Source: Aphanizomenon flos-aquae FACHB-1287
Lineage (GTDB): Bacteria; Cyanobacteriota; Cyanobacteriia; Cyanobacteriales; Nostocaceae
Direction: 5' to 3'
DNA: 49,088 nt
Assembly: GCF_014698755.1 (NCBI RefSeq)
Contig: NZ_JACJTO010000033.1
Coordinates: forward strand, 1-49,088
Part shown: positions 1 to 49,088 of the stretch, one piece after another
Layout of the letters: each line of letters opens with the position of its first letter
Numbering within the stretch: position 1 is the first letter of the stretch
Translations under genes and position numbers: made by a program
The notes under the pieces: model-generated
What the model saw: the letters and a program-made list of their open reading frames with translations, nothing else
What the model was told of the DNA's origin: nothing
Databases searched by the model: none

Positions 1-102
1 CAGATCCTCACTATTTTGTAAAAAAAAATAACCTCTAGTATAGATATAAAGGAATTATGAAAGTGTTTAGTTAAAAAAATATTGTGAAAATTAGTTATAT
101 AA

Positions 103-468
103 ATGAAAACAGAATTTCAGCTAAAATTAGATTTAGTAGAGTCCATATTAGTCAACAAATTTACACAACTAACCCTAGAGGAGATTCAAAAAATGCTTAA
201 TCTCAAAGAGGCTGATGTTACTCAAACACAGTTTTATCAAGAGGTGTTAGAAATTGGTGAGAAAAAAGGTTTACAACAAGGTTTACAACAAGGAGAAGCA
301 AATCTAACTATACGCCAGTTAAAACGCCGTTGTGGTAATTTAACTGCTATTCAAGAGCAAAAAGTGCGATCGCTCTCAATTTCTCAATTAGAATCATTAG
401 GAGAGGCATTATTGGATTTTCAAAATATGTCAGATTTGGAAAATTGGTTACAAGATAATCGCCGTTGA
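103..468 (+). CDS. DUF4351 C-terminal fragment of an Rpn/DUF2887-type protein
   Basis: This is a 121-residue protein with the tail layout of large cyanobacterial Rpn/PD-(D/E)XK (DUF2887-DUF4351) proteins. An N-terminal helix (residues 10-40, LVESILVNKF...) resembles the linker that normally follows the nuclease domain. It is followed by a Q/G-rich hinge (GLQQGLQQGE, about 55-65) and a DUF4351 domain (about 66-120) with RQLKRRCGN, LGEALLDF and the closing WLQDN. The nuclease domain itself is absent, and stop codons lie just upstream, so this is a truncated relative of the usual roughly 250-300 residue protein. It could be a free-standing DUF4351 protein, but I infer a remnant. A second DUF4351 tail follows at about 770-965. 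Confidence 0.6.
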   Translation: MKTEFQLKLDLVESILVNKFTQLTLEEIQKMLNLKEADVTQTQFYQEVLEIGEKKGLQQGLQQGEANLTIRQLKRRCGNLTAIQEQKVRSLSISQLESLGEALLDFQNMSDLENWLQDNRR

Positions 469-490
469 TCTTAAAAGCGATCGCTAATTT

Positions 491-730
491 ATGAAATCTC
501 AAATTAGTCCTTGGGGAAATTCCTTAGCCTTGAGAATCCCCAAGTATATTGCAGATAAATTGGCTTTATCAATCAATGATGAAGTTGACTGCCGTATTGA
601 GCAAGGGCAACTCATGGTAAGACCAGTTCAAAAATTTCCCAAATACACCCTCTCACAACTCCTTAGCCAAGATTTAGAGCCAGAAGCGGAGATTGACTGG
701 GGTAAACCAACAGGTAATGAAGAATGGTAG
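491..730 (+). CDS. MazE-like antitoxin (AbrB/SpoVT fold)
   Basis: This 79-residue protein begins MKSQISPWGNSLALRIPK, the swapped-hairpin AbrB/MazE DNA-binding signature. The middle (INDEVDCRIEQGQLMV) completes the beta-barrel, and the acidic C-terminus (EPEAEIDWGKP) is of the kind that wraps around MazF in this family. Antitoxins of this type neutralise the MazF ribonuclease and repress their own operon. The stop overlaps an ATG at 724 that opens a mazF-like reading frame, which is the usual operon overlap, but that toxin breaks off after about 15 codons. The antitoxin is therefore apparently an orphan. It starts 22 bp after the preceding DUF4351 fragment, beside a HIP1 site. A 10-codon copy of its 5' end recurs at 2235. 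Confidence 0.8.
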   Translation: MKSQISPWGNSLALRIPKYIADKLALSINDEVDCRIEQGQLMVRPVQKFPKYTLSQLLSQDLEPEAEIDWGKPTGNEEW

Positions 731-965
731 ATTACGTCCCCCGTTATGGGGATCTTATCTGGCTAAACAAGGAGAACAACAAGGACTACAACAAGGGGAG
801 TCCGTCCTGGTTTTGCGTCAACTCACTAGGAGGTTTGGGGAAATAGAATTTTCTATTAGGGAGAAAATCCAGAAGTTACCCACTACTGAGTTAGAGATAT
901 TGGGAGAAAGTTTATTGGATTTTTCCCAAATACAAGACCTGATAGACTGGTTAGCAGTTCATTAA
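724..965 (+). pseudogene. mazF 5' stub joined to a DUF4351 tail
   Basis: Reading from ATG 724, which overlaps the antitoxin stop, the frame gives MVDYVPRYGDLIWLN. That is the normal MazF N-terminus (compare the family pattern YVPxRGDIxWLxF). After about position 768 the MazF match stops. A different frame then encodes AKQGEQQGLQQGE followed by a full DUF4351 tail (LRQLTRRFGEIEF, LGESLLDFSQ, ending DWLAVH, stop at 965). That tail frame has no ATG of its own: its longest reading starts at a TTG at 693, inside mazE. The simplest reading is a deletion that fused the 5' end of mazF to the 3' end of an Rpn/DUF2887-DUF4351 gene out of frame, inactivating both. Confidence 0.7.
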
Positions 966-1040
966 ACTGCTAACAAAAGAAGTGATTAGGGAGGGTTAAA
1001 GCGATCGCCCTTGAAGAATATAAACCCTTAATTTTTATTT

Positions 1041-1088
1041 AGCCCACGCAGGTGGACTTTGTTTGTGTAGTAGCGATTTATAATCGCC
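1041..1088. repeat. Dispersed intergenic repeat (CCCACGCAGG... family)
   Basis: This stretch runs from AGCCCACGCAGGTGG through TTTGTTTGTGTAG to GCGATTTATAATCGC. The last part is itself a small palindrome. A diverged relative lies at 31675-31715 (AGTCCACACAGATAG... TTTGTTTGTGTGGATGCGATTT). It occupies the 177-bp gap between the mazF/DUF4351 remnant and the Uma2 gene. This is a typical low-copy dispersed repeat of Nostocales intergenic DNA, and no coding content is visible. Confidence 0.55.
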
Positions 1089-1142
1089 AATAGCGTAGTT
1101 AAACTCATAGATAATTATCCAAAGCATCAGGAGAACAAATCC

Positions 1143-2075
1143 ATGGCAGCAATTACGGCCCGCGAACTAGAGTTGCAAATGCCCGATGCCAGTAAACTTT
1201 TAAGTGATGAACCAGAGATGGAAAGCTCCCTGCACTATATGCAACTGTTATTGCTAGTAACCTGCCTCGAATGGGCATGGCAAGAGCGGGATGATTTTTT
1301 CATTGGTGCAAACCTGACCATTTACTTCAGTCGCCAACAACTCAAAAATCGTGACTTTCGAGGTCCAGATTTTTTCCTAGTCAAAAACACCACCAGAGAA
1401 CCACGCAACTCATGGGTGGTCTGGGAAGAAGACGGGCGTTATCCCGACCTGATTATTGAATTACTGTCCGACTCCACCGCCAATGTAGATCGCACCACCA
1501 AACTAGACTTATACGCAGAGAGATTTCATACCCCTGAATACTTTTACTTTTCACCCCAAACCTTAGAATTTGCAGGATTTAGGCTAAATTTCAATCAATA
1601 TCGCCCTATTCCCCCCAATGATCAGGAATGGCTATGGAGTGAATCCCTGGGCTTTTTCCTGGGTATTCACAATGGCCAATTGCGTTACTTCTCCTTAGAA
1701 GGAACTATTATCCCTACCCCCCAAGAAGCCGCCAAAGATGAAATACTCAAAGCCAACCAAGCAATTAAAATAGCAAAACAAGAATCTCAAAGGGCTGAAC
1801 AAGAATCTCAAAGGGCTGAACAAGAATCTCAAAGGGCTGAACAAGAATCTCAAAGGGCTGAACAAGAATCTCAAAGGGCTGAACAAGAATCTCAAAGGGC
1901 TGAACAAGAATCTCAAAGGGCTGAACAAGAATCTCAAAGGGCTGAACAAGAATCTCAAAGGGCTGAACAAGAATCTCAAAGGGCTGAACAAGAATCCCAA
2001 AGGGCTGAACAAGCTAATAGGGAGTTGTATGAATTAAAGCAAAAAATGCGATCGCTTGGTATTTCTCTTGACTAA
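1143..2075 (+). CDS. Uma2-family (DUF820) putative endonuclease with heptad-repeat tail
   Basis: This 310-residue protein belongs to the PD-(D/E)XK-like Uma2 family, which is hugely expanded in cyanobacteria and has no proven substrate. The fold is visible as FIGANLTIYFSRQQ (about 57-70), RGPDFFLV (about 78-85, Asp of the core), WEEDGRYPDLIIELLSDST (about 98-116, the E/D-x-E core) and KLDLYAERFHTPEYFYF (about 124-140). Residues 1-195 form the nuclease-like domain. Residues 214-290 are eleven exact copies of ESQRAEQ, predicting a long charged helix or coiled coil, and the end (ANRELYELKQKMRSLGISLD) is the usual Uma2 tail. The start is supported by AGGAG 12 nt upstream. The repeat makes it longer than its relatives (about 230 residues). 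Confidence 0.85.
   Translation: MAAITARELELQMPDASKLLSDEPEMESSLHYMQLLLLVTCLEWAWQERDDFFIGANLTIYFSRQQLKNRDFRGPDFFLVKNTTREPRNSWVVWEEDGRYPDLIIELLSDSTANVDRTTKLDLYAERFHTPEYFYFSPQTLEFAGFRLNFNQYRPIPPNDQEWLWSESLGFFLGIHNGQLRYFSLEGTIIPTPQEAAKDEILKANQAIKIAKQESQRAEQESQRAEQESQRAEQESQRAEQESQRAEQESQRAEQESQRAEQESQRAEQESQRAEQESQRAEQESQRAEQANRELYELKQKMRSLGISLD
1782..2012 (+). repeat. Eleven 21-bp in-frame tandem repeats
   Basis: The unit GAATCTCAAAGGGCTGAACAA (split as GAATCTCAAAGG and GCTGAACAA) is repeated eleven times head to tail. The only base change I see is T to C in the last copy (GAATCCCAA). Each copy encodes ESQRAEQ, so copy number can change without breaking the frame. Near-perfect DNA identity, including synonymous positions, indicates recent expansion by slippage or unequal recombination. 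Confidence 0.95.
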
Positions 2076-2138
2076 GCCTTGATCAATAGACATCACCAAA
2101 AAAGAAGCCTTCACCCTATAAAATAAGATCATAATATG

Positions 2139-2161
2139 CCCGACTTTTCCGAGAAGTCGGG
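2139..2161. repeat. CCCGACTT...AAGTCGGG hairpin
   Basis: This is a perfect 8-bp stem with a 7-base loop (TTCCGAG). The same family appears, diverged, near 3673-3740, at 23621-23655, near 38669-38700 and near 42671-42730. It is a dispersed palindromic repeat that may also act as a weak bidirectional terminator downstream of Uma2. Confidence 0.7.
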
Positions 2162-2227
2162 GATTTTAAATTCTAGGGTAGCGGCAATTGAGATATACTT
2201 TGTTTATCTTGCTTGAAAGCGATCGCT
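2154..2227 (+). repeat. 74-bp direct repeat, copy A
   Basis: The stretch from AAGTCGGGGATTTTAAA through CTAGGGTAGCGG to GAGATATACTTTGTTTATCT and a HIP1 site matches 3729-3802 at the same spacing with few differences. In copy A it leads directly into a truncated mazE start; in copy B it leads into the region upstream of the flippase gene. The two copies flank the AlbA_2 gene. Confidence 0.75.
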
Positions 2228-2234
2228 CTTCTTT

Positions 2235-2267
2235 ATGAAATCTCAAATTAGTCCTTGGGGATTGTAA
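2235..2267 (+). pseudogene. mazE 5' fragment (10 codons)
   Basis: From ATG 2235, 26 bases are identical to the start of the antitoxin gene at 491 (MKSQISPWG). The frame then ends in TTG TAA. A HIP1-containing leader also precedes both copies. This is a broken second copy of the antitoxin 5' end, not a functional gene. Confidence 0.75.
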
Positions 2268-2324
2268 CCTTATTTTAAGATAAACAATTAAAGGTAAAAA
2301 ATGAGCGAAAATTGTCGAGCGATA

Positions 2325-2350
2325 GCGAAGCGCTGCTGCAAGCAGTTCGC
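2325..2350. repeat. REP-like palindrome
   Basis: GCGAAGCGCTGCT followed by GCAAGCAGTTCGC forms GCGAA/TTCGC and CTGCT/AGCAG stems with an asymmetric bulge. Motifs of this kind (GCGATAGCGAAGCG...) are common dispersed repeats in Nostoc-type genomes. Confidence 0.55.
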
Positions 2351-2440
2351 CCTTAGTGCTGAAAAATGAAGTTATGTAGAGCGATCGCTACTGAACATAT
2401 AATGTGATGCCAAAAGCAGATAAACTCTTTTACTAACTAA

Positions 2441-3604
2441 ATGAATTCAGATAAATTACTAGAATTAATTACATTGGGTGAAAACTCTCAAATTGAGTTT
2501 AAATCTGGAGAGTTTCGCAATGAAAGTCTAGCTAAAGAAATTGTAGCCTTTGCCAATATGCGGGGCGGCAAAATTCTCATTGGTGTAGAAGATAATGGGC
2601 AAATATCTGGGGTAAAAGATACTCATCTTTTAATGGAAAAAATTATCCAAATTTGTAGAAATAATATACAACCCCCTATAATTCCTGAATTATTTTCCGT
2701 ATCCTCTGGTGAACAGAAAGTTGTCATTATTGAAGTAGAAAAAGGTTTTTTCAAGCCTTACAAAGTTAAATCTCTCAATCGTTACTACATTCGTGCTGGT
2801 ACTGCGGCAATTGAGCCAACTCAAGAAGAACTGATTAGATTATTACAAGATGGTGGACAATTTCATTTTGAGGTTTCAGCATTACCCAACACTGGTATAT
2901 CTGATTTAGATCCATTAAAGATAAACCATTATTGCCAAGAAATCAGAGGACTATCAGCAGAAGAAAATTGTCCACGGACGTGGTATAATCTTCAAGTATT
3001 AGATGAACAAGAACGATTAAATATCGCAGGAAGTCTATTTTTTTCCAGGCAAACTATGAAAATGCTACCACAGGCTGGCATTGAGTTAAATGCTTTTACG
3101 GGAGATGATGTAACTTCAGAGTTCTTAGACAGCCTTGATTTAGGAGAAACTATTCCCGAATGCATTCAAGCCGCAGAGTCATTTGTCCGTCGCAACTCTC
3201 GACATCATCCAGTATTTAATGTAGAACAAACCCGCCGACAAGACATTCCAGAATATGAACCTTTTGTGGTTCGTGAACTAATAGTTAATGCTTTTGCCCA
3301 TCGAGACTGGTCAATATTTGGACAGCGTATTCGGCTATCATTATTTAATAATCGCCTAGAGTTGTTCTCACCCGGTAGTTTACCTAATACACTCAATTTA
3401 GATCGGGCTTTAGCTGGTATTTCTTATTACCGCAATCCTCTTATTGCCCAAATGCTCAAAGATTATGGTTTCATGGATAGGTTGGGGCGTGGACTACAAA
3501 AAATTATTAAGTTTTATAATTTTCATAGTAGCCCTTTGTATCAAAAGTCGCCATTTTTTGAAAATGGTGATGCCTATTTCCGTGCTACGGTCTATAAAGG
3601 GTAG
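2441..3604 (+). CDS. AlbA_2 domain / RecG-like ATP-binding protein
   Basis: This 387-residue protein belongs to the family often annotated 'putative DNA-binding / ATP-dependent helicase RecG-like' (AlbA_2, formerly AAA_4, of the Schlafen group). The AlbA_2 core is at about 14-120: SQIEFKSGEF, EIVAFANMRGGKILIGVEDNG and later YYIRAGTAAIEPT. A C-terminal GHKL-like block (HATPase_c_4) is at about 280-345: RELIVNAFAHRDW, RLELFSPGSLP and NPLIAQMLKDYGFMDRLGRG. No winged-helix tail follows, so it is slightly shorter than many relatives. Its biochemical role is not established; members are often linked to regulation or defence neighbourhoods. It is flanked by the two copies of a 74-bp repeat, which suggests a mobile segment, but no transposase is visible. 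Confidence 0.8.
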   Translation: MNSDKLLELITLGENSQIEFKSGEFRNESLAKEIVAFANMRGGKILIGVEDNGQISGVKDTHLLMEKIIQICRNNIQPPIIPELFSVSSGEQKVVIIEVEKGFFKPYKVKSLNRYYIRAGTAAIEPTQEELIRLLQDGGQFHFEVSALPNTGISDLDPLKINHYCQEIRGLSAEENCPRTWYNLQVLDEQERLNIAGSLFFSRQTMKMLPQAGIELNAFTGDDVTSEFLDSLDLGETIPECIQAAESFVRRNSRHHPVFNVEQTRRQDIPEYEPFVVRELIVNAFAHRDWSIFGQRIRLSLFNNRLELFSPGSLPNTLNLDRALAGISYYRNPLIAQMLKDYGFMDRLGRGLQKIIKFYNFHSSPLYQKSPFFENGDAYFRATVYKG

Positions 3605-4011
3605 ACGATATGCCAGAAGAGAAGTATCAGCGCTGTACTAGTATGGCAACTGAATATATAATCTGATCATGCCCAGATCCTCGACTTCATCAGAGCAGTT
3701 GATCATTTATGGACACAATAAATCAAAGAAATCGGGGATCTGAAACTCTAGGGTGGGGGTAAGTGAGATATACTTTGTTTATCTTACTTGAAAGCGATCG
3801 CTTGGTTAAATGAAACTCTTTAGCAGCTATCAATTTTCAACAACTAGGCAGTTAAAATATGTTATATTATTTACCAAACTTCTACCCATGTCATATCCAG
3901 TTAAGCTATCACGCAGTTATATTTTATAATTCTAATATGGCTAGATCTTGTGCTACTGGCATCCTGACCGCTAGAATTATGCAGTACAACTTCTTTAGAG
4001 GTTGAAATTTA
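3605..4011. other. Intergenic region upstream of the polysaccharide locus
   Basis: This 407-bp gap has no credible gene. It contains a diverged GACTTC...GAAATCGGGG repeat (about 3670-3740), direct-repeat copy B (3729-3802) and then AT-rich sequence that probably carries the promoter of the flippase gene. AGAGG lies 11 nt before ATG 4012 and is a plausible ribosome binding site. Confidence 0.6.
3729..3802 (+). repeat. 74-bp direct repeat, copy B
   Basis: AAATCGGGGATCTGAAAC, CTAGGGTGGGGG and GAGATATACTTTGTTTATCT ending in a HIP1 site line up base for base with 2154-2227. The copies are about 1.57 kb apart in the same orientation, on either side of the AlbA_2 gene. Confidence 0.75.
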
Positions 4012-5283
4012 ATGTCAACTCGCTCGGAAAAAGCTATTTACTGGCTTAAGTTACTTAGTAAATTTGTTTCTGTTCAATTGCTTGTTCAAGCATTAGGATT
4101 TGCCAGTGGAGTTTTGATTGTTCGTACCCTTAGTAAGGAGGAATATGCTTATTTTCTGATGGCTAATGCTTTCCAATCTACAATGGATATGATGTCTGAT
4201 TTTGGGATTACTATTGGACTTAACTCAATTGGTGGTCAGGTTTACAAAGACTATGATAAATTTAGTCAGCTAATCAACACAGCTTTTTTTATCAGACGTT
4301 ATTTAACTGTTATTTCAACTGTTATAATTTCACCAATTTTATTTTTTCTATTATCTAATAATGGTGCTGTATTTAATACAAATATTTTACTTATAGTAGC
4401 GATATTAGTAGAATTACAATTCTACTCAACTAATAAAATATTAGGTATAGTTCCTAAGTTTAATGATAATTTTAACCAAATACAAAAGTTAGATTTAATT
4501 TCATCTTTTACAAGACTAACTGGGTTACTTATAGCATATATCTTGGGGATGAATGCAGTATTGGCTGCTTCTTGTTCTACTTTAGCTTCAGGCTTGTATA
4601 GTTTTTTTCTATCCAAATGGATAAAAGATAAAGATACCATTATTCCAGATGCACCAGTGAATTCTGAATATAAATATAAGATATGGAGTTTAATGAAAAC
4701 CCAGTTTTTACCCACTACTTTTTATTGTTTTCAAGGACAAATAACAATTTGGCTTATAAGTATATTTGGAAATACTAGTAGTATCGCAGAAATTGGAGCA
4801 TTATCAAGAATCGGTGTGATTTTAACAATTATTAATCCAGTAATCAATACTATTATTGTTCCCAAATATGCTCGTTGTCAGTCAACTCAATTACTACCAA
4901 GACGATATTGGCAGTTGATACTAGTTTATATCTTAATATCAGCGTGTTTATTATTATCAATGATCACTTTCTCTAAACAAGTTCTCTGGATTTTGGGAAG
5001 TCAGTATTCTCATTTAAATAATGAGCTTGTTTTAATCCTTATCACGAGCTTAATAACTTCTTTAACTACTATGATTTGGTCTTTAAATTATTCTAAGGGC
5101 TGGGTTAATGATTCCTGGCTGGCAATTCCTAGCACGATAATGATACAAATATTACTATTGTTCGTTTTAGACATTTCTACAGTAACAGGTGTAGTTTTAT
5201 TTAGTTTATTTTCTGCTATACCTACTTTGTGTGTAAATTTATATATGAGCTATAAAGCAATGAGAGTATTGTCTGAAATCTAA
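4012..5283 (+). CDS. Wzx-like polysaccharide flippase (MOP superfamily)
   Basis: This 423-residue integral membrane protein has about 12 hydrophobic segments. The N-terminus reads LVQALGFASGVLIVRTLSKEEYAYF (shown in part: FASGVLIVRTLSKEEY), the hallmark of oligosaccharide flippases and polysaccharide export proteins (Polysacc_synt family). These proteins move lipid-linked sugar repeat units across the inner membrane. The usual length is 400-480 residues. It opens the polysaccharide locus, followed after 274 bp of apparently non-coding AT-rich DNA by methyltransferase and acyltransferase genes. Composition is very AT-rich compared with the housekeeping genes downstream, which is common in horizontally shuffled surface-polysaccharide loci. 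Confidence 0.85.
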   Translation: MSTRSEKAIYWLKLLSKFVSVQLLVQALGFASGVLIVRTLSKEEYAYFLMANAFQSTMDMMSDFGITIGLNSIGGQVYKDYDKFSQLINTAFFIRRYLTVISTVIISPILFFLLSNNGAVFNTNILLIVAILVELQFYSTNKILGIVPKFNDNFNQIQKLDLISSFTRLTGLLIAYILGMNAVLAASCSTLASGLYSFFLSKWIKDKDTIIPDAPVNSEYKYKIWSLMKTQFLPTTFYCFQGQITIWLISIFGNTSSIAEIGALSRIGVILTIINPVINTIIVPKYARCQSTQLLPRRYWQLILVYILISACLLLSMITFSKQVLWILGSQYSHLNNELVLILITSLITSLTTMIWSLNYSKGWVNDSWLAIPSTIMIQILLLFVLDISTVTGVVLFSLFSAIPTLCVNLYMSYKAMRVLSEI

Positions 5284-5557
5284 ATCTTGAATTTTGTCTA
5301 CATTTTTATGTGTAACCCTCTTCTGTCAGATTGGGAAAATTCAATACCTGAAAGGTTTATGGGGCTTTGGTTTTGACATTTTATGCAGCAATTGTATTTT
5401 TAATACATAAAAAAGTGCCAAACCTTGATGCAATAAGAGTTCCAAAAGATGGATTCGATATTGTTTTCCGAGAGTGACAGAACAGGGGTAATCAAGTTAT
5501 CCTCTCATAGTGAGAAGATAATAATTAAATTATTAACATCTATAGGTTTTAAGGCAC

Positions 5558-6316
5558 ATGAATTTAATTAGCGTTACTAGTAACATACTTCATCTTCTCC
5601 CTAAGTATTTACATTTACCAGTTGAATTTCAAGCTCGAAGAATTTCACAAAACTTAGAAAGGGAAATGTATTATCTACAAAGCCTAATCAATAAGTCAGG
5701 TCGTGCGATTGATATTGGAGCAAATAGAGGACTATATACTTATGCTCTTTCTAAACTATGTACTTCTGTTGAAGCACTTGAACCACAGCCTTGGTGTAGT
5801 GAGTTAATACGTGAATATAGTAAGAAATTTAATAAAAACATCAATGTGTATGATTGTGCTTTGTCTAATTCAAACTCCACTTTAGAACTAAATATCCCTA
5901 TTCTACATGGTAGAATAAGAACTGGTTTGTTGACTGGATTAGCTAGTTTTAGTAAGCCAGAGGGTGAACATAAAATACTCAGTGTAAGTGTTAATTGCTT
6001 GGATGAATATAATTTCCAAGATGTTGTCTTTATTAAGATTGATGTTGAAGGTCATGAAAGCAAAGTTATTGAAGGTGCGGAAATGACTATTTTAAGAGAT
6101 CATCCAATAATTTTGATAGAGATAGAGCAAAGGCATTTAGGCAATATCCCTATTGATGTGATTTTTAATCAAATAATATCACTTGGATATAATGGTTTTT
6201 TCTTACAAAGTGGTCAACTTACCCCAATAAACTTATTTGACGTAAATCTTCATCAAGATTTATCGCAAAATCAGATCCCGTATATAAATAATTTCATCTT
6301 TAAGCCTTCTGATTAA
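5558..6316 (+). CDS. FkbM family methyltransferase (first copy)
   Basis: This 252-residue SAM-dependent methyltransferase is of the FkbM type. Motif I is AIDIGANRGLYTYAL (about 51-65), the acidic end of strand 2 is EALEPQP (about 73-79), and the family signature FIKIDVEGHESKVIEGA is at about 164-180. FkbM enzymes O-methylate sugars or other small molecules, and here a sugar of the surface polysaccharide is the likely target. AAGG lies 4 nt before the ATG. Nine bases separate it from the acyltransferase gene, so the two are probably cotranscribed. A second FkbM gene follows at 6870; the two are only distantly similar. Confidence 0.88.
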   Translation: MNLISVTSNILHLLPKYLHLPVEFQARRISQNLEREMYYLQSLINKSGRAIDIGANRGLYTYALSKLCTSVEALEPQPWCSELIREYSKKFNKNINVYDCALSNSNSTLELNIPILHGRIRTGLLTGLASFSKPEGEHKILSVSVNCLDEYNFQDVVFIKIDVEGHESKVIEGAEMTILRDHPIILIEIEQRHLGNIPIDVIFNQIISLGYNGFFLQSGQLTPINLFDVNLHQDLSQNQIPYINNFIFKPSD

Positions 6317-6324
6317 ATATATCC

Positions 6325-6861
6325 ATGATGTTAGTGATGTATAACAGACTAAAAAACTTAGTATTTCGCCTTCCCGTTCCTTTAGTTAACAGCAATATTA
6401 GAGCTAAAATTTTAAGAAGCAAAGGATCTAAAATTGGAGAGTACGTAAGCATAAATAAGCATTCTACCTTTGGAAATCCTAGCAACATAGAAGTTGGTGA
6501 TGACTGTGTAATAGGTGGTAATGTATTTATGGATGGATGGTCTTCCATAACCATCGGTAGTCATGTAATCCTTAGCGAGTGCGTGACAATCTTAACTGGT
6601 AATCATGAATTACATACTCCCGATTTCGCAGGCAAATTATTACCAATTAAAATTGAAGATTATGTGTGGATAGCAACTAAAGCTATAATTCTGCAAGGGG
6701 TAACTATTGGTAGAGGAGCGGTAGTGGGAGCGGGTGCAGTTGTTAGAGAAGATGTTCCTCCGTTAGGTATCGTTATAGGTAATCCGGCTCAATTAGTAGG
6801 TTATAGACGTTGTAGTGACTTTACTCATAATCCTGGTAAATATCTTTATCTAGTACATTAA
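6325..6861 (+). CDS. Hexapeptide-repeat (LbH) acyltransferase
   Basis: This 178-residue left-handed beta-helix acyltransferase shows successive hexapeptide turns (IEVGDD, CVIGGN, ITIGSH, VILSEC) and the C-terminal run VTIGRGAVVGAGAVV then IVIGNPAQLVGYR, the standard WcaF/maltose-acetyltransferase-like ending. The probable catalytic His is in TGNHELHTPDF (about 92-102). Such enzymes transfer acetyl or similar groups to sugars. The gene lies between two FkbM methyltransferases with gaps of only 8 bp on each side, so it is most likely a decorating enzyme of the polysaccharide operon. ATG 6337 is a possible alternative start. Confidence 0.88.
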   Translation: MMLVMYNRLKNLVFRLPVPLVNSNIRAKILRSKGSKIGEYVSINKHSTFGNPSNIEVGDDCVIGGNVFMDGWSSITIGSHVILSECVTILTGNHELHTPDFAGKLLPIKIEDYVWIATKAIILQGVTIGRGAVVGAGAVVREDVPPLGIVIGNPAQLVGYRRCSDFTHNPGKYLYLVH

Positions 6862-6869
6862 TTAAATTT

Positions 6870-7679
6870 ATGATGATTAAGCTTTTTTTGAAAAAAATTC
6901 CACTCTTGTGGTTAAGACAAAAATTATATTATCGCTTCTTTTCAAAACAAGCGCATAAATTATCCCATCTGTTTGACTCTGTTTATTTGGAATTTGCGCC
7001 GAATATCAGGCTTAAACCTGAACCAAAAGATGTAGGACACCAAGTAATAGCTTTCTGTGGTTTTTATGAATTAGAACTCACCCGTAAAATTTTTGCCTTA
7101 GCTAAAGAAGGTGGTTTATTTGTAGATGTAGGCGCAAATTATGGGTATTTCTCCTGTTTATGGGCTGCCGCAAATCCAAAAAATCGAGTTATAGCCTTTG
7201 AAGCTTCTCCGAGAAATACCTCTCCTTTGCGGGAAAATATTACCAATAATAATTTTCAATCTCGTGTAGAGATTCATGATATTGCGCTAGGAAAAGAGGT
7301 AGGTAATCTACCGTTTAGTTTCATGTCCGAAGAGCAAACAGGATGGGGTGGTTTGTCTCTTAAAGATGAAATGAACACCATTAATGTACCTGTTGTTACG
7401 TTAGATCAATTTTGGGCAGAAAGTTCATATTCAACTTCAACGATTGATATGTTAAAAATTGATACAGAAGGAGCAGATACATGGGTGCTTCAAGGAGCAT
7501 ATCAACTACTTAAAGAAAAAAGAATAAAGCATATCTTTTTTGAAGAAAATAAAGTGCGGATGTCGGCTTTGGGTATTTTATCAGAGACAGCAAAGGATTT
7601 ACTCTTATCATGTGGGTATCAAATTACCCCGATGGGATCGGGAGAATGGTATGCAACACTCATAACAGTGAATGAGTAA
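6870..7679 (+). CDS. FkbM family methyltransferase (second copy)
   Basis: This 269-residue protein has SAM-binding motif I LFVDVGANYGYFSCLWA (about 88-104), VIAFEASPRN (about 110-119) and the FkbM signature DMLKIDTEGADTWVLQGA (about 193-210). It probably methylates a sugar hydroxyl in the same pathway as the first FkbM gene. It is the last gene of the tight three-gene run (gaps of 8 bp each). Downstream the sequence becomes broken small ORFs, suggesting the operon has been disrupted or ends here. Confidence 0.88.
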   Translation: MMIKLFLKKIPLLWLRQKLYYRFFSKQAHKLSHLFDSVYLEFAPNIRLKPEPKDVGHQVIAFCGFYELELTRKIFALAKEGGLFVDVGANYGYFSCLWAAANPKNRVIAFEASPRNTSPLRENITNNNFQSRVEIHDIALGKEVGNLPFSFMSEEQTGWGGLSLKDEMNTINVPVVTLDQFWAESSYSTSTIDMLKIDTEGADTWVLQGAYQLLKEKRIKHIFFEENKVRMSALGILSETAKDLLLSCGYQITPMGSGEWYATLITVNE

Positions 7680-7685
7680 ATTAAA

Positions 7686-7954
7686 ATGTTTCATGAAATC
7701 TCTGCTTCAGGTCTTCTCTGGACAAGTGATTTAGACATCTTGTATGCACATTTAATTACCACCAGATGTCTATTTTGGTTGTCTTCATTACAAAGACAAT
7801 TAGCAACAAGATTGACACAATTAAGCGATCGCTTACCTGGAAGGCAAATATTCAGAAACTTTCAGAAACCTACGAAGAATGGGTTAAAGAACACCAAAAA
7901 TTGCACTATTGATTATAATTTAAATTGTCCCCCGACTTTCCTATAGCTAAATAT
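7686..7954 (+). pseudogene. Possible decayed small gene
   Basis: There are three overlapping partial frames. One from ATG 7686 runs to RQLATRLTQLSDRL (about 7790-7835). The next frame continues plausibly as AYLEGKYSETF. The third reads QKLSETYEEWVKEHQKLHY, ending at a stop near 7910. The alternation of protein-like stretches between frames suggests a frameshifted coiled-coil-like gene, but I recognise no family. It may equally be non-coding. It lies between FkbM and the retropepsin gene. Confidence 0.25.
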
Positions 7955-8566
7955 ATGAGCGAAAAATACAATAGTGCCAAAGAATGGCGTAAGGCAAATT
8001 ACCAAAAATTAAAACAATATCGTGGAGAATGGATTATTTACACTAAAGATGGTGTAGTAGCTCATCACCAAGATTATAGAATCATGACACAGCAAATTGA
8101 CCTTCAGAACTTAAAATCTTCTGACTACATCACTGAGCGTATCTACGAAAACGAATTTGTTGAGCCAGTTAAATTTTTACCAGTGCGTTTTAGAACAGTT
8201 AAAAAACATGATTGGCAGCCAAAATACGAAGTCTGTCTAACTTTTCAAAATTCTAAAATCCTGGAAATGCTCGTAGATTCTGGTTCAGATATTAGCCTAA
8301 TTACGCTTTATTTAGGTACAGATTTGGGATATGCCCTCTCTCAAGGAGAAGTTCTTAGTAATGGAGAGGGGGTAGGAGGGAGTGTACAATATGTACTCCG
8401 ACAAGTTGAAATGCAGATTGATGATTATACCTTTTCTGCTCCTGTTGCTTGGTTACAAAATGAGGATTGCCAGGAAGTTTTATTAGGTAGAGAAATCGTG
8501 TTTGATTTATTTGATATTGAATTTAAACAAGCTGAGGAGAAAATAATATTCAAATATAGGGGATAA
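7955..8566 (+). CDS. DUF5678-retropepsin-like aspartyl protease fusion
   Basis: This is a 203-residue protein from ATG 7955. An in-frame TTG at 7925 would add ten residues with no support. Residues 5-45 (KEWRKANYQKLKQYRGEWII then DGVVAHHQDY) look like DUF5678, a small domain usually found as a separate gene next to cyanobacterial clan AA proteases. Residues 95-200 are a retropepsin-like domain with the catalytic motif MLVDSGSDISLI (about 105-116) and a second flap/strand region ending VLLGREIVFDLFDIEF. Such single-domain proteases are expected to dimerise. The substrate is unknown. There are no clear ties to the polysaccharide genes around it. Confidence 0.75.
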   Translation: MSEKYNSAKEWRKANYQKLKQYRGEWIIYTKDGVVAHHQDYRIMTQQIDLQNLKSSDYITERIYENEFVEPVKFLPVRFRTVKKHDWQPKYEVCLTFQNSKILEMLVDSGSDISLITLYLGTDLGYALSQGEVLSNGEGVGGSVQYVLRQVEMQIDDYTFSAPVAWLQNEDCQEVLLGREIVFDLFDIEFKQAEEKIIFKYRG

Positions 8567-8688
8567 CTACTGGTAAGTGACAAAATAACTGCAACTACTG
8601 TAACTAAATAATTAAATCGCTGGAGATAATGCGAAACCCAGTTCCTAATTCTACAGAGTTTTATTCTGAATAATTCCGAATTGCTATA

Positions 8689-9300
8689 TCAAGACAACAA
8701 TGTTTTAATAGGTAGGAGCATAATAGCCAAAATTATATTAACTTGATTAATGTAATATTCCTGAGAATCAATTAAAACAAGATTATCTTTTAAAATCAGA
8801 AATTTCCAAACAGTTCCCGTCGAAACCACACCATAAATTTCCGGTAAAGGGTGATGTTCTTGTTGATTAAATATTTGGGCGGCTACCATTTCAGCAATAC
8901 ATTGCCCTAAACCACCCTTAATATTTTCATTTTTAGCTTCCACAATCGTAACTACTGGTACAGTAATAAAATACTGTTCCTTTGAGCAGCTAATAATATA
9001 GTCACAATAGCCAGATAACCCTTTTTCCTGATCAACATCAAATTCAGTTCCAGAAAATAAACTGATTTGATAGTTAGCTAGACGACGTACTTCTGCTAAA
9101 ATAGGAGCAATTAAAAATTCAGAACGGGCTTTTTCCGTATTAATAGCAGTTGCTAGAGGTAAGTATTCCTTCAGTGTTTGCTTCAGATAATCAGATAATA
9201 CAAGACCTTCGACTTCAGTAAATAGATTATGATCTTCCTCGATAATTAAGTTGAAAGCCCTTTTAACTTGATCAAGTGTGGTAAATTCAGTGTATGACAT
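8689..9300 (-). CDS. PD-(D/E)XK-like protein of unknown function
   Basis: This 203-residue cytoplasmic protein contains a restriction-endonuclease-like core: SGYCDYIISC (about 95-104, the Asp of the motif) and VTIVEAKNENIKGGLGQCIAEM (about 116-137, the E-x-K pair followed by the helix that usually carries Q/E). The later LPEIYGVVSTGTVWKFL matches the last strand of type I restriction R-subunit-like and related hypothetical proteins common in cyanobacteria. No methylase or specificity partner is nearby, so it is not a recognisable restriction system. It is transcribed against its neighbours and sits as an island in the polysaccharide locus. Confidence 0.7.
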   Translation of the reverse strand: MSYTEFTTLDQVKRAFNLIIEEDHNLFTEVEGLVLSDYLKQTLKEYLPLATAINTEKARSEFLIAPILAEVRRLANYQISLFSGTEFDVDQEKGLSGYCDYIISCSKEQYFITVPVVTIVEAKNENIKGGLGQCIAEMVAAQIFNQQEHHPLPEIYGVVSTGTVWKFLILKDNLVLIDSQEYYINQVNIILAIMLLPIKTLLS

Positions 9301-9588
9301 GGATTTGAGATTTGAGTTTTATAAATTTTCTGAAATTATCCTGTTATCAAGCAAATTAGGAATACACCATGGGTAATTTAGTTAACGTTACTTTCATTGT
9401 AGTCCAACTTTTCCATGCAATTAGAGCCTGTTTTGTAACTATGATCAAAATGCGGTTTCATTAAATTAATAAGTATTTGCCCAAAGCCCAGACTAATTTT
9501 TTTGCAAAAGATACCAAATGGTTTCTATGGAGGATTATGCTTTAAATTTAGTTTGTTTGTTCCACCAAATATCTGTGTTTCATATTTT

Positions 9589-10710
9589 ATGAATAAATTT
9601 AACCAATTAGTAACAATTACACCTAAAACCCATCCTCATGTATGTGGTGTTGGTGATTATACAGTTAACCTAGCTAAATACTGTAAAACTTACCATAATA
9701 TAGATATTGACTTACTAGTTGAAAAAGGTTGTCAAGCCACTTCTGAACCAGTAAATATCCTACCATATATAGAAGATTGGTCTTTAGAAAGTTGTCAAAA
9801 AACTATCAACCGGCTAGAAGCAGAAAATGTAAGAACTGTAATTTTGCAGTACGCTCCTGGATTATATTTAAAGAAAGGCTATGATCGTAATTTCATAATA
9901 TTTTGGCAAGAATGCGCCAAAAGATTTAAAACTTTACTGATTGCTCATGAAACCTATTACTGGTTTATTAAATATCCAGGTACATGGGTGAATGGCATTA
10001 TCCAGCAGTATGTTCTTCGCTCTATAGTTAATACCAGTCATCATATCTTTTGTGGTTCTGAACTTTATCTCAAACACATAAAACGCTTTAGTAACAGTCA
10101 TGACAAAATTCACTACTTACCTATACCGAATAATATTCCCCCTCAATATTTCTCTGATGAGCAAAAGCAAGCACTACGCCATCATTTAGGTATTCCTCCA
10201 CAGCAGATTGTTTTAATTCTTTTTGGTTGTTTGGCCTCAATTCGCCAAAATTGGGTAGAAAATTTAGATGTTTATCTCAGAAAATTAGGATATTCAATAA
10301 CTTGGTTGCTCTTAGGAGAAGCTAAATCTGTTAAAATTCACTTCTGTAATCCGGTGATTCGCCCTGGTTATCTATCTGCACAAGGTTTATCATACCATTT
10401 ACAAATTTCTGATTTACTGTTAATGCCTCATGAGTTTGGTGTCAGCGCCAAACGTACATCATTAATGTCTGCTTTAGAACATGGTTTACCAGTGGTTGGG
10501 ACTGATGCTAGATTAACCGACTCATTTTTACGACAATTATCTAGTATATTTTTATCCCCAGATGGCAATTACCAAGCTTTTCAAGAGCAATTACTCAATG
10601 TTTTGCAGCAAAGGTCTAATTTAAAAGGTGCTATCCAAGTAACTCAAGAGTATTACCAAAGTAATCTTAGTTGGAATGCCGTCACCACAACACTCCTACC
10701 CTATTTATAA
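9589..10710 (+). CDS. GT4-type glycosyltransferase
   Basis: This is a 373-residue protein. I chose ATG 9589 because the product then begins NQLVTITPKTHPHVCGVGDYTVNLA, the usual N-terminal Rossmann start with the donor/acceptor loop (shown part: PHVCGVGDYTVNLA). An upstream ATG at 9502 would add 29 residues with no homology-like features. The C-terminal half has VLILFGCL, RPGYLSAQGLSYHLQISDLLLMP (in part: GYLSAQGLSYHL) and KRTSLMSALEHGLPVVGTD, the GT-B C-terminal nucleotide-sugar site. It should transfer a sugar from a nucleotide donor to a lipid-linked glycan. The next gene begins 8 bp downstream, so they are probably coupled. Confidence 0.82.
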   Translation: MNKFNQLVTITPKTHPHVCGVGDYTVNLAKYCKTYHNIDIDLLVEKGCQATSEPVNILPYIEDWSLESCQKTINRLEAENVRTVILQYAPGLYLKKGYDRNFIIFWQECAKRFKTLLIAHETYYWFIKYPGTWVNGIIQQYVLRSIVNTSHHIFCGSELYLKHIKRFSNSHDKIHYLPIPNNIPPQYFSDEQKQALRHHLGIPPQQIVLILFGCLASIRQNWVENLDVYLRKLGYSITWLLLGEAKSVKIHFCNPVIRPGYLSAQGLSYHLQISDLLLMPHEFGVSAKRTSLMSALEHGLPVVGTDARLTDSFLRQLSSIFLSPDGNYQAFQEQLLNVLQQRSNLKGAIQVTQEYYQSNLSWNAVTTTLLPYL

Positions 10711-10718
10711 CCTTAACT

Positions 10719-12065
10719 ATGTTGCGTAGATCGTCAGCTAAAGTTTCTATTTTTTTACATACACTACTATTTTTAATAGTTGCTGCTTCTGCTCTAAATT
10801 ATTGGTATGTAGCAGAATATGCTATTAAGGTGAGTTGGAATACTTATTACTACCAAAAATCCAGTTACATCTCATTAGTCCCTGATTGGCAAAAGGGTTT
10901 AAAGGATTTATTTGCCTTTTTACTGTTAATCGGAAGTTTATGGTTTCCGGCAACTACTCCTAATCAAGATTTAATTAAAAATAAAGATTTAACTACTTGC
11001 TATGCTCTAAATATTGTAGTTTTAGGTATTGCGATCGCTCGTAGTATTGCTAGTAACTTTACACTTGTAATGATCTTCAATTCTGTAAGACCTTTTATCC
11101 ATCTTGTTGGATTATTTGTTTTTTGTCATCGTCATCTTCAACCTTACTATTTAAGATGGGTCTTAGAGGCTATTAATGTTTTGGCTTTAATTCAGGTATT
11201 TTATGCCTACTGGCAACGCCAAAGTGCCTTACAATACAACAATATAGATTTGTTAAATTCTGGCACTGCTCGTGCTGTTGGCACTTTTATTGGTCCTAAT
11301 ACAATGGCACTGTTTTTAGCTATGGTGTTTTACATAAATCTGTCTGTTTTACCACAACGCAAATGGCGATTTTTAATATTGTTACTTTGTGGAGTAGGGA
11401 TTTTCTTTTCTGGCTCTAGAACAGGATTATCATTAATTCTTATGCTTTCTATAATTGCATCCTATAGAAAAATTAACAAAGTATATATTAATATTTCTAA
11501 AAATAACCTATTAAATTTATTGATAACGATGCCAATAATTTCAATAATATTCATTAATATTATTAACAATGTGAATAGTATTAGTAGCCGTGCATTTTCA
11601 TCAACTACAATTGATGGTAGGGTAGACATATTTATATCATTAATTGATCGATCAGATATATGGTCATTATTATTTGGTCATCATTTAGGATATGGTTCAA
11701 ATATAGTTCAAATATTATCTGCATCATCGGAAAAAACATTAGATAACTCAACTCTTTTTATTAGTGATTCTACCTTGGCTTTTTTGTTAGGACAATTTGG
11801 TGTTTGTGGTTTATTAGTTGTGGGTATTGTGATATATATACTTTTTCAAAAAATGCCGAAATTTATATATACAGAAAATCCTTATTTGGCTTTAGTTTTT
11901 ACTGGCAATCTCAATAAAGATAAAATTGGTTTTTTAGTGTGTTTAATTGCTATTTTAGCAACTATTATTATCTTTGAAACCTATGCTGTTTTACCCATTT
12001 TAACTTCAATTTTGTTTTATTTTCAAATGCCAGATGTTCTATTCAATAGAAATAAATTATATTAG
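10719..12065 (+). CDS. Wzy-like O-antigen/exopolysaccharide polymerase
   Basis: This 448-residue polytopic membrane protein has about 11 hydrophobic stretches. I chose ATG 10719, 8 bp after the preceding glycosyltransferase stop; an upstream in-frame start at 10671 would overlap that gene. The central segment GTFIGPNTMALFLAM then FFSGSRTGLSLIL corresponds to the O-antigen ligase/polymerase (Wzy_C) core with its conserved Arg, and a periplasmic loop (about 295-365) precedes the last membrane segments. These proteins join or transfer lipid-linked repeat units in the periplasm. Together with the Wzx-like protein at 4012 it defines a Wzx/Wzy-type pathway. Confidence 0.82.
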   Translation: MLRRSSAKVSIFLHTLLFLIVAASALNYWYVAEYAIKVSWNTYYYQKSSYISLVPDWQKGLKDLFAFLLLIGSLWFPATTPNQDLIKNKDLTTCYALNIVVLGIAIARSIASNFTLVMIFNSVRPFIHLVGLFVFCHRHLQPYYLRWVLEAINVLALIQVFYAYWQRQSALQYNNIDLLNSGTARAVGTFIGPNTMALFLAMVFYINLSVLPQRKWRFLILLLCGVGIFFSGSRTGLSLILMLSIIASYRKINKVYINISKNNLLNLLITMPIISIIFINIINNVNSISSRAFSSTTIDGRVDIFISLIDRSDIWSLLFGHHLGYGSNIVQILSASSEKTLDNSTLFISDSTLAFLLGQFGVCGLLVVGIVIYILFQKMPKFIYTENPYLALVFTGNLNKDKIGFLVCLIAILATIIIFETYAVLPILTSILFYFQMPDVLFNRNKLY

Positions 12066-12432
12066 TTGCAGATTATTTATAGTTCTTTGTTTGGTTCGCT
12101 GATATTAACCATAATTCACCTGCATTGGAAATGAGGATTTCAGGTTTATACTGCTTTTTTCATCCAAGCGTTAGAGGATATTTCACCGCATAGTGATCGC
12201 CTTATATTCATGAAAAATGATGCTAACTAAGTCCACGGACGACTTACAGTTCTAGGAAACGTCCCTACAAGGGTTAAGTAGATGGGTGGAGGAAAATCAA
12301 AATATATTTCGTTTTCTGAAATGGCTAAAACTCAACCACAATAACGCATTGAGATGAATTTACATATCGTTACACATTTTGGTTATTTTACGTCCACCTA
12401 CTTATAGGATTTCGTTAAAACCTAAAAAAACT
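12066..12432. other. Intergenic region with a glycosyltransferase relic
   Basis: This 367-bp gap lies between the polymerase and the next glycosyltransferase. Positions 12111-12230 hold a decayed glycosyltransferase N-terminus, annotated separately. The remainder (12231-12432) shows no gene; it is AT-rich and presumably contains the promoter of the gene at 12433. Confidence 0.6.
12111..12230 (+). pseudogene. Decayed GT4 glycosyltransferase N-terminus
   Basis: Reading frame 12111 gives IIHLHWK, a TGA stop, then GFQVYTAFFIQALEDISPHS and DRLIFMKNDAN before TAA. This aligns with residues 4-50 of the intact enzyme just downstream (VNFHLWF..., GGIQTYCCFFLQAIQNIYP, DYDILIKHD). The match is at protein level, about 40-50 percent by eye, with a small deletion and an internal stop. 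It is the stump of a second, diverged glycosyltransferase gene. No later part of that gene is recognisable. Confidence 0.65.
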
Positions 12433-13599
12433 ATGAATCAAGTTAACTTTCACCTCTGGTTTCCCAACTTATTTGAATTTACAGGGGGTATTCAAACATA
12501 CTGCTGTTTTTTCCTCCAAGCCATTCAAAATATCTACCCCGATACTGATTATGATATCTTGATCAAACATGATAGACATTCCTCACCCAACTTCTCAACC
12601 CTAGCCCCTACTACATTTCACTTTGCTGGATCTATACCATTACCACTGAGAACACCTGTATTTGCAGCCCAGCTAATTGGTTGGGGAATCTGGAAACGCC
12701 CAAAATTAATCATTACCGGACACCTGAATTTTACCGTGGCAGCCTACTGGCTAAAACGGTTGACAAATATCCCTTATTGGACTACTGCTTATGGTATCGA
12801 GGCCTGGGATGTAAAAAACCCAGCTTTACAAACAGCTTTACATCATGCAGACCTGATTTTAGCAATTAGTAGCTATACCCGCGATCGCCTAATCAAAGAA
12901 CAAAACCTCGACCCGAATAAAATTGTTATTTTACCATGCCAGTTTGAGCCTAGTCGCTTTCAAATAGCCCCAAAACCTGCTTATTTATTAGAAAAATATG
13001 GACTAAGGCGCGAACAACCTATAGTATTAACTGTAGCTCGACTAGCGGAAGTCGAACGCTATAAGGGTTATGACCAAGTTCTCAAAGCACTTCCTCAAAT
13101 TCGTCAGCAAATTCCCGATGTTCACTACATCCTTGTGGGTAAAGGAAATGACGAAACTAGAATTAAGCAATTAATTACCCAACTCGGATTACAAGATTGT
13201 GTTACCTTAGCTGGATTTATTCCTGATGAACAACTGTGTGATTACTACAATCTCTGTGATATTTTTGCTATGCCCAGTAAAAAAGAAGGATTTGGTATTG
13301 TCTACTTAGAAGCCTTAGCTTGTGGTAAACCTGTATTGGGAGGTAATCAAGACGGTGCAACGGACGCGCTTTGTCATGGTAAACTAGGGGCGTTAGTAAA
13401 TCCTGACGATGTAAGTGAAATTACTCAAACTATTATTCAAATTTTACAAAATACATATCCCAACCCTTTAATGTATCAACCAGAATCCTTGCGTCAACAG
13501 GTCATTGATAACTTTAGTTTCGAGCAGTTTCAGAAAACATTGGCTGGATATTTGCAGGATTTTGACGGCTGGAACTCAGGGAATAAATCCCCGGCCTGA
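12433..13599 (+). CDS. GT4 family glycosyltransferase
   Basis: This is a 388-residue GT-B enzyme. ATG 12433 gives the normal start MNQVNFHLWFPNLFEFTGGI with the donor-side glycine loop; an upstream TTG frame adds nothing recognisable. The C-terminal domain shows VLTVARLAEVERYKGYDQVL, HYILVGKGNDETR, VTLAGFIPDEQL and the EX7E block AMPSKKEGFGIVYLEALACG. It transfers a sugar from a nucleotide-sugar donor during surface polysaccharide assembly. An expected RBS is not obvious (AAAAAAAC upstream). It is followed after 43 bp by a Uma2 gene that is probably unrelated in function. Confidence 0.9.
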   Translation: MNQVNFHLWFPNLFEFTGGIQTYCCFFLQAIQNIYPDTDYDILIKHDRHSSPNFSTLAPTTFHFAGSIPLPLRTPVFAAQLIGWGIWKRPKLIITGHLNFTVAAYWLKRLTNIPYWTTAYGIEAWDVKNPALQTALHHADLILAISSYTRDRLIKEQNLDPNKIVILPCQFEPSRFQIAPKPAYLLEKYGLRREQPIVLTVARLAEVERYKGYDQVLKALPQIRQQIPDVHYILVGKGNDETRIKQLITQLGLQDCVTLAGFIPDEQLCDYYNLCDIFAMPSKKEGFGIVYLEALACGKPVLGGNQDGATDALCHGKLGALVNPDDVSEITQTIIQILQNTYPNPLMYQPESLRQQVIDNFSFEQFQKTLAGYLQDFDGWNSGNKSPA

Positions 13600-13642
13600 T
13601 ATAATTGTGACAACGGCAATGAAACATAGTAGCTAGTTAATT

Positions 13643-14452
13643 ATGTATCAAAAAGAAGCACCTCCTCACAAAACCATGCCCACAATGTATGATTTACCCA
13701 GCGAAGCTGTTGAAGAAGAATTAGACTCTATACATCCCCGTCCACCATGGGAAACCATGCCCACAATGTATGATTTACCTAGTGAAAATCCAGAGGAGCC
13801 AGGTTTGCCAGACGAATTTCATGATTTTCAACCGCAATTATTACGGGAAACCTGTCAATCTACCATTTATCCCAGGGAGGAAATGTTCATTGGTACAGAT
13901 TTAAACTTATACTATGATGGTCGTCATTATTCATGGTATAAAAGACCTGATTGGTTTTTAGTCTTAGGTGTAGCTGCTTCTGAAAAACAAGAAGATATGC
14001 GGTTGAGTTATGTAATTTGGCAAGAAGGATTAGCTCCATTTTTAATAGTAGAATTATTATCACCAGGTACGGAAGCAGAAGACTTAGGACAAACATTAAG
14101 AAGCGCGAACAAACCACCCACAAAATGGCAAGCCTATGAACAGTGTTTGCGATCGCCCTACTATGTTATCTTTGATAGGTATGAAAATAAATTACGAGTA
14201 TTTCAATTGGTTGGTACAAGATATCAAGCAGTAGAACTTGTAGAGCCAGAATTCTGGTTTCCTGAATTGGAATTAGGAGTAGGAGTTTGGTCGGGAAAAT
14301 ATCAAGGTACAGAAGGTTTATGGCTACGTTGGTACAATCAAAATGGTGATTGGATTCCTACTTTTGCTGAACGAGCAGAACAGGAAAAACAGCGAGCAGA
14401 TAAATTAGCTGAAAAATTGCGAGTTTTGGGAGTCAATTTAGATGAGATTTAG
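13643..14452 (+). CDS. Uma2-family (DUF820) protein with duplicated N-terminal motif
   Basis: This 269-residue Uma2 protein has the core YPREEMFIGTDLNLYYDG, RPDWFLVLG (core Asp), VIWQEGLAPFLIVELLSPGTEAEDLG (in part: PFLIVELLSPGTEAEDL) and KWQAYEQCLRSPYYVIFDRY, with the C-terminal charged helix AERAEQEKQRADKLAEKL and final LRVLGVNLDEI. The first 45 residues contain two copies of MPTMYDLPSE (about residues 13-22 and 36-45), a DNA-level duplication of about 35 bp. It is only distantly similar to the Uma2 at 1143. Family members are predicted nucleases without a proven role. It stands inside the polysaccharide locus and breaks its continuity. Confidence 0.85.
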   Translation: MYQKEAPPHKTMPTMYDLPSEAVEEELDSIHPRPPWETMPTMYDLPSENPEEPGLPDEFHDFQPQLLRETCQSTIYPREEMFIGTDLNLYYDGRHYSWYKRPDWFLVLGVAASEKQEDMRLSYVIWQEGLAPFLIVELLSPGTEAEDLGQTLRSANKPPTKWQAYEQCLRSPYYVIFDRYENKLRVFQLVGTRYQAVELVEPEFWFPELELGVGVWSGKYQGTEGLWLRWYNQNGDWIPTFAERAEQEKQRADKLAEKLRVLGVNLDEI

Positions 14453-14558
14453 GTGAAATTTAAACATGATTATCATAGATATATATCTATTTAATTCATA
14501 GTTAAATCCAATGATTAAATTCCCGATTTTATACCAATTCATAGTGTTTTATATAGCA

Positions 14559-14581
14559 ATAAAAAATAAAAAATAAAAAAT
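14559..14581 (+). repeat. Heptamer repeat (AATAAAA) next to the asnB-type start
   Basis: Three to three and a half copies of AATAAAA lead directly into ATG 14582, leaving no Shine-Dalgarno-like sequence. It belongs with the other heptanucleotide arrays in this window and could alter spacing to the promoter or ribosome loading by copy-number change. Confidence 0.65.
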
Positions 14582-16099
14582 ATGTGCGGAATTGCGGGTA
14601 TTATCAGACTAAATACCAATAATGGAAGATTAGAAGCAAAAATCGAAAAGATGCAAACTGCACTCAAACATCGTGGACCAGATGATGCAGGTATTTATAT
14701 TTCAACTGACAAACAAGCAGCTTTAGCTCACACTCGGCTTTCTATTCTTGATCTCAGTGCTGCTGGACATCAACCCATGTCCACCACTGACAACCGCTAT
14801 CATATTACATTTAACGGAGAAATTTACAACTTTCAAGAACTACGAGAAAATCTTATTTCTCAAGGTGAAAAATTTCATTCCCAAACAGATACAGAAGTCA
14901 TTCTTAAACTATATCAAAGAATCGGTTCCGATTGTGTCCAACATTTACGAGGAATGTTTGCTTTTGCGATTTGGGATGATTTAGAAAAAACTTGTTTTTT
15001 AGCTCGTGACCATTTAGGAATTAAACCACTTTATTATTACCAATTAGGTACAACTTTAGTATTTGCGTCCGAACTCAGAGCGGTTTTAGTATCTGGTTTA
15101 CCTGCAATTAATATGAGTTTGGAAGGATTATATGGTTATTTAACAACTGGTTCAGTTCCCGAACCATACACCCTAATCGCTGACATTTATTGTTTATCCG
15201 CTGGTAATTGGCTATATTGGCAGGATGGAAATATTACTAAAAAACAATATTGGCAAATAAATTTTACTCCTGAAAAAATTTCTCCTCCAGAAGCGCGAGA
15301 AATAGTCCGTAAAGCTTTATTAGATTCCATTCAACATCATTTTATTAGTGATGTACCCGTAGGAATTTTCCTCAGTGGTGGTATTGACTCTACAACCATT
15401 CTCGGTTTAGCAACCCAAACTCAAAAATCACAATTATCTACCTATTCCATAACTTTTGCTGAATCGGAGTTCAATGAAGGAGAATTAGCTCAAAAAATCG
15501 CTAATCATTTCGGTGCAAAACACACAGAATATCAAGTTACATCATCCTTTGCTAAGACCATATTACCAGATTTCCTCGCAGCAATTGATCAACCAAGTAT
15601 TGATGGCTTTAATACATTTTGTGTCTCTAAAGTTGCCCATGATCATGGCATGAAAGTAGTATTATCAGGTTTAGGAGGAGATGAAATATTTGGTGGATAT
15701 CAGTCATTTCAAAAAGTTCCCCAAATGGTAGAATGGAGTAAAAAACTAAATATATTACCTTTCCTACGTACGGGTTTGGGTATAGGATTAGAAAGTTGGG
15801 GAAATTCACCAAGAATAAAAAGATTCGGTGATTTTTTAACACAAACCCCTAGTTTTGCTTCTGCTTATGGTACTTTTCGCGGTATTTTTTCTCATCAAGA
15901 AGCTTGTATGATTATTAATCAATTATCAATAAGCACCCCGATATTACCCCCCTTAGTCCCCCCTTATCAAGGGGGGAAACCGGAATCTAGTTCCCTCCCC
16001 TTAGTCCCCCCTTATCAAGTGGGGAAACCGGAATTTAGTTCCCTCCCCTTAGTCCCCCTTATCAAGTGGGGAAACCGGAATCTAGTTCCCTCCCCTTAG
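14582..16099 (+). CDS. asnB: Asparagine synthetase-type amidotransferase, N-terminal part (frameshifted)
   Basis: This starts MCGIAGII, with the class II glutaminase nucleophile Cys2. Further glutaminase motifs follow: KHRGPDDAG (about 29-37), FNGEIYNF (about 78-85) and FAIWDD. The synthetase domain has the PP-loop SGGIDSTT (about 264-271) and LSGLGGDEIFGGYQSF (about 360-375). From about residue 455 the sequence is made of repeat-derived PLVPPYQGGKPESSS units. In the third unit a C6 tract has only five Cs, and translation runs into LIKWGNRNLVPSP and stops at 16099. Restoring one C gives a continuous 681-residue frame to 16626. In this locus the enzyme may amidate a sugar acid (as proposed for WbpS-like proteins) rather than make free asparagine. 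It may be inactive as sequenced. Confidence 0.85.
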   Translation: MCGIAGIIRLNTNNGRLEAKIEKMQTALKHRGPDDAGIYISTDKQAALAHTRLSILDLSAAGHQPMSTTDNRYHITFNGEIYNFQELRENLISQGEKFHSQTDTEVILKLYQRIGSDCVQHLRGMFAFAIWDDLEKTCFLARDHLGIKPLYYYQLGTTLVFASELRAVLVSGLPAINMSLEGLYGYLTTGSVPEPYTLIADIYCLSAGNWLYWQDGNITKKQYWQINFTPEKISPPEAREIVRKALLDSIQHHFISDVPVGIFLSGGIDSTTILGLATQTQKSQLSTYSITFAESEFNEGELAQKIANHFGAKHTEYQVTSSFAKTILPDFLAAIDQPSIDGFNTFCVSKVAHDHGMKVVLSGLGGDEIFGGYQSFQKVPQMVEWSKKLNILPFLRTGLGIGLESWGNSPRIKRFGDFLTQTPSFASAYGTFRGIFSHQEACMIINQLSISTPILPPLVPPYQGGKPESSSLPLVPPYQVGKPEFSSLPLVPLIKWGNRNLVPSP

Positions 16100-16217
16100 T
16101 CCCCCCTTATCAAGGGGAGAAACCGGAATCTAGTTCCCTCCCCTTAGTCCCCCCTTATCAAGTGGGGAAACCGGAATCTAGTTCCCTCCCCTTAGCAAGG
16201 GGAGGGTTAGGGTGGGG
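15946..16217 (+). repeat. Five 48-bp repeat units inside the amidotransferase gene
   Basis: Units anchored on TTAGTCCCCC begin at 15953, 16001, 16049, 16096 and 16144 and a partial unit at 16192; spacings are 48, 48, 47, 48 and 48. The core CCCCCCTTATCAAGGGGGG of unit 1 is a perfect palindrome, and later units carry AAGTGGGG or AAGGGGAG instead. Each full unit encodes 16 residues (PLVPPYQ[G/V]GKPESSSL with variants). The 47-bp spacing reflects a C5 instead of C6 run at 16054-16058. Similar CCCCCCTT...AAGGGGGG sequence occurs at 17785-17814 at the end of the next gene. Confidence 0.92.
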
Positions 16218-16626
16218 TTCTACTCCAGAAGATGAAGTTAGCTTTTTAGAACTAAGTTGTTATATGCGTAATCAATTACTACGAGATAGCGATGTAATGA
16301 GTATGAATTGGGGTCTAGAATTGCGTGTTCCTTTTGTGGATAAAAATTTATTAGAAGCTGTTGCACCAATTCCTAGTAATATTCGTTTAGCACAGGGGAA
16401 AAAACTGTTAACACAAGCAATTACAGAAATACCTGATTGGGTAATAAATAGACCAAAAAAAGGCTTTTCTTTTCCCTTTGAAAGTTGGATGAATAGTGAA
16501 TTTGGTGATTATTTTGATAATGTCCATCAAAACCTCAATATCCCACTAAATATACCCCTTAAACCTTGGTATCGTCGTTGGAGTTTAGCAATATTACACC
16601 ATTGGTGGGAGCAGATTAACTTATGA
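16066..16626 (+). CDS. asnB: Amidotransferase C-terminal part (downstream of frameshift)
   Basis: This frame carries the rest of the asparagine-synthetase-type enzyme. After the repeat-derived residues come STPEDEVSFLELSCYMRNQL, LRDSDVMSMNWGLELRVPFVD (in part: SMNWGLELRVPFVD), KKLLTQAITEIPDWVINRPK and KGFSFPFESWM. These are the conserved C-terminal motifs of AsnB synthetase domains, where the aspartyl or acyl substrate and AMP are handled. The frame is open from a GTG at 16066 but has no natural start, so it is the second half of the same gene. Its stop overlaps the ATG of the next glycosyltransferase (ATGA), which implies that the two were translationally coupled before the frameshift. Confidence 0.82.
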   Translation: MGKPESSSLPLVPPYQGEKPESSSLPLVPPYQVGKPESSSLPLARGGLGWGSTPEDEVSFLELSCYMRNQLLRDSDVMSMNWGLELRVPFVDKNLLEAVAPIPSNIRLAQGKKLLTQAITEIPDWVINRPKKGFSFPFESWMNSEFGDYFDNVHQNLNIPLNIPLKPWYRRWSLAILHHWWEQINL

Positions 16627-17807
16627 AAGTTCTCCATATAATTCCTTCAGTTGCGACGGTTCGCGGTGGTCCGAGTCAGGCTATTTTAGAAATGGTGAAA
16701 GCTTTAAGAAAAAATGATATTGACGCGGAAATTATCACTACTAATGATAATGGAGAAGATATATTAGATGTACCTTTAGGAAAATTTATAAATTATCAAC
16801 AAGTTCCTGTCCAGTTTTTTCCCCGATTTTCTCCTGCTATTCACTTTTTGAGAGAATTTGCTTTTTCGAGAGAATTAACAATGTGGTTATGGCAAAATAT
16901 CCATAATTATGATTTATTACATATTCATGGTATTTTCTCCTATGCTCCGAGTATAGCAATGGTGATCGCCCGCTGTCAAAAAGTTCCTTATATTGTTCGT
17001 CCTTATGGACTACTTTGTGAATGGTCATTACAGCAAAAAGAGCGCAAAAAAAAGCTTTATCTTAAACTCTTAGAAACAGCTAATCTTAATCACAGTCAAT
17101 CAATTCATTTTACATCAATTTTAGAACAAAAAGAAGCATCACTATTAAATTTGACTTCTTCCAGTTTTATCCTTCCCCTTGGTATTTATGCCCCTCAAAG
17201 AATTCTTAATACTCGTGAAAAGCTAAAAAAACACCTTAACATCCCCGCAGATGAACCAATTGTCTTATTTTTATCTCGCTTACATCCTAAAAAAGGTTTA
17301 GATTACTTAATTCCCGCATTAGGTAAGTTATCTCATTACCGCTTCACATTTATTATCGCAGGTAGCGGCGATTTAGATTATGAAAATGAGTTAAAAACCC
17401 TAGTTACAACTCATGGAATTAAAGAGAAAACATATTTTGCCGGATTTGTCAAGGGTGAAATCAAGGATTTATTAATGCAAGGAGCAGATATATTTGCGCT
17501 AACTTCCTATTCCGAAAACTTTGGTATATCAGTTCTAGAATCCCTAGCTGCGGGTACTCCAATTATAATTACCCCTGGTGTAGCACTCAGTGATATAGTC
17601 CAGCAACAACATCTGGGATATGTTACAGAACTTAATATTAATGATATCGCTACCACAATTCAAAATTTCTTAGATCATCCTCAAGCAGCTAAAAAAATGG
17701 GTGATAGTGCTAGGAAATTTATTTTAGATAATTATACATGGGATAGCATATCATTAAAAATGATTTCTGTTTACCAAGAAATTACCCCCCTTAATCTTCC
17801 TTTGTAA
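16623..17807 (+). CDS. GT4 family glycosyltransferase
   Basis: This 394-residue GT-B protein has VLHIIPSVATVRGGPSQAIL at the N-terminus (nucleotide/acceptor loop RGGPSQA), YDLLHIHGIFSYAPSIA, IVRPYGLL and a C-terminal domain with IVLFLSRLHPKKGLDYLIPA, FIIAGSGDL, TYFAGFVKGE and the EX7E segment LTSYSENFGISVLESLAAG. It resembles WcaI/PssE-like sugar transferases of exopolysaccharide loci. The ATG overlaps the preceding stop by 4 bp. The last residues (TPLNLPL) and the stop lie inside a CCCCCCTT...AAGGGGGG repeat, so the native C-terminus may have been replaced. It is the last gene of the locus and converges on cobQ. Confidence 0.9.
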   Translation: MKVLHIIPSVATVRGGPSQAILEMVKALRKNDIDAEIITTNDNGEDILDVPLGKFINYQQVPVQFFPRFSPAIHFLREFAFSRELTMWLWQNIHNYDLLHIHGIFSYAPSIAMVIARCQKVPYIVRPYGLLCEWSLQQKERKKKLYLKLLETANLNHSQSIHFTSILEQKEASLLNLTSSSFILPLGIYAPQRILNTREKLKKHLNIPADEPIVLFLSRLHPKKGLDYLIPALGKLSHYRFTFIIAGSGDLDYENELKTLVTTHGIKEKTYFAGFVKGEIKDLLMQGADIFALTSYSENFGISVLESLAAGTPIIITPGVALSDIVQQQHLGYVTELNINDIATTIQNFLDHPQAAKKMGDSARKFILDNYTWDSISLKMISVYQEITPLNLPL

Positions 17808-17814
17808 AGGGGGG
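17785..17814. repeat. CCCCCCTT/AAGGGGGG palindrome over the gene end
   Basis: This is an 8-bp perfect stem (17785-17792 and 17807-17814) with a 14-base loop. The stop codon TAA (17805-17807) of the glycosyltransferase sits at its right arm. It may serve as a terminator-like structure between two convergent genes, and it belongs to the same repeat family as the inserts at 15946-16217. Confidence 0.75.
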
Positions 17815-17891
17815 AGACAGAACTTATTCCCCTCTCTTTGATAAGGATAGGGTTAGTGTGAGAAAGACATAAAAAAATCTGCTTTTCCCGC

Positions 17892-19364
17892 TTATATGAA
17901 CTTTGTTAAATCCAAATGTTCTTCGATTTGAGTCGCTAAAGAATCTAACATTTGCTCTCTCTGTTCTTTGTAGTTAGCCACACCTGTAGGTAAAGATTTT
18001 AAACCCCGTTGTTGTCTGAGACGATTTACCCAAGCGCGTCGCCAAGGTCCATTATCGAAAATTCCATGGAGATAAGTTCCCCAAATTGATTGACAACTAT
18101 CTACTAACCCTAAATTAGCATCATCAAATAGAGGTTGACAAGATTTTTGATCTCCGGGGTTTTCTATGCGCGAGCGCCCTTGATGAATTTCAAACCCAGT
18201 AACGGGTAAACCCGCTTGCGGATAATTAGAAGTGACTTGACGCTGACGGGCGACTTTTTGTCCTGTTATTACTGTTTTAATTGGTAATAAATTTAACCCT
18301 TGATATTTACCAGATTGTCCTTCCATTCCTTCTGGGTCTATTATAGTTTGTCCCAGCATTTGGAAACCACCACAAATACCTAAAACCGTTCCACCAGAAG
18401 CTGCGTAGTTTTGAATTGCTTCCGCCATACCGCTTTTTTGTAACGCTATTAAATCAGCAATGGTGGTTTTTGTCCCTGGTATAATTACTGCATCTGGATG
18501 TCCTAATTCTTGCTTATAATGCAAATATTTGACTGTTATTGATGGTTCTGATTCTAGGGGGTCAAAGTCGGTAAAATTGGCAATTCTGGGTAAACGAATC
18601 ACCGCAATATTCAACTCAGAATTAGCTTTTGCGGGTTTGCGTTCTAGTAAATCTAGGGAATCTTCTGCGGGGAAAACCTGTTCTAAATAGGGAATAACAC
18701 CCACAACAGGTATACCTGTCCGTGCTTCTAACCATTTAATTCCAGGTTCAAGAATTGATCTTTGTCCGCGAAATTTGTTAATAACTACACCTTTAATTAA
18801 GGCGCGTTCATCTGGTTCTAAAAGTTCTAATGTCCCGACGACATGAGCAAATGCCCCTCCTCTGTCAATATCCACTACTAATAATGTTGGTGCATTTAAG
18901 TATTTAGCAACCCGCATATTAGTTAAATCTTTGTGTTTAAGATTGATTTCTGCGGGACTACCAGCACCTTCACAAACTAAGGCTTCAAACTCCGTTGATA
19001 AGTATTGTAAACATTCTTGAATAGTCTGCCAACCGATATCAAAATACTGTTCATAGTAGTCTGTGGCACTGACTCTACCTATAGCTTTACCTTTAAGAAT
19101 GATTTGAGATGTCATATCCCCTTGAGGTTTAAGCAGAATTGGATTCATTTCTACTATAGGTGCTACTCCCGCTGCCCAAGCTTGTACCGCTTGAGCATAG
19201 CCAATTTCACCTCCGCTGGCGGTAACATAGGCATTTAAAGCCATATTTTGACCCTTAAAGGGGGATACTCGCAACCCGCGCCGGGAAAGAATCCGACAAA
19301 TAGCTGTGGTTATCAGTGATTTTCCCGCGTGGGATGTCGTTCCCACTACCATAATTGATTTCAT
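17892..19364 (-). CDS. cobQ: Cobyric acid synthase
   Basis: This 490-residue enzyme (CobQ/CbiP) amidates side chains b, d, e and g of adenosylcobyrinic a,c-diamide, using glutamine and ATP in the cytoplasm. The N-terminal dethiobiotin-synthetase-like domain has the P-loop GTTSHAGKS (7-15) followed by SPFKGQNMALNAYVT. The C-terminal triad glutaminase domain has GICGGFQMLG with the nucleophile Cys331, FEIHQGRSR and catalytic His433 in GTYLHGIFDN. Length is normal for the family (480-510). The ATG start matches family N-termini exactly. No other cobalamin gene is adjacent, as is common in cyanobacteria, where these genes are scattered, and no cobalamin riboswitch is recognisable upstream. Confidence 0.96.
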   Translation of the reverse strand: MKSIMVVGTTSHAGKSLITTAICRILSRRGLRVSPFKGQNMALNAYVTASGGEIGYAQAVQAWAAGVAPIVEMNPILLKPQGDMTSQIILKGKAIGRVSATDYYEQYFDIGWQTIQECLQYLSTEFEALVCEGAGSPAEINLKHKDLTNMRVAKYLNAPTLLVVDIDRGGAFAHVVGTLELLEPDERALIKGVVINKFRGQRSILEPGIKWLEARTGIPVVGVIPYLEQVFPAEDSLDLLERKPAKANSELNIAVIRLPRIANFTDFDPLESEPSITVKYLHYKQELGHPDAVIIPGTKTTIADLIALQKSGMAEAIQNYAASGGTVLGICGGFQMLGQTIIDPEGMEGQSGKYQGLNLLPIKTVITGQKVARQRQVTSNYPQAGLPVTGFEIHQGRSRIENPGDQKSCQPLFDDANLGLVDSCQSIWGTYLHGIFDNGPWRRAWVNRLRQQRGLKSLPTGVANYKEQREQMLDSLATQIEEHLDLTKFI

Positions 19365-19495
19365 TTTTAACTACTATTGAGTATGTTTAGATTCAGTAGT
19401 GCATCAGTGAATAAACTGTTATTTTTTGAAGTTGTATAAGTATGGTGGACGTGATGCCCACCGGACAAGACTTTTAACTACAATTAATTTTTTAG

Positions 19496-19900
19496 TCAAA
19501 AGGGTAAACGTAACCAACGGGTGATAAAATCATTTAAGCGATCGCTCAGTGTAGCACTAGGATAATTGTGATCTTTTAACTTTCCGATCAATTGATAGCC
19601 AAGGGGGGTTAAGCGAAAACTGTCTGTAATTCCCTGTCCGTCAACTTCTCGTCGCAACACGCCTACATCAATTAACCAAGCTAAAGCATTTTCACAACTT
19701 AATTCTGATAATGGACGGTTGGTGTAATTTTGCTTAACTCCTTTATCCATTGCTATAGCACCTAATGGGATACTTTGGCTAGTCATGGCCATAAACAAAT
19801 TCAGATGGAAGGGGGAACAAATTAGCGATCGCTCGGCTCTTTTTAGGGCTTCCTTAGTGTAAACTAGGGGTTTAAGATTTGGAAAATCCACAGCAGACAT
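19496..19900 (-). CDS. Conserved cyanobacterial protein, winged-helix-like
   Basis: This 134-residue soluble protein has no signal peptide. Residues 14-60 are helical (YTKEALKRAERSLICSPFHL), and the second half (NALAWLIDVGVLRREVDGQG then ITDSFRLTPLGYQLIGKL) has the strand-loop-strand look of a winged helix. I recognise it as a conserved cyanobacterial hypothetical, possibly the Npun_F0494 family, but cannot confirm this. Two HIP1 sites lie within the gene. It stands alone between cobQ (same strand, 131 bp downstream) and the divergent peroxiredoxin gene. Confidence 0.65.
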   Translation of the reverse strand: MSAVDFPNLKPLVYTKEALKRAERSLICSPFHLNLFMAMTSQSIPLGAIAMDKGVKQNYTNRPLSELSCENALAWLIDVGVLRREVDGQGITDSFRLTPLGYQLIGKLKDHNYPSATLSDRLNDFITRWLRLPF

Positions 19901-20049
19901 TTTTTATTACTATAAATTGGGCTTTTTGTCAAGGCTTTGAAAATAAATACTTCTGAGGAAACATATTGAATAATCAAGTTATTTAAACATTGTAAATTAT
20001 TATAAAATCTTGATTGCATGAATATTTTTTAAACAGGATAAGGTGAATT

Positions 20050-20484
20050 ATGGCTCTAGCAGTTGGTACAGACGCACCTGCATTTACCACCAAAGATACT
20101 AACGGTAACACAGTTTCATTATCTGATTTTGCCGGTAAAACCGTGGTTCTCTACTTTTATCCCAAAGATGACACACCGGGCTGCACTAAACAAGCTTGCA
20201 GTTTCCGCGATGCTCAATCAGAATATACAAGCAAAGGTATCGTGGTGTTAGGTGTGAGCGCTGATGATGAAGCTGGTCATCAAGCTTTCACCAATAAGTA
20301 TAATCTAAATTTCCCTTTATTGGCTGATACCAACAAAAGCATCATTACAGCTTATGATGTTGATGGTGGTGGTTATGCCAAGCGTGTTACCTACATTATT
20401 GATGGTAGTGGCAAAATCATTGATGTTGATGCTTCTGTTAACACTTCTACCCACGCTAGTGATGTTTTGGCAAAACTCGGTTAA
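20050..20484 (+). CDS. Peroxiredoxin (PrxQ/BCP type)
   Basis: This 144-residue thiol peroxidase reduces hydrogen peroxide and organic hydroperoxides using thioredoxin. The thioredoxin-fold signature is VVLYFYPKDDTPGCTKQACS, with peroxidatic Cys45 and resolving Cys50 (CX4C), diagnostic of the PrxQ/BCP group. The later FPLLADTNKSI and GGGYAKRVTYIID strands complete the fold. There is no signal peptide, so it is cytoplasmic. GGATAAGGTG 5 nt upstream of the ATG gives a good ribosome binding site, and an AT-rich block with TATAAA near 20001 could be the -10 region. It is a monocistronic gene divergent from the winged-helix-like protein. Confidence 0.93.
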   Translation: MALAVGTDAPAFTTKDTNGNTVSLSDFAGKTVVLYFYPKDDTPGCTKQACSFRDAQSEYTSKGIVVLGVSADDEAGHQAFTNKYNLNFPLLADTNKSIITAYDVDGGGYAKRVTYIIDGSGKIIDVDASVNTSTHASDVLAKLG

Positions 20485-20505
20485 TCATCAGCATTGAGTT
20501 TTTTT

Positions 20506-20575
20506 CTCTGGGTTCTCTGTCTCTTGGCTAAAATAGTTTATTATCTAACCACAGAGGCACAGAGGACTCAGAGTT
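20506..20575. repeat. Inverted repeat of the ACCACAGAGGCACAGAG family
   Basis: CTCTGGGTTCTCTGTCTCTTG on the left pairs imperfectly with TAACCACAGAGGCACAGAGG and ACTCAGAG on the right, giving a long stem-loop just downstream of the peroxiredoxin stop. The same repeat occurs at 31274-31303 and, inverted, at 32176-32210. It probably acts as a bidirectional terminator between convergent genes. Confidence 0.65.
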
Positions 20576-20621
20576 AAGATGTTAATTAACTGTTTATGAG
20601 GATTTTTTCCACCTTCAGGTT

Positions 20622-21002
20622 TTATTTATCTGATGATGGTAAAATCTGTGAAGGCCATGAATTTTGACCAGATTTAATTTTCGGTGTGTCTGGGTTTTGT
20701 TTATTCTGAGACTGAAGTAGTTTTTGTTGTTGAGCCTTAAATGCTGCTGCTGCTGCGTCTAATTGTTGATTTTGTTCATCAGCATTCCATTGGATACTAC
20801 CAAAGTTTGCTCTATGAATCATGTCTAACATGAAGTTTGAGCCGTCACTAGACAAGGGATTATTATTTTGATTGCTTTCCGCGCTACCAAAGGGTTGATT
20901 AATATCAGCTAACGTGGGTTCTAACACTACAATAACAGCAAAGCTAATACCAGCGATGGTGGCGAGAATAATTTTGTGAACTGGTAAAAATGATTTGTTC
21001 AT
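20622..21002 (-). CDS. Small exported/anchored hypothetical protein
   Basis: This 126-residue protein has an N-terminal hydrophobic segment (IILATIAGISFAVIVVL, about 11-27) ending near ALADINQ-like sequence (VLEPTLADINQ). This is consistent with a signal peptide or anchor. The rest is hydrophilic and low-complexity, rich in Q, N and A (AAAAAFKAQQQKLLQSQNKQ), with a proline/serine tail. No domain is recognised. AGGGGGA lies just upstream of the ATG. It starts 21 bp after the stop of the ABC-2 permease gene and is probably cotranscribed with it; whether it helps that transporter is unknown. Confidence 0.65.
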   Translation of the reverse strand: MNKSFLPVHKIILATIAGISFAVIVVLEPTLADINQPFGSAESNQNNNPLSSDGSNFMLDMIHRANFGSIQWNADEQNQQLDAAAAAFKAQQQKLLQSQNKQNPDTPKIKSGQNSWPSQILPSSDK

Positions 21003-21023
21003 GAAAATCCCCCTGAATATATT

Positions 21024-21908
21024 TTAAGCAAGAGTTCGACGCAGTTGGGGTTGAATACTCAGTAAAGCCACAAATGCAAAACCTAGTAATACTAATAATG
21101 CTCCTCCAAAGGTAACATCTCCCCAAAAGGACTGCATGACGATATCATTTAATCCCCAACTGCTGTGTAAATACAAATAGCGAATTGGTTCAATTGCGTA
21201 ACTGAGAGGGTTGAGGGTGGCGATAACCTGCAACCAACCGGGCATAAAAGATAAAGGTGCTAAGGCTGTGCTGGCAAATAATAGGGGTAAATTAGTAACA
21301 AAAATCACAGCAATGAGTTCAATGTGTCCGGGTAATGCCAAGGCTAAACCCAAAGAAATAGCGGTGACTCCCAATGCTAGTAAAAAGACGATGAGAGCGA
21401 TCGCCCATAATCCTATAAAATTAGGTAAACCAGCCCCTAAAAATGCCGCTGCTGCCACAATTACCGCTGCTTGTAGTAAACTTTGGCTAATAATAAAGAT
21501 AGCAGATGCCAAAACAATTGAAAAGCGTGAAGCTAAAGGGGCAACTAGCAACCGATTTAAAAAGCCAAATTCTCTGTCAAACATGACAGGTAAACCGGCA
21601 TTTAAAGCTCCGGCAAAAGCGGTAAATACTATTACACCTGCCGCAAGAAATTGTCCGTAATTTGACGTACTACCAAATAAACCTTTAGGAGCATTTTGGA
21701 ATAAAGCCCCAAATAAAACCAACCACATAACGGGCTGAATAATCCCTGCTATCAGGCTAGAAGGACGGCGTTGGAGTTGAATGAACAGACGACGAGTTAA
21801 AGCCAAAGTTTCTTGGAGAATTTCTGCCAGGAAATTGGAGTTTGTATGAACAACTACATTGGAGGCGGTTAATTCTTGCCAATCGAAAACTACTTTATCA
21901 TTATTCAT
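21024..21908 (-). CDS. ABC-2 type transporter permease (DrrB-like)
   Basis: This 294-residue membrane protein has six hydrophobic segments after a cytosolic N-terminus of about 55 residues. RRPSSLIAGIIQPVMWLVLF, FDREFGFLNRLLVAPL and the C-terminal block FASTALAPLSFMPGWLQVIA then LNPLSYAIEPIRYL are the ABC2_membrane signature of the daunorubicin/NodJ exporter group. It would export a lipophilic compound or glycolipid together with an ATPase encoded elsewhere; no ABC ATPase gene lies beside it. It is likely in an operon with the small gene that follows. The 220-bp region upstream (21909-22128) shows no gene. Confidence 0.87.
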   Translation of the reverse strand: MNNDKVVFDWQELTASNVVVHTNSNFLAEILQETLALTRRLFIQLQRRPSSLIAGIIQPVMWLVLFGALFQNAPKGLFGSTSNYGQFLAAGVIVFTAFAGALNAGLPVMFDREFGFLNRLLVAPLASRFSIVLASAIFIISQSLLQAAVIVAAAAFLGAGLPNFIGLWAIALIVFLLALGVTAISLGLALALPGHIELIAVIFVTNLPLLFASTALAPLSFMPGWLQVIATLNPLSYAIEPIRYLYLHSSWGLNDIVMQSFWGDVTFGGALLVLLGFAFVALLSIQPQLRRTLA

Positions 21909-22128
21909 AGGGGATGGTCAAATTAAACGGTATCAATCATAAACATCTCCGTCATTTTTCATTGACAAAGAATGTTTATTATTCTTAATAATACATGATA
22001 ACAAACTTCTAAAAGAAAGTATTGAACAGATGTAAGTAAATGGGAGTTATTGTCGTTGTAGCAAGGTTAAGAGGCACTCATGCAAGAGTAAAGAAGTTTT
22101 CAGTATAACCCAAAAACCCTATATCTAT

Positions 22129-23499
22129 TCACATCATATCACCTCCCATGGATTTAGGGGTAGTAGTGATACTTATCTTTGTAGTTAATGTTCGAGGTAC
22201 AGATAGAGCTAGTAAAATCATATTACTTGTCATGTAAGATAATAAAGTAGACCACAATAAATGATTGTTATGAAAATACCAAGCAGTGATAACTAACGGG
22301 ATAAAAGCCACTACAAAAGATAATAATACGGTATTACGTAAAATTTCTCCTTCTTTCAAACCAATGAAATAACCTTCTAACATAAAAGTTATTCCCGTAA
22401 TAACTGAAATAGGTAGTAACCAAATTGTATATTTATTAATATCTTGATTTAGTTCTGTATGATTAGTTAATAATCCAAATACCTGCTCAGGAAATAAAAT
22501 AGCTGTACCAGCAAAACCTAATGCTATGACCACACTAGTAACTAAAGAAACTATCAATAAAGGGAACATTTGTTGAGTATTTCCTTTACTTTTAAAATTA
22601 CCTGTCATAGTTTGCATTGTCAGTCCCACACCATTAATAGTGAATTGACTTAACAAAGCAATTTGTAATAACAAACCATTTTGAGCTAAAACAGTTGTTC
22701 CCATAGTTGCACTTAAATTAGTAAAAATAGAATAGACAGAAACTAAGACTAAAAACCGGATCAAAATATTGCCTTTTAAAGCAAAAGTTTCTTGTAATGC
22801 TACCCTATCAAATAATTCTTGAATAGCTGCTGGTACAGCTTGCCAAGGAATAGTATAAACCATCGATATTAAACCTACAATTAAAGCTAAATACTGACTT
22901 AATGCTGTAGCTAATCCTGCTCCGGTACTTGCCCAACCCCATTTAAAAATCATTAAATAATCTAACAATACATTAGAAGCATTACCGACAATTGACATTA
23001 ATAACATTACCCAATTCATTTCCCGACCTAAAAACCAACCGAATAAAACAAAATTGATTAATACAGCAGGTGCACCCCAAATCCTTGCATAAAAATAATC
23101 AACTCCAGCGGCTTCAATATCTGAAGAACCGGTTAAAATTAAAAAGCCAATTTTTTGTAAAGGATATTGTAATAAAAGAATAATTAAACCCACAAATAAA
23201 GCAATTAAACCACTACGTAATCCAGCTAAAATTACTGCTTTATCATCATCTTTACCAACAGCTTGAGCAGTGATAGCATTAGTGCTAGAACGCATAAATT
23301 TTAAGACTCGATAAAGATAATCAAATAAAATAGTTGCTAAAATTACTCCGGCTAAATGTCGAATATCTGTTAAATGCCCTAAAAAAGCAATATCTACCAA
23401 ACCAGCCAAAGGAACCATCATATTACTAAGTACACTGATACTGGAAAGGCGATAAAATCTGCCTAAGAAATTGTAGTTATGGGAATCTGTAGATATCAT
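22129..23499 (-). CDS. MATE family efflux transporter (DinF-like)
   Basis: This is a 456-residue, 12-segment membrane antiporter from ATG 23499. A longer reading from 23613 adds 38 residues that look non-coding, and AAAG precedes the chosen start. Visible features are SNMMVPLAGLVDIAFLGHLT at the first helix, TNAITAQAVGKDDD, the mid-protein repeat GNASNVLLDYLMIFKWGWASTGAGLATALSQY (in part: LLDYLMIFKWGWASTGAGLA) and a second half that repeats the fold. The family exports cationic compounds using Na+ or H+. No biosynthetic genes are adjacent, so the substrate cannot be assigned. It is on the same strand as ndhD and separated from it by 217 bp. Confidence 0.87.
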   Translation of the reverse strand: MISTDSHNYNFLGRFYRLSSISVLSNMMVPLAGLVDIAFLGHLTDIRHLAGVILATILFDYLYRVLKFMRSSTNAITAQAVGKDDDKAVILAGLRSGLIALFVGLIILLLQYPLQKIGFLILTGSSDIEAAGVDYFYARIWGAPAVLINFVLFGWFLGREMNWVMLLMSIVGNASNVLLDYLMIFKWGWASTGAGLATALSQYLALIVGLISMVYTIPWQAVPAAIQELFDRVALQETFALKGNILIRFLVLVSVYSIFTNLSATMGTTVLAQNGLLLQIALLSQFTINGVGLTMQTMTGNFKSKGNTQQMFPLLIVSLVTSVVIALGFAGTAILFPEQVFGLLTNHTELNQDINKYTIWLLPISVITGITFMLEGYFIGLKEGEILRNTVLLSFVVAFIPLVITAWYFHNNHLLWSTLLSYMTSNMILLALSVPRTLTTKISITTTPKSMGGDMM

Positions 23500-23620
23500 C
23501 TTTATCAAAGTTGTTTGATTTTTGATCCTATTGTATCTTATTCCCAATAATAATTCTGTATGAAGATATCCTGAATTATTATAAACAAACCAGTCCAGAC
23601 ATAAAGAACTCAAAAATAGA

Positions 23621-23655
23621 AATCCCCGACTTCTTCAAGAAGTCAAGGATCTTAT
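23621..23655. repeat. GACTTCTT/AAGAAGTC palindrome
   Basis: CCCCGACTTCTTCAAGAAGTCAAGG holds an 8-bp perfect stem with a single-base loop at 23628-23644. It is the standard form of the dispersed repeat seen at 2139 and elsewhere. It lies downstream of ndhD and upstream of the MATE gene on the minus strand and may attenuate transcription between them. Confidence 0.7.
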
Positions 23656-23716
23656 TTACAAATTCCCCTCATATTTAAGTTTAAGATTTACTAGAGTGCC
23701 CTTTGAGGCTTTATAA

Positions 23717-25321
23717 TTACTCAACTATATTAACTATTTCAGAACTAGCTAATGTTGGTGTGGTCAAAATTTGCGAGTACAAGTTTCCGGTTTTTTGACG
23801 AGCGACAATTGGTAAAACTTGACGAGCATGAGCCGCAACTGCCACTGTTTTTACATCATAGGTTTGTGTAATCATTTTAGGATAAAAACCAATGCCGATG
23901 ATAGGAATAAACAAACAAGCAGTAATGAACAATTCACGAGGCTTAATATCCAGAACTACAGGATCTAAATGTAAGTCTTCATTCTGTTGACCATAGAACA
24001 CTTGCCGCAACATGGAAAGCAAATAAATGGGGGTCAAAATTACGCCAACGGCTGATAAAAAGATGACTACAATTTTGAAGCTAGAACTGTAAACATCGCT
24101 GGTAGCAAGACCTAAAAACACCATCAATTCACCGACAAAACCACTCATACCAGGTAAAGCTAAAGAAGCCATTGAACCTATGGTAAAAAGCGCGAAAGTT
24201 CTGGGCATTACTTTACCTATACCACCCATTTTATCCATTACCAATGTGTGAGTACGTTCGTAAGTTACACCGGATAAAAAGAATAAACTAGCAGCAATTA
24301 AACCGCGAGAAACCATTTGTAATACAGCACCGCTAATACCCAGTTCTGTATAAGATGCAATTCCAATTAACACAAAGCCCATGTGGGCAATTGAAGAGTA
24401 AGCTAAACGGCGTTTGAGGTTAGTTTGAGCAAAGGCGCAACAAGCACCGTAAACAATATTAACTACACCTAAAACCGCTAAAACTGGTGCAAAGATGACA
24501 TGAGCATCAGTTAACATTTCTACATTAAAACGTAATAGAGCATAGCCACCCATCTTTAACAAGACACCAGCTAAAATCATTGAACCGGGGGTAGACGCTT
24601 CACCATGAGCATCAGGCAACCATGTATGTAAGGGAAAAATGGGTAGTTTGACACCATAGGCGATTAAGAAACCTGCATACAGTGCGAGTTCTAAGGCTTT
24701 AGGATACTCTTTCATTCCCAATTCGGTCATATTGAAGGTGAAGTTATCACCATAGGCAGCCATAGCGAAACCAGCTACCAAAATGAAAATAGATGCAGCG
24801 GCGGTATAGATAATAAATTTGGTAGCTGCGTAACGGCGGTTTGCACCTCCCCAGATGGCAATTAGCAAATAAACGGGTACTAACTCAACTTCCCACATCA
24901 AGAAGAACATTAACAAGTCTTGAGAAAGAAATACACCTAGTTGAGCGCTGTAGAGTATCAACATCAACCCATAAAATAAACGCGGCTTGGTGGTTACTTT
25001 CCAAGCCGCGAATACTGCGAGTGTGTTAATGAAGCCTGTTAGAAGTATCAAGGGCATTGATAAACCATCAATACCCAGTGACCAATTTAAGCCTAGCTGC
25101 GGTATCCACGGATAGCTTTCTGTCATTTGCAAGGCTGAACTTTGGAAGTCGTAACCCTGCCAAATAGTGAAGATAATCAACGCAAAGTCTAATAATGCCA
25201 CCCCCAAGCCGTACCAGCGGACGGTTTTACCTTCTTTGTCGGGAATGATAGGAATTGCGAGGGCTGCCACCAAGGGCAGGAAAATTATGGCTGATAACCA
25301 AGGGAGTTCTATGGCATTCAT
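23717..25321 (-). CDS. ndhD: NAD(P)H-quinone oxidoreductase subunit 4 (NdhD)
   Basis: This is a 534-residue proton-pumping subunit of thylakoid NDH-1. I chose ATG 25321 ([13 protein letters not shown]); an upstream TTG at 25333 adds four residues. It has about 14 hydrophobic segments. Core motifs are [20 protein letters not shown] (the functional Glu in the fifth helix), [20 protein letters not shown] (the Lys/His region) and [20 protein letters not shown]. The lack of a CO2-uptake-type C-terminus and the overall match to D1/D2 suggest the respiratory/cyclic NDH-1L form rather than D3/D4. An ndhF gene does not precede it here. The 246-bp upstream region contains only the terminator of the coiled-coil gene and presumably the promoter. 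Confidence 0.95.
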
Positions 25322-25490
25322 CACTTTTGACAATATGTTTTTGATTTCACTTTTGTTTACATTATATTAAGGAATCGTTACGCTTGTAAACAATTTCTTA
25401 TGAAGATTTTCGATTTCGAGGATGAGTAGTCATAAATACTTACTAAATTATGCTGTGAGTTCATTGTAAATGTAAATTTTTGTAACGTCA

Positions 25491-25518
25491 ACAAAAAAAC
25501 AGCGATATTAGTCGCTGT
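25491..25518 (-). terminator. Rho-independent terminator of the coiled-coil gene
   Basis: On the minus strand, ACAGCGA, a six-base loop and TCGCTGT are followed immediately by seven Ts. The hairpin is 25499-25518 and the T-run lies at 25492-25498. It is 62 bp downstream of the stop at 25580 and insulates ndhD. Confidence 0.85.
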
Positions 25519-25579
25519 CTTTGGTTATCATGGGTCGCTTAAGGATAAATCAAATTTTTATCAAAGTTATTTATGTTAC

Positions 25580-26092
25580 TCAAACAATACGGTTGACAAT
25601 CATCCAGACTTCTCCATCAGAACGAACAAAAGGGACAGAAATGGTCTTAAAGCCTGTGATAAAAGGTTTGTAGTAAACTTGCCAATACATGGGACTAAGT
25701 TCGTCAGCACAGCTTTTTAGGAGTTTAATTTCCTTGGCCAGTTCCCCAGCTAGTTCATTAACTCGTTCAGCATGAATCTGAGCAATTTTTTTGGCTTCTT
25801 CTAGTTGTTCTTGTTGTTGAGAGATGCGGATAGACATAGGCAAGTACCGATTGAGATGAGCTTTTCTTTGTTGAATTTGCTTTTCGAGAAAATATATAGC
25901 ATCGTCTATACCTTTAAGTTCAGCGGATAATTGCACATTTTCTCTAGCTTGACGACGGTAAGCTTCAACTATGGCTAGGGGTGAGTCATTTTCGCTAGAT
26001 TCTACATGATGATTAGTCAGTGCAGCGCGTTCTTGCTGGAGTGCTTGGATTTGAGATTTCAGTGCTGCTATTTCTGACTGAATTTTTTCCAT
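25580..26092 (-). CDS. Coiled-coil hypothetical protein
   Basis: This 170-residue soluble protein has no signal peptide. Residues 1-30 (IAALKSQIQALQQERAAL) and 50-130 (LKGIDDAIYFLEKQIQQRKA, QQEQLEEAKKIAQIHAERVN) are long amphipathic coiled-coil helices. The C-terminal 40 residues (SPMYWQVYYKPFITGFKTIS, VRSDGEVWMIVNRIV) form a short beta-rich cap. I recognise no family name; it looks like a conserved Nostocales protein. It is a single-gene unit with its own terminator (25491-25518) and is divergent from the U32 gene. Confidence 0.65.
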   Translation of the reverse strand: MEKIQSEIAALKSQIQALQQERAALTNHHVESSENDSPLAIVEAYRRQARENVQLSAELKGIDDAIYFLEKQIQQRKAHLNRYLPMSIRISQQQEQLEEAKKIAQIHAERVNELAGELAKEIKLLKSCADELSPMYWQVYYKPFITGFKTISVPFVRSDGEVWMIVNRIV

Positions 26093-26293
26093 ATTATGAT
26101 GGTTGGTTGGTAGTTTGAAGTCTTTTAAGTTTTAATTATCTAATCTATCTTCCCAGAAAATTTTGCTGATATGACTGATATCATCTTTTATAGTTACTAA
26201 TATTCTCTTTATATATAGTTTTTCTACAATACTAATTGAAGTACGGAACATCAGGTACAATCTATAAGATGACATAACTTTGACCTTACTACA

Positions 26294-28780
26294 ATGACAA
26301 GCATCTCTACGTCTACCCTAGAAATCCCTGAACTATTAGCGCCCGCTGGTAATTGGGAATGCGCGAAAGCTGCAATAGAAAATGGTGCAGATGCGATTTA
26401 CTTTGGTTTAGAAAAGTTTAATGCGAGAATGCGGGCTGAAAATTTTACATTAGCAGATTTACCCGAATTAATGGAATTTCTGCACTTGCGGGGAGTCAAA
26501 GGCTATATCACCCTGAATACCCTCATTTTTGCCCAGGAACTAACGGAAGTACAGCAATACCTCAAAACTATCATTTCTGCGGGTGTTGATGCTGTAATTG
26601 TTCAGGACGTGGGTATTTGTCGACTGATTCGTCATCTTTCCCCAGACTTTCCCATTCACGCTTCCACTCAAATGACTATTACCAGTGCTGCGGGGGTAGA
26701 ATTTGCCAAATCTTTGGGCTGTCAATTGGTAGTTTTAGCGCGGGAATGTTCGATTTTAGAAATTAATAAAATTCAAAAACAAATATTATCAAAAAACATT
26801 TCTTTACCTTTAGAAATTTTTGTTCACGGTGCTTTATGCGTCGCATATTCTGGACAATGTTTAACCAGTGAAGCATTAGGAGGACGTTCTGCAAATCGGG
26901 GAGAATGTGCTCAAGCTTGTAGAATGCCTTATGATTTAATTGCTAATGGGGAAGTTGTTAATTTAGGTAATCGGAAATATTTATTAAGTCCTCAAGATTT
27001 AGCGGGTTTAGAAGTTTTACCAGAGTTAGTAAAATCTGGAGTTACTTCTTTAAAAATTGAAGGACGGTTAAAAGCACCGGAATATGTTGCTAATGTAACT
27101 CGGGTTTATCGTCAAGCTTTAAATCAAATTATAAAAACTCACATAGAGACATTTTCTCATACAGAAAAAGACCAATATAATTTAGAAATGGCATTTTCTC
27201 GCGGACTATATACAGGTTGGTTTGAGGGAATTAATAATCAAGAATTAGTACATGGGAGATTTGGCAAAAAACGGGGTGTTTATTTAGGAGAAGTTACCCG
27301 GATTAAAAATGCAGAAATAACTGTAAAGTTAGAAGAACCTGTTAAAGCGGGAGACGGAATTGTTTTTGATTGTGGACACCCAGAAAGGAAGGAAGAAGGG
27401 GGAAGAATATATGCAGTTATCCCTAATGGAAAAGAGACAATATTAACTTTTGGAAGAAATGATTTAAATTTTCATAGTATTCATATAGGTGATAAAGTTT
27501 GGAAAACCAATGATCCAGAATTAGATAAACAAATTCGTCAAAGTTATACTGGAGAAAATCCCCAATTTACCAGACCTATTAATATAGAAGTGTATGGAGA
27601 AATTGGAGAAAAATTAATAGCTGTATGTCGTGATGAATTGGGTAATATTGTTCAGGTAGAATCAGAAATATTTATAGCTGAAGCACATACAAGACCTCTT
27701 TCTATAGAAAGATTAAAAGAACAATTTGGACGGTTAGGAAATACACCTTTCTATTTAGATACTTTCATAAATCATCTTAACGGTAATATTATGTTACCTG
27801 TGAGTGAATTAAATAGAATGCGTCGAGAAATAGTCAGTAAATTAGAAGACTTGAGAAGTAAACCCAAACTTTGGCAATTAAATCATCACGCAAAATGGCA
27901 AGATCTAATTACTAATAAATATACAGCAATTCTCTCTTCTCCCTCCCTGATTGTTTTAGTGAGAAATATAGAACAATTAAAAGCAGTATTGACCACAGAT
28001 ATTAAAATAATATATTGTGAATTTGAAGATCCACGCAACTATAAAGAAGCGGTAAAAATAGTACGAGAATCTGCAGAAGAAATCACAATTTTTGTCGCAC
28101 CACCTCGTATAACCAAACCTGGAGAAACCTGGATTTTAAAACAAGTTCATGCTTCTCAAGCTGATGGTTATTTAATCAGAAATTATGATCAATTAGAATA
28201 TTTTGCTAATGAAAAATGTGTTGGTGATTTCTCTCTAAATATCGCTAACCCCTTAACAGCAGATTACTTTAAAAACCGATTTAATTTAGAAAGATTAACA
28301 GTATCTTACGACTTAAATATTAACCAACTTGAAGATCTAATTACCAATTATCCAGCACAAAATTTTGAAGTCACAATTCATCAACATATCCCCATGTTTC
28401 ACATGGAACATTGTGTATTTTGCGCTTTTTTATCTACAGGAACAGATTATACCAACTGCGGTAGGCCTTGTGATACACAAGCGGTAACAATTAGAGACAG
28501 GGTAGGTAGTGAACACATTCTGAAAGCAGACGCAGGATGTAGAAATACAGTATATAACAGCACTGCACAAACTGGAGCAGAATACGTACAACGGTTAATA
28601 GGATTGGGTTTACAGCACTTACGGATTGAATTTGTCAATGAAACACGGGAACAGGTACAAAAAACAATACAAAGTTATCAGAAATTACTTAAAGGAGAAA
28701 TCATTGGTTCGCAACTTTGGAGAGAATTGAAGCTACAAAATCAACTAGGTGTAACTCGTGGTGCATTGAGGATAATGTAG
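26294..28780 (+). CDS. U32 peptidase family protein, RlhA-like
   Basis: This 828-residue protein begins with the U32 pattern LLAPAGNWECAKAAIENGAD and AIYFGLEKFNARM. It goes on to VHGALCVAYSGQCLTSEALG and NRGECAQACRMPYDL, whose cysteines (CX6C, CX3C) match the iron-sulfur site of the RlhA/TrhP hydroxylation proteins. The long second half fits the DUF3656 collagenase-like extension of RlhA (YdcP), which in E. coli makes 5-hydroxycytidine in 23S rRNA. A further cysteine cluster HCVFCAF...TNCGRPCD lies near residues 705-725. It is longer than E. coli RlhA (about 650). The dynamin-like gene follows after 54 bp on the same strand. Confidence 0.85.
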   Translation: MTSISTSTLEIPELLAPAGNWECAKAAIENGADAIYFGLEKFNARMRAENFTLADLPELMEFLHLRGVKGYITLNTLIFAQELTEVQQYLKTIISAGVDAVIVQDVGICRLIRHLSPDFPIHASTQMTITSAAGVEFAKSLGCQLVVLARECSILEINKIQKQILSKNISLPLEIFVHGALCVAYSGQCLTSEALGGRSANRGECAQACRMPYDLIANGEVVNLGNRKYLLSPQDLAGLEVLPELVKSGVTSLKIEGRLKAPEYVANVTRVYRQALNQIIKTHIETFSHTEKDQYNLEMAFSRGLYTGWFEGINNQELVHGRFGKKRGVYLGEVTRIKNAEITVKLEEPVKAGDGIVFDCGHPERKEEGGRIYAVIPNGKETILTFGRNDLNFHSIHIGDKVWKTNDPELDKQIRQSYTGENPQFTRPINIEVYGEIGEKLIAVCRDELGNIVQVESEIFIAEAHTRPLSIERLKEQFGRLGNTPFYLDTFINHLNGNIMLPVSELNRMRREIVSKLEDLRSKPKLWQLNHHAKWQDLITNKYTAILSSPSLIVLVRNIEQLKAVLTTDIKIIYCEFEDPRNYKEAVKIVRESAEEITIFVAPPRITKPGETWILKQVHASQADGYLIRNYDQLEYFANEKCVGDFSLNIANPLTADYFKNRFNLERLTVSYDLNINQLEDLITNYPAQNFEVTIHQHIPMFHMEHCVFCAFLSTGTDYTNCGRPCDTQAVTIRDRVGSEHILKADAGCRNTVYNSTAQTGAEYVQRLIGLGLQHLRIEFVNETREQVQKTIQSYQKLLKGEIIGSQLWRELKLQNQLGVTRGALRIM

Positions 28781-28834
28781 CCAAAATGGGACAAGTAATA
28801 TTACAATGCTTATAAACCTCGTTCTCTACTTTTT

Positions 28835-31219
28835 ATGTCAAGTTTAATCCCTCAGTGTCAAGAATTATCAGTACAAGTTGAATCTATTCTGCAACTTTTA
28901 CACCAAGAAACAGCTTTACGTTCTCAAGACATTACACCGGTAAAAATTTCCTTAGATAAAGCCATTTCTCCTAAGTTTGAAATTGTCTTTGCTGGTGCTT
29001 TTAGTGCGGGTAAATCAATGTTGATTAATGCACTATTAGAGAGAGAATTATTATATAGTGCAGAAGGACACGCAACGGGTACAGAATGTAAAATTGAATA
29101 TGCACCAGCAGATTCAGAAAGAGTTGTTTTAACCTTTTTGAGTGAAGCAGAAATTCGAGAACAAGCGGTGTTTTTATGTCAACAATTGGGACTTAATACT
29201 GTAGAAAATATCAATAAACAGGATGTAGTTAACTTATTACATCAATGTTGTACAGCAATTATTAAACAAGAAGGGGGAGAGAGTAAATCAGAACGCGCAA
29301 AACAAGCAAAAGCGCTGATTTTACTATTAGAAGGATATGTCACTAATAGAGATAGGATTAATACCCATAATAATGCGACATATTCCATGGAACAATTTAA
29401 TTTTACTAACCTCAAAGAAGCCGCAGGATATGCACGCAGAGGTAGTAATAGCGCGGTTTTAAAACGGATTGAATATTATTGTTATCATCCTCTTTTAGAA
29501 GATGGTAACGTCATTATAGACACTCCAGGAATTGATGCACCAGTAGCAAAAGATGCACAATTAACATATGAAAAAATTCAAGATTCAGATACGTCAGCGG
29601 TAGTCTGTGTTCTCAAACCTGCGTCAGCGGGAGATATGACCAAAGAAGAAACCGAATTATTAGAAATAATGCGGGAAAATGCAGGGATAAGAGACAGAGT
29701 TTTTTATATCTTTAACCGCATAGATGAAACTTGGTACAATAACCAACTCAGAGAAAGATTAGAAGATCTAATTAATAGTCAATTTCGAGATAGTAACAGA
29801 GTTTATAAAACCAGTGGTTTGTTAGGATTTTACGGAAGTCAACTTAAACAAACAACGCGATTAGATAGATTTGGGTTGGATTCAATTTTCGTAGAAAGCG
29901 TCAAAGGTTTAAATGAGAGAGAAGAAACACCACAATTTGTTTACGCTTTTAATAATTATTGTGTTAATGCAGGTAAACTTTCTCCCAGTCAATTTAGAAT
30001 TTCTATCCATGGTTATGAAACTCCCAATGAAAACTATGTGAGGATTTTAGAAGAACAGGGAACACCATTAATTAACCAACTCATTCAAGATAGTGGAATT
30101 GAAGAATTTCGGACTTCAATTACTCGCTATCTCACAGAAGAAAAACGTCCGCAATTATTCAAAAATCTTGCAGACGATTTAGGAGATATTTGTATTAAAC
30201 TCAAGAAACACTATCAAGATCAACAACGAGAATTAGATAGTCAACCGCGAGAAATCGAAAGCATGAAAGAATATGAGTTGCAAAAATTAAATCAGCAACT
30301 CCAACAAATTGGGAGAGATTTTAATCAGCACATTCATGATGAAGTTAACGGATTAATTAATAGTAATTCCGAAGAATTTGAAGCAGATTTTCGACAATTA
30401 CAATCACGCATGATTCGTCGTCTTGATGAATTACTAGATAATTTCTCCGTCGCAGAAGCTTACCGACGTGCGACCTTAAGTCATCCTAGAAACGCAACTG
30501 CACCCTTATTAGCTGTTTTAGTAGAGGCTTTTTATTACCTATCAAATCAGTTGGAAGATATTTTAATAGAATCTTGTCAACAAATCATTGCTAATCTATT
30601 CCAACAATTAATGGCAAAAATTAGAAAATCAGAATATTACCGTCAATTGTATCGCTTATTGGGTAATGATGGAGGAATTGAATCACAGGTAAAAGAAATA
30701 GAAAAAGTAATTTCTCAAACTTTAGTAAATAGTGCTAGGGTAGAATGCGATCGCTTTGTCAGAGAAAGCCCCAGATTTTATAACGAAGGCACATTTTCTA
30801 TCTATCAATTTCGACAAGTATTAGAACAAACTTCCCAAGGTTACGACGCAGAAAGTATAGTTGACGCTGAACCTGCAATTAGACAATTATTAAAGCTAGA
30901 TTTTGAACCGAAAGTTTCCCATACTATTCGTCAATCTTTCCGTCAAACTATCAACCAAACTATCAAAATTCAGTTATTACCAATGGGAGAAAAACAAGCA
31001 GATGAGATATTACAACAATATCCCCAAGCCCGGGCTTATTTAGAGAAAACATTGCAACAAGAAGCTGAGGAAAAGATTGCTAATAATCAACGTTTGTTGA
31101 GTCAAGTTGAGGGAAAAATCGCGGAATATAATACAGCAGTTGCGGGAATTAATGGCTGTTTACAAGCGATGCAGTTATATGAACATTTACTGCCGATAAT
31201 TGGGGAGGAAGAGGTATAA
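28835..31219 (+). CDS. Bacterial dynamin-like GTPase
   Basis: This 794-residue protein has a dynamin-type GTPase domain: G1 GAFSAGKS (54-61), a G2 Thr within GHATGTECK, G3 DTPGID (about 230) and G4 FNRIDE (about 292). Its middle and end are mostly long helices (about 450-790), with a hydrophobic stretch TAPLLAVLVEAFYYL near 560 that could be the membrane paddle. The family includes the Nostoc punctiforme BDLP, which tubulates lipid bilayers; a membrane-remodelling or repair role is therefore inferred. It is somewhat longer than that protein (about 690). A terminator-like hairpin follows the stop. Confidence 0.87.
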   Translation: MSSLIPQCQELSVQVESILQLLHQETALRSQDITPVKISLDKAISPKFEIVFAGAFSAGKSMLINALLERELLYSAEGHATGTECKIEYAPADSERVVLTFLSEAEIREQAVFLCQQLGLNTVENINKQDVVNLLHQCCTAIIKQEGGESKSERAKQAKALILLLEGYVTNRDRINTHNNATYSMEQFNFTNLKEAAGYARRGSNSAVLKRIEYYCYHPLLEDGNVIIDTPGIDAPVAKDAQLTYEKIQDSDTSAVVCVLKPASAGDMTKEETELLEIMRENAGIRDRVFYIFNRIDETWYNNQLRERLEDLINSQFRDSNRVYKTSGLLGFYGSQLKQTTRLDRFGLDSIFVESVKGLNEREETPQFVYAFNNYCVNAGKLSPSQFRISIHGYETPNENYVRILEEQGTPLINQLIQDSGIEEFRTSITRYLTEEKRPQLFKNLADDLGDICIKLKKHYQDQQRELDSQPREIESMKEYELQKLNQQLQQIGRDFNQHIHDEVNGLINSNSEEFEADFRQLQSRMIRRLDELLDNFSVAEAYRRATLSHPRNATAPLLAVLVEAFYYLSNQLEDILIESCQQIIANLFQQLMAKIRKSEYYRQLYRLLGNDGGIESQVKEIEKVISQTLVNSARVECDRFVRESPRFYNEGTFSIYQFRQVLEQTSQGYDAESIVDAEPAIRQLLKLDFEPKVSHTIRQSFRQTINQTIKIQLLPMGEKQADEILQQYPQARAYLEKTLQQEAEEKIANNQRLLSQVEGKIAEYNTAVAGINGCLQAMQLYEHLLPIIGEEEV

Positions 31220-31225
31220 TGTTTT

Positions 31226-31270
31226 GGGTGAATGCAGGGTTTTTCTGTGTTCACCTAATTTTGTTTTTTA
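31226..31270 (+). terminator. Probable terminator of the dynamin-like gene
   Basis: GGTGAA (31227-31232) pairs with TTCACC (31250-31255), with extra internal pairing possible. TAATTTTGTTTTTT follows. It lies just downstream of the stop at 31219. Confidence 0.6.
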
Positions 31271-31273
31271 ACG

Positions 31274-31303
31274 AACCACAGAGGCGCAGAGGACACAGAG
31301 GAA
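31274..31303 (+). repeat. ACCACAGAGGCGCAGAGG repeat
   Basis: AACCACAGAGGCGCAGAGG then ACACAGAGGAAG is a copy of the dispersed repeat also found at 20546-20576 and inverted at 32176-32210. Its end (GAGGAAGAAAG) lies 8 nt before the KGK gene start and may supply that gene's ribosome binding site. Confidence 0.75.
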
Positions 31304-31310
31304 GAAAGAA

Positions 31311-31646
31311 ATGGAAGATAATTTTGAAATGATAAGTTCTGAACAAAGTGATGTTGTGATTGATTTTGATGGTTATATTTTAAAAGCCAGTCAATTAGAT
31401 TTAGCTTTGTCAAAAGTAATCTTAGATAAGGGGAAATTAGACCATTTAAATCATGAACTAAAATCTATAAATAGTCGTGTTTTACCATCTGTTAAAAATC
31501 CTGATGATTGGATAAATGATGGTGTTGACTGTCAAATTTTAAAACCGAGTAAAAATTGGCAAAAAGGGAAATTAAGAATGAAAGTTTCTTTGGAATTTTG
31601 TCCTGACGAACCAAAATCACCCCTTGACGAATTCCGAGGCAGATAA
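31311..31646 (+). CDS. KGK domain-containing protein
   Basis: This 111-residue soluble protein carries the cyanobacterial KGK domain (PF08872 type) at the C-terminus: NWQKGKLRMKVSLEFCPDEP followed by SPLDEFRG. The N-terminal 60 residues (DVVIDFDGYILKASQLDLAL) are variable. The function of the family is unknown. A repeat-derived AGAGGAAG stretch precedes the ATG. The HNH gene lies 280 bp further on, across repeat-rich DNA, with no evidence for an operon. Confidence 0.78.
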   Translation: MEDNFEMISSEQSDVVIDFDGYILKASQLDLALSKVILDKGKLDHLNHELKSINSRVLPSVKNPDDWINDGVDCQILKPSKNWQKGKLRMKVSLEFCPDEPKSPLDEFRGR

Positions 31647-31674
31647 ATAAATGAAGCTACATTATAAATAAATT

Positions 31675-31715
31675 AGTCCACACAGATAGAATTTGTTTGT
31701 GTGGATGCGATTTAC
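31675..31715. repeat. Dispersed repeat related to 1041-1088
   Basis: AGTCCACACAGATAG, TTTGTTTGTGTGGATG and GCGATTTA form a partly self-complementary element (CCACACA...TGTGTGG). It is a diverged copy of the element at 1041-1088. Confidence 0.55.
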
Positions 31716-31870
31716 TTAATTGTCTGAATCAGGATTTTCTAAAAAGTTAATTTATTTTAAGATTGATAATTGATGATATACTTATTGGTATGATTAGCGA
31801 AGATAGTGAAAGATAAGAATTTTATTTTAAAAATATCAAATCAAGAAATCCCAAAAAATAAACACCAAAT

Positions 31871-31913
31871 CACATCCTGTACATCCTCAAATCCTGGATA
31901 TCCTGATTCAGAC
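31871..31913 (+). repeat. CATCCTGTACATCCTCAAAT repeat
   Basis: CACATCCTGTACATCCTC followed by AAATCCTGGATATCCTG and ATTCAGAC is a familiar dispersed intergenic element of heterocystous cyanobacteria. It is placed just upstream of the HNH gene, and no second copy is seen in this window. Confidence 0.5.
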
Positions 31914-31926
31914 AAAATTTCAATCT

Positions 31927-32172
31927 ATGAACAAAACCCCACGCATTCCCATACCCCCAGAAGTCAGAAACTACGTTTTTCAAAGAGATAAATATCAATG
32001 TCAAAGCTGTGGTAAAATCTCCCAAGAAACTCAACTCAGTATTGATCATATTATCCCCTTATCTCGTGGAGGAAAAAACGATATTAGTAACTTACAAACA
32101 CTCTGCTTAACCTGCAACCAACACAAAACAGATAAAATTGACAACCGTTTTCGACGACATTTTGACACCTAG
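31927..32172 (+). CDS. HNH endonuclease
   Basis: This small 81-residue nuclease has a complete HNH/zinc core: CQSCGKI (first CxxC), the catalytic strand LSIDHIIPLSRGGKNDISNL with DH and N, and CLTCNQHKTDK (second CxxC plus final His). Such minimal HNH proteins nick or cut DNA and are found in phage, intron and defence contexts. Here there is no neighbouring intron, toxin or restriction gene, so the role is open. The start ATG 31927 follows repeat DNA and has no clear ribosome binding site. It converges with the amidase gene 3 bp away. Confidence 0.85.
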   Translation: MNKTPRIPIPPEVRNYVFQRDKYQCQSCGKISQETQLSIDHIIPLSRGGKNDISNLQTLCLTCNQHKTDKIDNRFRRHFDT

Positions 32173-32175
32173 CTC

Positions 32176-32210
32176 TTACCTCTGTGTTCTCTGTGCCTCC
32201 GTGGTTAGAT
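32176..32210 (-). repeat. ACCACGGAGGCACAGAGAAC repeat overlapping the amidase end
   Basis: On the minus strand TAACCACGGAGGCACAGAG then AACACAGAGGTAAG is the dispersed repeat also present at 20546-20576 and 31274-31303. It supplies the last codons (TTEAQRTQR) and the stop codon of the amidase gene. Confidence 0.8.
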
Positions 32211-33957
32211 AAATACCCTCAAACCATTTAGTTATCCCGTCAGCCAAAGTACTCGCCATTTTCCGCTGTGCTTGGGGATTCACTATCTCCTCAAATTCAT
32301 AGGGATTACTCATAAAACCCAATTCCAATAATACCGCCGGTGCAGCACTAGGACGAGTCAGGGCTAAATTCTTCCAAAATACACCATAGTTAGGTTTACG
32401 GAGATTTGTAACTACGTAATTTTGTAAAAATACTGCCAGGCTATGAGATTGAGAATGATACCAAAAAGTTCCAAATCCTTTCGTGTTTTCCGCATCCCCA
32501 TTATCCGGTAAAGAGTTATGATGGATAGATAGAGCGATCGCGGGTTCTTGTGTATTAATAATTACTTGACGTTCCACCAAGGACACATCTCGGTCATCTT
32601 CCCTCGTCATTACCACTTTAGCGCCCCGCTTCACCAATTCATCCCGCAGCAATTTAGAAACAATCAAATTCACATCTTTTTCTAGATACCCAGTTGGTCC
32701 ACTAGCACCAGATTCTTTACCACCATGGCCAGGATCAAGTACAATCTTGATATTAGACAAAGGTAAACGTTTACTCTTGTTCAGACGGGGTGAATGACGT
32801 AAAGTTAAAACCAGAGTTGTATTCTCATATTTCAGCTTATAGCCCCACTGTTGGAACTTTTTGAGGTTAAAAGTATATTTGACCTGTTTAGGGCTTACCT
32901 GCTGCCAATCTAGGCGAGAAATTAGGGGGTCATCATCTAGGCGAATTGTGTCTGTTTGGGCAGTAGTATTGTAAAGAGTGAGAGTGAAAGCGTTATTTCC
33001 CTGTTCCACACTCACCGGTACAGCAGTTTCTAAGGGGAAACGAATCTCCGTAGCTGTACTTAGTCGCCGATAACCCACACTCCGAATCACTGTTTGTAGT
33101 CTAACCGCACCTGTGATAATTCTAGTCTCTTTACGATTAATCCAAGCACCATAGTCTAAACGCAGCCATTCACCTTCTTTACCTGTCACTGTCGCCATAG
33201 TTCCCTTCGGCAAGGGTGTAAGTCGTGAATAATCCGTACTCGGTCCCGTGCGAGTAATGCCTGATTCTGATGCAATTTCTGCAACTCCTAACTGTGTGGC
33301 CGCGAGAATTTCGATTTTACCTAACCCAGTTTGAGTTATTCTTTGATTATCAAGTTGTAAATTAAATTGGGGTTTTCCTAAATCAGCAGCATTTGCGACT
33401 GTTGTACAACCTTGGTATTTGGTAAGACTAGAAAGATTAGGCTGATTTAAACCTGTTAAAATACTCGCGTCAGGAGGTAATTGTGCAAATGATGGTTGGG
33501 CTAAAAGAGTAATATTTTGATTGACTAGGTTAACCCAGACAGTAGCTTGAGGTGGCGCAATGGCACTAAAACAAATTAATTCCCCTGGTAATCTGGTAAT
33601 ATCAGTAGCAGGAGTCAAAGAATCCTTAGCAAAGCCCAAACCCGCGGGTAACTCAGGTTGCGTAGATACCCTGTTAATTTTAATCTCTCGTTCTTGATTT
33701 TGGTAACGGACTTTAAATATATTTTCTCCTAACTGCAAGGGAAAACTAGGGGAAAAATGCCCAGCCTGACTACGTTTAACTAGCTTACCATTAATTAAAA
33801 CTTGGCCTCCCGGTGGCGCTGTACCGATAAAAAATATTTTTTCTGTACTGGTTTGGTAGTTTGTGGAGGGAAAAACTACTAAAAGTGGTTTTTCTGCTAA
33901 CGCAACTGAGGAGGCTAATGAAAAGTTAAATAATATTAATCCTAAAAGTTTCTTCAT
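32176..33957 (-). CDS. N-acetylmuramoyl-L-alanine amidase (AmiC-like)
   Basis: This is a 593-residue exported enzyme from ATG 33957, with signal peptide MKKLLGLILFNFSLASSVAL then AEKP. A TTG four codons upstream is less likely. The N-terminal part carries beta-rich regions (about 20-90 and 210-290, SH3-like TGPSTDYSRLTPLPKGTMAT) and an AMIN-like segment (about 300-370). The C-terminal Amidase_3 domain has KIVLDPGHGGKESGASGPTG (first zinc His), EKDVNLIVSKLLRDEL, SIHHNSL and VLLELGFMSNPYEFE (catalytic Glu). It cleaves peptide stems from peptidoglycan in the periplasm and is likely involved in septal splitting. The extreme C-terminus TTEAQRTQR is coded by an intergenic repeat. The next gene upstream, pyrG, is divergent. 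Confidence 0.9.
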   Translation of the reverse strand: MKKLLGLILFNFSLASSVALAEKPLLVVFPSTNYQTSTEKIFFIGTAPPGGQVLINGKLVKRSQAGHFSPSFPLQLGENIFKVRYQNQEREIKINRVSTQPELPAGLGFAKDSLTPATDITRLPGELICFSAIAPPQATVWVNLVNQNITLLAQPSFAQLPPDASILTGLNQPNLSSLTKYQGCTTVANAADLGKPQFNLQLDNQRITQTGLGKIEILAATQLGVAEIASESGITRTGPSTDYSRLTPLPKGTMATVTGKEGEWLRLDYGAWINRKETRIITGAVRLQTVIRSVGYRRLSTATEIRFPLETAVPVSVEQGNNAFTLTLYNTTAQTDTIRLDDDPLISRLDWQQVSPKQVKYTFNLKKFQQWGYKLKYENTTLVLTLRHSPRLNKSKRLPLSNIKIVLDPGHGGKESGASGPTGYLEKDVNLIVSKLLRDELVKRGAKVVMTREDDRDVSLVERQVIINTQEPAIALSIHHNSLPDNGDAENTKGFGTFWYHSQSHSLAVFLQNYVVTNLRKPNYGVFWKNLALTRPSAAPAVLLELGFMSNPYEFEEIVNPQAQRKMASTLADGITKWFEGIYLTTEAQRTQR

Positions 33958-34093
33958 GGACAAATACAAGGGTTTTTAGAATAGGAACTGTGGCAAAATG
34001 GGGAAGATGAGATAAGACATCAATAATTCACCCCGCATACAAGCTTCTCAAATCGTCTACACAAATTCTCCCTGCGGGAGCAAAATCTATTAA

Positions 34094-35755
<1,662 letters not shown>

Positions 35756-35759
35756 TTTC

Positions 35760-36638
35760 CTATGTCAATGCTAATTTAGCAGCGCCGACCATTCCCGCTG
35801 TATTTCCTAATTCTGCTCGTAGAATTTGTAACCCTACGCGGGAAGTTGGTAAAACTCTTTTTTCAATTTCTGCTGTTAGTGACGGTAAGAAAAACTCAAA
35901 ACTCGCGCTCACACCACCACCAATAATAATTGCCTGGGGTGTCAGCACATAGAGTAGACTTGTTAAACCTATTCCTAAATCTTTACCATATTCTCGCCAA
36001 AAAGTCAAGGCTTCTGGATCTCCACTTTGGGCAAGTGCGCCTAATTCCGCTGGCTCTTTGCCTGTACGACGACGGATAGCAGCAATGGAAGTATATTGTT
36101 CTAAAGAACCTTGATTGCCACTATTACACATTGGTCCGTCAGAATTTAGGGTAATTAAACCTAATTCTGCTGCTGCACCTTGATGTCCCACAAATAATTT
36201 ACCATCTAGAATAATTGCTCCACCAACGCCGGTTCCCAAAGTCAGTAAAATCAAATTGGGGAAATTTCGGCCAGCACCTAACCAAGCTTCTCCTAAACCA
36301 GCACAGTTAGCATCATTTGCCAGAATTGTTGGTTGACCAGTTTTAGTTTCTAACCAATCTGCTAAAGGTACATTGTCCCATCCTACCAGATTAATGGCAA
36401 CTTTTGCAACTCTTCCCATAGCATCAGTAGGTCCAGGAGTACCTAAACCAATGGCAATAGTTTCATGATTGGGGTCAATTTGTGATATTGCATCTACTAT
36501 TGCAGATAATACAGCCTCTGGTGTTGCAGGTTGGGGAGTATCTACAGATAAAGACTTTAAACAATTACCATCTGCTGTAAACCGTCCCAACTTAATCGCA
36601 GTTCCCCCTAAATCAATACCAATTACTTGTTTTGTCAT
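35760..36638 (-). CDS. ROK family sugar kinase (glucokinase-like)
   Basis: This 292-residue actin-fold kinase has the phosphate-1 motif VIGIDLGGTAIKLGRF (5-20), ILANDANCAGLGEAWLGAGR with the catalytic Asp and LLTLGTGVGGAIILDGKLF. The usual ROK zinc motif CxCGxxGCxE reads CNSGNQGSLE here, so only the first Cys remains. Zinc is probably lost or bound differently. It likely phosphorylates glucose or a related hexose. The start codon abuts the STRR array at 36639-36724, so the 5' untranslated region is repeat DNA with no Shine-Dalgarno sequence. Four base pairs separate it from pyrG. Confidence 0.88.
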   Translation of the reverse strand: MTKQVIGIDLGGTAIKLGRFTADGNCLKSLSVDTPQPATPEAVLSAIVDAISQIDPNHETIAIGLGTPGPTDAMGRVAKVAINLVGWDNVPLADWLETKTGQPTILANDANCAGLGEAWLGAGRNFPNLILLTLGTGVGGAIILDGKLFVGHQGAAAELGLITLNSDGPMCNSGNQGSLEQYTSIAAIRRRTGKEPAELGALAQSGDPEALTFWREYGKDLGIGLTSLLYVLTPQAIIIGGGVSASFEFFLPSLTAEIEKRVLPTSRVGLQILRAELGNTAGMVGAAKLALT

Positions 36639-36724
36639 TAGTTAGTTGTTCGTTGTTAGTTGTTAGTTGTTAGTTGTCAGTTGTCAGTTGTCAGTTGTCA
36701 GTTGTCAGTTGTTAGTTGTTAATT
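36639..36724. repeat. STRR heptamer array 1 (TTAGTTG / TTGTCAG)
   Basis: This consists of about 12 tandem heptamers, first TTAGTTG-type, then TTGTCAG-type, then back. TTGTCAG is the classical STRR1 heptamer described in Calothrix and other heterocystous cyanobacteria. It directly abuts the ROK start codon on one side and approaches the stop of the 53-residue gene on the other. Confidence 0.92.
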
Positions 36725-36738
36725 ACTCATTCCCACTT

Positions 36739-36900
36739 CTATTGATTTTTCCTAATAACTTGCACATTTGCAATTGGGTATGAATTATTATGTGCTTGTT
36801 GCCAATTAATAATTGGCGCACCCTTTAAAATACCCGATAAAGCTACAGAAACCATAAACCCACCAGTAGCAGCCGCAATTAAAGTAATGTTATCTTTCAC
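36739..36900 (-). CDS. 53-residue single-pass membrane protein (unannotated)
   Basis: This small gene starts with GTG at 36900, with GAGGGAG 5 nt upstream, an excellent ribosome binding site. The product begins VKDNITLIAAATGGFMVSVA and continues LSGILKGAPIINWQQAHNNS, ending VQVIRKNQ. Residues 6-25 form one hydrophobic, Gly/Ala-rich segment suited to a membrane helix. The remaining 28 residues are polar. No family is recognised. The frame is closed at TAG 36739 and lies exactly between two STRR arrays (36639-36724 and 36935-37001). Support comes from the ribosome site, the codon-like composition and the sensible protein. It could be a short peptide of the upstream permease operon. Confidence 0.6.
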   Translation of the reverse strand: MKDNITLIAAATGGFMVSVALSGILKGAPIINWQQAHNNSYPIANVQVIRKNQ

Positions 36901-36934
36901 ACAACTCCCTCAATAATAATTACATTTTTGTTAG

Positions 36935-37001
36935 CTGACCACTGACCACTGACCACTGACCACTAACCACTAACCACTGACCACTGACCACTGACCACTA
37001 A
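36935..37001. repeat. STRR heptamer array 2 (CTGACCA / CTAACCA)
   Basis: This is about nine to ten tandem heptamers, mostly CTGACCA with CTAACCA variants. It ends directly at the stop codon of the DppC-like permease gene. With array 1 it brackets the 53-residue gene. Confidence 0.9.
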
Positions 37002-37892
37002 CTATCGCCTATTTTCTCTTCTCAAACGAGGATTGACAAATTCATTCAACCCTTCACCAAGTAGTGATAACCCTACCACTAAAGTTGTCATTGCTAAACC
37101 AGGAAACAGAGTAGTCCACCAAATGCCTGTAGGTAGTGCTTCCAGGGCTTGTTTTAAATCATATCCCCATTCCGGGACTTCTTCCGGTAATCCTAACCCT
37201 AAAAATCCTAAACCGCCCAAAACCAAGATAGCATCTGCAGCATTCAGGGTAAAAAGAACAGGGACACTTTGAATAACATTGAAAAATAGATATCGTGATA
37301 AAACAACCCAGGTAGAAGCACCCATAGCTTGTGCAGCTTCTATATATACTTCAGTTTTGACGCTGACGGTGTGATTACGGACAACTCGATAATATTGGGG
37401 AATATAGGCTATACTAATAGCGATCGCTGCATTTAAGATACCTCTACCGACAACAAAAGCCAATGTTACTGACAGTAGTAATCCTGGTAAAGTATAAATA
37501 CTATCCATTAGAAATAATAAAGCTTTATCTAATTTTCCCCCTAAATAACCGCTTACCATCCCTAAAGGCACACCAATAATCATACTCAATGATGTCGCTA
37601 AAGTCACAACTTGCAGCGCGGCCTGGACACCAAACACACTGCGAGAAAAGACATCATAACCTAAACGACTTGTTCCAAACCAGTGTTGAGCCGAAGGTGC
37701 TTGGTGAATAGGGTTAGAAAGAAATTCTTTCGGGTTTTGCAACCAACCCCAACCTTGGAAAACAGGAGCAAAAAAGGCTAAAAAGATAAAAAATAGAGTC
37801 ATACCCAGACCAATCTGCATTAATCGCTGAGATAGGCTAGGATTTTCCGTAAATTTCCAAAAATTTGGCACTTGCTTTTTTATAATCGTCAT
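37002..37892 (-). CDS. ABC transporter permease (DppC/OppC-like)
   Basis: This 296-residue membrane protein has an N-terminal OppC_N segment (LMQIGLGMTLFFIFLAFFAP) and six predicted helices in all. The family binding-protein-dependent motif is EAAQAMGASTWVVLSRYLFF (about 186-205, the EAA loop), preceded by HWFGTSRLGYDVFSR (the usual GTD.xGRDvfSR site). It belongs to peptide/nickel importers, and substrate and ATPase partners are not in the window. The C-terminal end FVNPRLRRENRR is typical. The stop is immediately followed by an STRR array. Confidence 0.9.
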   Translation of the reverse strand: MTIIKKQVPNFWKFTENPSLSQRLMQIGLGMTLFFIFLAFFAPVFQGWGWLQNPKEFLSNPIHQAPSAQHWFGTSRLGYDVFSRSVFGVQAALQVVTLATSLSMIIGVPLGMVSGYLGGKLDKALLFLMDSIYTLPGLLLSVTLAFVVGRGILNAAIAISIAYIPQYYRVVRNHTVSVKTEVYIEAAQAMGASTWVVLSRYLFFNVIQSVPVLFTLNAADAILVLGGLGFLGLGLPEEVPEWGYDLKQALEALPTGIWWTTLFPGLAMTTLVVGLSLLGEGLNEFVNPRLRRENRR

Positions 37893-38101
37893 TTAAACAC
37901 CGGCTTGAAAAATTCGACTAGCTGTCAATTGGATAAATTTATCACTCAACCTAACATGAGCTACAAAAAATAGACAGGGTTTTATTTATAGATAGCATTT
38001 ATTTTTTTCGTTCTGTGATGATAGAAAACTAGAGATATTTGGGAATACTTGGGATTGGAGTGTATATTCGTCCTAATTTTCCATTAATTGTTGAAAATAA
38101 T

Positions 38102-38623
38102 ATGAACAGCCATTTCAGAAAGCAATTTCTAAAATATTGTTTAGCACAAAAGCCAGATAATGGGGGATTTACACTGATTGAACTACTTCTAGTAATCATC
38201 ATAGTGGGTATATTGTCTGCCATAGCTTTACCCTCATTTATTCAACAATCCTCTAAAGCTAAACAGGTAGAAGCTAAACTATTTGTTGGCTCCATGAACC
38301 GCGCTCAACAGGTTTACTATTTAGAAAATACCACCTTTACCAATGCTGTTGATGACTTAGGTATTGGTATTAAATCACAAACCGATAATTACGAATACAA
38401 CATCAGTATGTCCAGCAGCACAATAGCTACAAATAACGGTATCTCTAAAAAAGGGTCTTTAAAATCCTACGTAGGAGTTACTTTTTTAAAAACCTTGATC
38501 AGCGATACTACTGACCATGTAGCTATAAGTATTTTATGCGAAAGTCCTGCTATTGGTGAAGGTACTCAGCAAACAATGGCTTTAAATCAGTGTCCTAGCA
38601 ATTGGATACCGTTACAAAAATAA
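38102..38623 (+). CDS. Type IV pilin-like protein (first)
   Basis: This is a 173-residue prepilin from ATG 38102; the extended reading from 38039 starts at TTG and is not supported. Leader MNSHFRKQFLKYCLAQKPDN then GG is cut before F23. The +5 Glu (FTLIE) and the hydrophobic spine LLLVIIIVGILSAIALPSF are standard. The C-terminal globular part (NRAQQVYYLENTTFTNAVDD) is PilA-like, with two Cys near the end (LCESP, NQCPS) for the disulfide loop. It is related to, but clearly distinct from, the two pilins downstream (about 257 bp away). It is probably a minor pilin or a major pilin variant. Confidence 0.9.
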   Translation: MNSHFRKQFLKYCLAQKPDNGGFTLIELLLVIIIVGILSAIALPSFIQQSSKAKQVEAKLFVGSMNRAQQVYYLENTTFTNAVDDLGIGIKSQTDNYEYNISMSSSTIATNNGISKKGSLKSYVGVTFLKTLISDTTDHVAISILCESPAIGEGTQQTMALNQCPSNWIPLQK

Positions 38624-38830
38624 CATAAAACCACTATAACACCCTTGAATTAACTCTGAAAACCAAGGCCTCTGATTTTTTCCAGAAGTCGAGGACTTGA
38701 CCATTGCATAGAAAAAATATAATCACACCAAGATCCTATATAAATAAGCTTTTTTAGCCTTTTTCTCTGTCTAGGGAAAAAATATTCTTAGTGAAATGAC
38801 ATGAAAAGGCTCAAATCTGGGTAACTTATC

Positions 38831-39371
38831 TACATAAACAAAAGAAGCAAGCAACACTAACCCTGTAAGGAAAACTCCTATGAAAACTGAATTGAAAGCA
38901 AAATTTTTGCAACACCTTGTTGGTAAAAAGAAAGATGATCAAGGTTTTACCCTGATTGAATTGTTAGTTGTGATCATCATCATCGGTATTTTGTCTGCTA
39001 TTGCTCTTCCCTCCTTTTTGAACCAAGCTAAGAAAGCTAGACAATCTGAGGCTAAGACCTATGTTGGTTCTATGAACAGAGGTCAGCAAGCTTTCTACAC
39101 AGAAAATGACTCTTTTACTAGTAGTGTTGATGCTATGGGTGTTGGTATTGGTACTCAGACTGCCAATTACGTATATATAGCGGTTGCTGGTGCTGGTACT
39201 GGAACCCAGCTTTTCGCTGCTAACTACTCTAGTTCCGCAAGTTCTGGCAGTGGACTGAAAAACTACGGTGGTGTTGTTTCTTTAAGAACTGCTGGAGCTA
39301 ACTCCGAGGTAACAAGCCTAGCATTTATGTGTGAAACTAATAACGTGGATACAGTTGGATCTGCTGCCGTT
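38831..39371 (+). repeat. Tandem duplication, copy A
   Basis: By reading, 541 bp from the upstream region into the pilin gene appear identical to 39585-40125 (offset 754). Identity stops at the codon for residue 165 (D versus N). The flanks diverge moderately but still align, so the duplicated unit is about 750 bp. The upstream part contains the RBS AAGGAAAACTCCT before each ATG. Confidence 0.92.
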
Positions 39372-39425
39372 GATATAGCTGCTACAAGTACATCTTGTGC
39401 GGACGGTGGTAAAGCAATTAAGTAA
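38880..39425 (+). CDS. Type IV pilin (PilA-like), tandem copy 1
   Basis: This is a 181-residue prepilin. Its 22-residue leader ends KKKDDQG, the mature protein begins FTLIELLVVIIIIGILSAIA and the +5 Glu is present. The middle NQAKKARQSEAKTYVGSMNR and GQQAFYTENDSF are the cyanobacterial PilA signature, followed by a Gly/Ala/Ser-rich globular domain with two Cys (MCETNN and SCADGG). It forms the type IV pilus fibre for motility, DNA uptake or adhesion after processing by PilD. It is nearly identical to the next gene; the only differences are in the last 20 residues (VDIAATSTSCADGGKAIK here). RBS AAGGA is 9 nt upstream. Confidence 0.95.
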   Translation: MKTELKAKFLQHLVGKKKDDQGFTLIELLVVIIIIGILSAIALPSFLNQAKKARQSEAKTYVGSMNRGQQAFYTENDSFTSSVDAMGVGIGTQTANYVYIAVAGAGTGTQLFAANYSSSASSGSGLKNYGGVVSLRTAGANSEVTSLAFMCETNNVDTVGSAAVDIAATSTSCADGGKAIK

Positions 39426-39633
39426 TTCTGGAATTGTTGTTATTGGCAATTAAGAGTAAGATTAGATAATTAACCTTCTATGTAAGACCTAGAGAGTTTA
39501 AGCTTTGTCAACCATTGTCCTATCTCTAGGAAAAAATATTTTTGGTGAGGTGATATGAAAATGCTCATAACTGGGTAAGTTATTTACATAAACAAAAGAA
39601 GCAAGCAACACTAACCCTGTAAGGAAAACTCCT

Positions 39634-40179
39634 ATGAAAACTGAATTGAAAGCAAAATTTTTGCAACACCTTGTTGGTAAAAAGAAAGATGATCAAGGTT
39701 TTACCCTGATTGAATTGTTAGTTGTGATCATCATCATCGGTATTTTGTCTGCTATTGCTCTTCCCTCCTTTTTGAACCAAGCTAAGAAAGCTAGACAATC
39801 TGAGGCTAAGACCTATGTTGGTTCTATGAACAGAGGTCAGCAAGCTTTCTACACAGAAAATGACTCTTTTACTAGTAGTGTTGATGCTATGGGTGTTGGT
39901 ATTGGTACTCAGACTGCCAATTACGTATATATAGCGGTTGCTGGTGCTGGTACTGGAACCCAGCTTTTCGCTGCTAACTACTCTAGTTCCGCAAGTTCTG
40001 GCAGTGGACTGAAAAACTACGGTGGTGTTGTTTCTTTAAGAACTGCTGGAGCTAACTCCGAGGTAACAAGCCTAGCATTTATGTGTGAAACTAATAACGT
40101 GGATACAGTTGGATCTGCTGCCGTTAATATAGCTGCTATAAGTACAGGTTGTGCGACTGGTGGTAAATCAATTAAGTAA
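39634..40179 (+). CDS. Type IV pilin (PilA-like), tandem copy 2
   Basis: This is a 181-residue prepilin identical to the first copy up to residue 164. The C-terminus then reads VNIAAISTGCATGGKSIK. Five to six residue changes fall in and around the second Cys of the disulfide loop, the region usually exposed on the pilus surface. Upstream sequence is also duplicated, so expression signals are shared. It ends in an imperfect hairpin and is followed 230 bp later by the GT41 glycosyltransferase gene, which may modify it. Confidence 0.95.
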   Translation: MKTELKAKFLQHLVGKKKDDQGFTLIELLVVIIIIGILSAIALPSFLNQAKKARQSEAKTYVGSMNRGQQAFYTENDSFTSSVDAMGVGIGTQTANYVYIAVAGAGTGTQLFAANYSSSASSGSGLKNYGGVVSLRTAGANSEVTSLAFMCETNNVDTVGSAAVNIAAISTGCATGGKSIK

Positions 40180-40219
40180 TTCTTGAGTTGTTCTTGGCAA
40201 TTAAGAGTAAGATTAGACA

Positions 40220-40252
40220 ATTAACCTTCTATGTGACATATAGAGGGTTAAT
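40220..40252 (+). terminator. Hairpin after the second pilin gene
   Basis: ATTAACCTTCTATGTG pairs with CATATAGAGGGTTAAT to give a long imperfect stem, followed by GTCTTTGTT. A weaker version follows copy 1 near 39470-39510. It could stop transcription or stabilise abundant pilin mRNA. Confidence 0.6.
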
Positions 40253-40410
40253 GTCTTTGTTGAGAAGTAATATATATAGCAGTTTCCATGGTCAAGAAAT
40301 ACACCCCCCGCTGTGGCACACCTTCCTATAAGCTTTGGGGAGGGTTGGGGAGAGATAATTCTATATTAGAGAGGGAAAGGCTGTATATGGAGTATATAGG
40401 TAAAAATTAG

Positions 40411-42654
40411 ATGATTGAAGCTAACTGGCAGGAACAGGCACAGGAGTATCTGATTAATGAAGATTATAGTGTGGCAGCAAAACTGTATAGGGAAGCAATA
40501 GAAAGAGAACCTGATATTAAAAATTATTACTGGTATTTAGGATTACTATTATTATTACAAGGTCAGGAAACGGAGGCACAAGTCACTTGGTTTACGGCAT
40601 TATCAGAAGTAGCTCCAGCAGATTTTGATACTAAAGAATTATTAGAAGTTTTAAACACAGAAGCGGAGCGTCGTATCGCAATTGAGGACTATCATCTTGC
40701 TTGGGCAATTCGTCAGCATATCAGAGAAATTGCCCCTGAAAATATTAATAATTTATTGGGTTTGGTGGTAATTGTGATTCAATTACCGACCTTTGAGGAT
40801 GATTGTCCAGAGTTGTTAAAATCTATCAGTGATTCCTTATCTATGACAATAGATAATTGTGATCTGAATTTGTTATTAGATGTTATTAATAAATTGTTAA
40901 TTTATACAAGTACAGGAAAATCAGAATTTAATTCAATTGTTGATTTTGTGAAAATTTGTCTACAGAATTATCCAGATAGTTTGATAAAGATAATTATTAG
41001 ATCTATCATGGTTCAATGTATCAAAGTATCAGCTTTTTATAAAAGACCTGACTTAGCATCAAAATTTGCAGAACTTTGTTTAGAGAGAATTCCTAAGAAT
41101 TATCATCTTGAACATAGAGAAATTTTAATAGCAATATCATATATGTATCAAAACTGTGGACAATATGATAAAGGAATAGAATCAGGTAAATTATGTTATG
41201 AATTATCAGATAATTTAGTAGAAAAAATTTGTGCTAACCAGGTTGTTCTGCGAGGATTAATGACTTCTGGTAGTTATTGGCAAGAAGCTAATGATTGCTT
41301 GCAAGAGCAGATTATATTAGCTGGGAAGTTAGTAGAAACCCAACCTGATATTGATCAGATAGTAGATCTAAATAGATTATCTCAGGTGTTGTTTTTCGTT
41401 CCGTATTTTGAAGATAAACCGGAAAGAAACCACATACTTAAAAATCAGATTTCTAGTTTTTGCCAATCTCAATTTATTCAAAAGGAAGTAGAAATTGCAG
41501 AAAGGAATTCTAAAAATATAAATATAAGAAGACAAAATTTAAACGGAAATAAGCAAATATTTAATATTGGTTATATTTCCCATTGTTTTAAGAAACATTC
41601 TGTTGGTTGGTTATGCCGTTGGCTGTTTAAATATCATAATCCAGAAAGATTTAAAATCTCTTGTTATTCTTTTGACGAGTCTGAAAGACTGGAAATGTTT
41701 ACCGAAAATAATTTTGTTAGGAACTCATATAACTTTTACAAGTTTGGAATTGATCAAAGTGATAAAGTTTGGGAGCAAATCCAAGGGGACGAAATTGATA
41801 TTTTAGTTGATTTAGATAGTGTAACTTCGGATTCAACTTGTGAATTGATGTCAATTAAATCTGCACCGATACAGGTAACATGGTTAGGGTGGGATAGTTC
41901 AGGATTACCATCAATTGACTATTTTATAGCTGATCCTTATGTGCTACCAGAATCAGCACAGAATTATTATAGTGAGACAATTTGGAGATTACCGCAAACT
42001 TATATTGCTGTTGATGGTTTTGAGGTAGATGTACCTGATTTACGAAGGGAGGATTTAGATATTCCCAGTGATGCGATTATTTATTTTATGACCCAAAAGG
42101 GGTACAAAAGGCATCTACCTCATTTAAAATTACAAATGAGAATTATCAAAGAAGTACCTAATAGCTATCTTTTGATCAAAGGGGATGCTGATCCAAAAAC
42201 GACCAAGTTATTTTTTGAGAAAATTGCAGAGGAAGAAGGTGTAGATTTTGAGCGGATTAGATTTTTACCCCATGTCCGTAGCGAAGCCGTCCACCGTGCT
42301 AATTTACAGATTGCTGATGTGGTTCTTGATACTTATCCCTATAATGGAGCAACGACAACTTTAGAAACTCTATGGATGGGTGTTCCTTTAGTTACAAGAG
42401 TGGGTGAACAATTTTCGGCTCGCAATAGCTACGGTATGATGATGAATGCAGGGATTACAGAGGGTATTGCTTGGAGTGAGAATGAGTATGTTGAGTGGGG
42501 TGTGCGTTTAGGTAAGGATGAAAAATTAAGACAGGAAATATCGTGGAAGTTACGACAGTCAAGACATACAGCACCCCTATGGAATGCCAAAAAGTTTACC
42601 CGGGAGATGGAAACAGCCTATGAGCAAATGTGGCAGAGATATGTTGATAGTTGA
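40411..42654 (+). CDS. TPR/GT41 O-linked GlcNAc transferase-like (SPINDLY-type)
   Basis: This 747-residue protein has N-terminal TPR-like helices (EDYSVAAKLYREAIEREPDI, then YYWYLGLLLLLQGQETEAQV) and a long helical middle. The GT41 catalytic part is from about 384: FNIGYISHCFKKHSVGW, DILVDLDSVTSD, PIQVTWLGWDSSGLPSIDYF, IADPYVLPE, LPQTYIAVD, IRFLPHVRSEAVHRANLQIA, DVVLDTYPYNGATTTLETLW and MGVPLVTRVGEQFSARNSYG. These match OGT/SPINDLY sugar-donor motifs. It should attach a sugar to Ser/Thr of a protein. Immediately following three pilin genes on the same strand, pilin is the natural candidate target, as an inference. It is cytoplasmic, with no signal peptide. Confidence 0.88.
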   Translation: MIEANWQEQAQEYLINEDYSVAAKLYREAIEREPDIKNYYWYLGLLLLLQGQETEAQVTWFTALSEVAPADFDTKELLEVLNTEAERRIAIEDYHLAWAIRQHIREIAPENINNLLGLVVIVIQLPTFEDDCPELLKSISDSLSMTIDNCDLNLLLDVINKLLIYTSTGKSEFNSIVDFVKICLQNYPDSLIKIIIRSIMVQCIKVSAFYKRPDLASKFAELCLERIPKNYHLEHREILIAISYMYQNCGQYDKGIESGKLCYELSDNLVEKICANQVVLRGLMTSGSYWQEANDCLQEQIILAGKLVETQPDIDQIVDLNRLSQVLFFVPYFEDKPERNHILKNQISSFCQSQFIQKEVEIAERNSKNINIRRQNLNGNKQIFNIGYISHCFKKHSVGWLCRWLFKYHNPERFKISCYSFDESERLEMFTENNFVRNSYNFYKFGIDQSDKVWEQIQGDEIDILVDLDSVTSDSTCELMSIKSAPIQVTWLGWDSSGLPSIDYFIADPYVLPESAQNYYSETIWRLPQTYIAVDGFEVDVPDLRREDLDIPSDAIIYFMTQKGYKRHLPHLKLQMRIIKEVPNSYLLIKGDADPKTTKLFFEKIAEEEGVDFERIRFLPHVRSEAVHRANLQIADVVLDTYPYNGATTTLETLWMGVPLVTRVGEQFSARNSYGMMMNAGITEGIAWSENEYVEWGVRLGKDEKLRQEISWKLRQSRHTAPLWNAKKFTREMETAYEQMWQRYVDS

Positions 42655-42733
42655 GGTTAGTAATCAGCAAAATCCCCGACTTCCTGGGGTGATTTTTCTA
42701 TAGGTACATAAATTAATCTTAGGAGTCGGGAAT

Positions 42734-42752
42734 ATACAGCGGTTTCCGCTCT
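42734..42752 (+). repeat. Left arm of a 19-bp inverted repeat
   Basis: ATACAGCGGTTTCCGCTCT is the exact reverse complement of 43517-43535. The arms are about 760 bp apart and enclose the 2TM gene. A hairpin-like CCGACTTCC...GGAGTCGG repeat lies immediately upstream at about 42677-42730. Confidence 0.8.
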
Positions 42753-42827
42753 GATTACTTAAACTTTTGTGGTGGGGGTATCTTTCCCGCTAGATATGTA
42801 CCTCATAACACCAGGAAGGGCTGTATT

Positions 42828-43196
42828 TTAGGTATTACTTGTATAAGCCTTAATTCCATGTAGTAATAAACCTAGTCCCCATCCTAATATAGGATAAATT
42901 GCCCAGAAATATCCAGGACTTACTAGCAAGTTTAACAGCACTAAAAAACCATTAATTGCTAGAAAAACAAATAGGTGTGATTTGAATCCTTTGCGTTGTT
43001 GACCATGGGATATTTGCTCTTTTTTCACTGCTAAATTATTTTTTATCCACTCTTGTTCTGCAACTTGTAGCGACTCTGAAGAAACACCTAACTCTGAAGC
43101 TATTTCTATTATTTGTTCCCTTGTGTATTCTCCCTGTTGCTTCCTTTTAAAAGCTACTTCGAGAATTTGCTGCATTTCCTCTGAGTTGTAAGTCAT
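42828..43196 (-). CDS. 2TM domain-containing protein
   Basis: This is a 122-residue protein from ATG 43196; the TTG at 43202 adds two residues. The N-terminal region (EMQQILEVAFKRKQQGEYTR, EQIIEIASELGVSSESLQVA) is a small helical domain found in front of 2TM membrane proteins. The C-terminal half has two hydrophobic helices (HLFVFLAINGFLVLLNLLVS and YFWAIYPILGWGLGLLLHGI) with the RKGFKSH basic link. The function is unknown; the family is widespread in cyanobacteria. It is flanked by the perfect 19-bp inverted repeat. Confidence 0.82.
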   Translation of the reverse strand: MTYNSEEMQQILEVAFKRKQQGEYTREQIIEIASELGVSSESLQVAEQEWIKNNLAVKKEQISHGQQRKGFKSHLFVFLAINGFLVLLNLLVSPGYFWAIYPILGWGLGLLLHGIKAYTSNT

Positions 43197-43202
43197 TATC
43201 AA

Positions 43203-43538
43203 TACCTAAAATGGTAAAAAATACTTTGGAGATTGATTTTTGGATTTGAAATGGTAAGTACCTGGACAGAATTAATTACATTTTCTATGCTTATGAACTG
43301 AGGATATTGTCAAGTCTATATCTATGGGTCTAAAACTTTTCCAAATTCCTCTTAGAAAGACATTTTACATTTTAAAAATAATTGATGTCGTAATTGATGG
43401 TACAAATTTAGTATTAAGTAGCATCAAATACCATATTTTCTATTGAATACTTTTAGCTATTTTTACAGCACTTCCCGGTGTTGTAAGAGTTTGATGATTT
43501 AACTTTATAACTCATAAGAGCGGAAACCGCTGTATTAA
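43203..43538. other. Intergenic region between the 2TM gene and tRNA-Phe
   Basis: This 336-bp stretch is AT-rich with no convincing reading frame. It contains the right arm of the inverted repeat (43517-43535) and presumably the promoter of the 2TM gene. I see nothing else. Confidence 0.6.
43517..43535 (+). repeat. Right arm of a 19-bp inverted repeat
   Basis: AGAGCGGAAACCGCTGTAT is the reverse complement of 42734-42752. It is 3 bp from the 3' end of the tRNA-Phe gene and is also self-complementary in part (AGCGG AAA CCGCT). Confidence 0.8.
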
Positions 43539-43611
<73 letters not shown>

Positions 43612-43689
43612 GTGGGGCTTTCTGCTTACCACCGCAACTTAATCTAACATAAGAAAAAAGATGAGTCAAGGGGTTATGCAAAAAAATTT

Positions 43690-44523
43690 TCAATTAACCT
43701 TCAGGGTCAATTTTACCCAACTAAACACGGTCACAAATACCAAAAATTGAACAAAAACAATACTGGGACCTGAAGCTAGGTTAAACAAACCAGAAATCAT
43801 CATTCCCCCAATACTACTACTGAAACCGACAACCACCGATAGAATCAAAAAGCGGCTGAAATGGTGACTCATGAGTTTGGCTGTAGCGGCCGGAATTACT
43901 AAAAACGCATTCACCAATAAAACACCGACGGCTTTAATCGCTACAGCTACAGCCAGAGAAAGCAAAATAACGAATCCATAACGATATAATTGTACAGGTA
44001 TGCCTTGCACTTGAGCAACATCGGGATTAAGAGTTAATAATATCTGTTGTGGTAAAGTTGATAATAAAAAAACGCTACTACCCACAAGTACCAACAGGGT
44101 CAAAATTAAATCTGTGTTATCTATGGCTAAAATATCGCCAAATAGTACCCCCATTAAGTTACCGCGATATCCTTTAATAAAACTGGTGAGAATTACACCG
44201 ATTGCTAATGCTCCAGATAGAACTATACTGAGAATACTATCACTAGCCAAATCAGTTTTATCAATTAGGTAAAGAACGACAACCCCAAAAATTAAAGTAA
44301 AAGGCAATAACATCCAAGTAGGATTAATGTTAAGTAACACGCCTAAAGCCACACCTACTAGGGCTGCATGACCCACTGCATGGCTAAAAAAAGATAACTG
44401 ACGTAAGGTTACAAAACAGCCCAACAAGCCGCCTAATATGCCCATTAATACAGCCCCCATAATAGCCCGCTGCATAAAAGGAAATTGCAATAAATTCACC
44501 AAGTCATGATAATTAATGGTCAT
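43690..44523 (-). CDS. znuB: Zinc/manganese ABC transporter permease (ZnuB-like)
   Basis: This 277-residue ABC-3 family membrane subunit has about eight helices. Motifs are MGAVLMGILGGLLGCFVTLRQLSFFSHAVGHAALVGVALG (in part: RQLSFFSHAVGHAALVGVAL), GVLFGDILAI and KAVGVLLVNAFLVIPAATAK. It forms the channel that imports Zn(2+) (or Mn(2+)) delivered by ZnuA. It is the last gene of the three-gene set znuA-znuC-znuB, 74 bp after znuC, and is followed by tRNA-Phe. The metal specificity is inferred from gene order and the upstream Zur-like site. Confidence 0.88.
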   Translation of the reverse strand: MTINYHDLVNLLQFPFMQRAIMGAVLMGILGGLLGCFVTLRQLSFFSHAVGHAALVGVALGVLLNINPTWMLLPFTLIFGVVVLYLIDKTDLASDSILSIVLSGALAIGVILTSFIKGYRGNLMGVLFGDILAIDNTDLILTLLVLVGSSVFLLSTLPQQILLTLNPDVAQVQGIPVQLYRYGFVILLSLAVAVAIKAVGVLLVNAFLVIPAATAKLMSHHFSRFLILSVVVGFSSSIGGMMISGLFNLASGPSIVFVQFLVFVTVFSWVKLTLKVN

Positions 44524-44597
44524 ATTAGAAACAATGAATTGGGAAATTTAACCTTTTTAATCTTGATTTTTCGCGCCTTTGCGTGAGATAGATTCAT

Positions 44598-45380
44598 TTA
44601 ATGATGATGTTCATAACGACTAAAACCAGGACCATAAGTAGCCAGCAGATTCTGCGGAGAAAGGGCTATTTCTGGTTTACCGGTGCAGACAAGGGTTTGA
44701 TTCAGACAGATGACGCGATCGCAATGACGGCTTACCATATTAATATCATGGGAAACTTGTAACACTGTCCAATTCTCTTCTCGTTTTAATTCGTTTAACA
44801 AAGCATAAAAATCCGTTGTTCCTTGAACATCTACCCCAGCAAAGGCTTCATCTAATACTAACAATTTTCTCGGTCTTACTAAACAATAGGCTAATAATAC
44901 CCGTTTAAGTTGACCACCGCTAAGAGTGCCAATAGCCTGATTTCGCAAGCGATAAGCGTCAGTACGTTGTAAAGCTGTGGTGACTGCTACTGACATTTCC
45001 CGTTTATTTTGCCAAAAATTGCCGAAAAATGAATGTTTTTTATTACCTATTCCCAAAGCGACTAATTCACTAACGGAAATAGGAAAACTGCGATCAAAAA
45101 TAAAGTTTTGTGGCATATATCCTAACTGATTTCGCAAACTTCCTAATCTGGAAATTGGCCGACCAAAAACTTCAATTGTTCCCCCATTTCGCGGAATTAA
45201 ATCTAAAATGGCTTTGATTAAGGTACTTTTTCCCGCACCATTAGGACCAACTATGGCTGTATCTGTTCCTGCTAATAATTCAAAGGAAACATCTCGCACT
45301 GCTAGATAGTTGCTTTGGTAGACTGTTAATCCAAGAACTTTTAATATTGGTAATGTCAATTCTACTTGTTTTTCAATCAT
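44598..45380 (-). CDS. znuC: Zinc/manganese ABC transporter ATPase (ZnuC-like)
   Basis: This is a 260-residue ATPase from ATG 45380; a TTG at 45404 adds eight implausible residues. Walker A is AIVGPNGAGKSTLIKAIL, the Q-loop lies in LGYMPQNFIFDRSFPISVSE, the signature is TLSGGQLKRVLLAYCLVRPR and Walker B is KLLVLDEAFAGVD, followed by the H-loop in VLQVSHDINMV. This layout is typical of the ZnuC/MntB group. It powers metal uptake through ZnuB. It lies 55 bp downstream of znuA and is presumably cotranscribed with it. Confidence 0.9.
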   Translation of the reverse strand: MIEKQVELTLPILKVLGLTVYQSNYLAVRDVSFELLAGTDTAIVGPNGAGKSTLIKAILDLIPRNGGTIEVFGRPISRLGSLRNQLGYMPQNFIFDRSFPISVSELVALGIGNKKHSFFGNFWQNKREMSVAVTTALQRTDAYRLRNQAIGTLSGGQLKRVLLAYCLVRPRKLLVLDEAFAGVDVQGTTDFYALLNELKREENWTVLQVSHDINMVSRHCDRVICLNQTLVCTGKPEIALSPQNLLATYGPGFSRYEHHH

Positions 45381-45435
45381 AAAGATGAAGATTTGAGATG
45401 CCAATAATTTATCATGATCAATGGAAATTTTCCTG

Positions 45436-46401
45436 TTACTTGCACCCAGAAACTAAACTTTCCAAATTAGTTTTCATTGTCTGAAAATAATACTGAGGAT
45501 TGGTATCACCGCTTTCTAAAGAATCTAAGGTCTGCACTGTTATTCCCAAGTCCTGGGAAATACTGGTCAGTAATTTGTTGTCTAACCCTGGTTCACTAAA
45601 TAAGGCTTTAACTTTGTATTTTTTGACTGTATTCACCACTTTTTGGATATCGGTTGGAGAAAGTTGCTTTTCAGGAATTTCTACTACTGCTAATTGTTTA
45701 ATATTATAACGTTTGGCTAAATAGGGAAAAGCATCATGGAAGGTGATAAAGGTACAGTTTGGTGTTTGTTTAATCTTCTGCTGAAATTCATCATTTAACT
45801 TATCTAGTTGTTGGATATATGTCGCTGCATTACTTTGATAATTGGCTTTATTTCCTGGGTCTGCAGTAATTAAACCATCTCTAATATTGATGATTTGCTG
45901 TTTTGCTAATACTGGATCTAACCAAACATGAGGATTGCCAAATTCATGTTTGTGGTCATGTTCTCCTATTACTATTTTATCATTGGCGGAACTTTTATTA
46001 ATAGCTTGAATACCTTTACTGGCATCAATTTCTATTAATTGATAATTTCCGGCATTTTTAATTGTATCTGTTAAAAACTCTTCTAAGCCTAAACCATTTT
46101 TGACTAATACCCTTGCTGTAGCAATCGCTCTTACATTTGCTGGTGTTCCTTGATATTCGTGTACATCCGTACCAGGCTTGACTAAAATATCTACATCTGC
46201 TACATCCTTAGCTACCGCTTTAGTAAACAAATAAACTGGTAAAAACGTTGTAACTACTTTGATCTTTGGTAATTTCTGATTGGGAGTTTGCTCAGTTTTT
46301 ATACTTTTATTACCGCTATTATTATTACATCCATAAACTGCCGACAATATTATTAAGGTCATCAAAAGTAGGGATTTTCTGGTTTTTTTATCCATTTTCA
46401 T
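45436..46401 (-). CDS. znuA: Zinc ABC transporter substrate-binding lipoprotein (ZnuA-like)
   Basis: This 321-residue cluster A-I binding protein has a lipoprotein signal peptide with lipid-anchored Cys25 (LSAVYGC). The metal site includes GTDVHEYQ, GNPHVWLDP, FITFHDAFPYLAKRYNI (His) and an Asp/Glu in the C-lobe (FSEPGLDNKLL). A short His/Asp stretch EHDHKHE (about 150) is the charged loop typical of zinc-specific members, shorter than in many proteobacteria. It captures Zn(2+) in the periplasm. The first gene of the operon, it lies 65 bp from a Zur-like palindrome. Confidence 0.9.
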   Translation of the reverse strand: MKMDKKTRKSLLLMTLIILSAVYGCNNNSGNKSIKTEQTPNQKLPKIKVVTTFLPVYLFTKAVAKDVADVDILVKPGTDVHEYQGTPANVRAIATARVLVKNGLGLEEFLTDTIKNAGNYQLIEIDASKGIQAINKSSANDKIVIGEHDHKHEFGNPHVWLDPVLAKQQIINIRDGLITADPGNKANYQSNAATYIQQLDKLNDEFQQKIKQTPNCTFITFHDAFPYLAKRYNIKQLAVVEIPEKQLSPTDIQKVVNTVKKYKVKALFSEPGLDNKLLTSISQDLGITVQTLDSLESGDTNPQYYFQTMKTNLESLVSGCK

Positions 46402-46710
46402 TTATTTAAGGCCTTTTATGATTTGAGGTTGACTATAAAACTTGACTGTGACCATATTACCATAATGAGATTCATTCTCATACAATTTGACAAAAAAATA
46501 TTAATGTATTGAGAATTACAAACTTTTTTGGAATTTCAGGTAATACTGCTATATACTAATATTTTTCCAAGTCATAAAGATTTCTTAATCTTTATTGGTT
46601 AGAAGCCTACTTGGAACTGCTAATTAGTATATTTAAAATACTTGTTAGTCGTTGCAATGCGTTTAAATCAAGTATGACATGATTAACTTCAAAAATGGGT
46701 GTGAAGAGAA
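46402..46710. promoter_or_regulatory. Divergent znuA / porin control region
   Basis: This 309-bp region lies between znuA (minus) and the porin gene (plus). Besides the Zur-like palindrome at 46466-46480 it is AT-rich, with no reading frame. The left side presumably contains the znuA promoter. The porin has GAAGAGAA before its ATG. The promoters themselves are not individually recognised. Confidence 0.6.
46466..46480. promoter_or_regulatory. Zur-like operator upstream of znuA
   Basis: TGAGATTCATTCTCA has a perfect TGAGA/TCTCA dyad (5-bp arms; the full dyad ATGAGA/TCTCAT extends one base each side). It agrees with 11-12 of the positions of the TGATAATNATTATCA pattern known for cyanobacterial Zur (my recollection). 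It sits about 65 bp before znuA and 231 bp before the porin ATG. A Fur box cannot be excluded from sequence alone. Confidence 0.6.
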
Positions 46711-48276
46711 ATGCAAAAATTAGCAGCATATTTACTTACTAGTCCTGCGGTAATTATTTCCATGCTATACATGGGTTCTGCTGTACGGGCAGAAATAGCG
46801 CCAACAGTAAACGAGCTACAACTTAATAATAGTCAAGAAGAGGTAATGGCTCAAACTACCTCCGTGTCTCAATTCTCCGATGTCCAACCTCGTGATTGGG
46901 CGTTTAAAGCGTTACAATCATTGATAGAGCGCTATGGATGTATAAATGGTTTTCCTGATAACACTTTTCGTGGTAATAGAGTATTAACAAGATATGAATT
47001 TGCGGCCGCTTTAAACGCTTGTTTAGATCGAGTTAATGAATTAATTGCTACAACTACTAATGATGTAGCATCGAAGCAAGATATAGCAACAATCCAAAAG
47101 TTGCAAAACGACTTTTCTCCAGAACTAGCAACCTTAAGAGGGCGTGTAAACACCTTAGAAGCTAAAACCGCTGAATTAGAAGCTAATCAATTTTCAACTA
47201 CCACCAAGTTACAAGGACAAGTTGTAGCAGTTGTTAGTGGTATTGTGAAGGGCAAAACAGTCGCTGGTGCGGAAATTACTGATAAAAATACGACCTTAGC
47301 TGCAAGAACCAGAGTAGAGTTTGTCAGTAGCTTTACAGGACGAGACACACTGCTTACGAGGCTAGAAAGCAATAATATCAAGAGTCCTGATATCAATACT
47401 CCAGAAGGAAACTTGTTTTTTGCTAATAGTGTTCCCAGTAATAGTGTTGGTATAGGAACTTTGTCCTATGCCTTTCCTGTTAGCAAAAATACTCAAGTAA
47501 AACTAATTGCTACTGGAGGCGCTGCAGATGATCTTACCAATACAGTTAACCTTTTAGATGGTGATGCTGCCTTTGGTGCTTTGTCAACTTTTGGGACAAG
47601 AAACCCAATTTATGGACAACTAAATGGTGCGGGACTGGCAGTTAATCATCAGTTTGGTGATAAGTTAGCCCTTAGTTTAGGCTATTTGAGTCCTACAGCT
47701 AATGACCCTACGGTTAAAAATGGTTTGTTTAATGGTTCTTACGGTGCTTTAGCGCAGTTAACTGTGAAGCCAAGGAATAATATTTCTCTTGGTTTAACTT
47801 ACATCAACTCCTATAACTTACCACTTGTTACAGGTAGTAATAACGCTACATCTAGTATCCTCATTGACAATTTTTCTACCAATTCCTACGGTGTACAAGC
47901 ATCTTTAGGAATTAGCAAGAACTTTGTTCTCGGTGGTTGGGCCGGTTATACCAATAGTCAAGTTTTAACAGGTTCAAAAGGAAAGTTTGACACTCAGAAC
48001 TATGCTATTACCCTGGCTTTACCTGACTTGGGTAAAAAAGGTAACTTAGCTGGTCTGATAGTTGGTATGGAACCAAAAGTCACAAGTTCTAGTGCGAATG
48101 TTGCTGGAGTTGCGAAAGACCCAAATACCTCCTATCACATTGAGGGATTTTATCAATATAAACTTAGCGACAATATCACCATTACTCCCGCTGTAATTTG
48201 GTTAACAGCCCCAGATCACAATAAGGATAGTGGTAATGTAGTGATTGGTGCTCTGAGAACTACTTTCAGTTTCTAA
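46711..48276 (+). CDS. SLH-domain outer-membrane porin (OprB/iron-uptake porin type)
   Basis: This 521-residue outer-membrane protein starts with a signal peptide (about 1-27, ending SAVRA). An SLH domain is at about 50-110 (QFSDVQPRDWAFKALQSLIE, RYGCINGFPDNTFRGN, LTRYEFAAALNACL), followed by a coiled coil (about 115-165: LRGRVNTLEAKTAELEANQF) and a beta-barrel OprB-like domain (about 165-521) ending in the porin-type aromatic residue (LRTTFSF). The SLH part anchors it to peptidoglycan-linked polymer. It likely admits ions or small solutes. Its divergent position next to znuABC suggests a metal-linked role. Confidence 0.9.
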   Translation: MQKLAAYLLTSPAVIISMLYMGSAVRAEIAPTVNELQLNNSQEEVMAQTTSVSQFSDVQPRDWAFKALQSLIERYGCINGFPDNTFRGNRVLTRYEFAAALNACLDRVNELIATTTNDVASKQDIATIQKLQNDFSPELATLRGRVNTLEAKTAELEANQFSTTTKLQGQVVAVVSGIVKGKTVAGAEITDKNTTLAARTRVEFVSSFTGRDTLLTRLESNNIKSPDINTPEGNLFFANSVPSNSVGIGTLSYAFPVSKNTQVKLIATGGAADDLTNTVNLLDGDAAFGALSTFGTRNPIYGQLNGAGLAVNHQFGDKLALSLGYLSPTANDPTVKNGLFNGSYGALAQLTVKPRNNISLGLTYINSYNLPLVTGSNNATSSILIDNFSTNSYGVQASLGISKNFVLGGWAGYTNSQVLTGSKGKFDTQNYAITLALPDLGKKGNLAGLIVGMEPKVTSSSANVAGVAKDPNTSYHIEGFYQYKLSDNITITPAVIWLTAPDHNKDSGNVVIGALRTTFSF

Positions 48277-48294
48277 GCTATCACGTCAACAAAA

Positions 48295-48322
48295 AGACCA
48301 ACCCCTCCCACAGGGTTGGTCT
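48295..48322. terminator. Hairpin after the porin gene
   Basis: AGACCAACCC (48295-48304) pairs perfectly with GGGTTGGTCT (48313-48322) across an 8-base loop, 19 bp after the porin stop. Flanking A-runs on both sides make it a strong stem for the minus strand (followed by TTTTT) and a weaker plus-strand terminator. A second hairpin follows. Confidence 0.7.
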
Positions 48323-48409
48323 ATAAAAAAACGTTGTTTGCGTTGTCTTCTCAGTAGAGTTAAAACCAAATTGCACGTTCCCAAAATTCAACGGGCAACT
48401 TTTCTTAAC

Positions 48410-48437
48410 AAGATTGTAACAGCCAGTACAATCTTTT
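48410..48437 (+). terminator. Second hairpin downstream of the porin
   Basis: AAGATTGTA (48410-48418) pairs with TACAATCTT (48427-48435), with an 8-base loop and then TTC. The stem is 9 bp and perfect. It could be the actual porin terminator. Confidence 0.5.
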
Positions 48438-48499
48438 CATGAAAATATATCAAAAAATATCTGTCTTTCGATGAGTAAGTTTTCTATTCAAGGAAGGAT

Positions 48500-48557
48500 A
48501 AGGGAACAGGGAACAGGGAAAAAATAACAACTGACAACCGACTAATGACCAATGACC
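48500..48557. repeat. Short heptamer-type repeats
   Basis: AAGGGAACAGGGAACAGGGA (heptamer GGGAACA) is followed by ACTGACAACCGACTAATGAC and CAATGACC (heptamer TGACCAA-like, degenerate). It is the same sort of STRR DNA as at 36639 and 36935. Confidence 0.7.
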
Positions 48558-48573
48558 GAAAAGACGGGACACA

Positions 48574-48596
48574 AGCCCCGTCCTTCTAGGACGGCT
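48574..48596. repeat. CCGTCCT/AGGACGG hairpin near the element start
   Basis: AGCCCCGTCCTTCTAGGACGG contains a 7-bp stem with a 3-base loop (48578-48594), and GACGGGAC lies just upstream. Structures like this mark ends of IS200/IS605-type elements, so this may be the left end of the tnpB element or the remnant of another. Confidence 0.5.
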
Positions 48597-48726
48597 TTAA
48601 ACACAGCCCGGCGATATTTCGTAACACAGACCAAATGAATCTTTAAGTCTGTAACGCTGTGTCTTTCTCTTCTAAGGGGACTAGACCAATATATAATTAA
48701 TTTACAGCCCAATTATAGCATTAACG

Positions 48727-49088
48727 ATGAAAGCCAGATATCAATTCCGTTTCTACCCGACAGACCAACAGCAAAAGCTTTTAGCTCAGTTGTTTGGTTG
48801 CGTTCGTGTCGTTTGGAATGATGCCCTGGCTATTTGCAAGCAAGTAGAGAAATTGCCAAGTAACAACGATTTGCAAAAATTAGTTATTACTCAAGGGAAA
48901 AAAACTATTGAGCGGCAATGGTTGTCTGATGTTTCTAATATTCCTTTGCAACAATCAGTTGCAGATTTGGGAATTGCCTATAAAAACTTTTTTAATTCTT
49001 GTAAAGGTAAAAGAAAAGGTAAAAAAATTGGTAGCCCTAAGTTTAAAAAGAAAACAAATCAGCAGTCAGCACGATTTAGAATTGGTGG
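48727..49088 (+). CDS. tnpB: TnpB-type RNA-guided nuclease/transposase, 5' part
   Basis: This open frame runs from ATG 48727 to the window end, giving 120 codons with no stop. It begins MKARYQFRFYPTDQQQKLLA and continues QLFGCVRVVWNDALAICKQV, the IS605 OrfB N-terminal signature. It goes on to IPLQQSVADLGIAYKNFFNS and GKKIGSPKFKKKT, the standard helix and basic loop before the RuvC domain. The RuvC catalytic residues, zinc finger, right end and guide RNA region all lie outside the window. No tnpA gene is visible upstream, so the element may be tnpB-only or moved by a relative in trans. Confidence 0.88.
   Translation, partial: MKARYQFRFYPTDQQQKLLAQLFGCVRVVWNDALAICKQVEKLPSNNDLQKLVITQGKKTIERQWLSDVSNIPLQQSVADLGIAYKNFFNSCKGKRKGKKIGSPKFKKKTNQQSARFRIG

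Follow-up and report, generated by a model that had tools for sequence, protein, structure and literature searches.

A tandem palindromic array within an AsnB-type amidotransferase gene of Aphanizomenon flos-aquae FACHB-1287, with filled, empty and frameshifted alleles in one cyanobacterial genus

Introduction

The best-known palindromic elements that are read in frame come from Rickettsia; these Rickettsia palindromic elements (RPE) lie within unrelated protein genes and vary between species, as described in the available text of two reports (PMC2229807, PMC10969869). Repetitive extragenic palindromes (REPs) are a second comparable class. According to the accessible portion of one survey, intragenic REPs occur in several species, clusters of them encode 43-82 residues in Thauera and R. 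conorii, and the cyanobacterial families include GTAG-12, -15 and -16 (PMC3733652). In the cyanobacterium Anabaena sp. 90, the available part of the genome report counts 147 miniature inverted-repeat transposable elements (MITEs), 132 of them intergenic and 15 in disrupted ORFs that led to pseudogene calls (PMC3542288).

Here we describe a palindromic element in a 49,088-nucleotide stretch of Aphanizomenon flos-aquae FACHB-1287 (NZ_JACJTO010000033.1; hereafter the window), where a tandem array of its units interrupts an asparagine-synthetase-type (asnB-type) gene. By analogy, the array would work like the Rickettsia elements and the intragenic REPs.

Results

The features of the locus are collected in Table 1. 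Five full palindromic units span 15949-16187 within the asnB-type gene, and the core CCCCCCTTANNAAGGGGGG, sought on both strands with up to 3 mismatches allowed, matches the window 12 times, as compared to 0.02 expected from shuffled sequences; all 12 fall between 15958 and 16204, in the array. These counts bear out an earlier note on this DNA, which had placed such an array inside the gene and held that it interrupts the synthetase domain; Pfam PF00733 is indeed matched in two separate segments on either side of it. The array has a G+C fraction of 0.55, as against 0.36 in the gene upstream and 0.34 downstream. When folded it is moderately more stable than shuffled sequences (z -2.51), as expected of palindromes, and a search of 15800-16400 with Rfam at the gathering threshold returned no match. 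Ends like the 3' end of the array are present in several intergenic copies of the element. Elsewhere the window carries a 21-bp tandem repeat at 1777-2013 (11.3 copies, 99% matches) and, at 36632-36999, arrays of the heptamers GTTAGTT and CTGACCA, a kind that is common in Nostocaceae.

Table 1. Coordinates of the array, its host gene and the adjoining gene in the window.
Feature	Position	Strand	Remarks
Tandem array of palindromic units	15949..16195	+	About 5.2 copies, period 48
Starts of full units	15949, 15997, 16045, 16092, 16140	+	Unit starting at 16045 is 47 bp
Unit 3	16045..16091	+	47 bp; C run one C short, shifting the frame
3' end of element	16186..16219	+	Second palindrome, then GGTTAGGGTGGGGTT; end of the copy in the asnB-type gene
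ORF1, AsnB-type amidotransferase: glutaminase domain and first part of synthetase domain	14582..16099	+	GATase_7, GATase_6, Asn_synthase (PF00733) positions 2-146; TIGR01536 above cut-off
ORF2, rest of array and C-terminal synthetase part, other frame	16066..16626	+	Asn_synthase (PF00733) positions 199-307
GGGAAAC, hypothetical -1 slip site	16069..16075	+	No other X_XXY_YYZ heptamer of the ORF1/ORF2 overlap is in ORF1 phase
Glycosyltransferase	16623..17807	+	Top NCBIfam match HpsP, under that model's cut-off

The proposal of a 16-residue in-frame addition per unit breaks down at unit 3. Spacing from core to core across the five cores is 48, 47, 48 and 48, and the value of 47 arises because the C run of unit 3 has five C, whereas that of the other four units has six. 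By way of this frameshift ORF1 runs into a stop at 16097-16099, and of the two parts that mark an AsnB-type glutamine-hydrolysing amidotransferase, an N-terminal glutaminase with a Met-Cys start and an Asn_synthase domain, the second is split over two frames. As assembled, the asnB-type gene of this genome is therefore broken by one missing base. Except for this single break both halves are open, and dN/dS against the eight other orthologues of the genus is 0.15-0.28 before the frameshift (441 codons) and 0.07-0.23 after it. No decay was seen by dN/dS after the frameshift, although with only 128-132 codons in that part nothing short of marked decay would be visible. The frameshift is therefore either recent or an assembly error.

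A sequencing or assembly error within 247 bp of near-identical repeat, the real gene being intact and in frame, is a serious candidate to which we give rather less than an even chance. The assembly consists of 85 contigs, the eight other orthologues are open, no decay follows the shift and, according to the available text of PMC4907049, short-read assembly misrepresented a tandem repeat in the bloom-forming Anabaena sp. WA102. Such an error would nevertheless have dropped a base from a short run, of five to six C, and a 12-copy in-frame array of the same genome, described below, is without any such break. The other main candidate, which falls just short of an even chance, is a young pseudogene, in which the unstable array has given rise to a real frameshift and function is being lost from a dispensable gene. 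The stop and the split Pfam domain fit this account, and the gene would be dispensable because it is patchy in the genus, 7 of 16 genomes being without a match at the threshold used; the openness of each half apart from the one break, and the low dN/dS on both sides of it, argue the other way.

The frameshift could also be bypassed in part during translation. Within the 61-nt overlap of the two frames lies one in-phase heptamer, GGGAAAC, at which -1 ribosomal slippage would continue translation for 183 residues, as far as the end of ORF2. The palindromic unit that follows would act as the stimulatory stem; that stem is predicted at -18.6 kcal/mol 5-6 nt downstream of the heptamer (-16.1 at 8 nt). 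We regard this partial rescue as very improbable, as nine such heptamers occur in the 1518 nt of ORF1, so that about 0.36 would be expected in the overlap by chance, and the letters of the heptamer simply belong to the element. An extension of the same idea, which we rate as less probable still, makes the palindromic unit a protein-compatible selfish element that combines an open frame, the GGGAAAC slip heptamer and a stem provided by the next unit. If that were true, out-of-frame arrays would still give some full-length protein, and the element could multiply inside genes without killing them.

Two glycosyltransferase genes are found near the asnB-type gene in the window. Their proximity, together with homopolymer runs within a tandem array, would suit a contingency locus in which slippage in the C run turns on or off an amidotransferase that acts in surface polysaccharide synthesis. 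This reading is very unlikely: the unit length is divisible by three, the frame is open in eight of eight other orthologues, and contingency-type switching generally involves homopolymer runs longer than five to six. By eye, the end of the adjoining glycosyltransferase ORF (17785-17858) lies in a seemingly degenerate copy of the element that supplies its last codons and stop.

Of the 16 genomes of the genus, nine have the asnB-type gene at a threshold of E <= 1e-150. The element occupies the same site, flanked by the conserved segments FSHxEA and PEDEVS, in seven of the nine orthologues (the window genome included), and its length differs among them; the remaining two, G009 and G011, are empty. 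All eight orthologues other than that of the window are open to the end. The segment measures 25 residues in both empty alleles. The six other filled alleles, which all keep the frame, have segments of 32, 44, 44, 59, 59 and 81 residues. Comparison with related strains, which the earlier note had suggested, thus yields both repeat-free and different-length alleles, and the outcome that it named as counting against its reading, orthologues that all lack an insertion, is not what was found. Its wider view that the repeat is tolerated within coding sequence holds in the relatives, where the six other filled orthologues carry it in frame at differing lengths, but the copy in the window is frameshifted as assembled.

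The insert was absent from all seven close homologues outside the genus (65-72% identity) and from all nine of a second such set, at least one sequence (L020/L034) being common to both; five sequences of 40-43% identity (L025-L029) were treated as paralogues and left out of the homologue comparison. A scan of contigs gave a best match of 78% identity and none as close as the genus orthologues, among the matches listed (at least 80 loci; near records possibly omitted). The same glycosyltransferase lies directly downstream of the gene in 8/8 other genus loci, filled and empty alike. G001, the most divergent genus orthologue (81% identity), is filled, whereas the closer G009 (89%) and G011 (88%) are empty, a distribution that a single insertion can explain only with recombination or loss. 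Trees of the N-terminal and C-terminal parts are discordant, several nodes of the C-terminal tree being weakly supported. Together with the filled state of G001, this discordance makes recombination between strains likely.

To describe the insertion site, we numbered the protein by an empty homologue from Anabaenopsis (L030). In an alignment of 63 homologues the length of the segment ranges over 20-42 residues, block 451-460 has the highest entropy of all 10-residue blocks (3.44, as compared to a protein mean of 2.16) and block 461-470 has the largest gap fraction (0.30). A structure model of this homologue based on the 63 sequences (mean pLDDT 95.0, pTM 0.94) replaced a first model from 9 sequences, which was set aside (mean pLDDT 56.7). 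In the later model, predicted helices 438-449 and 476-502 flank the site, where confidence dips to 83-84, as it does in a few other stretches, e.g. residues 11-20 and 551-560. The nearest solved relatives by sequence are TsnB9 (7ylz) and E. coli AsnB (1ct9), which Foldseek likewise ranks at the top. The alignment to 1ct9 sets about 97 query residues (390-486) opposite 15, so the E. coli enzyme seems to lack this region, although the match that follows is weak (6.6 bits). By alignment and model, the insertion site is thus a variable stretch with a predicted helix on either side. The surface loop that had been proposed agrees with this picture as to the variable stretch; its placement at the surface is a presumption from the variability and the model confidence.

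The element belongs to a dispersed family. Its core pattern has 64 forward and 67 reverse matches in the genome of the window, as compared to 1 and 1 for a reversed control (up to 2 mismatches), and with up to 1 mismatch it is found at least once in 46 of 60 relatives, the control matching in 2 of 60; the highest count in one relative is 198 forward matches (up to 1 mismatch). Among the 40 clusters in the listed stretches of the window's genome, 30 are clear of any ORF of at least 100 residues, 6 are contained in long open ORFs, 3 overlap ORF ends and 1 is the broken asnB-type gene. In the relative G011, 46 of 48 clusters lie outside ORFs of at least 150 residues and 2 inside (among the clusters listed, in 40 stretches). 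The element is therefore mainly intergenic, but the description of it as normally confined to intergenic DNA was too strong. Tandem amplification is also seen among intergenic copies. Array periods are 27, 30, 45 and 51/54 inside ORFs and mixed outside; this comparison was dropped as a test, because any array whose period is not divisible by three would disrupt its ORF and so never be counted inside. In the one-unit form, one of the six frames is stop-free, and the asnB-type gene is read in this frame (PPLVPPYQGG...), whereas the core alone leaves two of three forward and one of three reverse frames open. In G011, an ORF at L166 309-2387 carries an in-frame duplication that, by eye, covers palindrome and host sequence together.

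Of the six intragenic clusters of the window's genome, three occupy separate places in a type ISP restriction-modification enzyme, and the others are in a nonribosomal peptide synthetase, an nSTAND-WD40 protein and aconitase B. Two of the three places in the type ISP gene (L111 553-5898, minus strand) have between them an array of 30-bp units, each encoding FNPINEGGLD. Among the orthologues read (at least 89% identity; a second G007 copy and matches of 35-39% identity were left out), four of seven are empty and three are filled, with inserts of 21-22 residues in two of them and, in the window's genome, an insert enlarged by the 30-bp array, which is in frame and has 12.2 copies. Intragenic arrays of the element thus occur in two genes of this genome. 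The gene for aconitase B (acnB) is present in 16/16 genomes of the genus, filled in frame in three (G000, G015 and G001) and empty in 13; the insert in the gene at L137 990-3584 (minus strand) is common to G015 and takes a slightly different form in G001. A 21-residue length difference near residue 110 of this protein was considered as a second insert and rejected, its DNA not being clearly the element.

Discussion

The element shares with RPE, as the available text describes them, palindromic repeats that lie in frame in unrelated protein genes and differ between species, a likeness of descriptions and not of sequence. In-frame palindromes with empty alleles were found here in the asnB-type gene (7 filled and 2 empty of 9, the window's own copy being frameshifted), in acnB (3 and 13 of 16) and in the type ISP gene (3 and 4 of 7). 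Unlike RPE, for which the accessible text gives 105-146 or about 150 bp, single units here measure about 45-95 bp by eye, the hosts are cyanobacteria, and in-frame tandem or near-tandem arrays occur in two genes of one genome. The GTAG and CGTC super-families of REPs are similar in being short palindromes that are mostly extragenic, with some within ORFs, according to the portion of PMC3733652 that was available. However, among 71 core copies checked, GTAG stands within 8 nt of a stem end in 2 and CGTC in 0, so the tetranucleotide typical of REPs is not a feature of this element.

Like cyanobacterial MITEs, as portrayed in the accessible part of PMC3542288, the element is small, dispersed, hairpin-forming and chiefly intergenic in Nostocaceae; the 15 intragenic MITEs of Anabaena sp. 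90 lie in disrupted ORFs, whereas 6 of the 40 clusters here are in long open ones. Its outer arms, ACCCCCCTTARTC and GGGTTAGGGTGGGGT, candidate terminal inverted repeats, pair imperfectly by eye. Compared by eye, filled and empty alleles reveal neither an exact insertion nor a clear target-site duplication: host residues were lost at the site and replaced. Very small repeated elements of cyanobacteria, reportedly the subject of work by Elhai in 2008, resemble the element in the same respects of size, dispersal, hairpin formation and mainly intergenic position in Nostocaceae, by description only. A literature search for the letters or peptides of the element returned no match, most subscription journals lying outside its coverage, and in wider searches, of which the broad queries gave top-ranked matches only, no title or opening of an abstract dealt with the element family.

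Taken together, we consider it quite probable that a mobile palindromic element was inserted once in the ancestor of the genus, that its array then changed in length and that the frame was later lost in the window genome. The element, from a family widespread in this cyanobacterial order, would have entered a length-variable linker of the AsnB-type amidotransferase gene, and the gene would have survived because the insertion landed in the element's sole stop-free frame. Slippage or unequal recombination between near-identical units may then have altered the array length, with selection retaining the frame, as relatives show frame-keeping changes only, and alleles may have been spread or lost through recombination between strains. 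In the window genome, which has five units, the loss of one C in unit 3 would have broken the frame, either very recently or only in the assembly.

Within one cyanobacterial genus, alleles of the same genes that are filled, empty or amplified form a natural series. Such a series addresses how selfish repeats may become protein sequence, how frequently they break genes, and whether their inserts are neutral in core enzymes such as aconitase B.
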